Shown here piece after piece: positions 1-64,000 of a DNA stretch of 64,000 bases. How positions within the stretch are numbered: the first letter of the stretch is position 1; each line of letters begins with the position of its first letter. The notes beneath the pieces are model-generated. The model worked only from the letters and a program-made list of their open reading frames with translations, was not told the origin of the DNA and made no database searches. Origin of the DNA: Cutaneotrichosporon cavernicola. Taxonomy: Eukaryota > Basidiomycota > Tremellomycetes > Trichosporonales > Trichosporonaceae. The stretch covers positions 2,356,001 to 2,420,000 of the forward strand of contig NC_083393.1 in NCBI RefSeq assembly GCF_030864355.1. Direction: 5' to 3'. The position numbers and the translations under genes are program-made.

Positions 1-180
1 ACATGGGGTTGGTGTTGTTCAACACAGCGTGTGACAAGTGGGTTGAGCCCAGCGACCGTGAGTACGTGAGTAGTGGAAGTGAGCAAGTGAGCAAGTCGGC
101 AAGCGACATTGGCGTCATGAATGACATACTAGGCTACAAACCACAATGCTGGCGTCTCACGCCCTCTATCACAAACACTC

Positions 181-1101
181 CTACTCGTAGAACACGAGCG
201 CGCGTACTTCGATACTCTTGCGCGGCTTTGCATCTGCGGGCGTGTTGGGGTCCGAGAAAGCTGTGTGTGGCGTGAACCCCGCGACGCCCTTGTTTCCGGC
301 GACGCCCTCGCTAGCCGAATCAAAGCACTTGATGAACATGACCTCGTCTGGAGTCATATCCTTGACATAGTAGAACCGGTGCTTGTCATTCGGCTGGACA
401 TTGTACGTCTCGCCGCGCACCTCGTATCCTTCAGTCGAAGCGAGCTTGGTCGCATCAGGACGCACTTCACGTCCCCGGTCATCGCCATCATACCCATCAT
501 ACACGGGATACAGCAGGTCGGTTGCAACGAGGTCAGTCTCGTCGGCCGTGCGCCAGTCGATCACGCCAAGCGGGTGGTCCGAGGCTGGGTTCTCGAGGGG
601 CCGCCAGACGTTGATGAGCTGGAAACGGCCCTTGAGTAGTCGCTCAGCTTCTCCCGGCTCAGTGACGTGCCTCTTCACGCGGGTGATTGCCGCATTAGGA
701 GTTTGGTCGACGTGTACGCTTTGGACGGGTTGGCGGGCCGAGTTGGGGTCGCGGATACGGATCGTGTGGTCGAAGATTACAACGCGCGTCACCTTGTCCC
801 CGGTTGCCAGCTTGGCACGAAGAGCCGCCTCAATTTCGGCATAGTAGGCGTCACGGAGTTCGGGTCCGTCGGCGAGGACTGTCTCGGCGGAGACGGAGGA
901 GGGGTAGGTGTGGAATGCAAAGCCGGTGCGGTCGACGTCGCGGAAGTCGTCGACGTCGTCACGCGCATTGTAGACGGGCCGGTCGATGGCAATGTCCTTG
1001 AAGGATGAGGCGCGGACGTCGACCTTGTTCCACGCCTTCTCGCCGTCGGGGACGGAGGCGGGGTCCAAGTACTTGAATGTGGCGTGCGTGGAGGCGACCA
1101 T
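181..1101 (-). CDS. AsaB/CmcJ-type 2-oxoglutarate-like hydroxylase/desaturase
   Basis: About 306 residues from the ATG at 1101, no intron. It resembles the fungal AsaB / CTB9 / GA4-desaturase-like family, found in secondary metabolism and elsewhere. Visible family marks are FDHTIRI, a conserved VHVDQTP, the NVWRPL block, a late YVKDMTPDEVMFIKCFDS block and a C-terminal PHTAFSDP. Substrate cannot be read from sequence. Start choice: the open frame continues upstream through ATG 1269, giving an Arg-rich N-terminus (MLRSTRPLRSLRALHTTT) that could act as a mitochondrial presequence. But a TATA-like CTTTAAAAAG lies at about 1303-1312 and the ATG at 1101 has a better context (GCACCATGG), so I prefer 1101. 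No neighbouring biosynthetic genes suggest a metabolite cluster. Confidence 0.8.
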   Translation of the reverse strand: MVASTHATFKYLDPASVPDGEKAWNKVDVRASSFKDIAIDRPVYNARDDVDDFRDVDRTGFAFHTYPSSVSAETVLADGPELRDAYYAEIEAALRAKLATGDKVTRVVIFDHTIRIRDPNSARQPVQSVHVDQTPNAAITRVKRHVTEPGEAERLLKGRFQLINVWRPLENPASDHPLGVIDWRTADETDLVATDLLYPVYDGYDGDDRGREVRPDATKLASTEGYEVRGETYNVQPNDKHRFYYVKDMTPDEVMFIKCFDSASEGVAGNKGVAGFTPHTAFSDPNTPADAKPRKSIEVRALVFYE

Positions 1102-1320
1102 GGTGCGGGGCTGGGAGAAAGTGGGTCTGAGGGAAGGGAGGAGCTTGGGGCCGACAGTTGCAAAGTTTGGAGAGCTAATGGTGGCTGAGTGGGTGTACGA
1201 CTTTGAGTGGATCAGAGTTGTGGTGTGGAGTGCTCGGAGTGAACGGAGTGGGCGAGTTGAACGGAGCATGAAGTTTGAGAAAGAGACATGCTGTGGCTTT
1301 TTAAAGTAGACCTGTACCAA

Positions 1321-1682
1321 GCTAGTTTCTCACCATAGACTAACGTTGACGTCGGCTGAGTAAGGAATGACAAACAATCGTCCGTGGGCGTGATCCATCT
1401 CGAGCCCTCAAACCCCATCTGGTCATGCTTACCAGTCAGCCAGCTGTTAACAGGTTTAAGCGCTTCAGTCAGCAATTCGCATGACGACATGCGTCCGATG
1501 GTGCATGACTAAAACCCTGCCAGTATAGAGTTGCTTCGTGAGCGCTCACTTGTCCAAGTGGCATCGGCCTTTCTCCCAGCGCCCATGTATCCGAGCATGG
1601 GACTCAATATAGACCGAGATGGCCCCACGTACGGAGCCAGGTCTGAGACTAAGCGCCTATTGCCTCCCGATGAGAAGCATAT
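1321..1682. other. Intergenic, nothing recognised
   Basis: Upstream of the AsaB-like gene and downstream of the F-box/RCC1 gene, both on the minus strand. No RNA gene, repeat or supported coding region was seen. Confidence 0.5.
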
Positions 1683-3374
1683 TCATTGCCAAAACATCTT
1701 GAGTAATGCCCATAGGCCGCGTTTTGGGACTGGCTGAGGCGCAGTCGAATGCGAGCTCGCAGTGCCCCGTCGGCGGGGGGGACATCCATCTCCCAAAGCC
1801 AGGGCAGCACTCCCACAAACATCGACGACAAAGGGCTCTTCCCGACCGCCGGCCCAGTCGTCGTGGAGCATGATACGGGCTGCAGCGACGTTGGTTCCTC
1901 CCGCCGGCCGACCTAGGAGCGACCGCTCTGCACTTCCCCACGAATATACCTTACCCGCCTGGCTGAGGGCGATGCAATGGTCTCGCCCCATCGCGAGGCC
2001 GACGACGCGATCAGACGGCCTGGGACCGAGCCACATGGCGTGTGGCGGGTGCGGGTTCGTTCCACGTGAGTTGTGCGTCGCTAGGTGCGGCCAAGGGTCC
2101 GACGCGGTGAAGACTGCCAGCGTAGAGAGGTTCATGGATACGTCGTAGTTGTCCGGACGGGAAAAGTGGGATAGCTGAGTTAGTTGCGAGGAGGGAGAGA
2201 CTCACAAAGTCCCAGCTGGAGTGCCATGAGATCCACACTTCGCCGTTCGCTTTGAGGGCTACCACGTCATTCCATCCACACGCGATGCGGACGATGCGTT
2301 CGGCGTCGTCGGGGTCGTGGTCCGATGAGGCGGATGAGGCGGATGTAGGACAACTTGGGCTGGACGGCGTGGAGAGATTGCCGGAGCAGCGACCAGGCTC
2401 GCCTCCCCTCTCGACCCATTGTCTCTCGAACGCCGCGCGATTCGTCCGCGGCCCATCCCCATCCGCTCTCCATCCGCGCCACTCTTCGCGTCGTGGCGGC
2501 GGCGCCAATTTGGCCGGCACGGGATCATCACGCTCCTCGTCCAATACACCGATCGGCACGCGCTCGACATACCATACCCAGATCTCGCCGCCGCAGAGAG
2601 CAGCCATGACGCTGTTTCCGGCTGCGACCTGGGTTGCTGGAAGAATGGCAATGCGGCGCGGTCCCAGGTTTTGCTGGTGTCAGCTATGATTAGGATATGA
2701 TCTGGGCAGCTCACTCTTTCCAGCGCCCACACGTTGCCTTGCACGTCGCGCACCACATACTCTCCTGGTCCTGTAGCGATCTCTGCCACGGGTTCGGTTA
2801 GCCATAGCCGCGTCGGGCGGCCAGGCATCCCCCTGCTCCGGTCCCATTCCCACACGGACCCAGCTGCGTCTGTCGCAACGAGGCGTGTTCCCACGTCCGC
2901 AATCCCCACGAGTGGGGGATGGCGCATGAACCTGCGTTAACAAGGAGGATGAGGATACGTACCGTGACGTCAATTCCACGGGGGTTATCGCGTCCACCGT
3001 CTTGGTCGATAGCGTCTCAGCCGTCCCACCGATATTGAGGAGCTGCTCGGCATGGGGACCCCAACTGTAGACCCTGGGGTGTTTGAGGCCAAAGTAGAGG
3101 CGCGAGGATGTTAGGCTCGAGGCCGGAGATGAAGATGAAGAGGAAGAGGGAAGAGAGGTGAGGAGGTACGGCGGGCAATTCGGGTTAGTCGCGAGACTGC
3201 GACGCCAGTGCTCGTCCTGCTGTCAGCATGACAGATCGGAGTGGAGTGACTCACGGCATAGCCCCACAATTTGCGGCATGTGAGGGAGAGCGCTAGGATG
3301 TCTTCATCTGCTGCCGACCTTGTCAGCGCCTCGAAGACGTCGAAGGGGATGGATGTGAGTGGGCTGGCACTCAT
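1683..3374 (-). CDS. F-box and RCC1-repeat protein
   Basis: Five exons of about 470 residues in total. Introns at 3217-3254 and 2932-2962 (31 nt) were placed exactly, with two more near 2700 and 2190. The N-terminal 40 residues are an F-box (SIPFDVFEALTRSAADED, then LALSLTCRKLWGYADEHWRR across the first splice). RCC1-type beta-propeller segments follow: RVYSWGPHAEQLLNIGG, SVWEWDR, NVWALERV, EIWVWYVERV, KVYSWGSAERSLLG. F-box/RCC1 proteins of the yeast Saf1 type are SCF ubiquitin-ligase adaptors, with the propeller as the likely substrate receptor; the target here is unknown. An in-frame ATG at 3461 would add a Ser/Pro-rich 29-residue leader. All splice junctions keep frame and end in CTRAC just before AG, which supports the model. 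Confidence 0.8.
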
Positions 3375-3862
3375 CGTCGATGGAGGGCTCGAGGATGGAG
3401 ATATGGGCGATGTCGACGTATGTTCGGTGGCGTCCGGATATTTCGATTGCTGCGGATGCATGGTTCCGGATCACCACGTTGCTCAATTCCCAATGGCCCT
3501 CTGGCCCTCAGAAGCATCGTCGAGAAGCGACAGCGCTTTGGAGGCGCTGTTCGCTCCGACGTCCTCCTCTTTGGCACAGCAAACAGCACTGCTCTCACCG
3601 TCGGGGGAGCTCACCGCTTCCAACGCCACTGTTGGCACAGCATTGAGGCCAAAGTGGACCGATGGAACTGTTGTTCGTGTCACTGATAACCGTGATCGAT
3701 TGATTGTCGTTTAGCCACACCATCACTGTAACACCTCCTATCCTCCCCAGCTTGCCAGAGCCGTTCGCCTTGTGTTTGTAAACAATCACATTACGTAGGC
3801 TACAATAGAAGGAAGTGTGAAAGTGTCCTGCACCGCCTGTTCCCGGACGGACCGCCACGCGC

Positions 3863-4533
3863 TTACTTGGTGGCGTCGACAGTGGCACTAGAGTCAGTCT
3901 TGTTGCTCTCGGGTACAATGGTAACACTCACATGACACCACAGGCGGTGCGGTTGCCAGCGTGCCCGGTCGTCTTCGAGTCCGCAAACCCGCCGCGACCG
4001 AGGTCATCCGCACCCGAGTGGACGACGACACCGCGCCCAAGGATGGTGCGGCGCCCACAAAGAGTAATAACGCGGTCGGTAAAGTCAATCTTGGCGTGGC
4101 CGCTGTCGTCGACCTCAACGTTCCCGAGGTCACCAACGTGGCGGATGCGGTCGGTCGGTGCGCCGTGCGTGCGGTTGAAGGGGTTGTAGTGACCGCCAGT
4201 CGACGCGCAGCCGTCCGTGTAGATGTCGCCGGACGTGTGGATGTGGAAACCGTGCTTACCGGGGGTGAAGGCGTTGAGCTGGTGTCAACAACAATAGGAC
4301 AATGGATAGGTACCTCGCCAGTGATGTGAACCTCGTCACTGCCAGCCTGCTGAGTAAAGTAGACGGTGCCGTTGCCGGGGCCGGGTCCCTTGAGGCTGAC
4401 CATGGCCTGGAGTTAGCATGGGGGGCTTTGAGAGGGGAAACAAGGTGGAGGGACGCACCTTGGTGGTGTCGGTGCAGGCGTAGCCCGCAAAGGTGGCGGG
4501 GATTGCGAGGAGAGCAAGAAGGGGAGCGAGCAT
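3863..4533 (-). CDS. Secreted Cu/Zn superoxide dismutase
   Basis: Four exons (4533-4459, 4406-4314, 4278-3932, 3887-3863) give 179 residues. The first 16-18 residues (MLAPLLALLAIPATFAG) form a signal peptide, so the enzyme should act outside the cell or in the secretory path, dismutating superoxide. Metal ligands are all present: HGFHIH, GGHYNP, RTHGAP, RHVGDLGN (His and Asp) and VVVHSGADDLG. The disulfide Cys pair (DGCAS and TACGVI) and the catalytic Arg in GNRTACG are also present. The last exon is only 25 nt: splicing restores GVIATVDATK, whereas read-through stops just after ACGVM. The sod gene is divergent to the acyl-CoA ligase gene. Confidence 0.92.
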
Positions 4534-6046
4534 GACTGTGCAAGGTGTGAGTGTTTGAAGGGGGCAGTAAAGAGTTGAGTAGTGGGTGAAAAGGAAATGG
4601 CGCAATCGCGTTGTTATAAGTGTGTAAGGGGGTGTGTATGAGGAAGTGCCTTTAGAGTAGTGTAAGGAGCTGTTGTCCGATAAACTCGGTGACTGTCTCA
4701 TCAGTTCAACTGGTTGCTGTGCCTTGAGGATTCCAAGACTAAGCACAGCACAAAGAGGGCTATGATTCTAGTGAGATTGTATTAAGAGTCTAATCTAGTA
4801 CTGTAATCTAGTCTGACATTGCAGTCCAAACAATTGATCAATTGATCAATTGAGACTCTCGCGTAGTGTGGTCCTGTAGTCCTGTAGTCCTCTGGTCCTG
4901 TGGGCAGCTGGGCAGGATCTGGTAGTCACACGCGGCACGGCATTCAGATCCTGAAACAAAACAACATTCACTCAATCTGCTCCCTCATACCGCACAGTGT
5001 GCCGACCAGGTTACACCAGCTCCAGGCTCTGGTCGTGCACCAAACGATGGAACCAGAGGGGTGGTTTGAGCAAAACACGTCTAAAAGTCAATACTGTCCA
5101 TTTCCCCTTTAGCTTTATTCATTCTCCCTTCACACCCCTGCCAACTGGACCTGGAACGCGACTCAAATTACCATCCAACAGTCAAACTGTTCACAGGACC
5201 AAACTAATTGTGCCTGTTAGATCGTTAGATTCACTGACGAAATGAGGGGATTTGGGCGAGATCCAAAGCAATCAAGCAGTCAAACATACCGCTTTTGACT
5301 TAGGCCTGAGTCCCTGCGTCACAACCCACGGCACGTGTCCCACAGGGGTACGGGGAGCTCGTGGTCCCGGCTGTACCTCGACTAGCACTATTAATATTAC
5401 TATGGGGGTAGTCTCTGGATCTCCTGTTCAAGCAGCCAACCACAGCTCGACGCCCAACAGCGCGTACTCGAAGAGATGCTCGCAGCCTTGAATATACAAG
5501 CATTCCCACTCCATTTCCCTTTCCGTTTCCCACTGGCTACCAAGTTCCGCTTTTCTTTCTGCTGACGGCTCGGCAGAGACACAGAGACACGCTCCCCGCT
5601 GACCAGTGGAGACCACCCAACTCTCAACGGCTCCCACCCTAACTTGCCACTCCGAGAGCAGTCCGCTCACCCCTCGCTCGGCCGTTCACCACGCGCGGTA
5701 CATTTCGGACAGCACCTGCATTTTAAACCAACATCCAACCTGATCGATCAGATATACGGACATGTTTCCGATCTCCGCCCTGAATCTTATCACCTGGCAC
5801 GGGCGCCGGGAAAACATTTACGAGTCAGGCCGACACGGGCTCATAGAGTCCTGGTTTGTGGCTTACATCGATGGCGTTATCACTCGACTTTTGCTTGCGC
5901 CATCTAGGCATGCACCATCTCTACTCGCTCGAACCGAGCCTCGCATCAAATGGTACGAACAAACGGGCACGTCATGCAAGACAACAGACCAAGTTTATAT
6001 CATCCACTCCATCACACCATCTTGAAACTCACCCACACTCATTACC
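4534..6046. promoter_or_regulatory. Divergent intergenic region with perfect 22-bp palindrome
   Basis: This 1.5-kb region separates the superoxide dismutase (minus) from the CoA-ligase gene (plus). At 4831-4852 there is a perfect 22-bp palindrome built from three CAATTG units separated by ATCA/GATC, about 300 bp upstream of the dismutase ATG. A short TGATCGATCA palindrome sits near 5741 and a TATA-like TTTTAAA near 5721. Degenerate TCCTGTAG repeats lie at about 4870-4900. Promoter function is inferred from position only. Confidence 0.4.
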
Positions 6047-7847
6047 ATGTCATCACCAGCAATCATCTTTGAATCACCGTACCCTCAACCGTTCCTCCCG
6101 AACACCAGCGTGTTCCACTACCTCTTTCCCGATGTTGTTGGCGGTTCTCCCCTCGCCCCACTCGACCCATCCCTCCCAGCTTACATCGACGGGTTGGACG
6201 GGCGCGTCCTGACCCGCGCAGACGTGGTGGACGGCGCACTGCGTTTCGCAACCGGCGTGCGTTCTCTCGGCGTGGGACGCGGTGACATTGCCCTCTTGTG
6301 GGGCCTCAACTCGCTCGAGTGGGCGCGCGCAATGTATGGCTCTTTCGCCGCGGGCTTGACAGTGTCCCCAGCGAATGCAGGCTAGTAGGTTTTTGGGAGA
6401 GGCAGGTGGGGTTAGCCAGCGCCCCCCGTCCAAGAGATAGTCGGGTCAACCAGCGCCCCCCGTCCCCGGGTCTTAATTCCGGATACATGTTGACAGCAGC
6501 TCGGCCGGCGAAATCGCACACCAGATCAACGACTCGGGCGCCTCGATCCTCTTCCTCTGCCCCACCCTCCTTCCAGTGCTGGAGAAGGCACGGCCGCTCC
6601 TCAAGCGCGCGTTTCCAGCCGACCGCGTCGTTCTCCTCGCCCGCGAGACCTCGGGCACTCACCATACCGTTGCCGATCTCATCGCCTCAGAGCCTGGAGA
6701 GGCGGAGCGGTTCGACGGCGTGCAAGCGCACAACACGGCCATCATGTGTTACTCGTCCGGCACAACTGGTCTTGCAAAGGGCGTCGAGACAACGCACCAC
6801 AACCTCACGTCCGAGCTGCAGGCGCTCAACGCTGGTTCGCGCCAGCTCATCAGCGGCGAAGACGTAATCCTCGGCGTCCTCCCCTTCTCGCACATCTACG
6901 GGCTTGGGATGAACTTTCTCCAGCCCGCAGCTAAAGGATGTCCCGTCGTCGTCCTCCCGCGCTTCAACGAGATTCCTGCCCTCGAAGCGATCCAGAAATA
7001 TCGCATTACCCATGCGCTCATCGTCCCCCCCATTGTGGTTACGCTCCTCAACTCGAAGAATGTACCCAACTACGACCTGACCTCACTCAAGACAGTTGTG
7101 AGCGGTGCCGCCCCGCTCGGAGGAGAGATCGCCGACGCGTTCGCCAAGCTCATTCCCGGCGTAATCATGCTCCAGGCGTACGGCAACACCGAAACCTCGC
7201 CCGTTGTTATGACGGCTCACGCCCATGAGTTCGCCGAGACGCCAGGCAGCGTCGCGACGTGCGGTAAGCTCCTCCCGACGTACCAGGCTCGCGTTGTTTC
7301 GGAATCCGGGGCGGATGTGGGTATCAACGAGCGGGGCGAGCTCTGGGTTCGCGGTCCCACAATCATGAAGGGATACCTGAACAATCCCGAGGCAACAGCC
7401 AAGGCCATTGTCCACGGAGGATGGTACCGTACCGGCGACGTGGTTGTCGTCAACCAAGGGGGATGGTACGAGGTCGTGGACCGGGTCAAGGAACTCATCA
7501 AGTACAAGGGATTCCAGGTTCCTCCGGCCGAGCTCGAGGCCCTCCTCCTCCAGCATCCCGAGGTTGTCGATGTCGGCGTGATTGGGATCTACGACAAGTC
7601 TCAAGCTACCGAGCTGCCGCGCGCCTATCTCGTTACGAGGGACAAGTTGGACGCGAGGCGTGAGGCCGCGCTTGGCAAGCACGTGGCCGAGTGGGTTGCG
7701 GGCCGGGTTGCAAACCACAAGAAGCTCCGTGGTGGGGTACGGATCATCGAGGCTATTCCCAAGAGTGCGTCGGGCAAGATCCTGCGTAAGGAGCTCAGGG
7801 TGCTTGCCGAGGCTGAGCCCAAGGTCGAGGGGCGGTCGCGGTTGTAG
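6047..7847 (+). CDS. 4-coumarate-CoA-ligase-like acyl-CoA synthetase, peroxisomal
   Basis: Two exons (6047-6384 and 6497-7847; the acceptor could be NAGNAG, 6496 or 6499) give 562 residues. ANL-superfamily adenylating enzyme: P-loop YSSGTTGLAKGV, the GYLNNPEATA and GWYRTGDV motifs, hinge VDRVKELIKYKGFQV, and the C-terminal catalytic Lys in SASGKILRKEL. It should activate a carboxylic acid (aryl-propenoic or fatty acid) to its CoA ester with ATP. The protein ends SRL, a textbook PTS1 signal, so it is probably peroxisomal and may feed side-chain beta-oxidation of phenylpropanoids, which would fit the aromatic cluster further on. The intron holds an imperfect duplication of about 33 bp around CCAGCGCCCCCCGTCC. 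Confidence 0.88.
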
Positions 7848-7915
7848 GCGCCTCGCATCATTTCCTCACGTGTATTAATAGCATTGAGCATTGCATATGT
7901 ATTGGGATTCTGTGC

Positions 7916-7920
<5 letters not shown>

Positions 7921-7946
<26 letters not shown>

Positions 7947-8064
7947 GGAGGAGGAGGAGGAGGAGGAGGAGGAGGAGGAGGAGGAGGAGGAGGAGGAGGA
8001 GGAGGAGGAGGAGGAGGAGGAGGAGGAGGAGGAGGAGGAGGAGGAGGAGGAGGAGGAGGAGGAG
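7921..8064. repeat. Perfect GAG trinucleotide microsatellite, 48 copies
   Basis: 144 bp of uninterrupted GAG (CTC on the other strand), 73 bp downstream of the CoA-ligase stop codon. Open frames across it (poly-Glu, poly-Leu, poly-Ser) are by-products. The purine/pyrimidine strand asymmetry could allow triplex or hairpin forms. Confidence 0.97.
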
Positions 8065-8337
8065 AGGCCAGACCCGACCGCCGATTGATTGATTGACCGG
8101 TAAAAGTACATGTCGTGCGGGCGAGAGGGCGAGAGGGCGAGAGAGAGGTAGAGACGCCGAGATGTGGACCGAAGTCAACTCGTTCTTCACCACCCTTCAG
8201 TCAGTCGCATCCCCATGGACGGACCTCAGAACATTGCTTGCAGACCTGCCTCGCTCACTGTAACTCACTACCCGAGCGCATTCCTCCCCGCTTCTGGTCC
8301 CAGCCTGGGACCTCGGCGCCACCAACATCCAAAACGA

Positions 8338-8456
8338 TTCCCCACCAGGGAGTTGAACCCTGCTCTTTCGCGGTGGTTTCCTGCTCCGACGTCGACGACG
8401 CCGAGGAGGCTCTCTCTGCTGAGAGGCGAATATACTAACCGATATACTAGTGAGGA
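8338..8456 (-). tRNA. tRNA-Glu (CUC) with 47-nt intron
   Basis: Folded by eye from 8456 downward: acceptor TCCTCAC pairs with GTGGGGA, discriminator A; D arm GTATATCGGTTAGTAT; anticodon stem TTCGC/GCGAA; loop C-T-CTC-A-C; T arm CAGGG-TTCAACT-CCCTG. The intron (8419-8373) sits one base 3' of the anticodon, the canonical nuclear position. A TTTT Pol III terminator follows (8331-8334 region on this strand). The exons match the second copy at 11452-11562. Confidence 0.95.
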
Positions 8457-8975
8457 GATGGTTATCACGTCTGAGGGCACACATACGTTGCGGCTCCGCT
8501 CCTGGCTCGGAGCAGGGTAGGACTGCTTACGGTGCTGGATCTTGAATTCTGGATCAGGAGAAAGACAATAAATCCACGCCGGTTCGCGGGAGGCGGGGTA
8601 CGTCTATGATCGCGTCGGGTTTTGAGGGAGCGACCAGCATCGGGGATCGATCTGCTCGGATTCCGCGATGAGGGGCAGTCCTGAATGAATTGCCAGCGGT
8701 CACGAGTCCGCAAAAGCCGAGAGAAAACAGCTTTCTGCAAAGAGACGGGCGTTGGCATGGGCAGAAGTGTTAGCTGACAGGGCTTGGCTCGTCTGGTGCC
8801 GTCAGCAGATGTCCGACATCGAGGTTGAGGTTGTGAAAGTGGCGGAATGGGTCGCGGAACTACTCGAGCCTTCACTGTGGATCTGAATGGTGCCCAATAC
8901 ATCCCATGGCCAGGCTTGTGTACAAGCCCACTATAGCATCTAAACATTCTACACATACACTCATCCCAACTCCTA

Positions 8976-10822
8976 TTACGCCGCAGGCACCGAGCCCGAG
9001 TTGTCGGCACACGTCCATGGCCCATTAGTCGAGCCTGTCTTGATGAGATCCGTAACAGCGGCGTACATTCCGCCGACGACAAAGAAGATACCGGCAACCA
9101 AGATGAAGACGTTGACCGCGAGCATGCGGTACGACCGCTGGTCTTTTGGCGTGTAACGCCAGTGGTCGTGCCACCAGATAAGTGGGAAGACGATAATTGT
9201 CGTCTGGGGAGTAAACAGCGATCCGATGAGGCCGACAATTGCGCCAAACGTAGGAATCGCCGAGCCTAGAATATACGCGACCCCGACGACGGTGGTCGTG
9301 CATCCAAACCATGTGATCCAGTGACGCTTGGTCGGTTGCGAGATGTGTTTTGTGCCCTGGAGGATGCGGACGAAGAGGAACTTTGCGGCCATGTGGGCAT
9401 AGATGCACAGCGAGACCAGAAGGGCTGGGATCGCGAGCCCGTAACAAATCCGTTTTAGGAGGACACCGGCGGATCCGAGGGCGGGAGACGAGACGTGTTT
9501 ACCGCAGAACCAGTAGACGACCGATCCAATGACGATGTACAGTGCAGCGCAGAGGGTGACGCTAATTGCCATCATGCGGTTGTGCATGCGCGGGTCGCGC
9601 ATCTCGCTAATAATACCCCAATATGTCGGGGTGGCGGCGTACGCGTAAAGGACATTGGTGATGGCACTGATACCGCCGACAGCGGTGGCCGATTCAAAGA
9701 GCTTAAAGTCCTTGTCCCATGGTCCGGTTTGCGGAGCAGCAGCCGGCCGGTCATTAACGCCAACAGCGACGGTGAGGGTAAGGACTGATGCGAGGATCGA
9801 GACCATGCCGACCCAGCCGAGCCACGTAATGTTGCCGAGAGTCTTGATGGACGTAAGCATCCAGCCGACGACGGCGCTCGCCGCGATGAAGACGGCCGTG
9901 CATGTCCCGTGCATTGACACGGCGTTGAGCGCCGTGCTTACTGCCACGATGGCCGAGGCGGACACAAAGACAAAGTTGATGACAAAGACGGCGCTGAAGA
10001 CTTCCCGGCCGACGCGACCGAATAACACCTCGCCAATGTCCGCGTAGCCGTACACCTGGGGATGGTTGAGCTTGAAGCCCTGGATGTATGTTGCGGTCCA
10101 CATGACCAAGATTGCCATGGCCACCAGGAGGATGATACCGGGAATCAGGCCGATCGTCATGAACACGAACGGGATCTGCAGGATGCCGAGGCCGACGTTG
10201 GCCTTGGTCATGAGCACGAACGTGCCGCCGAGGCCGACCTGGGGTTAGCGCCTGATGTTACTAGCTCGGTGGAGATCGCGCGTGGATGCAAGTACGGTGA
10301 GCGCATCACGAGCATCCCTGATTTGCCGAGCAGCAATTCAGATAAACTGAATGTTGCAGAGCTGGAGCTGGTGCACCAGTGTGCATCCAGCGCGACTCGT
10401 CTTCAATGACACTTGCACCGCGCCGTCTCGACGTCTCTACTCGAGGGCCGCGCAACATCCGATCGGATATCTTGATGCTGTCCGTGCACCGATTGGAGGC
10501 AAGTTCCGGATCTCCAGGCACGCCTGGTATCGGCCAAACATTTTCCTCCTCCCTCGCCCGACTCTCCCTCCGAGTTCGAGCAGGCGTTTTAAAAGTGAAG
10601 ATGTGAGGTGGTGATGTAGTGATGCGAGAAACATGGACAGTGTTCCCAGTGTAGGAGGGAGATAGAGACACTCACGCCGCGAAAGTTGGGTCCGCCTTCT
10701 GTGATCTCGCCGAACACGGCGTCCTGGATAACGCCTGGCTGATCCTCAGTGACCTTGACGTCGGCCTGGTATGCCTTCTGGCCGTCGCTGGGGCTCATGC
10801 CGTCGCTGGAGCTCTTGCCCAT
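8976..10822 (-). CDS. AAAP-family amino acid transporter
   Basis: Two exons (10822-10676 and 10238-8976) give 469 residues with about 11 hydrophobic segments. The start of the membrane domain (FRGVGLGGTFVLMTKANVG then LGILQIPFV) is formed across the splice and is typical of fungal N amino acid transport (MTR-like) permeases of the AAAP family. It likely imports neutral or aromatic amino acids at the plasma membrane by proton symport; substrate is not determinable. The intron is 437 nt, about ten times the local norm, and contains a TTTTAAAA box at 10587-10594, so an internal promoter or a hidden element is possible. Two identical palindromes lie just upstream of the gene. It lies between two tRNA-Glu genes. 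Confidence 0.9.
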
Positions 10823-10902
10823 GATGGCTGCTTGTGATGAGGGAGTGTACGATGGTAAAGATCACAACAAGAATCTACCACCCCAGACTCCAGACTCGGA
10901 TT

Positions 10903-10963
10903 TTGAGCGCTCAACAGCCTGAGATGCCTCGCCGACTCCAGACTCGAAGCTTTGAGCGCTCAA
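10903..10963. promoter_or_regulatory. Duplicated 12-bp palindrome TTGAGCGCTCAA
   Basis: Perfect palindromes at 10903-10914 and 10952-10963, 49 bp apart, each preceded by GACTCCAGACTCG. They lie 81-141 bp upstream of the amino acid transporter ATG. A dimeric regulator site is the simplest reading; this is an inference from symmetry, duplication and position. Confidence 0.5.
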
Positions 10964-11451
10964 GGTCCTAGATGCCCCGCAGCCTGCAGCCCGAAGCCAA
11001 GCCAAAACCGGCACTTGTCGACTCAGGAACGGGCCTAGCGCATGTTTTTCAGGTCAATTCTATCCCGGCGGCAAGTATTTCCCCGCGGTTTGCCCGCACA
11101 CGGACTTTGAAAAACGGAATCGTAGGCCTAGCAGACTGGCCCCGCAGGGCTGACTAGAGACAGACTCGAGGGGCACAATGGACAATGGACATTGGGATAG
11201 ACTGGGAGTGGGCACACTTCTCCATGAGAAGGGGGCTTGGCGAAAACAAGGAATCCGTTAGCCTGTGTACTCCTTACAAGCATCACCCATACTTGCTCAC
11301 AATGTCCCGATCGGTCACGTGGTATAGCGGAGAACTGACTGGCGGTCCCATGGCTGTGGGGTGCGAGCAGACTCATGAACGCGAGTGAGGAGCAAGGAGT
11401 GAGGAGGTTGGCAACAGTGCTGTATCGGTACGCGTTTCCAACAACAACATA

Positions 11452-11562
11452 TCCTCGCTAGTATATCGGTTAGTATATTCGCCTCTCAGTAGAGAGTAGC
11501 CAGAATGTCTTAGGACTGTGGCGTAACCGCGAAAGAGCAGGGTTCAACTCCCTGGCGGGGAA
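11452..11562 (+). tRNA. tRNA-Glu (CUC) with 39-nt intron
   Basis: Acceptor TCCTCGC pairs with GCGGGGA; anticodon stem TTCGC/GCGAA, anticodon CTC at 11485-11487, intron 11489-11527, T arm CAGGG/CCCTG, then a TTTTTT terminator at 11564. It differs from the 8338-8456 copy by a compensatory acceptor pair (A-U there, G-C here), while the introns are unrelated after the first bases. Confidence 0.96.
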
Positions 11563-12524
11563 CTTTTTTGGTCAGTGGGGAGAAGAGGAGGATGCTCGTG
11601 CTTGTGGATGGGATGGAGCGCGCCGAGAACAGAGCCAGGCGGACAACGTCAGGAATGCAGTCTTTTCCAATTTGGCAGTTTCGGATGTTGTTGCTTTTGG
11701 TCGTAGAAGGGTTTAGCGCTGCTCTATACGGCTGAAAACAACGTTGGGAGGCCACGGGGAAGCATACCCCCGCTGGATGTCGAGTCGGACGGACTGTCGG
11801 GGATGAAGATCTTCACTGGCCGACCTCCACATGGTTCCAGGCACAATCTCATATCTGCTTCCGTTAGGATACCAAGTCACGTGAGCGGATAAAGATGTTG
11901 GTTTGGTCCCAGTCCAAAGCGGTCGTACACCGCAGAGCTCTGGGTGCATGTTGGACATGACTGGGGTGCACCCTCGTCACACTGACGGGTCTTACATCTT
12001 CACTTACGTTCTCATGGCTCTCTTCTCACAGCACCAATCCATTCACCATGCCCAACCTCACCATAACCTCCCTCCACTGCACTAACCCCCGTAACCCCTG
12101 GACGCCGCCGCGGGCGAGTTCCTATTGCCGCTATGAGTCTTCGCGGCCAATCCAGGCCTCGCACATCCCCAACATCCGCGCGGTCGTTCAACTTGCGCGC
12201 CGTCGCTTCAGCGGGAGTACTGGCGCTGTAGTGAGGGTCAATAGGGAGAAGGCTAGAGAAGGAGCACCGCACAGTAAGGAAAGTGCTGGCTGCATGGACT
12301 GAAACACCGGTCGTTACCGCTCTAACGTTACTCATTAAGTGCCACTAGTCTAGTCATCGCCTCCGTACGGCTTCTGGTCGGTCTGTCTTCATCTCGATTC
12401 GGATTCTCGTATCGGTCTCTTATCGTATAACAGTATTTGACAATCTGTGATAAGATCAGGATGTAATCACACCTAGACGTACTTGGAAAGGTTGGTCTAG
12501 GTAATGCGGGTGTCCTAGACCGGA
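11563..12524. other. Intergenic, nothing recognised
   Basis: Downstream of tRNA-Glu. Short open frames here have no recognisable family, splice pattern or composition signal. Confidence 0.45.
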
Positions 12525-12761
12525 TTATTCCCCGTGGGTGCGCAAAGTGCCGATCTCGGGCGACGCGGGCACGTCATGAGACACGTTGAGGACAGTCGAG
12601 TCCGAGTGGTGGCCGTGCTTCTGCTGGTCCCAGATGTGCTTGGGAGTCCACAGGCGCAGCGAGTCGGGAGGCGAAGGGGGCCAGGGCTCGCCAGCCGCCT
12701 TACCGTTCCGGAACCACTGGAGCTGCGCGTAGCGGATCCTCATGCGATCGGTGTTGTTCAT
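12525..12761 (-). CDS. Small hypothetical protein (78 aa)
   Basis: Begins MNNTDRMRIRYAQLQWF and ends EIGTLRTHGE. Hydrophilic, Trp- and Pro-rich (FRNGKAAGEPWPPSPPD, then LRLWTPKHIWDQQ), no signal peptide or membrane segment. The region upstream of the ATG is CA-rich and pyrimidine-rich, like a real 5' leader in this genome (CCCACTCCCAAGATG). The frame stays open upstream to 12866 but lacks typical coding content there. I do not recognise the family; it could be an exon of a larger gene or chance. Confidence 0.4.
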   Translation of the reverse strand: MNNTDRMRIRYAQLQWFRNGKAAGEPWPPSPPDSLRLWTPKHIWDQQKHGHHSDSTVLNVSHDVPASPEIGTLRTHGE

Positions 12762-14307
12762 CTTGGGAGTGGGGGTGAGGGTGTTTAACACCAAAAGGTG
12801 TGTGGTTGAAAGTCGTTCAGTGAGTGTGGGTGTTGTGTGTTTAGTGGGGATAAGAGACGCCGACACAGCGCTTTAAGTAGCATTCATCAGTGGCTGAGAG
12901 AAACACCAGAGAGGACCGGGTCACAGCACGATGTGGAGAGGTTGGTAGTTCTGAGACCCAGGTCACAGGTCACCTGAGGCCCGAGGTGGGCGAGGTTGGC
13001 GAGGCCCCAAGACGCGCCAGAGATAGAGACGTGATGGGTAAGATGGGGATCGCCATTCGGCATCTGTGGCGTTTTTCACCCCTGGCGCATCACTACCCGG
13101 GGTGTTTGCTCTGTCTCGCTCTGTCTCGCTCTGCCTCGCACGGCCTGGAGCCTCCACGGTCCAAATGGAGACGGGCTGGGATAAGGGGCAATGACGAACG
13201 GGGCGTGCAGAGGACCATGGGGAGGCGCGTGGGGCAGGGTGAGGAGCCTGCTGTTCCAGAGCTCGCACGACGGACAGTGCGTCAGGGACACTGTTGATGC
13301 CAAGATAGAAGTCAAGCCACGCGTATCGGTCACGAGGTCGACAGTGGAATGCTGACGCGCTACCGAGGAGATTCCGGCAAGGAACGGGAGATCCCGACTA
13401 GTATGCTGGAGATAGGATTGCCGCTCACCAGCTCGCCGTACCGGCGCGGAGAGCGGATCAGCTGGTCCGCGACATCCGCAGCAAGCGCAGCAACAGGCGC
13501 GAGATGTGCGGAGGGCCCGAGCAAGTGTGCAGGTCTCGGACCACACCGCCCAGCCCAGGTGGGGTCTATTGTGGGCTCAGAAAGGCTTGTGTTCGTTGGC
13601 TGTGTTCGTTGGCTGTGTTCCCTGGCTGTGGTCGCTGGCTGGGTTCGCTGGGACCGGCCATAGCGCCTCGGGCCGAGGGGGTGGGTCGGCTCGCGCCCCC
13701 GCATGTGGCCAGAGGGGGTTCTTTCTCGTCTGATGTTTGGTTCATGTGCGCCGTCTCCTGTGGAACAATGACGCTTGCTCGGCGTTGCGGGCGTGCCTGG
13801 GCGTGCGCAGGTCGAGGACGTTTGCTTCGCGAGGATCGCGAGGACGAATCCGGCAGCTTGCACGAACTGCTGCGCATTGAGGCGAGTCGTAAATTTGTAT
13901 TTATGATAGCTGCAAACTGTTGCGGAAGCAACAACCAGTCTCATGACGTGCGCCAAGGCCGACACGTCCGAAAAAAAGCGTTTAGGACAAGCGCGCCCAC
14001 TTTCCAGTTATCGACGGGCTTGGCGTGTGGGTTTGCGCCATTCCGATGTCGGGGACAGTCACGAGTCACGGTTAGCATCAAACATCTCCTCCTACAGTCC
14101 CTGTTGAATGTTTGACGCGCGCACGGTCCTCCCAGGCTCCGACATTGTCCCAAGTCTACCGAAAAATTAATGCATATCGCGGTCTTCCAGAGTCACAAGA
14201 GAGAGAGAGGAACGGAAACTACGAGAGACTAAGAGGTAGGAAAGATACGAGTACCGCCGAGACCAGCTCGAGGCGGCGTCTACGACGCGACAACGCCACC
14301 TGGAACA
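12762..14307. other. Intergenic with short tandem repeats
   Basis: No supported gene. It holds three tandem copies of a 10-bp unit around TCTCGCTCTG at about 13105-13138, and a degenerate 13-14 bp array of TGTTCGTTGGCTG-like units at about 13580-13650. The long open frames here read as Arg/Pro/Ser-rich noise and overlap on both strands. Confidence 0.45.
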
Positions 14308-15039
14308 TTACTGGAGAGAGGCAAGCACACTGAGAGCGCCGATGACAAGACACGCGCCGGCGACAGTGCGCTGGGTTGCACCGCTCTTGGGCGTGGGGGT
14401 GGCAGATGCGGTGCTCTTCGACGCGCTCGACGATGTCACGGTGAGCCAGACGACGGTGGTGGGAACTGCTGGGGCGGGAGGGGGCGCACCAGGCCCGGTG
14501 TACGTGGGGAGGATGCCGCCAGCCGACGACGACATGCTAGACGAAGAGGCGACGCTAGACGAAGAGGCGACGCTAGACGAGCTGGGAGCCGCCGAACTGG
14601 GACGCACCGAGCTGGGAGACTCGGAGGGGATTGGCTCCGAACTGGCACTTGAGGGCGTGCTCTGGGGGTCACTCGACGAGGACGAGGGAGTCTGAGTGGC
14701 CGGTGGCTCGGATGTGGACGAGGTGGTGGCAGTTACAGAGGGCTCTGGGCTGGGGTAGTCCCTCTTGTCGGCGCAGTTGAAACTAGCACCCGGAGCACCG
14801 TTGGCGGTGAGACACGCGGCGAACTGCTCGTTGCTGGCGTCCGTGAGACACACGGTCCAGCCGCACTGGTTCTCCGTGCCGCCATGCCCGATGCTGGCGC
14901 CCGAGCAGCACGCGGCGGTCAGGGCATTAGGCGCGGCAATACACGCGCGGAGGTTGTATTCGGAAGGAATGTGGTAGGCCGGCGGCGCGACGGTCGACGC
15001 CGCGTCGAAGGCTGGGTAGGTTGCACAATCGTAGGACAT
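14308..15039 (-). CDS. Cys-rich tail-anchored paralogue A (Ser-rich stalk)
   Basis: 243 residues, one exon. N-terminal domain of about 90 residues with eight Cys (5, 33, 44, 45, 59, 64, 76, 89) in the pattern C1-x27-C2-x10-C3C4-x13-C5-GWxx-C6-x11-C7-x12-C8. It includes ACIAAPNALTAACC and CGWTVC. A stalk of about 125 residues rich in Ser, Thr and Pro follows (contains the triplicated SVASSSS-like unit), then a hydrophobic C-terminus (GACLVIGALSVLASL). The shape suggests a cell-surface protein held by a GPI anchor or C-terminal membrane segment. But no N-terminal signal peptide is visible from this ATG (MSYDCATYPAF), which is odd. First of four same-strand paralogues. Family not recognised; CFEM domains also have eight Cys but different spacing. 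Confidence 0.75.
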   Translation of the reverse strand: MSYDCATYPAFDAASTVAPPAYHIPSEYNLRACIAAPNALTAACCSGASIGHGGTENQCGWTVCLTDASNEQFAACLTANGAPGASFNCADKRDYPSPEPSVTATTSSTSEPPATQTPSSSSSDPQSTPSSASSEPIPSESPSSVRPSSAAPSSSSVASSSSVASSSSMSSSAGGILPTYTGPGAPPPAPAVPTTVVWLTVTSSSASKSTASATPTPKSGATQRTVAGACLVIGALSVLASLQ

Positions 15040-15489
15040 GGTGGAGTGTGGAGCATCAGTCGCATCAGTAGTGGGCCAGTGGGTTTTAGTTCTATCAACC
15101 TGTGAGCTTGTTGGAGGTTCGTGCGCGATTTGGCATCAAGAGTGAAAACGGGGTTGACGGGTTGGACCAATGTGGGCCTTGTCAGCGATGGGGGAGGATG
15201 CTGGGGAGATGAGGAGAGGGATGGTGTCCGAACTGGGCGGGGCACGGGGTGCACGGTGGTTGCACGCACAAAGGCGCGGCAATTGGCCTGGCTCTCCATC
15301 CCATCAGTAAGTTTGGTAGTGTCCGAGCTGGTTAACTGCGATTCTATTGGTACACTGATTGGATCTTGTTTACTTTTGCATGGCGGTTCATTATTCAAAT
15401 CGGAGCTGAAGTTCAGTAGGCCTCTCAAGCTGCTACTCACTATCCATACTTCAGGGCCCGAGGTGTCGGCGTTCTAATCTTTCGTCGCA
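15040..15489. other. Intergenic between paralogues A and B
   Basis: Promoter side of paralogue A and 3' side of paralogue B. No distinct element recognised. Confidence 0.45.
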
Positions 15490-16128
15490 CTACAACGCAG
15501 CAAGGACGGATGTTGCGAAAGCGACGGTGACAGCAAGGACAGTAACTCGCGCTACCAGTTTACCCGAGCTGCTGGGCGCTGCCGATCTCGCGCCAGCACT
15601 CGCGCAGTTGAAGGAGTACTTTCGCCGGCGACGCGTGAGGTTGACGAACTCGCCGGGCAGGAATCCTTGATCGTCGTCGTCGTCATCGCCCACACTACGC
15701 CGTCCGTCGCGGATTGCAAGTCGACGGAAACAAGACTCGATGGCGTTGTCGCTCATTGTCCCAATACATGCCTCCCAACCGCAGATATAATCGCGGGCCC
15801 CGTTGCAACACTCCATCATGTACCAGTTGGGGTAACCAATACACGCCCGACCGGGGCGAGGCTGGACCTGTGGGGGCCAGAATGCCTGAGGAGCACCGTT
15901 GGCTTCCCCAGGGCCTGGGAACGAACCGCAGCCAACGAAGCTAGCCCCGACGGCAACGGCGGACGGAATACAATCAACTGTGTTTAAGTTTTTAAAAGGA
16001 GGGATGGTGAGGTTGGAGGGGGCGGCTACCGCCACAATGGACGATGAGGTCGTCGCAGATAGGGGGAAGGTGGTGTTGAGTGTCGCGACAGTAGCAGCGG
16101 CGACGATCAGAGCTGAAATGGGAGCCAT
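15490..16128 (-). CDS. Cys-rich paralogue B with N-terminal hydrophobic leader
   Basis: 212 residues, one exon. Begins MAPISALIVAAATVATLN, a plausible signal peptide and the only clear one in the family. Core: ACIGYPNWYMMECC, then CGWEAC and, after x11, C7, with C8 in FNC. Spacing C2-x10-C3C4 and C5-x4-C6-x11-C7 matches paralogues A and D. It has an extra N-terminal Cys, a run of six Asp after C7, a basic RRRRK stretch, and a hydrophobic tail (VTVLAVTVAFATSVLAAL). Cell-surface location is inferred; function unknown. Confidence 0.75.
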   Translation of the reverse strand: MAPISALIVAAATVATLNTTFPLSATTSSSIVAVAAPSNLTIPPFKNLNTVDCIPSAVAVGASFVGCGSFPGPGEANGAPQAFWPPQVQPRPGRACIGYPNWYMMECCNGARDYICGWEACIGTMSDNAIESCFRRLAIRDGRRSVGDDDDDDQGFLPGEFVNLTRRRRKYSFNCASAGARSAAPSSSGKLVARVTVLAVTVAFATSVLAAL

Positions 16129-16646
16129 GGTGATGATGCTGGGGAGGATGGTTTGTTGGGACGGATGGTTGATTCGAAATGTAGAGAAAAGTGATGGGAG
16201 ACGTGAAGGAAACTACGACAAGATGAAGCTCGTATGTATTGAACAAACACTACACAAAATCTTCATGGGCATTCGCACCAAGGTCTCTGGCCACAGTCTT
16301 GCATAACAGGCTGTTCCCACATCGCCAAACTCAATCGCCCGTCATGCCATTCATCGAACCTCCCAAGCCTTCTACTGTACAAGCAGCTTCTCTACACAAT
16401 AAACCATTTCAGCGACAGTATAAATCACGAGGGCCAATTCATAATCAACAATCTACGTTGTCTTACCTCAACGTGTCTCTATAAAAGCTTACAGGCTGGC
16501 CAATTCATAATCAACAGTCTATGTTGTCTTACGTGCCAAGCCTCAACGCGCCTCCACACAGTAAAAGGTGGCAATTCATAATCAACTGTCTCTGATGTCT
16601 ACGATCTAAGTGCCAAGTCTAAGCGACCCGTTGATTCTATACAAGT
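16129..16646. repeat. Three diverged direct repeats downstream of paralogue C
   Basis: Units starting CAATTCATAATCAAC occur at about 16435, 16500 and 16572, roughly 65-72 bp apart, two of them continuing into GTTGTCTTAC. A segment at about 16480-16500 (AAGCTTACAGGCTGGCC) resembles the 3' coding end of paralogue C at 16642-16660 (AAGTTTACAGGCCGGCC). This suggests that the repeats arose by tandem duplication of that gene end. Confidence 0.6.
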
Positions 16647-17288
16647 TTACAGGCCGGCCGCAAGAATGGTCAAGGCCGCGGCAAAGACAGAACTGGCGAA
16701 CACGACCCGGTGTGAAAACTTGGGGCGAGCACCAGACGGTCTCACACAGGAAAACTCGAACGCGTCGCGGCGCACGAGGTTTGCGCGCCGAAAAATGCGC
16801 TTGCCATGCCACATACAGTCGTCGTACTTGTCCTCGCCGTCGCCGTTGGGCTTCCAGCTGCCATCGTCATAGCCCCCCTCATCCTTGTCGTTCGGCTTCC
16901 AACTTCCGTCATCTCCGTCCCCTTCCTTCCCGTTTCCAGATTCCTCGTCTTCCCAGTCATTCCCGTTGTCATCGTCGTCGTCGTCGTCGTCATCGCTGTT
17001 TGCCGCCAGTTTCTTGAAGCACTTCTTCAGCTGTTTGTCGCTCAGAGTCGTGATACACACGTCCCACCCTTCGTCGTGGGAGAGCGAGCTGTCCTCCGAG
17101 CGCTTGCGCTTGTCCGACCCATTCTCGCAGCAACCGGCCATGAGCCAGTTAGGGTAGACGATGCACGCTCGCATCCCGTCCTCGAGGTCCTCAGTTGCCA
17201 TGTAGAGCGGCCAGTGGGCCTGTGGGACCGAGGTCGCCGAGTCGACCGATTCGTAAAAGGAGGTGTTGGTGATGTGGACGAGGGACAT
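16647..17288 (-). CDS. Cys-rich paralogue C (lost two cysteines, acidic insert)
   Basis: 213 residues from MSLVHITNTSFYES at 17288; the frame is open upstream to 17489 over a tandem repeat, which I take as leader. Core: ACIVYPNWLMAGCC, EGWDVC, x11, C7, and C8 in FEFSC. Compared with A, B and D it lacks both C1 and the C5 before GW (Glu instead). A basic/acidic insert (KRKRSEDSS) separates C4 from GW, and a long Asp/Gly/Lys-rich region with repeated GSWKPN units follows C7. It ends in a hydrophobic tail (VVFASSVFAAALTILAAGL). No signal peptide. Function unknown. Confidence 0.72.
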   Translation of the reverse strand: MSLVHITNTSFYESVDSATSVPQAHWPLYMATEDLEDGMRACIVYPNWLMAGCCENGSDKRKRSEDSSLSHDEGWDVCITTLSDKQLKKCFKKLAANSDDDDDDDDDNGNDWEDEESGNGKEGDGDDGSWKPNDKDEGGYDDGSWKPNGDGEDKYDDCMWHGKRIFRRANLVRRDAFEFSCVRPSGARPKFSHRVVFASSVFAAALTILAAGL

Positions 17289-18001
17289 GGTGGTAGTTGT
17301 GCTTGGGTTTGGTTGTCGAGAAGGTAGGTAGAGCTGTGTTGGTTCGCTCGTTACTCGTGAACAAGGTAGGTAGAACTGTTTTGGTTCGTTCGTTACTCGT
17401 GAACAAGGTTCGGGTTCGAGGTGAGAGATGTGGAGTGAAGATGGAACTTGAGTAGGGTTGGGCTTATATCTCTGACTGATGCTGGGCATGCCTGCAAACG
17501 ACCTGCGCGCTGTTTTGCACGCGGCGTGAATGAATTCATGAATCTAAGATGGGTGGCTGAGTTGAGACAGTGTCGCAAAGTGGGATTGAGTCTAGGGCCG
17601 CCGTCCCACGCCACAATGCAACTGAGTAAAACCATACCCAACACATCATTCAGCCAGCGTCCTCTGATGGAGAATGGTCCGGAGGGTCCATTGGCTATTC
17701 GGCTCTCATCTCCCTGCAGAGACCATGACAGCCGTCATATCAGAATGAGCCTCCGAGACCATGGCAGCCGTCATATCAGAGTGAGCCTCCCGGAAGTCTA
17801 GGAAGTCAGCCTCGACATGACTGAAACGCCCCTGGACTGGCCTTTGAATACTGCACCTTTGACGCACACCTCAGTACTACTGATACAAGTGGTTGTGTTC
17901 GTCGACTACTAATGATCTAAGCGGTTGTGTTCGTCGAGGTACACGACCTAGCTGTTCGAGTATAACACGCAAAGAATACCATGCAGAACAGAAGCACATT
18001 C
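17289..18001. repeat. Upstream region of paralogue C with tandem duplications
   Basis: Two copies of a roughly 46-bp unit (GGTAGGTAGA...TTACTCGTGAACAA) lie at about 17322-17410. Two copies of a 35-bp unit (GAGACCATG...GAGCCTCC) lie at about 17720-17790. Two copies of GGTTGTGTTCGTCGA lie near 17891 and 17921. No gene seen apart from these. Confidence 0.65.
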
Positions 18002-18128
18002 GTCTTTGTGGTGTAGTGGTTATCATACTCTCTTAGGGAGCTGTCTGATACGCTGACGGATCTAATCTCGTCAGCGAAGAGGACGTACCTCTTGGGAGTG
18101 GCCCCGCGTTCGAATCGCGGCAAGGACC
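18002..18128 (+). tRNA. tRNA-Pro (AGG) with 54-nt intron
   Basis: Acceptor GTCTTTG pairs with CAAGGAC; D arm GTGTAGTGGTTATCAT; anticodon stem CTCTC/GGGAG; loop T-T-AGG-G-T; T arm CCGCG-TTCGAAT-CGCGG. Intron 18039-18092 at the canonical position after base 37. The loop sequence matches eukaryotic tRNA-Pro. A T-run that could end transcription comes only about 30 nt later. Confidence 0.9.
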
Positions 18129-18536
18129 AAGCAGGATTAGAAACCTGATTAGGATACGTTTTTGGAGTGAATACGATTGGTCTAACGACCAATTGCATGT
18201 CCGAGTTTGAATGTGGACGGTGAAACGCCTTCTTCCGCGTGCCTGTGTGGCGCCACGGCGCGTGGCGCATTCCCTGCGCCATGTTACACGTGTATCGAGA
18301 GATCCCAAACTCTTCAAGACAACCAGGCACCCCCATCTCTAGCCGCTTGCTATCAACCATCCTACCATCGTGGACGGAACTGCGATTACAGGGCATGACA
18401 TTCAAAGTGTGACTATACTACAACTCAAAAGTTTATGCTCCCGCCGTGCCGCTGTCGCATCGCAATGGCGGGTCAACTCTCATGACTGCAGTCGTCAGCA
18501 AGCCCGCAACGTGAGAATGGGTGGATGGTAACTTAC
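18129..18536. other. Intergenic, nothing recognised
   Basis: Between tRNA-Pro and the 3' end of paralogue D. No feature supported. Confidence 0.45.
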
Positions 18537-18908
18537 CTATGACACGGCAAGGACGCCAAGGGCCACCAACGCGACGACGACCCCCGCTCGCCGTGCGCGC
18601 GCACCGCTCGTCACGCACTTCTGGGTCGGGGAGACACCGTTGGCTGCGAGACCGTTGCGCTCGATACACGACTCCCAAGCTGTCCGGTTTGAGACGACGC
18701 ACGCCGCCCACCCGCACCAGTCGTAGGCCTGGCCCTCGAGCTGCCCGCAGCACAGCGATCCCAGCGTGTTCGGCGAGCTATAGCATGCGAAGGAGCCCGA
18801 GGGGATAGTGCCGTTGTACCCGGGGCCAACGTCAGCCTTGGCGCCGGGCGTGGTGGGGTATGGGACGCCATTGCACCCGTCGACGGTGTTGCTGCCTAAC
18901 GAGAGCAT
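18537..18908 (-). CDS. Cys-rich paralogue D (short form)
   Basis: 123 residues, one exon. Eight Cys (12, 42, 53, 54, 65, 70, 81, 98) in C1-x29-C2-x10-C3C4-x10-C5-GWxx-C6-x10-C7-x16-C8; visible blocks are ACYSSPNTLGSLCC and CGWAAC. The hydrophobic tail (AGVVVALVALGVLAV) follows C8 almost directly, so this is the minimal form of the family: Cys domain plus tail, without stalk. No signal peptide. The stop TAG overlaps a GTAAGT that looks like a splice donor, so an alternative C-terminus is possible. Confidence 0.72.
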   Translation of the reverse strand: MLSLGSNTVDGCNGVPYPTTPGAKADVGPGYNGTIPSGSFACYSSPNTLGSLCCGQLEGQAYDWCGWAACVVSNRTAWESCIERNGLAANGVSPTQKCVTSGARARRAGVVVALVALGVLAVS

Positions 18909-19614
18909 GGTCGGGATGTGGGACGTAGGGGATGATGGATCCGAGACGGCGACGCGAATGCGAGACGGTGACTGATGTGCGAAACCGCGGTCGCGATGAG
19001 GGTACGTGAGAGACGAGGCGAAGTGGAGATGTCAAGGAGAGATCCGGAGGAAAGAGTCCGAGGAGTCGCACGTCGAGAAGAAAGATGGAATGGGTAATGA
19101 TGAAGTTGAGAGTCTTAACAAGACTCGACGAGACCGGTCCAACTGGCTACGCAATCATCGCCCACAACGAGGCCGACCGAGAGTGGATGGATCGCGGGCA
19201 TTAGAGAATTGGTAGGGTTGTACCTGCCGTCTCCGCGTGTGAAGGCTAGTGCCGCGCTTAATGACTCCTCACTTTGGGCCAACCACATGAAACCAACCAT
19301 AAGGTTTAACCCGGTTGATCTGATACAACTTTGAGGGGACAGTTGAGACCCCGCTGTACCCGCTGCTTTGGCCCTCATATTCCTCATGTACCTTTACCTT
19401 CTTCCGCAGCTCTCGGCACAGTATCGTTTTTGTCGTAACAAGCCGTTATGTTGCATTCATCCTCAGTGCTGGCCGCGCAATCATTTACGTCATCTCCTGA
19501 ACGAGAAAGCTATAAAGTTCGTTCTTTCCCTCAGTGACCAGACTAGAAAATGAGCCGCGCAACAAACGCCGCACCACAGACAGGACTGAACGCAAATAGA
19601 TGCATGTCACATTG
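18909..19614. other. Intergenic, nothing recognised
   Basis: Upstream of paralogue D and downstream of the aldolase gene. No convincing coding, RNA or repeat feature. Confidence 0.45.
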
Positions 19615-20543
19615 CTACGCCTTATTTTTCTTTGTCTTGCGCTGCCCAACGGCATCGAGCTGGCGCGCAAATTCACGCATGAGCGAGTCCGTGTCAGTCG
19701 CGATACTGGCCGCGTCAAAGCCTTGGTCGATCCGGCGCGCGGCCTGCGCGCCATCCATGCAAAAGATGGCGGCCTTTTTCCCGGCCGCATGCGTGGCCTT
19801 GAGCACGCTGGCGATGGCGGCCTCGTGCTCCTCCCCGCCGAATGGCACGTCCATGCTCTTGGCGAGGTCGAACGGCCCGACGAACAGGACCTGTTGTCAG
19901 CAGGGAGGTTGGGAAGATGGGGTGGGGGGGGGGGGGGGGGGGGAGGAGGATGGGCCACTGCGACTTACGTCAATGTCCTTTGTGGCTGCGATAGCTTGGA
20001 CGTTTTCAACACCGGCCGCGCTCTCAATCTGCACGATCGTCACGAGGTTGGCATTGCACTCGGCCTCATAAGTCGCCTCTGGAACACCGAAGATCTGCTG
20101 CGTGAACGGGCTACCACACCCGCGGGTGCCCTGCGGCGCGTACTTGGACGCGCTGGCGATACGTGCCGCCTGCTCGCCGTCATGACACATCGGGACCATG
20201 ATACCGTGTGCGCCACTGTCGAGCGCCCGCTTGATCATCCACGGCTCGTCGGCCGGGATACGGATGATGGGCGAGATACCCTCGGCCGTGATGTGCTGGT
20301 TGAGCTGGGTTCAGTGTGTACCCTTTACAAAGATGCGCTTACATCGTAGTAGTCGGCGTCGGTGATGGCGCCGTGCTCGGCGTCGATGAGGATCCAGTTG
20401 AAGCCTGGGATCGTCGCGATCGTCTTGGCCAACTGGCCGCCGGGCATGGTGAGCCACATACCAATACCGGCCTCGCCGCGATCAAGGGCGTTCTTGAGGT
20501 ATGTGCGCTTGGCCATGGCGGCGGTGGGGTGGGAGGTGGTCAT
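19615..20543 (-). CDS. HpcH/HpaI-family aldolase
   Basis: Three exons, about 270 residues. Splicing joins DADYYD to LNQHITAEG and KDID to VLFVGPFD. A class II pyruvate-dependent aldolase: GIGMWLTMPGG, WILIDAEHG (catalytic His region), IIRIP with the substrate Arg, and the metal-binding Glu and Asp in QIESAAGVENVQAI and GPFDLAKSMD. Such enzymes cleave 4-hydroxy-2-oxo acids from aromatic meta-cleavage or sugar acid pathways. Here it opens the aromatic cluster, but fungi usually use ortho cleavage, so the substrate is uncertain. Intron 2 contains a run of 20 C on the coding strand (19943-19924). Confidence 0.85.
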
Positions 20544-21276
20544 TGTGATGTCTGGTTGTGGGAGAGTTGTTTGTTCGAGTTGTTCGAAATCAGCTGAATG
20601 TAGCAGCTGCTCATCGTGGCGCGCCCATATATCTGATATCGAGTGGGCACGTAACCTCAGCCACTCAGCATAGCCGATACATGGTGTTAGGAGAGATGGA
20701 CAGCTCAGCGACAGCCCAGGACACGGACAGCCCGGTTATCGGGAATCGTGTCTCACATCAGCAACATGATAACATTCATGGAACACTGTGTATGCAGACA
20801 ACGCTTCCAGGCCGGGACTTGCCGAGGTCGGGAATCGCAAATACATGTTCGTGTAGGGAGGGAGCGGTGTCGAGACGTTATCAATCATCGGCTCTGACCG
20901 ATCACCCAAGGAAGGACTCGTGTTGTGAGGATTGCAAGATTGCAAGAGTCAGCTGAGCCGGAGATCATCGGTGGAGCCGGGGATCATCGGTACAGTCTGG
21001 AATGTAGCAGCAACAGACTGAGTCTTGAGTCTCGATTGGGCCCACTCATCGACCTCACAGGCCAACTTGGCGACGGCCGAGATCTCGGCCACTCCGCAGG
21101 AATGTCGATAGCACCCAACCAGGCGACACCGTTCCCGCGATGAGCTCACCGCGTGACCAGCCTGCTGGCCACCGCTGCTGTTCATCTCAGCTGATTGACG
21201 ATACCAGCTGCGAGGATAGATAATCTGTCGTACCCAGGCCCCTTCCTAACCCTCCTCCCCCCCAAACCCACCCATC
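20544..21276. promoter_or_regulatory. Divergent intergenic region aldolase / hydroxyacid oxidase
   Basis: Shared upstream region of the two opposite genes. It holds a short near-duplication (GAGCCGGAGATCATCGGTG / GAGCCGGGGATCATCGGTA at about 20955-20990). No specific regulator site can be named. Confidence 0.35.
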
Positions 21277-22517
21277 ATGAACCGCCTACAATGCCCCGAC
21301 CCACGGGTAGTCTCCATCGCCGACCTGCAGCGCGAAGGAACTAGGAAACTCGGCAAGATGTACGGCGAGTACTACAACGAGGGCTCGATGGACCTTATCA
21401 CGTACGGTTGACGTGAACGCACTGACAGGAGGCTAAATGACAATTCGGCTGCTTTTGACCGCGTACGCCTGCGTCCGCGGGTATGTGTCGACGTCTCCGC
21501 GGTCGACATGAGCACCGAGTGTTTCGGGACCCAAGTGTCCATGCCGCTGGGTTTTTCGCCGGCCGCGTTTCATGCCCTCGCCCATCCCAGCGGCGAGGTT
21601 GGGACGTCGCGGGCAGCAGCCAAGGCCGGGATCAACATGGTCCTCTCGACTTACGCCACTGCTTCAGTCAGTGACGTGACGGCCCAAGGGAGGGGGAACG
21701 CGTACGGGATGCAGCTGAGCATGGTGGTGGACTGGGACTCCAACCTCCACATTGTGCGTAATGCCGAGCGGGCGGGATGTCGCGCCTTGGTCCTCACTGT
21801 CGACTGCGCGTGCCTCGGTCGCAGACTCAACGAGTACCGCAACGAGTTCTGTCTCCCCCCAACCTTGCAGTTACCCAACCTCCCGCCCGGGGTGGACGTA
21901 CACAACCCCGTAGCTGGGAACGACCCGCGTTCGAGCTACGACAACGCCTTCACCTGGGACAAGGTCAAGCGTCTCATCGCGTCCACCTCCATGCCCGTCT
22001 ATCTCAAAGGCAGTGAGTATTGTCCTTGTCCCGAAGAATGCTCAAGGTAGTTTTGACGGCCGAGGACGCGATCCTGGCCGCCAATGCCGGGGCCACTGGA
22101 GTAATTGTTTCCAACCACGGGGGCCGCCAGCTCGACGGGGCGCTTGCGACGTTTGACGCGCTTGAAGGCGTCGCGAATGCCGTCAAGGGCCGGATCGAGG
22201 TGCACCTCGACGGTGGGATTCGGCGAGGCTCAGATATCTTCAAGGCTATCGCACTGGGTGCCGACCACTGCTGGGTTGGAAGGGTGCCCATCTGGGGTCT
22301 CGCGTATGATGGCGAGGACGGGGTATCTCTCGGCCTCAAGATCCTCCGCGACGAACTCCTCATTACGATGAGCCTGTGTGGGTGCCGCACCCTCAAGGAT
22401 ATTCGGAGGAGCCACCTTGCAAGGATGCAGGCGGACGGGACGTGGGCTGCGCTTGCTGATTTCCGGCGCTCCGAACTGGCAGTATTGCGCGAGACTGAAC
22501 AAGTAGCCAAGCTTTAG
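21277..22517 (+). CDS. FMN-dependent alpha-hydroxyacid oxidase, peroxisomal, Tyr129-to-Ser
   Basis: Three exons (21277-21401, 21432-22012, 22051-22517) give 390 residues; the first intron is only 30 nt. It belongs to the glycolate/lactate oxidase and mandelate dehydrogenase family without a cytochrome b5 domain. Conserved are DLITLNDNSAAFDRVRLRPR, TVDCACLGRR (Asp157, Arg164 in glycolate oxidase numbering), YLKGILTAEDA (Lys230), VSNHGGRQLDG (base His254, Arg257) and DGGIRRG for phosphate binding. The substrate-binding Tyr129 of the QLY motif is Ser here (GMQLSMVVD). The C-terminus VAKL is a PTS1 variant. In this cluster an aromatic 2-hydroxyacid such as mandelate is a possible substrate, but that is a guess. 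Confidence 0.9.
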
Positions 22518-23543
22518 ATGACAATGGACTTGGTATGTATTGTTGTCAAGGTTGACTGAGATCCCGAACGCTGCCATGTGTGGGCCTGAGGGACGGAGAC
22601 ATCGTTCTCCATCACCTGCTGTCCTGCCTGCACCAGTTTGGAGACCATCCTCATCGTCCTGAGAGACTTTCCAACCCTCGCGCGTGAGCGGTACTCGGCG
22701 CTCCACCCCTTCCGGTTGCCCAAGCGACATCAGCCTCTCTCCCTCGGCTGGCGACCCATCAAACACCGCCGTGACAAGGACCGCCGTGTCAAGCTCGACA
22801 CGTGGCACATTATCACTCCCAGGAAGGAGCCAGAGGACGTCGGTCCCTACTCTCTGGCGAAGCGGCGCTTGTGACGTGTAGGATCCGGATACCCTCTTCT
22901 ACCTGTGTGACATGCTTGTGGGAGAAAGCCGGCGCAAACCGTGTGCCGCCGGGTGTGGCACGCGGTCGACACAGTGGAAGAGCAGAGCGAAGAACAGCGA
23001 CTGCATGCCGTACACCACGTTAGCGCTGCGCGCTCCGTATCCCCCGTCCCCTGCTTGAACAGCTCGTAGTAGTGGACCAACGCAGACGTTGGGATGTCTG
23101 CCGTCATCACCTCCGAACGTCCGCTTCGAAAAGGCGTACACTTCTGCCCCGACGCCACCTTCCTCCTCTTCTGCTCTGGTTCGTTCGTCGACTCATTGCT
23201 CAATAGTCTTCGTTGGGGATCGCCTGGGGCGGAGAAGGAGCACACCGCGCGAGAGGCCACGCACAATGTTCGTGGCGCTACCTCGGCAATGCCGTGGCCG
23301 GGAGTGTAATGTGGGCCTTCTGAATGGCCAGGCGGTAAAACAGACGTCATGACGCACACAGAAGTACGCACACAGAACTGAGCAGGAATGTGCGCGGTAA
23401 GACACGAGATGTACTCAGTACGTACAGGAAATGGCAATAGAGCTTCATCCTAATACAAGACAACCAAACTACTGTGCTATAGCTCACATGTCACCGTTCC
23501 CCGTGTCACCATTCGTCATCTGCAACTCTGCGTCCCACACCAT
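22518..23543. other. Convergent intergenic region, possible decayed gene
   Basis: Between the oxidase and the dioxygenase 3' ends. On the minus strand several fragments in different frames look like former coding sequence. They are VTAVFDGSPAEGERLM at about 22770-22720 and NVVYGMQSLFFALLFHCVDR at about 23030-22970. No continuous or splice-consistent gene can be built, and the family is not identified with confidence. Confidence 0.3.
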
Positions 23544-24488
23544 TTAAGCCCTCTGGAGGTGGAAGTCCTGCTGGAGCTCGTGGACCATGCGGTTCTCCAG
23601 GCCAGCGGGCGCCTGGTAGTCCTTGGGGATGGGCTTAAAGTCGACAATGAGGTTGTCCTTGACAGCAAAGACAGAGTCGTCCTTGAGATAGTCGGATTGG
23701 CGGTCAAAGATCTGGGTGACCAGAGTGCGGTGGCCAGGGGCCTCGATCCAGAAGTGGATGTGAGCGGGACGGTACGGGTGGCGGTCGAGCAGCTTGAGGA
23801 GCTTGCCCGCAGAGAAGTCGTACGGGATCGGGTAGGGGGTGGGCTTGAGGCAGACCGTGTCGTACCGCCCGTTCTCGTCGGTGCGGAAGCGCCCGCGGCA
23901 GTGGTACTCGGGCTTCTCGGGGGTCTGGGCGTCGTACAGCCCGTCGGGCGCGTCGTGCCAGATGTCGACGAGGGCGTTGGGCAAGGGCTTGCCGTCGGCG
24001 TCATGGATGGTGCCGAACAAGTGGGTGTAGGGGGCACCCTCCTCGGCTTGGCGGATGATGGTGGTGCCGTTCTCCTGCACGGGAACGCCAGCACGGTAGA
24101 ATGGGCCGAGGATGGCCGAGAAAGTCGCGTCCTCGTTGTCAGGGAGACCCTTGCGCTGGGAACGCGTCTGGTCGAGCGTGTTGACAAGCGACTCGATGCC
24201 GAGGATGTCGGTGACAAGGACAACCTCGTTACGCTTGTCGCTCGACACCTGGCCGGCCTCGACGAGAAGGTTGCACGCAGCAAGCCACTCCTCGGTCGTA
24301 ACGTCCGCCTCGATAAGGAACTCGTGGACTTTGCGGATGAGGATTGGCATCGCCTCCTTGACGCGGGGCGAGGCCTTGTCACCGGTGGCCTTGATGCTGT
24401 GTGTCAGCGCCAGTCAGGCGTGTGGGCCGAAAAAAACAAGGACGACTTACACAAGATCGGTGTAGGCAGAGAAGTCAAAGTTGGACAT
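23544..24488 (-). CDS. Intradiol ring-cleavage dioxygenase (catechol or hydroxyquinol 1,2-dioxygenase)
   Basis: Two exons (24488-24451, 24396-23544), 296 residues. N-terminal helical dimerisation domain (VKEAMPILIRKVHEFL), then the Fe(III) catalytic domain. Ligands fit the CatA pattern: Tyr in GLYDAQ, Tyr in TPYPIPYDF, two His in YRPAHIHFW, with the adjacent Arg. It opens catechol to cis,cis-muconate, or hydroxyquinol to maleylacetate; sequence alone does not separate these. It takes the product of the phenol and salicylate hydroxylases nearby. Transcribed divergently from an ERT1/AcuK-like regulator across 1.46 kb. Confidence 0.93.
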
Positions 24489-25950
24489 GGTGGATAATGT
24501 AAGTGGGATATGGTGTAGAGAGATCAAGTAGGGAGCTTATATACAAGGCAGCTGTCGGCGCTGCTTGCTGAGAACAAAGGACAACTATGCCGGGAGGGCC
24601 GAGGGGCCGCGGGCTTGATTGCGTACAACCTGTACAGCCTGTACAACAGTTGGTGTGGGACCCCACGCGGGCACCAACATTCAAGTAGATGTAGGAACCG
24701 CCCAGCAAATACTTGCGGCGACCTGCGGTGCCTGTATTCTCTCTGGTGGGTCGGAGGGTCGGGACGAACTGCCTTGGGATCGGGACTCCCGATCCGACCC
24801 AACCTCCTAATTGTGCCTCTGCTGGACCAACATTTTCGATATTCCTTCAACTTGGTTCCTGGGTCGAAATCGCCGGCTGCGTTGAGCTGGATAATGTCTC
24901 GGGCGGACTGTGGATTGTGTCACCTATTCGTACCGCAACTCGTCCGCCCGAGTTGGGCGTGTGTGTGTTCCGTATGTCAGCTCTTCTGGGCGCCGATGAC
25001 AGGCAAGTAGGCCGACTTGTCCCCAGTGTCTCAATAGGCCAGTTCGCAGTGATCGCAGAAAGAAAGTGGAGGCGCATACATGCCTGCGTGCGGAACTGTA
25101 AACATGTGAGGCGCCGTGTCATCAGAGAGGATGGGCATGAGAAGATCGAAGCAGGTAGGAGCGACGTGATAGGCAGAGGAAGATGCAGGCCACAGAACAA
25201 ACTCCAAGCCACCAGCATCTGCTTTTAGACAGAAGATTGCTGGTTGACTAGACGCCACTGCCACTGTCACTGCCAATCTTGTGAGCTTGAAACAAATATC
25301 AACGATCGCAGTACACCGATTCACCGAATGCCTAATGCCGATCCCCACGTGGCTCCGCCACACTTCCTCTCAAGTCGAGCCCACCGTGATCGAATCCAAG
25401 TTTGACCGGCTCTCGGGTACCGGTGTCTGCTGGCCCCAAATCCACGTTTTGGAGGTACTGCGCTCAGGACCCTCCTGTAGAGTATTCTGCATCCTGCATG
25501 GTTCTGCAGCCGTTCTCGCCTGTCTACGTCAAGGTCTCCGAGTCAATGAAGGGTGGCGTGTTAAGCGGCCCAGCTCTTTCTATTGGCCAAGGAAATCCAT
25601 TACAGATGTAATGGCCACCCAAAGCCTAACCGAGTTGCACTTTCCCCACCTCCAAACGGGAGAGCACAGTCTCAATCATATGCTCAAATGCCACATGACG
25701 GCGGAAAACTGGGTTGTGGTGCGGCCCTGCGGCCCAACGGAGAACACAGCAGTCACTCCGCCGAAAGAGGAGTGGAGCGCATGAATGGTTGACTGAGCCG
25801 AGAGATGCGGGGATTATTTACGTGTCCTGTACATCTCCTCTCCACATCTCCCTTACACACAGATCACATCACCCATTCACTTTCAATCTTCCTCCGCACA
25901 CCATCCACAACCCCCGCCGCGGAGAACATCGGCACCACCATCGCCGACCC
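24489..25950. promoter_or_regulatory. Divergent promoter with CGG-N5-CCG palindrome and GGTCGG repeats
   Basis: Between the dioxygenase and regulator genes. TCGGGACTCCCGA at 24780-24792 is a perfect inverted repeat of the CGG-N5-CCG type bound by Zn2Cys6 proteins. GGGTCGGAGGGTCGGG at 24748-24763 and TCCGACCC at 24793-24800 flank it in opposite orientation. All lie about 260-310 bp upstream of the dioxygenase ATG. Regulator binding is inferred. Confidence 0.45.
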
Positions 25951-27850
25951 ATGGCCCCTCCCCGACAAGGCCAGTCGTCGGCCATGTACAAGTATCTTCA
26001 AGATGATAGCAACCAAACACCGCTCAGTTAGTCCCTCAGTTCTCTCTCGATTAACCACCGAGCTGACGCCGAGCACTTATGACGACAACTGTTGGCTGTC
26101 TCATGTCTCACTCTCTCCATGCTGTCTCGCACCGACTCACCCACCTCGTCCTGCTCCCTGCCTCCTTGGACGTACAGAAAAAGTGAAATGCCAGAGGGTG
26201 AGTAGCTGTCTCAGATGTCTGACAAATGACTAGCAAGCCGCCCACCTGCTGACGTCTAGGCGTGCAAGTTCTGTCGCAAAAGCCACACGACCTGTGAAGA
26301 CACACGGCCATGTCAGAGATGGTGAGTCGCACGAGGCCAGGCAAGGCGAGGTCTGGTCAATGCTAATGATAGTATCAAACGTGACATCGCACATTTGTGT
26401 CTACAGGACGAGGCAGACCAACTCGCGCAGCAGGCTGCCCAGCAGCAGCAACAACAACTTGCGGCGGCAACAGCGGTTGACAAAAGCAACCCGGCCAAGT
26501 CGACAATTCCGGCCAAGAGGAGAGGCTACTCATTCGAGGCCAATGAGCGGCCACCACCAGATCGGCGCACCAGTCTCCCTCAAGGGCCAGGTGGAGGCAA
26601 CGCGACGCCCCAATTCCTCGACGGTTCGTCCGCAGGCCCAGCTGGGCCAAGCGGGAGCAGCCAGACAGGTATGTCGGTGCAGACACCGTCGCCGAACCAC
26701 CCACCCCCTGGCACGGACATGGTGTCCAATGTGTCACTGCCGAGCATGATACAATCGCCTCAGGACTCTTTCCGGTCTGGGCCAATGTCGGGGTTCGACC
26801 AGGAGATGGCGAGCCCATTGAGCACGACGGGCCGGATACCGCAGTGGTATGATCCGGCGTTCCAGACCGACCAGGGTGCGCAGCAACAGCCCGCTCCCGT
26901 CCCTCAAGCATCGGTAGCACCCGAGGGCTTCTCGTGGTCAGCGCTTGTCGACGGCCTCATCAACCCGCTGCAACCCCAGTCACCATCAGGCGAGTTTGCA
27001 TGGCTCAATGCCAACACGGCCAACACACCAAACGGGCGGGGATTGCAGCCAAACTCGAGCGCCATGGGCCCTGGCATGTCCGCTTCGCCGGCCAACTCGG
27101 GACTCAAGAATGAGTCGCCCATGAGCCCAGATGTGCTCAACAGCGATGGCCCAGTGATGCCGTACAACTATACATTTGGGTACTCGCGCTTAAAGAGCTG
27201 GGCCAACTCGATGGCAGAACCCGTCAAGGTGCGCGTCAATGCTGCGACTGACAAGTTCAAACCGATCTTGCACTCGTGCTTGTCGCAGTACAGCGAAGAG
27301 CAGATAATCAGCGTCGAGGTCCAGTTCCTTGCGTTTGTGCGCAACTGGGCGACCTTTTGCGATACCATTCCCGCACCGGCGTGTATTTGGAGGCGAACAG
27401 GCGAGATTTACGCGGCCAACAGACGCATGCTCGCACTCATGGACATGTCACCTCAGTCGTTCCATCCGGGCAAGAGTACCCTATACAACGTGAGGCGATG
27501 GAACTGTCAGAAGCTAACCTCAGGCCCTGGACCCGATGTCCTTTATGGAATACTGGGAGGACTACGGAGGGCAAGTGTTGCACCACCTTTCGGACCGGTC
27601 CAACTTTGACACTGTTGTTCCCGTGGCAATGGCGAACCGACCTGGGGAGAAGACGCACCTCCTGATATCCAACATGGTGTTTGATACAATCGGGCTCCCT
27701 CTTGTGGCCACGGCCGTGCTCACCCCACTGCGCCCGCCAACCCGCCCGCCGGCCGAGCCCACCATTGATGTGCAGGTAGGTGGCACGCAGCTCAATCCGG
27801 TGATCCGTCCCATCTCGCTGTCGTCCCTGCGCTACATGTGGATGGTGTAG
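25951..27850 (+). CDS. Zn2Cys6 regulator, ERT1/AcuK/RDS2-like with PAS-like domain
   Basis: Five exons, about 535 residues. The zinc cluster is assembled across three splices: LKKVKCQR, ACKFCRKSHTTCEDTRPCQR, then C-IKRDIAHLC, giving C-x2-C-x6-C-x5-C-x2-C-x7-C. A Gln-rich stretch and a long disordered Pro/Ser/Gly region follow. The C-terminal part reads VQFLAFVRNWATFCDT, IWRRTGEIYAANRRML, then across a 34-nt intron TLYNALDPMSFMEYWEDYG, as in the PAS-like region of ERT1/AcuK gluconeogenic activators. Those proteins activate growth on non-sugar carbon, consistent with a place in an aromatic-catabolic cluster. Without the last intron the frame ends early at 27609. Confidence 0.85.
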
Positions 27851-31276
<3,426 letters not shown>

Positions 31277-31731
31277 GCGACTGTGTAAAGTGGTATTGGA
31301 ATCGGCTTGTATCGCATAGGAGTAGGATAGTTGGCAGTTTTGGCAGGATATGAACGCATGACTCTACTTGGTCGTGGATCGATAGCAGACCGGCGGAAGG
31401 TGGCTGTAGCCGTATTGACTGGGTGACAAGGTGATACATTGTATTAGCGAACACAAATATAGGCTACTATATATCACGGGCTGTGAACAGTCCTCGTTAC
31501 TGAGGAACGATCCGTCGTAGTCAAGGAACGAGTTGTCGTTGCTTGCTACGAGGTTCGACACTAGCTCACCGACCATCGTGAGTGAGTGACGAACCTCGTA
31601 GTTAAAGTTAAGAGGTACCGTGGTATTCGGTACGCCACTACAACGGGCGACCAGGTTCCTCTTCGCAGAGCTCACGCAGGCAGCTCCGCAGATCCAAGCA
31701 CCAAAAGCAGCCTGCAAAAGAATATTCCATG
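31277..31731. other. Intergenic, nothing recognised
   Basis: 3' region of phenol hydroxylase up to tRNA-Asp. A few GTAACGAGGTTCG-like short repeats near 31495-31610; no feature supported. Confidence 0.4.
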
Positions 31732-31819
31732 CTCTCTGTCGGAGAATTGAACTCCGGTCTCCCGCGGTCACGACTGATGTGATGACAAGCGAGCATACTA
31801 GCCACTATACGAACAGAGA
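31732..31819 (-). tRNA. tRNA-Asp (GUC) with 16-nt intron
   Basis: From 31819: acceptor TCTCTGT pairs with ACAGAGA, discriminator G; D arm GTATAGTGGCTAGTAT; anticodon stem CTCGC/GCGGG; loop T-T-GTC-A-C; T arm CGGAG-TTCAATT-CTCCG. The 16-nt intron (TCACATCAGTCGTGAC) lies after base 37. TTTT follows 10 nt downstream. Confidence 0.94.
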
Positions 31820-32662
31820 CGCGGCTGATTTCTGTAACTTTAGCTCCGCAAAAGGCCCCAGCCCCCAGCCCCCAAAGCCCAGGTAAGAACTGACACCATG
31901 TCCAAAATGTGACCAGGTCGCCGTGGAGTAAGGGCACTGATAACTGGAGACATGGTAGACGGTCGTTGGTCCGGAGAGAAGAGGATGCCATATTGAGTCT
32001 GGCCTGCAGTTAGCCTGCAGTTGGGCGACGCGACTCGCAGCTGGACAAGCTGAGAAGCTGACAAGCCGGCTTTAGGCGCAGTGGGACTTGCACCAACCGC
32101 GCCTCGATGGCGACCAAACAACAGCAACGTATAAACAGCCTGATTTTGGAGGCCGGTTAGACGCCGATGCCGACCGAGGTTCGGTCTCTATAGCGAGAGT
32201 GCAACCTCGATCTCAAGAATTGCTTTGTTCTCCTTTGCGGGCCGTCTTGATGCGCGGCGCGAGACGGACGACGCGGTGCCCGCAGGAACAGGCGCATGTA
32301 GCGTAGCAGTGGGCGTTGGTTCTAAGGGCATGTAGCGTAGCAGTGGGCTATGTTGTAAGGGACATGTTCCGGGAACGGATTGTTGACGTCCGGAGACCGA
32401 AAAGGCACAGCGGCCCAGAGGAATGCGTCAGTAGGCGGCAACCCGGCTCCAGCGATATAGCTGCTTGGAACGACCAACTGCTGCAAGACTACATAGACGA
32501 GGTGGAAACTGTCGTTCATACCACCCTCTCTCCTGTCACCGACACCAACTCCACCGACAAGCGAGCTCGACGTTACCGCCTTTCTCTACAACCACTCCCC
32601 AACCACTCCACAACCACTCCACAACCACTACCCAACCCTACCCACCGCATCCTCTTCCAGAC
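31820..32662. promoter_or_regulatory. Upstream region of 4-hydroxybenzoate hydroxylase with palindrome
   Basis: GACCGAGGTTCGGTC at 32172-32186 is a perfect inverted repeat (CCG-N5-CGG core), about 480 bp upstream of the ATG. Two copies of GCATGTAGCGTAGCAGTGGG occur at about 32293 and 32328. ACCACTCCACA-type repeats lie in the leader at 32590-32630. Function inferred only. Confidence 0.4.
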
Positions 32663-33841
32663 ATGAAGACCACCGTCGGCATCATTGGCGCGGGCCCAGC
32701 TGGCCTGCTACTCGCACGTCTGCTGCTCAAGGCGGGCATCGAGAGCGTCGTCATCGAGACCAAGGACCGCGAGTACGTCGAACACCGGCAGCGTGCGGGT
32801 ATTCTTGAGCAGGGCTCGGTCGACACGCTGCGCGAGTGCGGCGCAGGCGAGCGGATGGACAAGGAGGGCATCCCGCACGACGGCATTGAGCTTCTCTTTG
32901 ACGAAGTGAGGTATCCGATCCACTTCCCCTCTCTTACCGGTGGGCGGCGCGTCATGATCTACGCCCAGACCGAGGTGTGCAAGGACTTGATTGCTCTGCA
33001 GCTCAAGGAGGGCGGCCCGCTCTTTTTCGAGACTGCCGTCAAGGAAGTTCGCGACGCCAAGAGCTCCAAGCCCAAGATTGTGTTCCGCCGCAAGGACGCG
33101 ACCGAGGACGAGGTGCTCGAGTGCGACTACGTCGTCGGGTGCGACGGCTACTGGGGTGTCGCTCGCCAGGCCATCCCCAAGGAACTCGTGCGCGAGTACG
33201 AGAAGAACTACCCCTTCGCGTGGCTCGGTATCATGGCCGATGTACCTCCGTCCAACGAGGAGCTCATCTATGCTCGCCATGACCGCGGATTCACTCTCCT
33301 CTCGATGCGCTCGCCCACTGTGTCGCGCAACTACATCCAAGTGCCGGCCGGTACCGACATTAAGGAGTGGAGCGACGACGCGATCTGGGACGAGATCGAG
33401 GCCCGCACCAAGACCAACGACGGATGGAAGGTCCAGCGCGGACCCATCTTCCAGAAGAGCGTCACGCCAATGCGCTCGTACGTCCACGAGCCTATGCAGT
33501 ACGGCAACCTCTTCCTGGCCGGCGACGCCGCCCACATTGTGCCGCCCACCGGAGCCAAGGGCCTCAACCTCGCTGTCGGCGACGTCGTCACCTTTGCCCG
33601 CGCCATCAAGCACAAGGTCGACACGGGCTCGGATGATCTCCTCCAGGGATACTCTGACCAATGCCTCCGTCGCGTGTGGCAGGCCGAGCGGTTTTCGTAC
33701 GACATGACCAACCTCCTCCACACCAGCCCAGACGAGACGCCGTTTGAGCACAAGCTCCAGACCGCCAAGCTCTGGCGCATGACATCGCAGCCCTCGGCCG
33801 AGACCGACCTCGCGATGGGCTACACTGGCTTCCCGTTGTAG
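32663..33841 (+). CDS. 4-Hydroxybenzoate 3-monooxygenase, bacterial PobA type
   Basis: 392 residues, no intron, the length of bacterial PobA (394). FAD fold VGIIGAGPAGLLLARLLLKAG; GILEQGSVDTLRECG; CDYVVGCDGYWGV; LFLAGDAAHIVPPTGAKGLN. Substrate residues of Pseudomonas PHBH are kept: Tyr201 (LIYARH), Ser212 and Arg214 (LLSMRS), Tyr222 (SRNYIQV) and Tyr385 (MGYTGFP). So it very likely turns 4-hydroxybenzoate into protocatechuate with NAD(P)H. Intron-free and bacterial in every block, it is a candidate for ancient transfer from bacteria, although phenol hydroxylase next to it is also intron-free. The ATG at 32663 starts exactly at the FAD fold. Confidence 0.93.
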   Translation: MKTTVGIIGAGPAGLLLARLLLKAGIESVVIETKDREYVEHRQRAGILEQGSVDTLRECGAGERMDKEGIPHDGIELLFDEVRYPIHFPSLTGGRRVMIYAQTEVCKDLIALQLKEGGPLFFETAVKEVRDAKSSKPKIVFRRKDATEDEVLECDYVVGCDGYWGVARQAIPKELVREYEKNYPFAWLGIMADVPPSNEELIYARHDRGFTLLSMRSPTVSRNYIQVPAGTDIKEWSDDAIWDEIEARTKTNDGWKVQRGPIFQKSVTPMRSYVHEPMQYGNLFLAGDAAHIVPPTGAKGLNLAVGDVVTFARAIKHKVDTGSDDLLQGYSDQCLRRVWQAERFSYDMTNLLHTSPDETPFEHKLQTAKLWRMTSQPSAETDLAMGYTGFPL

Positions 33842-34571
33842 GCAGGGAGAGTGAGAGTGAGAATGAGGGACTAAGGAGGAAATGACAGGGCAACACGGCT
33901 GTGCGGATCGTAGTAGTGTCACCATTGTATTGCATGTTTTGTTTGACATTGCTGCTGTTGTTTGTGCATACTCAGACTAACTAGAACCGCGGCTCGTGCA
34001 TCGGCTGACTCTCTCTGCGTGTCACTGTGCTGCAGAAACACGGCTGGTCACCCATGTAGCCCACCATAGATCGCCCGGCCCCAGCACCCGAAACGGAGAG
34101 ACCTGGCCCAGACGCCTGCGGAACCGCTCTACAGCTCTACATCCTGTCCCCGATTCCATCCACAGCGTCGCCTTCGTCGTTGTGTCGTCCCACTGTTTTC
34201 GTCGGGGTTAGCACATGCAGAATCAACTCGATTTCATGACAAGCTGAGAAGATTCCTCTGATGACGGCCCGGACTTTCGGACGTGAGGTGAAATGATCGG
34301 CAATCCAGTGTCGGTTATCGGACAGTCACGGGAACGCCACACCATCAGCTGATTGATCTAAACTCACCTGACGCCACAGCCGCAGTTGACCAGAGCCTGC
34401 CTGCCCACTTCCATCGCACGACCGAGGCGTGCCCGACCGAACGTCGCCAGTCCAATCGTGCATGGCCCGCTCTGCTCTGTGCACCCCCGAGTGCAAACGC
34501 TAATTCCATGATCCTGCATACAATCCAAGCACCCAATTCTACAAGAGATACTCCTATGCTAGTCTTACAGC
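33842..34571. other. Convergent intergenic region, nothing recognised
   Basis: Between the 3' ends of the 4-hydroxybenzoate and salicylate hydroxylases. No gene, RNA or repeat supported. Confidence 0.45.
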
Positions 34572-36026
34572 CTACTCATCCTTGGCCTTGGCAAAAAGGG
34601 CGTCGTACTGCTGGGCTGCGTCCTTCTCAACGTCGTAGAGGAAGAGCCTGTCGTGGATATCGCGCGAGATCATCTTGTCGGGGTTGGGTCCGCCGTTCTT
34701 GACATCGCGGAAGGCCTGGTTGCGCGCCTCCTTGTCGTTGGTGTGGAGACCCTTCGAGTTGGCAGCGGCTGTGAGGACGGCCCAGTCGGTACGGGGCTTG
34801 CGGAGGTTCTGGTAGGTGAGGAGCGCCTGGTGGATATCGTCCTTGCTCTTGACCTTTGCGAGAATCACACCGAGAGCGGCGGCGTCCTCGACGGCCATGG
34901 CGGCGCCCTGCGCAATGTGGGGGAGAGTTGGGTGGCAGGCGTCGCCGACGAGGGCAGACTTGCCGTCGATCCAGTGGGGGAGGGGCTGGTGGGCGCGGAG
35001 CTTCCACTCAAGGACCTCGCCCTCGGGGACAAGGTTGAGGAGCTTCTGCACACGCGGGCAGAAGTCGTGGAACGTCTTGAGCATCTCGTCCTTGGATCCA
35101 ACGGCGGTCCAGGTGTCCGCCTCGACAAAGTGACGGTCGGGCTGAGTAGTGGACATGTTGAACAGGTCGCCACGCTCAATAGGGTAAGCAATGATGTGAC
35201 GCTTCTCGCCAATCCACCGGTAGCTCTGCGTGCCAGTGAAGAAGGGGACGAGTTCGGGGTCCTCGTTGATGGCGGAGCGGCGGACCATGATACGGTACGC
35301 GGCCTGTCCAGTGTCCTCGACCTCGTCGACCTCGCCCTTGCGCGCCATCATGGCCGCGCGGGCCTTGGACTTGATGCCGTCCGCGCAGATGATGACGTCG
35401 GCATCGATCCACTCGGTCTCACCACCCTCCGCAAGCCTGCCAGTCACAGCGTCCGAGGCACCACCGCCGCTGGTGACGGTACTGTCACCGTTCGCTCCAC
35501 GCGGCCGGTGCTTGACCTGGAAGCGCGTGTTGTCAAAGTCGTACTCGGTGATAAAGTTGCCCAAGTGGAAAGTGACAACACCCGAGTTCTTGGCTCCCTC
35601 CAAAAGGCACTTCTGGAGAGCGCTACGGTGAACGGTGGTGAACGGGTAGCCAAAGTTCTGCTCCATGTAGTTGGAGTAGTCGGCAGTGGTGAGGACCTCG
35701 TCGGTCTCGCAGTCGAGCACATTGGCGTGGGTGATGACAATACCCTCGTCAGTGCAGATGCTGAGGACGCCCCAGCTGTCGAGGACGCGAGCGAGGTTGG
35801 GGGGAATGTTGATTCCCGCTCCGACTTCGCCGATCGCGGGAGCGGCCTCCCAGACGTGAATGTCCTTGAAGCCCTGCTTGGCGCATGCGAGAGCCGCACC
35901 GGCACCGCCCATGCTGACTGTTAGCGATGCGATCCATAAAAAAACACCTGTTCCCACGAGAACTCACCCAGCACCAATGATGTGGATGCGAAGGTCGGGA
36001 AGATGAGGAGTCATTGTCGCCGTCAT
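34572..36026 (-). CDS. Salicylate 1-hydroxylase-like FAD monooxygenase
   Basis: Two exons; the FAD fold is formed across the splice (DLRIHIIGAG joined to MGGAGAALACAKQG, intron near 35928-35977). About 465 residues. Seen: VGAGINIPPNLARVLDSWG, DVIICADGIKSKAR and the FAD site ALVGDACHPTLPHIAQGAAM. It matches the NahG-like group that decarboxylates and hydroxylates salicylate to catechol. The adjacent aldehyde dehydrogenase and the ring-cleavage gene support that substrate; a 3- or 6-hydroxybenzoate-type substrate remains possible. Start: ATG at 36026 or the in-frame ATG at 36014. Confidence 0.87.
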
Positions 36027-36988
36027 TGTCGTGTGATGAAGAGTAGAGTAGAGTAGAGAAGAGAGGAGATGGAGTCCAGAGACGAAGACCTGTCGAGCTT
36101 GTGGGAGACCAGGTGAGAACCTCGGTATATGTACGAGCTCGAGCTCGCCGTCGTTGATGAGAACGTGACCTGGTCTCCACTCCAGGTCCGGCCCGTCGGT
36201 GTCCGGATGTGGACTCGCCGAAGTTGGTGTATGACGTTTAACTTTACAGTACAAGCCGGGCCCGGACATGTCACGCCCGAACACCGTTCCATCTTCCTAT
36301 CCTCCCACAGTGCCCGCATCTTCCCCGAGTAAGCGCGGGTTTACGGGTACGGCACGCATACGTTAAGGAAGTAAGGTGCGCATCGAGGTAAATTGGTACT
36401 CGCACTTTGCGGCGTGCGGCATCCTGATAGATAAGCCGCACGTCCGGGGCCGGGCTATTTCCCTGATCTTCACCCAGAGACTTGCAAAGCATGAGAGGAC
36501 GGCTGGAGCCATGTATCGTCCCGATATCCTTCAGGCTCGAGTTCTCGGATGGAGCTCGGATGTTGCTGTCCTCGTGTACATTCGTACGCTATCGATGTGG
36601 TGTTTGTGGTGGTTGTGGTGGTTGTTGGTCGGTGGGACGATTGTAAGATGTCCGGTTGTCGCCGCAAGGTTGAAGAAGCCGCTGATTGCGAGTTGTTGCC
36701 GGTGCGTTATTGACATGATGTCAGCCACGGGGTTGTGCTCTGAGTATGTCCGCTGGGACGCAGCCTCTATGTGGGGAGATTGGGCCGTCCTCAGTAATCA
36801 ATCGTCCCAGCGCGGTTGGGTCAGCCAGTCACAGCTAGACTCAGTCCCAGCTGTCAAGTGGGAGACAGTATTAAACACCGTTGCGGCCTTGGATTCTGAA
36901 CACAAGGCCAAGCGTCAACCTTAATACAGTACGTTCAGCGGGTGCGGGTACGTGCCCGTCTCCTCTGCCTAAATCCACTTCAGATACA
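36027..36988. other. Intergenic between salicylate hydroxylase and ALDH
   Basis: Upstream region of the hydroxylase, downstream of the ALDH; both on the minus strand. CCG/CGG-rich blocks (GTCCGGCCCGTCGGTGTCCGG at about 36187-36207) may be regulator sites. No gene supported. Confidence 0.35.
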
Positions 36989-38549
36989 TCACAGCTCAAA
37001 CACATGCAGCGGCATCCCCTCTGCCTTCTTCCCCGGCACCTCGATACTGCGCATCTGCGTAAACCCTCTGATCCCCTCAACTCCATTGAACCGTCCCCAC
37101 CCCGAATTCTTCCACCCGCCATGCGGCACCACCGGCGAGTCGGCAGGCGTGGGCGAGTTGATATGCACCGCGCCAGCGTCGATGCGGCGCGCAACGGCCT
37201 CGGCGCGCTCCAGGTCCTCACCCCACACAGAGGCTGAGAGGCCGTACTCGGTATCGTTGGCGAGCTTGACCATTTCGTCGATCAGCGCCTCCTCCCCGCC
37301 CTGGTCTGGCATAGGGATCAGGACGCAGAGCGGACCAAAACTCTCCTCGGTGTGCAGGCGCATTTCGTCATGCACAGGCCCCAGGATGAGGGGTTGCACG
37401 TGAGCACCCTCTCCCTCCCCCTCTCCTTCGCTTTCCGCCGCGGCGAGGATGTCAGACGCTCCTTTGCCCTTTGCGTCCTGGATGAGCTCACGAACTCGCG
37501 CCGCCGATGCGGTCGAGAACAGAGCCCGGGCAGGCCCACGAGCACCCTCCCACGCCTTCTGGATGGCGGCGACAAGCTCATCGTACCGCGACGCAGGGAC
37601 GATGACCCGCTCGCTCGACATGCAGATCTGGCCCGCGTTCATGAACGCGCCGAAGATGACTGAGTCAGTAACCCCCTATGAGTGCGCGTACTATGTGAAG
37701 CGGCGACCTCGATATCCGCATCGGGTAGGAGTACGACAGGCGCCTTGCCGCCCAGCTCCATAAGCGTGGGCTTGAGGTTCTTGCCAGCAAGGCTGGCGAT
37801 GATAGACCCCACGCGAGTCGAGCCCGTAAAGTTGACGTGTCGAACCCTCCTGTCCGCAACGAGGTCGGGAGTGAGGGTAGCTGCGTCCTCTGTTGCGACG
37901 TGGACGATGTTGAGTGCGCCGACGGGCAGACCAGACTCTCGCAGCAGCTCGACCCACAATGCTTGAGAACCGGGAACCTGCTCGCTACTTTTCAGCACAA
38001 CCGTGTTGCCGGCCAGGAGGGGGGTGATGATTGCACGCGCCGTGAGGAGAGTCACAGCATTCCACGCCGCGATGGCGAGGCAGACGCCATACGGCTCCCG
38101 ACCTAGCTTGTACGTTGCTAGTGTCAGCTTCCTACCAGTGGACGCTTACATCCGTGAAACTCGACCATCTCTTCCTTGAGCGCTTCGTCGGCTGCGCCCA
38201 CCAGCGCATCGATAAAGTGTGGGACTGCACCGACTTGTTCGCCAGCCCACCAGGCCCCGCAACTAGTCTCGGCTACGTTGGCCTCGACGAGCCGCTTCGC
38301 CCACCCGCTCCCCTCGTCCTTGAGTAATGCCGAGGCACGCGAGAGGATGGCCTTGCGCTCACTCAGCAGAGTCGAGCGCCATCCCGGCAAGGCGCCGTGT
38401 GCCGCATCCACAGCAGCAGCAATGTCGGCCGCAGTCGAGCGCTGTACGGCGTGCACGACCTTGCCTGTGCCTGGGTGCACGACGTCGAATGTGGAGGCCG
38501 GGGTGGGGATGGACGAGCCGATCACGTTGGTGATGGTCTTTGCAGTCAT
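36989..38549 (-). CDS. Salicylaldehyde-dehydrogenase-like aldehyde dehydrogenase
   Basis: Three exons, about 480 residues. Introns near 38154-38117 and a 32-nt one near 37691-37660; both junctions keep frame (VEFHG-STYKLGREPYG; EVAASHIIFGAFMNAG). NAD-dependent ALDH: AAWNAVTLL, NFTGSTRVG, general-base Glu in LMELGGKAP, nucleophile Cys in NAGQICMSSERV, ESFGPL. It resembles the NahF/vanillin dehydrogenase group. Next to salicylate hydroxylase it would oxidise salicylaldehyde or another aryl aldehyde to the acid. The ATG at 38549 (MTAKTITNVIG) is preferred over an upstream ATG in a repetitive leader. Confidence 0.87.
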
Positions 38550-38915
38550 TCTTGCAGCTGTATACGAGATTGCTCTGTAGCTGTAGGCAGGGATGCGTTG
38601 CCCCAAGCTGTAGGCAGGCATGCGTTGCCCCATCGCGCAATGCAATCTTATAGCCATTAGCATGATTAGTGGTGAGATGGGTGTTGATGAAATCCCCGCA
38701 GCGGGGTGCTCGGTATCCGGCATGCAAGAGTGGCAGAATGCAGAGCGGCGACTAACCGTGTGACTGCCTGCTACCCTCCGACCCGATGTCTACCTGAAGA
38801 GTGTCGCCGCCCACCACCGCCGCAATGACGTATTCCCGCATGCATGTACATGGCTCTCTGCTTGATACCCTGCATACTGGACTACTTGCTGCTCTAAACT
38901 CTCGAGTCCATGTCT
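38550..38915. repeat. Short intergenic region with duplicated GTAGGCAGG..TGCGTTGCCCCA
   Basis: Two copies of a 28-bp unit (CTGTAGGCAGG[GC]ATGCG..., about 38579-38635) lie just upstream of the ALDH ATG. The rest has no recognised feature. Confidence 0.6.
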
Positions 38916-39957
38916 CTAGTGACCCAGTCCAGCGCTGATCTCGAGGATCTCGCCTGTGATTGAGCCGTTCTCCATGAGCATGACTGGGGTTAGCGTCGTC
39001 TCTGGCTACCCCCGGTTTCCTTATCTCTCTGACCCATGATCTACTCCCGGTTTCCTTATCTCTCTGACCCAGATCTACTCACTGTACGCCGCCGCAACGT
39101 CCGGAACGTCCGACACCTTCTTGAGGAGCGCGGCGTCGGTCGACATCTTGACCTGCGCCTCCGAGAAGCCATCCGCCCACTCGGTGAGCATGAGGCCAGG
39201 CGCGATTGCGTTGACGCGCACGTCGGGGGCGAGCGACTTTGCCAGGCCCTTGGAGAGGTGGATCAATCCGGCCTTTGAGACGGCTGCGGGTTAGCATGCT
39301 CGAGAGGTTGGGGAGAAACGCACAGTAGGCCTGTTGTCAGCACTGTTCACACCTCTGCACCCTCACACCCCCGCAGCCCTCACACCTCTGCACCCTCACA
39401 CCTCCAGATGGGGATCGCACTCACCATGCTCGAGCCGTTCGTGTAAAGCCCAGCCACCGATGCCGAAATGAGGAAGCTGCCTTTGTTCGCGCGCAGCTCC
39501 TTCTCGGCTGCCTGGATCACCCAGAGGTGCGACATGACGTTGGCATTGTAGATCTTCATCCAGTCCTCATCGGAGACGGACTCTGGGTGTTAACGAGCCA
39601 ACCGACACGTGGACTCACTCAGGTCAGCCCACGAAGCAAACTTGGTCGCGCCCTGGTTGGACACGACGGCATCGAGGCCACCGAGGCCCTTGATCGCCTC
39701 GGCCACAATGCTGTCGCAGCCATCGTGCGTGAACGCGTCGCCCTGGATCACAAAGTGTCCACTCCCCTGGAGAGACTTGCAGAGCTCCTCGGCGCGGTCC
39801 TTGGATGCGGCGTAGTTGATGGCGACGATCGCGCCGCGCTCGGCAGCCTGCTTGACAATCTCGGCACCTGGGGGTTAGTCGAGATCAAGGATGAGAGCGC
39901 ACCCAGGCCGCGCGAGCCGGCAACGACGAGGACGCGCTTTCCCTTGAGAGACGGCAT
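38916..39957 (-). CDS. Short-chain dehydrogenase/reductase with a 7-nt exon
   Basis: Six exons, about 265 residues. Nucleotide site [17 protein letters not shown] (across the first splice), [22 protein letters not shown], active-site Ser in [11 protein letters not shown], then the Tyr-x3-Lys motif AYSVSKAG. That motif is made only if a 7-nt exon (39324-39330) is spliced between introns 39331-39424 and 39284-39323; it codes for Ala-Tyr and one base of Ser. The protein ends [19 protein letters not shown]. Two introns hold tandem duplications (a 34-bp pair at about 39006-39075, a 25-bp pair at about 39349-39402). Likely an NAD(P) alcohol dehydrogenase or reductase; in the cluster an aryl-alcohol or dihydrodiol substrate is plausible but unproven. 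Confidence 0.82.
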
Positions 39958-41544
39958 TGTGAGTTAGAATGCAAAGTCAATGTCAAGGAAGTGGTTTCTG
40001 TTGACATGCCCGGGTTTGACACCGGTTAGGATTGGATGCGTTGCCGTTGCCGACGCCAAGCGACCGGCTGTGACCGACATCAGTCAGGCCCACTTTACGT
40101 CTCTACATCAATCAACGACAAACTGGAAGCTAGACACAAAACGAAAGACGTGGAGAACACAACACGACAATAAACGCACAGCGGTATGCGATCTCGTCGA
40201 GGGCAGGGACGCGGCTGTGGCCCCACACAGGCTTGCGGCTTTCTGATGGAGTGACTGCCCACGGCCATCTACCACCCGCGACGCCGGTGTCGACAATAGA
40301 ATAAACACCCTATGGTGGATCGGCCGCGGTGCTGATGTGTAACCCATGCATTCTCGTGTTGTTGCATCGGTCGTCAGATACATAAACGAAAAGACCTCGC
40401 ATCCAATCTTGTATTCCCCGCCTCCTCATCCCGCTGGCCTCTAAACTACACTCTGATAGGCCCGACCTCACAGTGGCAGCTGGTAGGCACCTTGCAAGCA
40501 AGCAGTGTTGGTCATCGTACCAGCGCCAATTGGCAGGTGACACTCCTTGGCTTGCTGGAGGTCTGCTGGAGCTAACTTGGCCTTGGTGGGTTGCACAATT
40601 GTGATGGTCATCATGTCGTCTGCCGTCCACCGTCCACCGTCCGCCATGTACTTCCCACCAGGGCTTTGTGCCCGAGCGTGAGCGTCAGTGTGATCGCGCA
40701 ATACCTCCCGCTCAAGCCCCTCGTCATCTGAGCTTTTGCACATGCCCCTGGACTTGAATTACTGCTGCATTGGCGTGTTGGTGTTCTTCCAGTTCGGGGA
40801 TCTGGCGGATCTAAGACACCGCAGTTGCGGAGTTTACCGAGGCTCTGGGAACGACAGTAAACATACCCAGACCATAAGAACCGCGAGTCACCACTTGTTC
40901 GGGTTGCGGAGGCTTGTCGCCTCCTTGTCAAGCTGGGGGATATACATGGGCTCGAGCTCATACAGGTTCTGCTGCCAGTTTAGGCGTTTGATTGTTTGAT
41001 CAGTGCGGGCAGCTGGTCCAAGGTGGGAGGCGGAAAGTGGGCGGATTTGCGGGTGAAAGAAGCGGAAGGGACTCCGGGGCCGGCATGTCCGAAGATTGTA
41101 ATCAAGCATCGTTGGTTAGAAGCAAGCGGGTTTACCACTCTCCGCGTTAGTCATACTCGTAGTACCAAATAGCACCAATGGTAACCACGTCATCATCTGG
41201 TAACAGTAGCATCGGCCCAGCCGAGACGCGGAGGTCAGAGGTGAGAATTGATTGATGGATGGATGGAATGTATGTTGTATGAGTAGTGATGCCCGTGCAA
41301 AGCCGCGCGTAATGTAATGAGAAAAGGAACAGGGGTTGGTAACACGGTCATGAATCGGTTACTCCGCAAGACTCTACTGAATCAATCCATCCATCCCATC
41401 CCATCCCATCTCCCATCAACATTCACTCTTCTGATCTTCTTGTCATTCATCATTCCATCTCTTACATACTTGTTAATCATACCATATCCTTCAACTTCAC
41501 TCGACCCTCCTGACTCTCCAGCTTCCTTAGATCTCTAGTTTGCC
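39958..41544. other. Intergenic region, possible unrecognised minus-strand gene
   Basis: Between the SDR and the second regulator. On the minus strand, pieces with coding-like composition occur at 41109-40888 (LNWQQNLYELEPMYIPQLDK, ending NPNKW), about 40820-40730 (IRQIPELEEHQHANAAVIQ) and 40743-40468 (ends CLQGAYQLPL). They could be exons of one unrecognised gene, but no full splice model could be made. The plus strand near 41390-41415 has CCATC repeats. Confidence 0.3.
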
Positions 41545-44500
41545 ATGAGCAGTCAAGAAGATCTCCCACCATCCATCTTCCCTGTACGTCAGCCCCCTAA
41601 CACTGAAATATTCCCCGCCTACCTATCAGGTCACTTGCAAAGACAACGCGCTGACAACAGGAAATCACCCCATTCTCATTTACACAAGGGTCGTCGTAAG
41701 TCTAGTGGACTAGGCCGGAGAACGGATTGCGCCCGATGCTGGATGCTGGATGCTGGATGCTGGATGCTGGAGATGGCGAGGCAGGCGACCGGGCCGCTGC
41801 CGCCGCGAATCTGATCACTCACCACCTCCAACCACCTTGCCTCCCAGCAACGCAACATTCACCATCCAAACATGCCCTGCTCAGCGTCGCTCACACACCA
41901 GTGCTCTGAGAAAAGCAAAAGCGGTCCAGAACTGTAGTGGTTAGTCACCACGCTAACCCAATAGAGTCGCAGTGCTGACAAACAGCTTGCCGACGGCGAA
42001 AGACAAAGTGTGATCGACTCTGGTATGTCTTGGAGATCATAAACAAGGTTGGCTTATGACTAACCACCCCCGTCAGGCCATGTACGCCATGTAAAGAGTG
42101 AGCTTGTTCACAATCGGCACACAACTAACATCAGCCGCGGCGAAGCCAACTTGTGCGAGCAGTATATCAAGGAGCCAAATGACAAGCCAACGTAAGTAGC
42201 CCCAATACACGGCTGACGCACAGGGGATATACACACGTCTTGGACACGTCGATTCTCGCCAACCGCGTCGCGCAGCTCGAGGCCGTGATCTCACGGCTCT
42301 TGATACGTGTCGACTCTGTGGACGCGTACAACGACCTACTGAATGAGTGGACGGATCCATTGCCAGCTTTCAAGCCAAAGGAGCAGGAGGAGCGCGAGGC
42401 AGCGGAACGGGAGAGGGCCGACAAGTTTGACACGGACAAGGAACGACCGGCCAAGCGACGGGATTCCGAGGCAACAGAAAGATCGCGGCAAGTGTCGGCT
42501 GGGCTCGCCGTGAAGATGGCGCCGCCTGTGACACCAGCGATGCTCAGTCTCACGCCACAGCGATTCCCGGCGACCAACATCAGCATCGATACTGGCAGCA
42601 GTGGGGTAGGGATGGGCTCGACGATCTCTCCCACCGCGTTCGGGCAGCAACAACAAGGGATGGAGGGTATATCCATGGACATGAGTTACCTCGGCGCTGG
42701 GCCTGGGGAGGCCGGCCCGTCAAACTGGCTCGAGTTCGGGAACAAGCCAACCCCGCCAATGACCCAGTTCTTCCGTGACGACCATGGCGAATACGAGCCG
42801 GCCAGCAAAGCACCAAGCGCACACGAGCACGATGCCGCACTCGCACTCGAGGGCATGGCTCTGGGCCGTGAACTGCTCTCCAACGCTATCCGGGGAAGCG
42901 AACCACACAGTCGCGACGACAATGACGAGCCCACACCAGGCTCGCCACTCACGTTCACGAGCTTTATTCACCACAAGCGCAACTCCAAGCTCGAGGGCGA
43001 GCTCAAGAGCTTCCCTCAAGCCTCTCAACTCCCGTCCATCATCCTCGGCAAATACATCATCAACCACTTTCTCGAGAACGTGGACTTTCGCTGGCGCTGT
43101 CTCCATCGGCCAACGTTCGAAGCACAATACGCGGCACTCTCAAACAGGTTGAGATCCAAGAGCGTCGAGTTTTATCGAGATGAGCTCAACTCGCTGGCTC
43201 TATACGCGTCGTGCCTGGCCGTCGGTATCCATTTCCTCGACGAGGACGGGTATCGCGACCTTAACCTCAACGAGGAGCAAGCGGAGGACCTCGCCGCCAA
43301 GTGCTGGGACTTGTCGTACGCCGCGCTCGAGGCCAGTGACTGGATGCAGGTGCACGACATACGCTCCTGCCAGGCCATCATGTGAGCTTCCATGACCCCA
43401 ACAAAGCTGACAGCAGCATCGCCGGAATCTACCTCTCAAGTGCGCGTCGCGCTAACCAGCACTGGACACTGTTAGGAAGCGTGACTAAGATCGCGATGGC
43501 GCTCGGCCTCGCGAGCGTGCCCGACGAGAACAAGATCATCAGCGGCCAAGTCAAGCGCATTCCCGCCCGCTGGCGCAACACCATCGACCGCGAAGTCGCG
43601 CGCCGCGTGTGGTACTGCCTTCTGGAGCTCGACCAACTGTTTGCGATCGAGTACGGTTTTCTGTACCTCATCTCTCCGGAGATCAGCCAGACAACCGAGC
43701 CAGCCAACGTCAACGACGCGGATATCAAGCCCGATCAGCCGGTGCACTCGCTCCCACGAGACACCTACACCGTAAGCCACCTCCCTGACAATTGAGCTGA
43801 CGTCAGGACATGTCGTACTTCCTGCAACGACTGCAGCTCTTCTACCCGTTCCAGGGGGTTGTGCAGAACGCGAGACGTGCCGGCCGCATGCGTTACAACT
43901 TTGTCGTTGAGTGAGTTACCCTATGCAGGTCAGACCTGCTGAAGACAACTGACCTCAGGGCGAATGAGGAGCTGCAGCGCGCGATTGCGAACACGCCGCC
44001 GTTCTTCCGCGAGAATGACACTGGCACAGAGCATGTCGTTGACGCGGGGCAACTGTACAAGCTCAAACGTGAGAGCATCGCTCTGAGCGAGGGCGCGGAC
44101 CTTCGCCTGATGCGGTTGCACCGGTACTACTTCTCCGAGGCGTGCCATAACCCGTGGGTTCCCCTGTGCGACCCGCCCGCTGACAGCAGACGATACCTCC
44201 TCTCCAAGCAGACATGTCTGCAATGCGCGCGTCGCATCCTAAACGAGCGCACGCCCCGCCTTACAAATGTGCACTACTGGGGCCACACATACTGCATCTT
44301 CGCAGCGACAATGGTTGTCATCATCTACCTGTCGTACGCCCTTCCTCAGGAGCTCGAGGAGACCAAGGCTCAAGCCGAGAGTGGCATTGCACAGCTCCGA
44401 TCGCTTTCACGGAAACGCCGCACCGACCTGGGCGAGAGCGCCGACGTCCTCACTTCGCTGATGAACGTACAGCTCGAGCGGCGTGTCGACGCGCCGAGCT

Positions 44501-44715
44501 CGGAACTGAAGCGTAACTTTTCCGAGGTCGACGCGAGCGAGTGGGAGGGTTGGCTCCCGCCCGACCTGGTCGCGCTCGCTCGCATGAACCCCGGGTTCCT
44601 TGAGGTGCCGACGGATCCCGACGCGATGCAGACTGGGACTGGAGACGCGGGGCTTGTGTTTGATAACATACTCGAAGATTTAAGCTTCAACCATTCCAAC
44701 TTTATCCTCATGTGA
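41545..44715 (+). CDS. Zn2Cys6 / fungal_trans transcription factor
   Basis: At least ten exons, roughly 860 residues. The zinc cluster is spread over four exons: QNCSACRRRKTKCDRLWPC then TPCKDRGEANLC (C-x2-C-x6-C-x5-C-x2-C-x8-C). A short leucine-repeat coiled coil (ANRVAQLEAVISRLLIRV) follows, then the fungal_trans middle region (KYIINHFLENVDFRWRCLH, ANQHWTLLGSVTKIAMALGL, VARRVWYCLLELDQL). Splices at 43391-43420, near 43770-43806 and near 43913-43960 keep frame. It sits at the edge of the aromatic cluster next to the SDR and is a natural candidate for its regulator. Intron 2 (41696-41901) carries five copies of GATGCTG. Confidence 0.85.
41735..41771. repeat. Intronic 7-bp tandem repeat (GATGCTG x5)
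   Basis: Five perfect copies inside intron 2 of the Zn2Cys6 gene. Confidence 0.9.
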
Positions 44716-44885
44716 TCATGTAGATGAGGTACAATGTATCTCTATGCATATGTACGTGTCCGCTTCAACCACGTGACCTCCACCTCGACCTCGACCTCCA
44801 CCAGATGCGCCCAACTCGACCATCCTTGAGCCTGCCAACCTCTCCTCTTTCGTCTCCACATCTTCTTGTTGATTTGTGGGCAACA

Positions 44886-46180
44886 ATGTGCCCAAGAGAA
44901 ACAAGTAATGGCGATTCCACTCGAACAGGGTCACCAAGCGTCCCACCACCAGACGTCGAGTCGCTCCAACTGCCTCCGGCTCACATCCTGGCACATTGTG
45001 AGTACCGCCTTGTGCTGTTCAGTGAACCAAGCTTACACCAGTGACCGACGCGCACTGCCATCCAACAGACATAGAACACCCCGACGCAACGTACGTGGCC
45101 GTGCCGCTCGGCGGCCTCGCGGCGATGGCAACAAACGACGACCAGGATGCGGTCAAGGCGCTGGCGGAGACTCGAGGCTGGCCATCAGACTCCACATCCT
45201 CGCCAATACCGGGGCCTAAAGTCATAGCGTGTTTTGGTGAGTAGAGTCTCTCCAGCTGCTCCAAGAACACAGGAGCTGCTCCAAGAACACACAGGAGCTG
45301 CTCCAAGAACACACCGGAGCTGCTACAAGAACACAGGGAGCTGACAGCAGGCCACCACCCGTGGTTTGTGCATCGCTTCAGCCTCGGCCCACCGCCTTCA
45401 AAGGAGGAACACTACCGCGTCGTCTTCTCTCCCAAACCCTCCCAAGAAGCCTTATTCGCCAACCTCCTCCACCACCTTCCTGAGCCTGAGGACTTTGCTC
45501 CACACCTGGAGCGCATGCGCGTAAACCTCACAGCGGCGCGCGACGCAGGTCGCCTCGCACTCGTCGGCGAGATTGGACTCGACGCAACCTGTCGTGTACG
45601 GATACATCGTGGCGCCAAGGACACCTTCCTCTCGCCCTTCAAAACAGCCATGACCCACCAACACGAGATTGCGCGCACCCAACTCTCTCTCGCGGACGAG
45701 CTCGGCCTCCCGGTCAGTTGGCACTGTGTGGCCGCAAGCGGGGCGACACTCGATCTCTTCCGCGACTCGTTCCCCCGTGTCCGCGTCGACATCCACAGTT
45801 TAGGCGGTATGGCGCCCGAGTTCCTACGCACCATGGCAAAGTGCTGCCCACAAGTGTACTTTTCTCCTTCGCTCCTCATCACCGCACGTGGCGGGGTCGG
45901 CGCCCCCGCCGTCCGCGCCCTCCCAAGGGACCGCGTGCTGGTCGAGAGTGACACACACGATCTGACGCGCTGCACCAGCCTCGTGTGGGGCGCAGTCCAA
46001 TGGATTGCCGAGTGCCGGGGCTGGCGGTTGGAGGAGGGTGAAGAAGAATGGGAGATGGAGGACGAGGACGAGTTGTTTGATGACAAGGGAAGGTTGAGGG
46101 AGCCGCGCGCGGATGAGGTGTGGGCTGTGAGGACGATTGAACGGAACTGGGCGCGGTTCATGGGCATTGTCGATTATTAG
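44886..46180 (+). CDS. TatD-family metal-dependent hydrolase (Scn1-like)
   Basis: Three exons, about 370 residues. Splicing builds HILAHLTDAHCHPTD and KVIACFGHHPWFVHRF. TatD/amidohydrolase fold: metal site His-x-His in TDAHCH, Glu in LVGEIGLD, His in VSWHCVAASG, His in VDIHSLGG, Asp in VESDTHD. Related fungal proteins (fission yeast Scn1, Cut9-interacting) are presumed nucleases or phosphoesterases. Start ATG 44886 gives a short hydrophilic leader; upstream ATGs in frame lie in low-complexity sequence. Intron 2 (45237-45350) is made almost wholly of a minisatellite. Confidence 0.85.
45252..45344. repeat. Intronic minisatellite, 22-24 bp unit, 4 copies
   Basis: Units of the form GGAGCTGCTCCAAGAACACA fill intron 2 of the TatD gene from 45252 to the branch point CTGAC before AG at 45350. 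Confidence 0.9.
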
Positions 46181-46634
46181 ATGTACAGCACGAGTAAGTG
46201 CTTGTTGTGAATATCAGACGAGCAGGACGGGGCGGTTGACCAGTGCTCGGATCTGGTGACTGATGGGCATAACGGCTGGGTTTGCCTTCCTTACTACATT
46301 GACGTTTGATATTCCACCTTCTTAACTCCTCACTCTTCTTCACACTCTACTCGACGGTATCCATCTGTCGCTCAACTGACCAAACCAGAGCGACTTCCGC
46401 TGTGAGTCCAACCAACCCCACAGCACCTCGTGAGCACTGAACACTGTTCTGACCAGGCGGCCCTCCTCACCCCCCATCACACGCTCCGGGGCATTCTAGG
46501 TCACACCAATGTCCTACCCGTCTTCCGCCCCTCCCTCGGCACTCTACGTGATCCAGGCGAGCCGTGCCGTAACGACCTTACTATGCAGAGAGTGACGACC
46601 AGCGAGCCGCTATTCTGCATACATGTCTGCAACT
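46181..46634. other. Convergent intergenic region, nothing recognised
   Basis: Between the 3' ends of the TatD and LysM genes. No feature supported. Confidence 0.45.
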
Positions 46635-47678
46635 CTATGACAGCATCAACTTCTTTTCCTGCACCCCACTTGGCAACACAGCCCCCACCGCAGTCCACCT
46701 CCCATCCCTCCTTCTGGCTGGCTTCGCCGCCCCAGCCTCCCAAACTTCATCATCAAAATAATGTTCGAGAGCCGCCTCTTCCCCCTCCCCCCTCTTTTTC
46801 TCATCAACAAAGTTGAACACGACCTCACCTCCTCCCTCCAACGACCGATGGAAAGCCGAACCGGTAGCATTCTCTTTCGGGTGTAAGGCGAGGTATGCCC
46901 TCGCGACGTGTTCCTCGGCCTTGGCGACGGCCTGGAAGCGGGAGAGGGCGCGCTGTGCCTTTCGCTCCTCAGTCTCGGTCACGTCCACGCTTTCGAGCGT
47001 TTTGGCGTTGACCAGCCGCCGCGAAATGACAAGCTTTGGGCGAGTGGCGATCAGGCGCGGGTTGGCGTATAGTGCCGCGTGGGGGAGGTCGTTGAGGGCT
47101 AGGAGGGTGTGGGGCTTGCGTGAGCCGGGATGTTGGGGTTGGGCCGAGGAGGGAGGGGAGGGAGGGGGAGGATGGGGTTGGCAGGAAGGAGAGGGAGGGA
47201 AAGGAGGGAGGGAGGAAAGAGTATGTGGGAGAAGAGAAGGTGCCGACAAAACTTACATCGGTAGCATATTGTCTTGCTATAGAGAGCAGCGTCTCCCCGC
47301 GCCTGGGGACGTGCGTGATCTCCACAATCTCCGGCTCATCGTCTCCCTCCTCCCTTCCCTCCTCCTTCCGGCTTCCCTCGCCACCACCCTCCTCCCCTTC
47401 CTCATCGCTATCATCCTCACCAACGAGCACGAACTGGTCGTCCTCTTCTTTAGGTTGGGGGTTTGGCTGCTTGCCGTCAACCCGCGTGACTTTGATACCC
47501 GCTTGATCCGTGTGATCCGGCGGCTTCGGTAGCGAGCTGCCGCACCGCAGGCAAGGCACCCAGCTCGTCAGGCGTGGGTTGGACGCCACGCACGCGGCGC
47601 AGACGGGTGCACCACAGCAGTCGGGGATGAAAGCCGGCGGGGCGCGGAGGTCGGAGAGGCAGGTCTGGCACGACATTG
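46635..47678 (-). CDS. LysM-domain protein with N-terminal zinc finger
   Basis: Two exons, about 313 residues. N-terminus has C-x2-C-x13-CC-x4-C-x2-C-x12-C-x2-C (MSCQTCLSDL to CLRCGSSLP), a RING-like or zinc-ribbon arrangement. An acidic linker with Glu/Gly repeats follows. A LysM domain spans the splice (HVPRRGETLLSIARQYATD to PHTLLALNDLPHAALYANP), then a helical C-terminal region. No signal peptide, so it is an intracellular LysM protein, unlike secreted chitin-binding effectors. The intron (about 140 nt) is rich in GGGAGGAAGG repeats on the plus strand. Function unknown. Confidence 0.8.
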
Positions 47679-47918
47679 TGATTAGAGCGCTAGAGCGACG
47701 CGACAGCGACAACCCGAGATGACGGTGGCGAGGCGGGATTAGGCTGGAGGTTTGAGTGGAGGTAGAGTGGAGGTCAGTGGAATAGACCGAACTTGACGTT
47801 TCGCCTGACCGACACTTCCAGTGGCAGTATCCACAAGTACATCCCCATCGCGGGTCTACACGTATCGCACATCGTCCTCAACTCCCCAACTGCCCGGATC
47901 CTCAGCCTGAGCTCACAC

Positions 47919-49626
47919 TTAAGGCGAGCTCGGCTCCATCTTGACCAGGCCCCGCTCGCGCGCCTGGCGATTGGCCTCCTTGCGGGCCGCGCGCTCGCGG
48001 TCGCCAGGCGTCTCGCCGCCGTTGAGAAACAGCTGGTCGAGGAGACGATCGACGTCGGGCATGGCAGTGTAGCTCTTGTGAACTTCGCCCAGCACTGTGG
48101 TCGAGTGCTTTTTTCCGTCGACATGCACAAGTTGCGTGAGGAATGTGGACGGAACGCCCGCGTTCACCTGATGTCAGCCATCCATCCCACGCTCACACTC
48201 ACGTTCATCACAATCCCCTGCTCGCCCTCGCCAAGCACGAGCTTGACCTTGCCGCTCTTCATGACGACCAGGGTGCCGACCCGCCCCTCGGGCGGCGGCA
48301 GCACCTTCTTCTTCCGCAGCGCCGCCGGAGGGGGCTTGACGTCTTCCTTCTTCTCCTCCTCGGGCTGGGGATCGCGGCTCGCAAAGCGAGGGAACGTGGT
48401 CGGGAACTGGAACGTGAACAACTTGTCTTCGGGGTTGTCCATGCCCGGTACGAAGACAAAGTCGCCCTCCATGTCCTCCTCGTATTCCTCGTCCTCGCTC
48501 TCGCTAAGGTCGAGTGCATTCGCGGCATCGATGTCACCGCTGCCCGAGAGTGTGCTCACGCCACTGATCTCGCGCGACATGTCCATCCCTCCGACACGAC
48601 GTCCCTCCGCGTCGCGGTCCTGCTCCATGTCCGCTGCGATCATGCTGTCGCCGTGCCGGAACTCGGGGAGATGTGCAACGGTCGTGGACGGGGAGACGGG
48701 CTCGTCCTTTATCCGCGGCGCCGCGACACCGGCCGCGAGATGCGCTGCGCGAGCGTTACGCGCATCCTGCTTCCGTCGCTTCGCCTCCTTCATCTTGGCC
48801 TTGTCCGCCGCCTTGGCCTTGGCCTTGCCTCCATCCAAGTCGCGCAAGCGGTACACGCTTGTCGGGGCGCTCTCGCCCAGCCCACTAACCGCCTCGATAT
48901 CGATAACCCCGCCGCCGCCGCCCCCGTGCGACGGACCGTCCTCATTGTCCGAGTACACCTCGGCACTCGTAACGTCGGCCATGTAGTTGCGCGGTGGGGC
49001 CGGCGGGATAACACGGCGAATCGCTACCATCAGCCCCATTTTCTGCTTTACGTACCTCCAGCAGAGCGCGTGCCGCCAAACGGTCCAGCCGCGACAGTCA
49101 CGAGGGGTGCTGCACCACGACCACCCCCACGTCCCCGAGGCGCACCCCGCCCACGCCCAATACCGCGCCCACGACCACCCCGCACGGCCACGGGCTCAAC
49201 CTTGACTTCAGGCTCAGCTACCGCACGGCGGATCGGCATCTTTGGCTTAAACTTGAGGCGAGCCGGGCCGGGGCCTAGGCCATCCCCAGACGCAGTTGGG
49301 GGGCCAGGGGTGATTGGACGGGAGGAGGGGCCTGAACCGGAGCGCGAAGGCACCATGGGCGCTGAAGAAGGACCTGCGCGAGGGATCACGGGCTTCACGT
49401 CGACAGGTACGGGAGGAGCGACTGGGGCAGAAGGAGCGGGTGCGTCGATGTCCATTGCCTGGCCGCCAGTAGTGAGAATCGAGTCCACTTCGCCAAGCAT
49501 CGAGGTCACGCTGGCGTCCGCTGTGGCTGGGGCTGCGGCGGCCGCCGCCGCCACGAGAGAGGGTCGCCCACGGCGAGCCTGTCCAGGCATACGTGGGAGC
49601 TTGGGTTTCTCGTCTCGTCCGGACAT
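47919..49626 (-). CDS. RNA polymerase III subunit RPC4 (Rpc53)
   Basis: Three exons, roughly 545 residues. The N-terminal half is disordered with an RGG-type stretch (RGGRGRGIGRGRG). The C-terminal half has the RPC4 signature: DKLFTFQFPTTFPRF, EGRVGTLVVMKSGKVKLVLG and VNAGVPSTFLTQLVHVD. RPC4 pairs with RPC5 in the TFIIF-like module of Pol III and is needed for initiation and termination. Intron 1 (49024-49055) is 32 nt; the splice gives SAGAIRRVIPPAPP. Intron 2 ends CTGACATCAG. Downstream it is tail-to-head with the LysM gene. Confidence 0.92.
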
Positions 49627-49958
49627 GTTGTGAAATGGATGGTTGAGAGAGTATGAGTATGGGGGTTGTTGGTGGTCACCAAAATATGGGACTCTGAATT
49701 TGGTCCCGCCAGAGTGGAGGTCGGCCACCCATGACGATGCCAGTCTGCAGAGACGATACCGACTTGTGCATGAGTAAACCACTGCCTGAGGATTGAGCTT
49801 GGTGGAGGGGTGGGGCCAAAGAGCTGCCGCCTACAAGAGTACAAGGAGTAGACTGAACTGAGCAAGCGACCAACTCTAGTTGCACTGGGTTGCTCTCCAT
49901 CACGCCCCAAGCCAACACTCCCGCCTCGTACATGTAATCCATTGACCTGGTACAACGT

Positions 49959-51746
49959 CTAGGGGTTGACAACCTTGGAGATAATCTTCAGCGCCTCCAT
50001 CACCTTCTCGTCCTCCCAATGGCCTCCGATGATTTGGAGATCGATTGGCGCGTTCTCAAACTTCTCGGGGGTATCTGGGATTAGCTCTACATCTCCACAC
50101 CTCGGCCTGTTATCCACTCACACTCCTCGGCAGTCCGCTTGTCGTCCTCGGAGAGGTACTCGCGCGGCTGGTCGCGCGCGTGCTCGGGGTTCTTTGGGTC
50201 GACCTGCACGCCGGTGGGGAACACGGCACCAGGGTAGTCGAGGAGGTTGTACAGCGCCGTGTACAGCCAGTACTTGGATGTTCCGAGCACATTCGCCGGC
50301 CCAGGCATAGGAGGGAGGAGCATGACGTCGATGTTCAGGCTCTCCCAGTGCTTTGCGTAATCCTTGCGGTAGGCCTCGCGCCGGCCCACGAGGTTCATGA
50401 CCTCGGTGGTCGTCTTCTCCGTCGCGCCCTCCATAATCCACTCGGTAAGAGGGAGGAGGGGCTCACCGGTACGTCCAAGCTCTTCGATCACACGCGCACC
50501 GCCGTCGGTATAGTACAGCTCCTTGAGGAGGAGCCACGCCTCCCATGTCTTGCGGGGCTGTACCTCGACCACCTCGTATCCCGCGGCCTTGAGCTTGTCG
50601 ACGGCAGTCTTGAGCGCGGCACGCATAGGAGGCTGGGGCACAACTACGCCGTCGTTCCACTGAACGCCGATGCGGGGCTTGCTGCCGCCAATCCACTCGA
50701 CCTCCTCGGGGCGCCAGGGCATCTTGACGACTCCGGGGTCAAGCTTCCACGGCTTGGCGTCGAGCTGCACCTTGACAAAGAGCTCCATGTCGCGAGCGCT
50801 GACGCCCATCGGCCCGATTGCGCCGACGATCGTCTCCTGGTTCGGCATGCCGGACATGTTGCCGCTCTTTGGGAGACGCGACGCACAGGGCTTGAAGCCG
50901 TACAGCCCACAGTTGGCGCAGGGGTTGCGAATCGAGCCGCCAATGTCGGTACCGATGCTAATGTCAGCGTTGGGCGGGCGAGAACTCGGCAACAAGTAGG
51001 TGGAGAGCACAACAGATGCAAGTCTCACTCCCACTCAATGAACTCACCCAAGGACGGAACCGCCGGCCGCAATCAGCGCAGCCTCGCCGCCCGTCGACCC
51101 TCCTGGCGTGAGGTCGGTGTTGAAGGGGTTGGTCGTGGGCCCCAAGAACGAGTTGCACTCGAGGTGCATGATGGACTGGGGGTTGGTCGTCTTGCAGTAG
51201 AACACGGCACCAGCCGCGCGGAACGACGCAGTGATGACAGCGTCCTCTGCCGAAACACCTTGGTCGCTCTCAAGGAACCCGAGGTACCCGGCCGACATTC
51301 GTGTGCCCTTGACCGCGACCATGTCTGGTGTCAGCTCTAACCCTATCTCGCGACTCACCCTTGACCGAGATCGGCACGCCGTGGAGAGCACCGACCGTCT
51401 TGCCCGTGCGCTCGAGCTCGTCGTCGAGCCACTTTGCGCGAGCGAGAGCCTCCTCCGGGAAGAAGTCCATGATGCAGTTGGTGGTCTGGTGGGCAACAGC
51501 CGCGCTCTTGCAGTACGCAGTGACGACCTGGACAGCGGTGAACTTGCGCGCGGCAATGTCGGCTGCGAGTTGCGTCGCGTCGCGCGCGAGGAGCTTGACC
51601 TCGTCGGGAGTCAGGATGCCCGAGGTCTCAGCGACGAACCGCACGTCCTTGCTGGCTGGCTTGGACTTGAGGCGCCATGCCTCGGGGATGGAGGCGAGTA
51701 CCTGTGCCTTGTACGCGTCTGCGCGGGTCTTCCAGTCGTTGGCCAT
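49959..51746 (-). CDS. Amidase (amidase-signature family, AmdS-like)
   Basis: Four exons, about 560 residues. Ser-cisSer-Lys triad: Lys in GVPISVKG, the cis-Ser in TPGGSTGGEAAL, nucleophile Ser in GTDIGGSIRNP. Splices after SVKG (near 51357-51325), after GGSVLG (near 51047-50960) and after RTAEE (near 50120-50074) keep frame; each intron ends in CTRA(C/T) close to AG. The C-terminus IIGGHWEDEKVMEALK is the family's usual end. It hydrolyses a carboxamide to acid and ammonia for nitrogen or carbon use. A sugar-type transporter follows upstream on the same strand, but a joint role is not evident. Confidence 0.9.
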
Positions 51747-52475
51747 TGTGAGTGACAGAGTTAGTGGGTATTGCAAGGTGATGCTATCTATCAATATGAA
51801 TGTGAGCGACATGCGTGAGCCGAGTCAGGTGGGCAGCTTGTCGCCCATCTCGAGTCGCTTCTGATCGGGCCGGCCGAGACGATATACGACGCATCCGATC
51901 GTAAGCGACCCGACGTTACCCCCAGAGTCGGCAGCCGGTTCGCACGCCACTGCTTGCAGCTGAGCATGCGGCCACTCGCTGGCAGTGCGGAAAGCCAGTC
52001 CATGTTGCTGCTTCTCGGGTTACAGACCCGGTGACATACGTCGCTCGCTTCACATTCTCTAATCGCGAGCAGTATCGCCACCCCAATCTGGGGTGGCGCC
52101 ATGATCCCTCCCGATCTCCATACGCGAGTCCCGATAGCAGCCCATGAATCAGACTCTGCTATCATGCAGTAAGTAGTAGCAGGAATGGATATACATGGAG
52201 GGCAGTGGGATATACCAAGTGTGGCGCCATAAGACGTCCACTCCAGACGTGTCCAACCCCGCACTCGTAGCTGCAAACCGTGTCGCATGACCCTATTTAC
52301 AACAGCCCTATTATCTAACCTGTGACACTACTACTGCTTTACTACTCGACTTGTCTTCTGTCGCCACTACTTGTATCATCCTACAGGACCAATCAATCGC
52401 CTCCCTCATCTGCCCTCCACATCGAAATGCCGACTTACCCGCGGCTCTCTCAACTCCCCACCCGCCCAAAGCCGA
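51747..52475. other. Intergenic, nothing recognised
   Basis: Between the amidase 5' side and the transporter 3' side. A CACCCCAATCTGGGGTGG inverted repeat lies at 52079-52096. No gene supported. Confidence 0.45.
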
Positions 52476-54142
52476 CTAGAGACCCGCAGCGGCCAGCACC
52501 TTGCGTTCCTCGGCCGCGCGTTCGCGGGCAGCCGCGGAGAGCGCAAACGAAGTTTTCTTCGGGTTCTTGGATTCGAACACCTCGTCGAGCTCCTCGAGCG
52601 ACAGCTGCTTGGTCTCGACGGTGAACAGATAGATGACCGCGACGCCCACAATGTCCCACACCATGAAGATGAGGTACGTCTTCCAGCTCAGGGCCTTGAG
52701 GGCGCTGGGGAGGCCGAAAGTGTTGATGAGCGAGAAAACATTGGTGAACCAGCCCTGCAGCGCAAGTCCCTTGGCGCGCACCTCGAACGCAAGGCACTCG
52801 GCCGGGTACAGGCCTTGCAATGGTGTCCAACCAAAGCTGTAACACATCATAAACAGGTAGATGAACGTGATGCCGGCGTTGGCGCGCATGGCGTTCTTGT
52901 GGCCGGCGTCGGAGAGGAGACCTGCGACAATCGCCAATCCGCAAGTACACGAAATTGCGGCGGTGAGCATGAGCTTGCGCCGGCCGACCTTGTCGACAAT
53001 CGCAGTACCCGTGAGAGCGGCGGCAAACGAGGTGATCGAGTTGACAAAGTTGAGCACACGCTGGCGGTCACGGTTGACAATGCCGGCAAGCTGGAGGAGA
53101 GACGGGAGGTAGTAGGTGATAAGACCGTTACCACTGAGCTGGCCCCAGCACGACACAATGACGCACATGCCGAAGCGGTAGCGGCCAGAGTGGCTGTTGA
53201 AGAGCGGGCGGAAGTCCCACCAGCGCTGGTCGGCACCGTCCAGTGCGATCGAGTCGCGGAACTCGGAGACCTCCATCTGCACAAGAGGCGAGTTGACGTC
53301 GTTGTCCTGCGAGTGGAGCTTTGCGAGAATTTTGATGGCCTCCTCCTCGTGACCACGCGAGAAGAGCCAGCGCGGTGACTCGGGGAGGAACAGGACAAAG
53401 GCAATGTTGATAACGGCGAGCATGCACTGGAGGATCATGGGGACGCGCCACGACCAATCGGTCGCCATACGGCCCATGGGGATGGCGATGCCGGATGCGA
53501 GCAGTTGCCCGACGTAGTAGAACGAGTTCTGGAGACCCATGTAGCGGCCGCGGTTCCACGGCGAAGTGATCTCGGAGAGGTACGACTTGCCTGCGGCGGC
53601 AGCGGCCGAGCAGCCCATACCAACGAGGAAGCGGCCGGCGAGCAACATGCCCATGTTCTTGCTAAAGCCGCAGAGGAATGCGCCAACCACGAGGATAATG
53701 TTGCCAATGAACATACCCCAGCGACGACCAAACTTGTCGGGGAGGTAGGCGGCGAGGAACGCAGCGGCGACCTGACCGACAGTGTACATACCCTGCTGTC
53801 AGTTTTTAGTAGTTCAAGTCAACTCACGAAAACAATACCGGTGCTCTTGGCAGCCCCCTCAAGGCCAAAGTAGGCCTGGAACTGGATCATACTGTTGATG
53901 GCGCCCATGACGGTTCCGTCGAACCCCGAGTCGCCAGAGCACATGCACACGACGAGGACGATGCACAGGAGCTGGATGGCGCGGGGCGAGAACGCGCGCG
54001 GCCCCGGGTCGGCAGCGCGCGCCATGGCGAGCGCGATAGCGCGATCATGGGATGGGTTCGTGAAGCTGGCGCTCTCGTCAAGCTTGTCGACGCTGCCTCC
54101 GGTGCTGATCTCGACGTGGGAGATGGCGGCTTTGCTCTCCAT
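52476..54142 (-). CDS. MFS sugar transporter (LAC12/HXT family)
   Basis: Two exons, about 540 residues, twelve hydrophobic segments. Family marks: DSGFDGTVMGAINSM in TM1, DKFGRRWGM loop, GRFLVGMG, PESPRWLFSRG, DKVGRRKLM and the late VETKQLSLEELDEVFE. It resembles fungal lactose/hexose proton symporters. ATG 54142 (MESKAAISHVEIS) is used; further upstream the frame has only a GTG. The intron near 53827-53797 ends CTGACAGCAG. Substrate is not predictable. Confidence 0.92.
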
Positions 54143-55041
54143 AATGTTCGTGTAGTTGGATGTGGGGCCATCGCCATTGCTCACACGGACGGTTTATGAA
54201 CAGTTAGTGGAGCAGTAGACTTTGGCCTAGCGGCACGGCAATCATTGAACGGTGTTTTGCTGGACTAACTCAGGCGCTTGCAACCGTTGTGGGGTCCCTC
54301 AGCCCAGATTGCATGCATGTGGGAAATGAGAGGACTCTGGACGCGCTATTCTTTCGGCAAGTCACGGCCATCTACGGACTGTGCGATCTCATGTGTCCTC
54401 TGCCGGACCCCGGTGTTTAAGCAAATGTGGGCAAAACACCGTCCCACATTGCCTTGCCATCAATTGGCTCAGTCTACGTTAATCCCATCATGGCATACAT
54501 GAAATACCCCGGTGTCTGCGGCATACCGTGCGGGCCATATTGTGCCGAGAGCTCTCATCTCGGATCTATGGAGATGGGACGGGACTCGAACAAGCTGCAG
54601 GAGGAGGCGAGCCGCCGCCGAGCATGTGGACCGCCAACTACTGTACCAACGCGCGAGGCTGACCTGTTGCTGTCTTGCAGAACGTTCTGAGCATTTTGCG
54701 AGAAAAGCACTCTCGTCCGTGCCTCTCAGCAGCCATGTCCATCCATATCCACGAGCTATCACAATTAATTGAGCCTATTCAACACTCGCCACCGCCACGG
54801 TTAGAACTCTCCACATCTCAGATGTGGGCCCCGGTGGGCACTAACCACCCGGAGATTGCCGTTTGCCAAGTAACATCCGGGGAGCATCACCTGGCCTACT
54901 TTCCATCTGATCGGCCCTTTTTCACCGACTCCTGCGATAAAGCTCAATCAGGACCGTTCCGCATCAGGAGCCGAAGCGCCAACGGTCAAAACGGAGCGGC
55001 CCGGGAGCCCGGCAGTCACGTCATATTGAGTCGATGATTAC
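54143..55041. other. Intergenic, nothing recognised
   Basis: Upstream of the transporter gene. No coding or RNA feature supported. Confidence 0.45.
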
Positions 55042-55841
55042 ATGCACTGGCACAGTGCTAGCAGCCTTGGCGCGCCCATTTCGCCCATCTCGATCCAGTA
55101 CGCCTCCTCCCCGATACTGTCCTTATACTCTTCAATCGAGAGCATGCTACACCGCATCCCGAGCTCCTCGAGACCATACGTTTCGTCGCCAAAACCGGTG
55201 ATGTACTCTGCCAGGGTGGGCGCCCTATGATACCAAATGTCTTGGCTAAGACGCGCACCTGGTCGTCCGAGATGGGACCGTTACCCACGACAATGAGGCG
55301 CTACGCATCCGCGCATGCGGCCCCTCTCGATGGGGTACCAGTCGCCGTTGTCGTTCCACCACGAGCGCGACGAGGTTGGTGGGTCCACAGCCGCGAGGTC
55401 GGCAATGACGAGGACAAGCGTCTCAACCTCTTTGAGGAACCCATAAGCCGATTTCGAGGCCATTTCAACCCCAGGTGAAGAACGGTACGTGGAATCTTCC
55501 CTCTCGGCTGCAGGACGATGGCCAACTCGGAGCGGTTAGCTGAAATCCGGGGACATTGGCCATGGGACTACAGTATGTCCCAGGAGGACGAGGGTATCGA
55601 CGTCGGCCCTGACCACAGGAGCATCAACGGCGTCGCGACAGTGGTTGACTGTCCTAACTCGCAAGTAAGACATGGCCCCAATGTCCAAGCAGAAGCCCTT
55701 GAAGGCGATCGGGTGCAAGTCAAACACCAGGACACTGACAAAGTCGAGAATCTGCCCAGCAGAGAGGAGTCCGTGGAACCTGCCTTTGGCCACTTGCAGC
55801 TCTTCGTCTCCCCTGTGATTCTCGTCTCCGTCATCGCCCAT
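55042..55841 (-). pseudogene. Decayed gene of unrecognised family
   Basis: Coding-like fragments on the minus strand run in order but in changing frames, with stops between. They are DTLVLLGHTVVPWPMSPDFS (about 55600-55536), RFHVPFFTWG (about 55500-55470), ETLVLVIADLAAVDPPTSSR then WWNDNGDWYPIERG (about 55430-55320), VVGNGPISDDQVRVLAKTFG (about 55290-55230) and YGLEELGMRCSMLSIEEYK then EEAYWIEMGEMG (about 55180-55070). The junctions lack the local intron signals, so loss by frameshift is more likely than splicing. Family not recognised. Confidence 0.5.
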
Positions 55842-56606
55842 GTGTGACCCCCGGTTGAAGAGTCAGAATAAATGGGACTGGGGTTTACTGTCAATGGATC
55901 TGTTGCCTGGACGCATGTTTGCTTCCTCTATTGTTTGTTGTGGGATTGTCTCAGTTCTGATAGTTCTGCCTAGTGCTGGAGGAAATAGTGTCTCGGATGC
56001 GATTCTCAGGCCAAACAGATGACGACAAGGCCTGAACTGGCCAGCGGACCGCCGGCCCGGTCAACTCTGGACGGGTGTGAATCACTCGGTTGCGCCACAC
56101 ACTTGAGTGAGTTGTTTGGTTCTCTTGGTTACGTTGACTCATTCGGGCAGACGCGGTGAGATGGCTGGTGTGGAGGTCGCCCCGGAGCCTGAATGCGCGT
56201 ACCTCGGCCGATAGGCCGCTTGAGCGTTCTCGAGCTGCCAAGCAAGCCATCCGAGGTTGGCGGCGGAACAAGTGGCATGTTAAGCGGGTGGATGGTGAGC
56301 GGGGTGTCACCTTCCTCGACCGACTCACCTCCACCCTCCACTGTAACGGGGCCTCTCTCTTCTCTCTTAGCTCCTCGCCGAGGCCAACTCCGACGCCAAG
56401 CTCTGTCGACGCGGGATACGCGACGCGCATGGTGCTCGACCTATGCAAGCAGGCGAGTTGGTGGGTATGATGAGAAAGGAGAGATGATTATTACACCTTC
56501 CTCGGTTGACTCATCTCTCCGTCGTATCATCACATCTCTCCATCTCTCCACCTCTCTATCGAGCAGTTCTCACCACTCGCTCTCCCTCACGCCCACATCA
56601 TTCACA
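55842..56606. other. Intergenic, nothing recognised
   Basis: Upstream of the decayed gene and of the Swi5 gene. Pyrimidine-rich TCTCTCCATC repeats near 56530-56560 probably belong to the Swi5 leader. Confidence 0.4.
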
Positions 56607-57063
56607 ATGGCCACCCGCCCCTCAACCACAGCCATGCAGGCTGTCACTATTGTGAGACTCAATGCGGCCGTGCCTTTGCTCACACCAGCCTCGCCCGCGC
56701 TCACCGCACCCTGACCCCCGGGTCGAGAAGCTCCTCCGCGAGATTGAGGAGGCCGAAGCCCAACTTGGGTGAGCTTGCCTCCCTCATGAGGAAGGTATCC
56801 ACACAGCTTGATCTGTGAAATGCTCAGGCTTAGCTGAGCCCAGCGTCGACCAGGGCGGAAAGCCCAAGGACGCGGACGCCATGTGTAAGCGCCATATCGA
56901 CCTTCTACACGAGTATAACGAGGTCAAGGATGCGACGCAATCCCTTATCGGCAAGGTGAGTTAAGATACGCCGAATGCTAACTAACCCCAGTACGCCCAG
57001 CTCACGCACACGACTGTCACGGCTGTGCACCAGCAGCTCGGCCTGCCTCTCCATGACGAGTAG
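56607..57063 (+). CDS. Swi5/Sae3 homologous-recombination mediator
   Basis: Four small exons (56607-56651, 56689-56768, 56844-56955, 56992-57063) give 102 residues. The conserved C-terminal block reads CKRHIDLLHEYNEVKDATQ, then SLIGKYAQLTHTTVTAVH and QQLGL, matching the Swi5 family pattern of two helices with HxYNE-KD-Q-IG. An upstream coiled-coil helix (VEKLLREIEEAEAQLG) is also typical. Swi5 pairs with Sfr1/Mei5 to load Rad51/Dmc1. No exon is long enough to stand out alone, so the gene is easily missed. All junctions keep frame. Confidence 0.85.
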
Positions 57064-57302
57064 ATGCCGCAACTCGCCAGATCTGGTTTACCTCCACTTC
57101 GTTTCGCTCGCCCATCGCGCGACTCATAGCACCCGGAATCCCTCGATCAATCTGTATTAGTTGACAGTGCAGCCGTGAAATCAGTCGATTGCACCCTCAG
57201 TGTTCGCTGCTCACACATGCATCAACTTCTCCGTCATACCTATGCTATTTTGAGGGCGCGGGTCGAGGGTGCAGCCTCGATACCCACGCCACACGGCCGC
57301 GC

Positions 57303-58632
57303 TTACGACTGGGCCGACGAGATGAAGAACGACTTCGAGATCGAGGGGTCAATGGGGGCGGCCGGGAGGGGGTTGGCCTTGGGGAGCTGGCTCTGGTCGG
57401 AGGTGAAGCCCTTCGAGTCCTGGACGGTCGAGTTCGCGAGCGAAATCTCACCGGGCTGGGCCTCGCCCTTGATGAGCTTCTTCCAAGCCTTGTGGCACTC
57501 GAAGATGATCTCGGTGGCGTACTTCTTGGGCTTGGCCTCGCCAGAGAAGGCAAACACGTTCTCGGGCTTGTTGTCAGGGATCTTGTACACACGGAACCAC
57601 TCGTTGGTGGCACGGATGAAGCCGGGAAGGTGGCGCTCAACGTCCTCAATGTCGTTGAGGCGCGAAGCGAGCTGGTCGTTGACGTCGACGACAATGACCT
57701 TCCAGTCGGTCTCGCCCTCGTCGAGGAGAGCCATGATGCCGAGGACCTTGACCTGCTTGACCTGGCCAGTGTAGCCGACGGCCTCGCCGATCTCGCACAC
57801 GTCGAGCGGGTCGTTGTCACCGTTAGCGTTGGTGTCGGGGTGCTTGTGGTTGGGGTCCTCCCAAGTCTGAGGGAAGGCACCGTAGTTCCAGATGTAACCG
57901 TGGTGGGGGAAGCAGTTGCGGACGTAGCGGAGCTTGCCCTTCTTGGTGTCTAGGAGTTAGCTGTTGTGCATGCGTGAGAAAAGTCAGAGGAGCAGTGTGT
58001 CACAGTGCAAGGAGGGCGCACACCCATGACGACTGAGTTTCTCGATCCTCGAGACGCGCTCGCTCGTCGTCACTCGTCGCTCTCGCTCTCGGGAAGCAAC
58101 TCACCCTGGAGGATGGGGTTGAAGGCCTCCTCCTTGCAGATCTCCATCTTGGCGTTGGTCCAGCGGGGCACCTCAACGATCATGTTGAGGATACCCTGGC
58201 CCTCGTCGGCGTAGAGGGGGATGTCACTGGTGTGAGCTACATCTTGATCGGGTTGGTTGGGGAATGAACAATTGGGGAAGGGGCGGGGTTGGAGCTCTGT
58301 GCATCATCACAGCGTCGTTCCCCCCCCCCCCCCCCCCCCTGCCTTGGCGGTATGCACGTGCGGCATGCACCGTACTGGGAGCCTTGTTCGCCATGCAATC
58401 ATATGCTCTCGCTGTTCTCGCCCCATCTGCTCGGTGCTCGTTGGCATTCTCGGGATTGGTGATAAAAACAGGCACTCTTGGCCGAAAGGTGCGCTCGGAA
58501 GTGCCGAGCTGCCGAAGCGAAGCGGAAAACTCACTGGAAGGGGGAGACGACCTTGCCGTCCTTCTCAATGAAGAGACGGTAGTCGAGAGTGTTGGCAGCG
58601 CCGACCTGGCGAACGGAGTAGTCGGAAGTCAT
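57303..58632 (-). CDS. IPP1: Inorganic pyrophosphatase (family I)
   Basis: Three exons, about 285 residues, like yeast Ipp1 (287). Splices give [18 protein letters not shown] and [15 protein letters not shown]. Active-site marks: [40 protein letters not shown] (metal Asp cluster), [16 protein letters not shown], and [18 protein letters not shown]. Hydrolyses pyrophosphate in the cytosol. Intron 1 (about 300 nt) carries 20 consecutive G on the coding strand; the next intron is about 150 nt, both long for this genome. Confidence 0.95.
58320..58339. repeat. Poly-C homopolymer, 20 nt (intronic)
   Basis: C run on the plus strand, G run in the pyrophosphatase pre-mRNA, inside its first intron. Confidence 0.96.
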
Positions 58633-59363
58633 TTTGGAGGATGATGAGCTTTGTCTGGAGATGTGGTTGAAGGTAGTTGTAAGACGTTTGACTGCAGAGA
58701 GTGGTGATGACATTTGGGGTGTAGAAACGCGGAAACGTGGAAGGGTAGGTAGGCAGGCAGAGAGAGGGAAGGGCGGAAAGAGTTGGGGCGCAAGCGGCCA
58801 AATTGACTGGAACAAGACTCTGACTTATCCTTAGGGGCGCTCATTATCACGCCATACGGTTACTCTAAAGGGCCACTCTTTACCGGTCAAAGTAGGTCTC
58901 GGCAGCCTAACACGACTAAAACCCCTCGCCTTTTCTACAATCATCCCATCCTCGGTGGTGGGACTTTGTGACTCCTTTCTATCCCCTGACTCTCTCCGTA
59001 TCCCACCCCCTTGTTCAACCAACCATAATCTTGGACAGCTCGACTGTATCGGCTCAAGTGCGGGGTCAGTGTTAGGGTAGGCCCTCCACTCTGATGGGCT
59101 GCGGAGATTACGGTCGTGATTGACCGAAATATGGAATCAGGGAAGAGATATAGAACTGTCGCGTGGCTCAGCTGCTCGCGTGGTTCAAAAATGTATCACG
59201 TGATGTAATCGGAATCAAAGCCACGCGACCGACTATGACGACGATGGGACCGCGACTCAAGTAGAGCTGAGGAGGTAGACATGGTCCACATCTGAGCAAT
59301 AACAGCAATAACAACCTTCCTCCGCTTGCTCTCCTTTACTCCATCTGCTCACCACGTCCAACA
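58633..59363. promoter_or_regulatory. Divergent promoter IPP1 / CSN1
   Basis: Shared upstream region of two housekeeping genes. Contains TCACGTGA at about 59197-59204, an E-box-type palindrome. Otherwise nothing recognised. Confidence 0.4.
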
Positions 59364-61241
59364 ATGGCAACTATAGCCACAATGGACGTAGAGTCGGGCA
59401 AAACTCCAGTTCAGTTGCCTTTGTCCGCACTCGACGCCATCGACCCAGATACCTTCAACTGGAACGCGTATATTGGAACCTACAAGGGTACGTCTTGTCA
59501 TGTCGAGAGAGGTGCGGCTGGGGAATGAGTGGCTAGGCCCATCGGATAGGTTGGTCGGTGGGCAGGATATTTAGAGAGATAGGCAGTAAACACTGAGGCC
59601 AAGCATGGCGAAATCGCATCCAACTTGATCCACTCTACTGCTGTTCACGCTTACGCCAGGCCGCGCACTCATCACTCGCCTCTCCCACATACCCAAGCTT
59701 GTCCTTTCTCAGGCCAAAGCGTCCCCAAACGCCCGTAAACTCGCTCGCGTTGCTGCACTCCGCGCCATTCCTCTCATCAAGGAGCAAACATGGGACCACA
59801 ACCTTTATCTCCGCCTCGTCTCGCAAATCGACCAGACGCTCAACCCCGGCAAGACTCGCGCGACTGACGATGCAATGGACGTTGACGCGGCGTATAGCAA
59901 GAAGGGGTCTGAGGCAGAGGGCACTCCAGACTCGCTCTGGGTCCAGGTAGCGCGGGACAAGGAGGAGGCAGAGAACAACCGTCTCAATGTCGAGCTGAAC
60001 GGCTACATTGCCAACCTGATCAAGGAGAGCATTCGCGTGAGTGGCGAGGGAAAAGTTCAAGGCTTACGCCAGTTGACGTACCTGGCACAGGCCGAGCTGG
60101 CGCTCAAAACCGGTTCTCTGGTCGAGGCGCTCAGGGCTTGGCAGCAGGTGCGAGAGAACTGCAGTGGCGCAGCCCACTTTGTTGAGTTGGGTCTTGCCGT
60201 CCTCGAGGGCTCTCTCCAGTTCAACGACACGAGTGTTGTATCTGGCAACGCAGCCAAGACATCGGCGTCCCTCGACCGGCTCCATCCTGTCAAGGACGCG
60301 AGCGACGCACCCGTCAGCTCGACAATGACACGCGCTCAGGTCGAGATGAGCCGCACCCAGGCTGCGCGATCGGCCGAGGTGCGGCGAGCCGTCGGTGTCA
60401 AGCTCCGTGTCGCGAGGGGCCTCCTGGCCATCGACTCACTCGAGTTCAGCCGCGCGGCCTGTGAGCTCGGCGAGATTGGCGAGGAGGGCGGCCTCGGGGA
60501 ATGGGACGGCGTCGTCATCTCTACCGCTGATCTCGCTTTCCTCACGGCCATCCTTGCGCTCGCATCCGGTAGCCGCGATTACATCAAAGAAGTCCTTCTC
60601 GACCGCCCGTCGTTCCATGCTGCCATCGACGACTCGCAGCCGTGGATTCTTGACCTGGTCCGCGCGTTCGTAGGCGCAAACTACGGAGAAGCGCTCACGA
60701 TTCTGCGCAAGGCTGAGGTTAGCTCCAAAGTTGCATTCGATAGCTTACCCCAGCCCTACATGCTCCTGAATCCTTTTATCGCGCCTCATACACCTGTCCT
60801 TCTGCAGAATATCCGCCAGCGTGCAGTCGTTCAATACGTCACGCCGTTCTCTTCGGTGCGCATCTCGCAGATGGCCGAGGCGTTCGAGACGGATGAGGAC
60901 TCGATGGTTTACGAAGTGTGCCAGCTCGCTGAAGACGGGGCCATCAGCGCGCGTGTCGACCTCGTCGACCGTGTGTTTAACATCAAGGAGGCGGATCCCC
61001 GTGCAGAGGCGTTTCGCTCAGCACTCGAGGGGGGTTACAAGATCACAGCCGCGACGCAGGCCAACGTGTTCCGCATGAGACTGTGAGATTCCTGTCTTGT
61101 ACATGACTAACGAGTAGGAAGGAGGCTGGCGTGACAGTGGACATGGGTGATGATGAGGGGGGCGGCAGCAAGATCAGCAAGCCGCTCGGGCAGTCCAAGT
61201 CGCGCGGGGCCAAGGACTGGAAGGCTCCGTGGCACGCGTAA
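59364..61241 (+). CDS. COP9 signalosome subunit 1 (CSN1/GPS1)
   Basis: Three exons (59364-59487, 59660-61082, 61118-61241), 556 residues. A TPR-like helical region (ENNRLNVELNGYIANL, GLRQLTYLAQAELAL) precedes a C-terminal PCI winged-helix domain (VVQYVTPFSSVRISQMAEAF, EDGAISARVDLVDRVF). It belongs to the CSN1/Rpn7 group; the short basic tail after the PCI domain fits CSN1 more than Rpn7. CSN removes Nedd8 from cullins and so controls SCF ligases. The last exon is reached only by splicing past a stop-generating junction (FRMRL-KEAGVTVDMG). Confidence 0.85.
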
Positions 61242-61542
61242 CGCGTAATGTTGTACATATGTGTAGGTAGTATGAAGAGAGAGTTCTTTGCAGTGATATA
61301 GGGTGACGGCCGTAACGGCGGTTGTAAGGTGAGAATGACGAGTTTGGGTTATGAGAGTGGTTATTGGTGATGCTGATAAGGTCGTGACGGCGTGCAAGCC
61401 AGAAGTCCGATGTGACCGGATGAGTCACGAGGTCAATTGATACACACTCACCACTCGCCTTGGCAATCGCCACTACTTTATATCCCCTCGCATCAACTCT
61501 CCATCACTCTCTCCCTCTCTCTTGCACTGTTCCCACAGCAAC

Positions 61543-63058
61543 ATGGCCGCCACCCTAACCTACGCCCCCCTCGACGGCTGCGCCTTCGGCCGCGTCGTCA
61601 CTGGCTTCGACCCAGCCCACCAAACACCCGAAACCATGTCTGAACTCCAAGACGCACTCTACAAGGTACACTTTCCCCGCTGCCCCTTCCTTCTTACTTA
61701 CACCAGCACGACATCCTCGTCTTCCCGCACACCAAACTCACACCAGCCCAACAAGCAGCCATGACCCGCAGCTTTGACCCCACCGCCCAATCGTACGGGC
61801 ACGGGAACAACAAGACGGGTAAGGAAACCAAGTCGATCCTACACCCCGACCTCAAGACTATCCCCCACCAGCCGGAGGTGCAGCTTATCGGCCATGGACA
61901 GGTGCCGGGTGCTTATGAGGGTCTTGACCAGGTGAGTGAGATGGGAGATGGGGGGTGGCAAGTCACCGGTTAGGTGGCCAAGCGGCCGGTGGGGACCCCA
62001 GTGACAGGGAGGGTGAGGGTGTGATCGGCACCCGATGTCCCGACGAGGTCGGAGTTGGTTCACATGACTCCCACCCCCAATCAACTGGGCCGGAAACCCC
62101 CATCGGGTGGGACAGCCATCACTACTAGCGTGCTGGTGAGGGCGACGACCCCAGCACCTCCTCCCAAAACACCTCCTTAATCGCTATCTCCCATCCACTC
62201 TTCCGCGCCGGTGTCCATTCGCTGCCCTCAGGACACCACTAACCCCAGCCCAAACTCAAGCACCCGCACCACGCGACATTCCACGCGACAAAGGTGTCAG
62301 ACGAAGACGAAGCCAAGGGCACGACCCGCTTCTACCGCTGGCACATCGATGCGGCGTTGTACAAGCTCTCCCCGCCCAAGGTGACCACGCTCTACGCCGT
62401 CAAGGTTCCCAAGGGTCCAGCCCAGACGCTGCGTTACGACGACGGCTCGGGCGACGAGATCAAGGTTGCTCCTGGCGCGACGGCGTTTGTGTCCGGCACG
62501 TCGATGTTTGAGCAGCTCCCACCCGCGCTCAAGTCGCTCGCCGTTCGCACAAAGGTCAAGTACGCGCCGCACCCTTACGTGTGGATGAGCAGTGCACGGG
62601 CGCGTCCAACGGGCCTTGGTCTCGAGACTGAAGGCCGCGAGCTGCCACTCGACCAGCTGCCACCGTGGGTCGAGGAGGAGATCAAAACGCTCCCGATGCT
62701 GTGGAAGAACCCCGTCACCGGTGCTCTCGCACTCCAGGTACATCCCTGCGGCGCGATGGAGCTGCACATTGCCCAGCAGGAGGGAGCAGAGCTGTTCCCC
62801 GAGGGTGCGACTATCACTGACCTCGGCGAGGTGCGTGACTGGCTCGAAAAGCTGCAGCGGCCGGGGATCGCACCCGCCAACGTTTACGCGGTCGACTGGA
62901 GTGAGGGCGACCTGGTGCTGTTTCACAACCGCGGGCTCCTGCACTCTGTGACGGGCGCGTTTGGGGACAACGACCTGCGCATGTTCCACCAGTGCAACCT
63001 CGCTGCCAGCTCTGACCCAGTTGGTCCGGATGCAGAGGACGTGGCCAAGTACGCTTGA
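61543..63058 (+). CDS. xanA: 2-Oxoglutarate-dependent xanthine dioxygenase (XanA)
   Basis: Three exons (61543-61665, 61707-61931, 62249-63058), 385 residues. TauD/TfdA fold: Fe ligands His and Asp in RFYRWHIDAALY and the distal His in NRGLLHSVTGAF; Arg near the C-terminus (DNDLRMFHQCNL) for 2-oxoglutarate. HATFHAT and PPKVTTLYAVK blocks match the fungal XanA group, which turns xanthine into uric acid without molybdenum hydroxylase. Role: purine catabolism for nitrogen. Intron 2 is 317 nt, long for this genome. Confidence 0.88.
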
Positions 63059-63447
63059 TTACATATACGATAGCTGAGAGGTAATGTAACGTAGAAGAGC
63101 AGTTGTAACAGCATGCAGGGATGACAGATGGTCTGTTCTCATGGCCGATGGCATTCGTGGGCCATGGGCCACTGCGTGTTTTGTTCCTGGCTGACAGCTG
63201 GCGCCATGACGCCATATGAAACAGTGAGAAAGGGCAAGTCCGGTGCGTATCTGATAAACTACATGGCCTGCCAAGACGCCACCAACGTGTTTTCATCTAC
63301 GTCTCCATCTACGTCTCCATCTACGTCTCCATCTACGTCTCCATCTACGTCTCCATCTACGTCTCCATCTACGTCTCCATCTACGTCTCCATCTACGTCT
63401 CCATCTACGTCTCCATCTACAACTTTACCATCTCTCATCACATTCCA
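63059..63447. other. Short intergenic region upstream of SFH5-like gene
   Basis: Contains the 12-bp minisatellite listed separately; nothing else recognised. Confidence 0.45.
63294..63420. repeat. 12-bp minisatellite (CATCTACGTCTC), about 10.6 copies
   Basis: Perfect tandem array ending 27 bp before the SFH5-like ATG, so probably in its 5' leader or core promoter. Any open frame across it (repeated Ser-Thr-Ser-Pro) is not in frame with that gene. Confidence 0.96.
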
Positions 63448-64000
63448 ATGGCATCCCCTCTCGAACCTTCACCCATCGCCAGCACCAACGGGCAAGCAAC
63501 TTGGACCACGGCAGGTGCTACCGACACCGGTCCAGCCCTCTCAGCCCTCGAGGTCGTCAACCCTCCTTCGGCCGCCGAAGCCGCTGCCGCCTCAGCAGAC
63601 GCGACGTCCTCCCCGCCCGATGCTGAGCCGGAAGGCCCCGAAATCACTATCGAGGGCTGGGGCACGCTCAAGCCCTCCCACCCTCTGATCAAGTTCCACA
63701 AGCGCCTGCCCGCCATCGTCGAAGCCTCGAGACACAGGCTGATCTGGGGTGTAACCCTAAACCCCACGACGCCGACATTTTCCACAATGCTCATCCTGCA
63801 GAAGTGGCTGCGCTCCGTCGCTGGCGACCTAGACGCTGCCGCAGCTGCACTGGAGAGCACGCTGACGTGGCGGCGTGAGTTTGGGCTCGATGGCGCCAAG
63901 CCGATCTGGGAGGAGACGTTTGAGGGCTTTGACGGGCTCGGATACGTCACCCACCTCTCGTCAGGTGAAGTCGTTACTTGGAACCTGTATGGCTCGATCA
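63448..64000 (+). CDS. SFH5-type Sec14/CRAL-TRIO protein, 5' part
   Basis: Partial: 184 codons, cut by the window end. Ala/Pro-rich leader, then FHKRLPAIVEASRHRLIWGV, MLILQKWLRSVAGDLDAAAA, LESTLTWRREFGLDGA and FEGFDGLGYVTHLSSGEVVTWNLYG. This is the CRAL-TRIO N-terminal helix and the start of the lipid-binding domain, with the layout of fungal Sfh5 phosphatidylinositol-transfer-like proteins (yeast Sfh5 binds haem). Start: the first ATG after the minisatellite, in frame with the family region. Confidence 0.82.
   Translation, partial: MASPLEPSPIASTNGQATWTTAGATDTGPALSALEVVNPPSAAEAAAASADATSSPPDAEPEGPEITIEGWGTLKPSHPLIKFHKRLPAIVEASRHRLIWGVTLNPTTPTFSTMLILQKWLRSVAGDLDAAAAALESTLTWRREFGLDGAKPIWEETFEGFDGLGYVTHLSSGEVVTWNLYGSI

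What the first reader, a model, noticed from the sequence alone, without database searches (positions are those of the whole stretch)
14308..18908. Undescribed-looking tandem family of Cys-rich, C-tail-hydrophobic proteins
Four same-strand genes (14308-15039, 15490-16128, 16647-17288, 18537-18908) share C2-x10-C3C4-x(n)-GWxxC6-x(10-11)-C7 and a P-N after C2 in all four (AC[IY]xxPN), plus a hydrophobic C-terminal tail. The part between C7/C8 and the tail varies completely: Ser-rich stalk (A), Asp run with RRRRK (B), acidic GSWKPN repeats (C), nothing (D). This is the pattern of a tandem array with a fixed extracellular-type module and fast-evolving linkers, as in surface or effector families. 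I do not recognise the module; CFEM spacing differs.
Basis: partly seen in the sequence, partly recalled or inferred. Interest (0 to 1): 0.8.

Follow-up and report, generated by a model that had tools for sequence, protein, structure and literature searches.

The report
Yeast surface-protein family lacking signal peptides
Four neighbouring yeast genes belong to an uncatalogued family of small, cysteine-rich proteins that end in what looks like a membrane-anchor signal but seem to lack the usual front-end address tag for secretion, so how they would reach the cell surface is an open and easily tested question.

Summary
Genes A-D (14308-18908, minus strand) share one Cys module plus a hydrophobic C-terminus. 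They are 4 of at least 9 paralogues in this genome (Cutaneotrichosporon cavernicola). Leave-one-out HMMs recover all eight groups (E 7e-9 to 6e-25). No Pfam family and no PDB sequence relative was found. HIS471, a close relative, has A-D under four consecutive locus tags.

All nine tails carry S-[GSA]-A before a hydrophobic end, resembling the tail of this genome's GH72 protein, and N-x-T sequons are enriched (p=0.0003). Yet 27 of 29 family proteins lack a hydrophobic N-terminus. CACC precedes the ATG in 5 of 9, against 19 of 2007 window ATGs. A scan for a spliced signal-peptide exon found none convincing, but does not exclude one.

Best reading: lineage-specific GPI-type surface modules on variable stalks, possibly entering the ER by the C-terminal signal alone. 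Topology, anchoring and function are inferred.

The parts
14308..15039 (-). Gene A, 243 aa; orthologues HIS471_0108600 (P0025) and C. spelunceum 0114020 (P0026)
   Evidence: ORF; family HMM E 6e-14 with A group left out; orthologues
14773..15027 (-). A: eight-Cys module (residues 5-89)
   Evidence: alignment; Cys list
14386..14772 (-). A: Ser/Pro/Thr-rich stalk
   Evidence: contains 18-nt and 15-nt tandem repeats
14311..14385 (-). A: GPI-like tail, SGATQR + hydrophobic end
15490..16128 (-). Gene B, 212 aa; orthologue HIS471_0108610 (P0019)
   Evidence: HMM E 4e-17 with B group left out
15931..16128 (-). B: N-terminal extension; hydrophobic in B and P0019 (KD12 2.39 and 2.34), not in P0020, P0021, P0023, P0027
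15730..15930 (-). B: Cys module (residues 67-133; C8 at residue 175 lies after the linker)
15586..15729 (-). B: acidic/basic linker with conserved N-x-T sequon
15493..15585 (-). B: GPI-like tail (the S[GSA]A match is SAA; the place aligned with SGAR reads AGAR)
16647..17288 (-). Gene C, 213 aa; orthologue HIS471_0108620 (P0024)
   Evidence: HMM E 4e-16 with C group left out
17019..17165 (-). C: Cys module (residues 42-90); C1 and C5 both absent
16737..17018 (-). C: Asp-rich linker with two GSWKPN copies
16650..16736 (-). C: GPI-like tail (SGARPKFSHR + hydrophobic end)
18537..18908 (-). Gene D, 123 aa; orthologue HIS471_0108630 (P0001)
   Evidence: HMM E 1.5e-11 with D group left out
18615..18875 (-). 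D: eight-Cys module (residues 12-98); modelled beta-alpha-beta-beta-alpha-beta core at residues 40-100
18540..18608 (-). D: GPI-like tail (SGARARR + hydrophobic end)
18486..18536 (-). Putative 51-nt intron directly after the stop codon of D (TAG|gtaagt...tgcag); same exon end in G1 (TAG|gtgagt) and G2 (CAG|gtgagt)
   Evidence: the HIS002 protein P0002, read by hand, runs across this junction

Best explanation
A-D are members of a family of small surface glycoproteins, so far seen only in Cutaneotrichosporon and unnamed contigs. Shown here: a shared eight-Cys module, a tandem array kept in a close relative, a conserved C-terminal S-[GSA]-A + hydrophobic tail, and start codons that leave no signal peptide in nearly all members. 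Inferred: the module folds as a disulfide-bonded beta-alpha-beta-beta-alpha-beta (ferredoxin-like, perhaps KP6-like) domain in the ER lumen and is N-glycosylated. The tail is cut and replaced by a GPI anchor, and the variable linker is a stalk that sets distance and charge at the cell surface or wall. With no N-terminal signal peptide, the hydrophobic tail would be the leading candidate for the ER-targeting signal, so the whole chain would have to be translocated after synthesis (SND-, Sec62- or GET-type targeting). My step probabilities: real family 0.97; disulfide-bonded luminal module 0.75; GPI anchoring 0.65; C-tail-only ER entry 0.3.
For: Family: own-genome hits with A, B, D, E, G1 and H as queries and leave-one-out HMMs. 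Tail: S[GSA]A within residues -40 to -15 in 28 of 29 family proteins, and in 9 of 9 paralogues against 2.0 expected (0 of 20000 shuffles reach 9). A GPI-like-tail rule, made after seeing the family, picks exactly A-D from 606 window ORFs. This genome's GH72 locus, of a class recalled as GPI-anchored, has a tail SDAR + spacer + hydrophobic end and, by eye, a clear signal peptide at its start. Lumen: N-x-T sequons 12 vs 3.96 expected, p=0.0003; all sequons 16 vs 9.1, p=0.013. Sequons stay in register while the middle residue varies: LN[MTVIQ]TIPL in 5 of 5 H proteins, N[SA]T in 5 of 5 E proteins, N[LVN]T in 6 of 6 B proteins. Eight ectodomain Cys in 6 of 9 paralogues; C1 and C5 are both absent in C and its orthologue. 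No signal peptide: N-terminal 40 aa max KD12 at most 1.35 in 27 of 29; CACC-ATG in 5 of 9 vs 19 of 2007 window ATGs; no SP-like upstream exon over the threshold in 7 of 9. Fold: two AlphaFold models give the same element order. Targeting precedent: a review passage says the yeast SND pathway was found in studies of GPI-anchored proteins, and its reference list carries a title on human SND2 and GPI proteins with low-hydrophobic attachment signals (PMC8998515, passages).
Confidence: 0.4

Rival explanations
1. Ordinary GPI-anchored surface proteins whose signal peptide sits on an unannotated upstream exon or arises by alternative start or splicing; nothing unusual about ER entry.
For: Each of the nine genes has at least one AG between the last in-frame stop and the ATG, so splicing into the frame cannot be excluded. 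C and H give SP-like candidates and B one just under the threshold. B and P0019 carry a hydrophobic N-terminus. Annotated models of this family can be wrong (P0002, P0005).
Against: No SP-like exon over the threshold in 7 of 9 genes within the scanned range, and control frames do as well for C. CACC-ATG context P about 9e-9. The HIS genomes were annotated by BRAKER with RNA-seq hints (PMC10568926, passages), and the HIS471 models of A-D begin at the corresponding ATGs. Starts lie at about the same place before the module in the orthologues.
Confidence: 0.27
2. Tail-anchored proteins: the Cys module faces the cytosol (perhaps binding metal) and the C-terminal segment is a permanent membrane anchor in the ER, mitochondria or peroxisomes.
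For: A hydrophobic C-terminus in 29 of 29 and no hydrophobic N-terminus in 27 of 29 is the textbook tail-anchor layout. Basic residues usually precede the tail.
Against: N-x-T enrichment and in-register sequons; Ser/Thr-rich stalk in A; mostly even Cys numbers; S-[GSA]-A motif before the tail, which tail anchors are not known to need; resemblance to the GH72 tail.
Confidence: 0.2
3. The module is a KP6-type antimicrobial or killer domain displayed on the cell surface for antagonism against other microbes.
Confidence: 0.08

Closest known systems
KP6 killer protein and KP6-like fungal effectors
   Same: Small Cys-rich fungal alpha/beta module; KP6 is the top but tied structural match for the D model
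   Different: No sequence similarity detected; recalled as secreted proteins with signal peptides, whereas this family has a hydrophobic C-terminal tail and mostly no signal peptide
CFEM-domain proteins (PF05730)
   Same: Eight-Cys fungal module, often with a stalk and GPI tail (recalled)
   Different: No Pfam match here; Cys spacing C-x10-CC...CGWxxC differs; CFEM matches lie elsewhere in the same genome
GH72 protein of the same genome (class recalled as GPI-anchored)
   Same: Tail KSDAR + spacer + hydrophobic end, like KSGARR of the family
   Different: Starts, by eye, with a clear signal peptide; its triplet is SDA, outside the S[GSA]A rule; enzyme
Tail-anchored membrane proteins (GET clients)
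   Same: Hydrophobic segment at the C-terminus, no signal peptide in most members
   Different: N-domain cytosolic by definition; here sequons and Cys point to the lumen

Membership tests
GPI-anchored surface protein | C-terminal signal: small omega triplet, spacer, hydrophobic end | tested here: met
   28 of 29 by the S[GSA]A rule (P0027 fails); 9 of 9 paralogues, shuffle mean 2.0; a post-hoc rule selects only A-D among 606 window ORFs. No trained GPI predictor at hand
GPI-anchored surface protein | N-terminal ER signal peptide | tested here: not met
   27 of 29 without hydrophobic N-terminus, B and P0019 with one; no convincing upstream exon, though C, H and B gave candidates; start context. 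Hydropathy rule only; no trained predictor at hand
GPI-anchored surface protein | Covalent GPI anchor on the mature protein | not testable with these tools
   needs PI-PLC or mass spectrometry
Tail-anchored protein | C-terminal hydrophobic segment and no signal peptide | tested here: met
   29 of 29 tails KD12 at least 2.0; 27 of 29 without hydrophobic N-terminus
Tail-anchored protein | N-domain in the cytosol | tested here: inconclusive
   sequon enrichment argues against; flanking basic residues argue for
KP6-like fold | Disulfide-rich alpha/beta sandwich | tested here: inconclusive
CFEM (PF05730) | Profile match | tested here: not met
   no match at E<=5 for A-D nor at E<=1 in 21 members

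The most novel reading that the evidence does not exclude
A whole fungal protein family reaches the cell surface as N-glycosylated, disulfide-bonded GPI proteins using only its C-terminal GPI-type signal for ER targeting: signal-peptide-free, tail-first translocation of an N-terminal domain.
Probability: 0.25. Interest if true: 0.85.

Novelty: new variant of a known kind. Interest (0 to 1): 0.5.

Why it matters
If the sequences mean what they say, most of nine genes in one yeast carry a GPI-type tail and luminal hallmarks without an N-terminal signal peptide. Either a class of surface proteins enters the ER by its C-terminal signal alone, which would extend the known targeting rules, or clean-looking gene models hide their leaders, which matters for secretome annotation. 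Either way most of the family would probably be missed by screens that ask for a signal peptide first. The module also has no Pfam model and may have a KP6-like fold.

Tried and rejected
Pfam on A-D and on 21 members: nothing above chance. PDB by sequence: only chance hits (the one row, a '26.7 kDa salivary protein' at E 5.3, was not pursued). Foldseek in PDB and BFVD: no match at E<=0.001; the rows shown are mostly generic small alpha/beta folds (EF-G, PII-like, RRM). KP6 was absent from the 50 rows shown for the E model. A tandem-specific origin of A-D was not supported: the core tree is mostly unresolved (7 of 26 inner branches starred, 16 open, long branches). CFEM rejected by profile. The fifth hit (L005, C8:479420, E 0.018) and the last (L011, E 0.136) did not show the Cys pattern and were dropped. 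From the homologue lists I left P0002 and P0005 (D models with altered 3' ends and no tail) and P0006-P0008, P0018 and P0022 (own or identical sequences) out of the 29 counted; P0013 was cut to its conserved ATG only. Literature: no title or abstract start listed names this family; one search returned nothing; passages only were seen of PMC9632046, PMC8998515, PMC13211469 and PMC10568926. GH72 and CFEM loci were fetched for controls; only GH72 was informative. tRNA and Rfam scans of the window were empty.
Full report
What is there. The four ORFs are real and as described. The window is C1:2356001-2420000 of a 20.2-Mb, 8-contig genome. Its D gene is identical over the first 96 residues to C. 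cavernicola HIS002_0108910 (P0002), and its G1 gene is identical to HIS002_0411970 (P0008), so the species is Cutaneotrichosporon cavernicola. Size and contig number are like those published for that species, 20.20-20.24 Mb in 7-8 contigs (PMC10568926, passages).

Family. Searches of the same genome with A, B, D, E, G1 and H give at least nine members; C, F and G2 were not used as queries. They are A-D on C1; E at C8:573226; F at C7:6859-7137; the neighbouring pair G1 and G2 at C4:3095109 and C4:3096210; and H at C7:44347. Pairwise E-values are 2.0e-17 (B-E), 4.0e-11 (B-C), 2.7e-8 (A-E) and 1.3e-4 (D-G2). With each group left out in turn, an HMM of the others finds it at E 6e-14 (A), 4e-17 (B), 4e-16 (C), 1.5e-11 (D), 6e-25 (E), 2e-18 (F), 1.5e-11 (G1) and 7e-9 (H); the best other window ORF of 607 has E 0.004-0.1. 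C2-x10-C3C4 is invariant in all nine; C5-x4-C6 is kept in eight (C lacks C5).

Orthologues. HIS471 has A, B, C and D as locus tags 0108600, 0108610, 0108620 and 0108630. C. spelunceum has A and D (0114020, 0114050); C. oleaginosum has a B-like and an E-like protein. All named hits are Cutaneotrichosporon. These searches reach only relatives that share short words and were capped in the number scored, so a wider range is not excluded.

Ends of the protein. All 29 counted proteins have a hydrophobic C-terminus (KD12 at least 2.0); 27 of 29 have no hydrophobic N-terminus (max KD12 at most 1.35), the exceptions being B and its HIS471 orthologue. Four other B orthologues (P0020, P0021, P0023, P0027) lack it. 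CACC precedes the ATG in 5 of 9 paralogues (A, B, C, E, G1), against 19 of 2007 ATGs of any frame in the window, three of which are A-C themselves; D has GACC, G2 CATC, H GCCA, F TTTC. A scan for canonical introns (35-350 nt, within 450-1400 nt upstream) joining an upstream ATG exon to the frame found no leader over the hydropathy threshold of 2.0 in A, B, D, E, F, G1 or G2, though B had one at 1.91; C had 2 (control frames 3) and H had 4 (control frames 0). The C and H candidates start 347-637 nt upstream and would put long extra stretches before the conserved start seen in the H orthologues. So a hidden leader is unlikely but not excluded. On rechecking I gave the B candidate more weight: the best explanation went from 0.5 to 0.4, the missed-exon rival from 0.22 to 0.27 and the novel case from 0.28 to 0.25.

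Tail. At least one S-[GSA]-A lies within residues -40 to -15 in 28 of 29 (P0027 is the exception) and in 9 of 9 paralogues against 2.0 expected (0 of 20000 shuffles). In the B group the match is SAA, while the place aligned with SGAR reads AGAR, GGER or AGSR. The rule 'uncharged hydrophobic end plus S[GSA]A' picks A, B, C and D and nothing else among 606 window ORFs; the rule was made after seeing the family, so this shows specificity and is not an independent test. The GH72 locus of the same genome has a reading frame ending ...KSDARATLSLPPTAAIVIGVLGLVAGAVVV and, by eye and without an assembled gene model, a first exon with a clear signal peptide. That GH72 enzymes are GPI-anchored and that omega sites are small residues is recalled knowledge.

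Lumen hallmarks. In the nine paralogues, N-x-T sequons number 12 against 3.96 in shuffles (p=0.0003) and all sequons 16 against 9.1 (p=0.013); the reversed motif [ST]xN numbers 13 and TxN 7. Sequons are kept in register within the D, E, G1, H and B groups (one each at least); group A has none (0 of 3) but a Ser/Thr-rich stalk. Six of nine paralogues have exactly eight ectodomain Cys; B and H have nine and C seven. Gene C and its orthologue both lack C1 and C5, which suggests a C1-C5 disulfide, although P0009 has lost C1 alone.

Evolution of linkers. Between paralogues linkers are unalignable. Between orthologues identity is lower in the linker than in the core in 6 of 7 pairs with a linker (A with P0025 and P0026, B with P0019, P0020 and P0027, C with P0024), and not in B vs P0023. 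Low-complexity repeats in A and C make slippage a sufficient cause.

How it most likely works. A disulfide-stapled module is made from its own ATG, targeted by its C-terminal hydrophobic signal, taken into the ER, glycosylated, GPI-anchored and shown at the surface on a stalk of member-specific length and charge. Shown: family, tail, absence of a leader as far as DNA can show. Inferred: ER entry, anchor, disulfides, display, function. A review says that the SND pathway was identified in yeast studies of GPI-anchored protein targeting (PMC8998515, passages), which makes non-SRP targeting conceivable; full translocation without a signal peptide has no precedent that I know of or met in the listings.

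Verdict. New family, new variant of a known kind (GPI-type surface proteins).

Noticed in passing
window 18486-18536 (-); L017:1903 and L017:2950: A putative intron begins directly after the stop codon in D and G1 (TAG|gtaagt, TAG|gtgagt), while G2 has CAG|gtgagt at the corresponding place, so its frame would run on into the next exon.
   Followed up: partly
P0002 (HIS002 model of D): Read by hand, the HIS002 protein of D implies an extra 32-nt 'intron' that removes the hydrophobic tail by frameshift; probably a misprediction, as the HIS471 protein P0001 keeps the tail.
   Followed up: partly
window 17321-17409, 17719-17790, 17875-17937: Three two-copy tandem repeats (42, 36 and 32 nt) in the region upstream of gene C, the first 33 nt before its ATG.
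   Followed up: no
G000 C6:2132844-2135300 (L035, L037): One 903-codon open frame with eight listed CFEM matches joined by Pro/Ser and Gly/Thr repeat linkers.
   Followed up: no
window 18010-18130: Looks by eye like a tRNA gene with an intron (gttcgaatc motif), but ARAGORN and Rfam did not call it.
   Followed up: partly
window 29138-35957 and 23544-24350: FAD-dependent aromatic hydroxylase-like ORFs and an intradiol-dioxygenase-like ORF: probably an aromatic-compound degradation region (names from recall, not searched).
   Followed up: no
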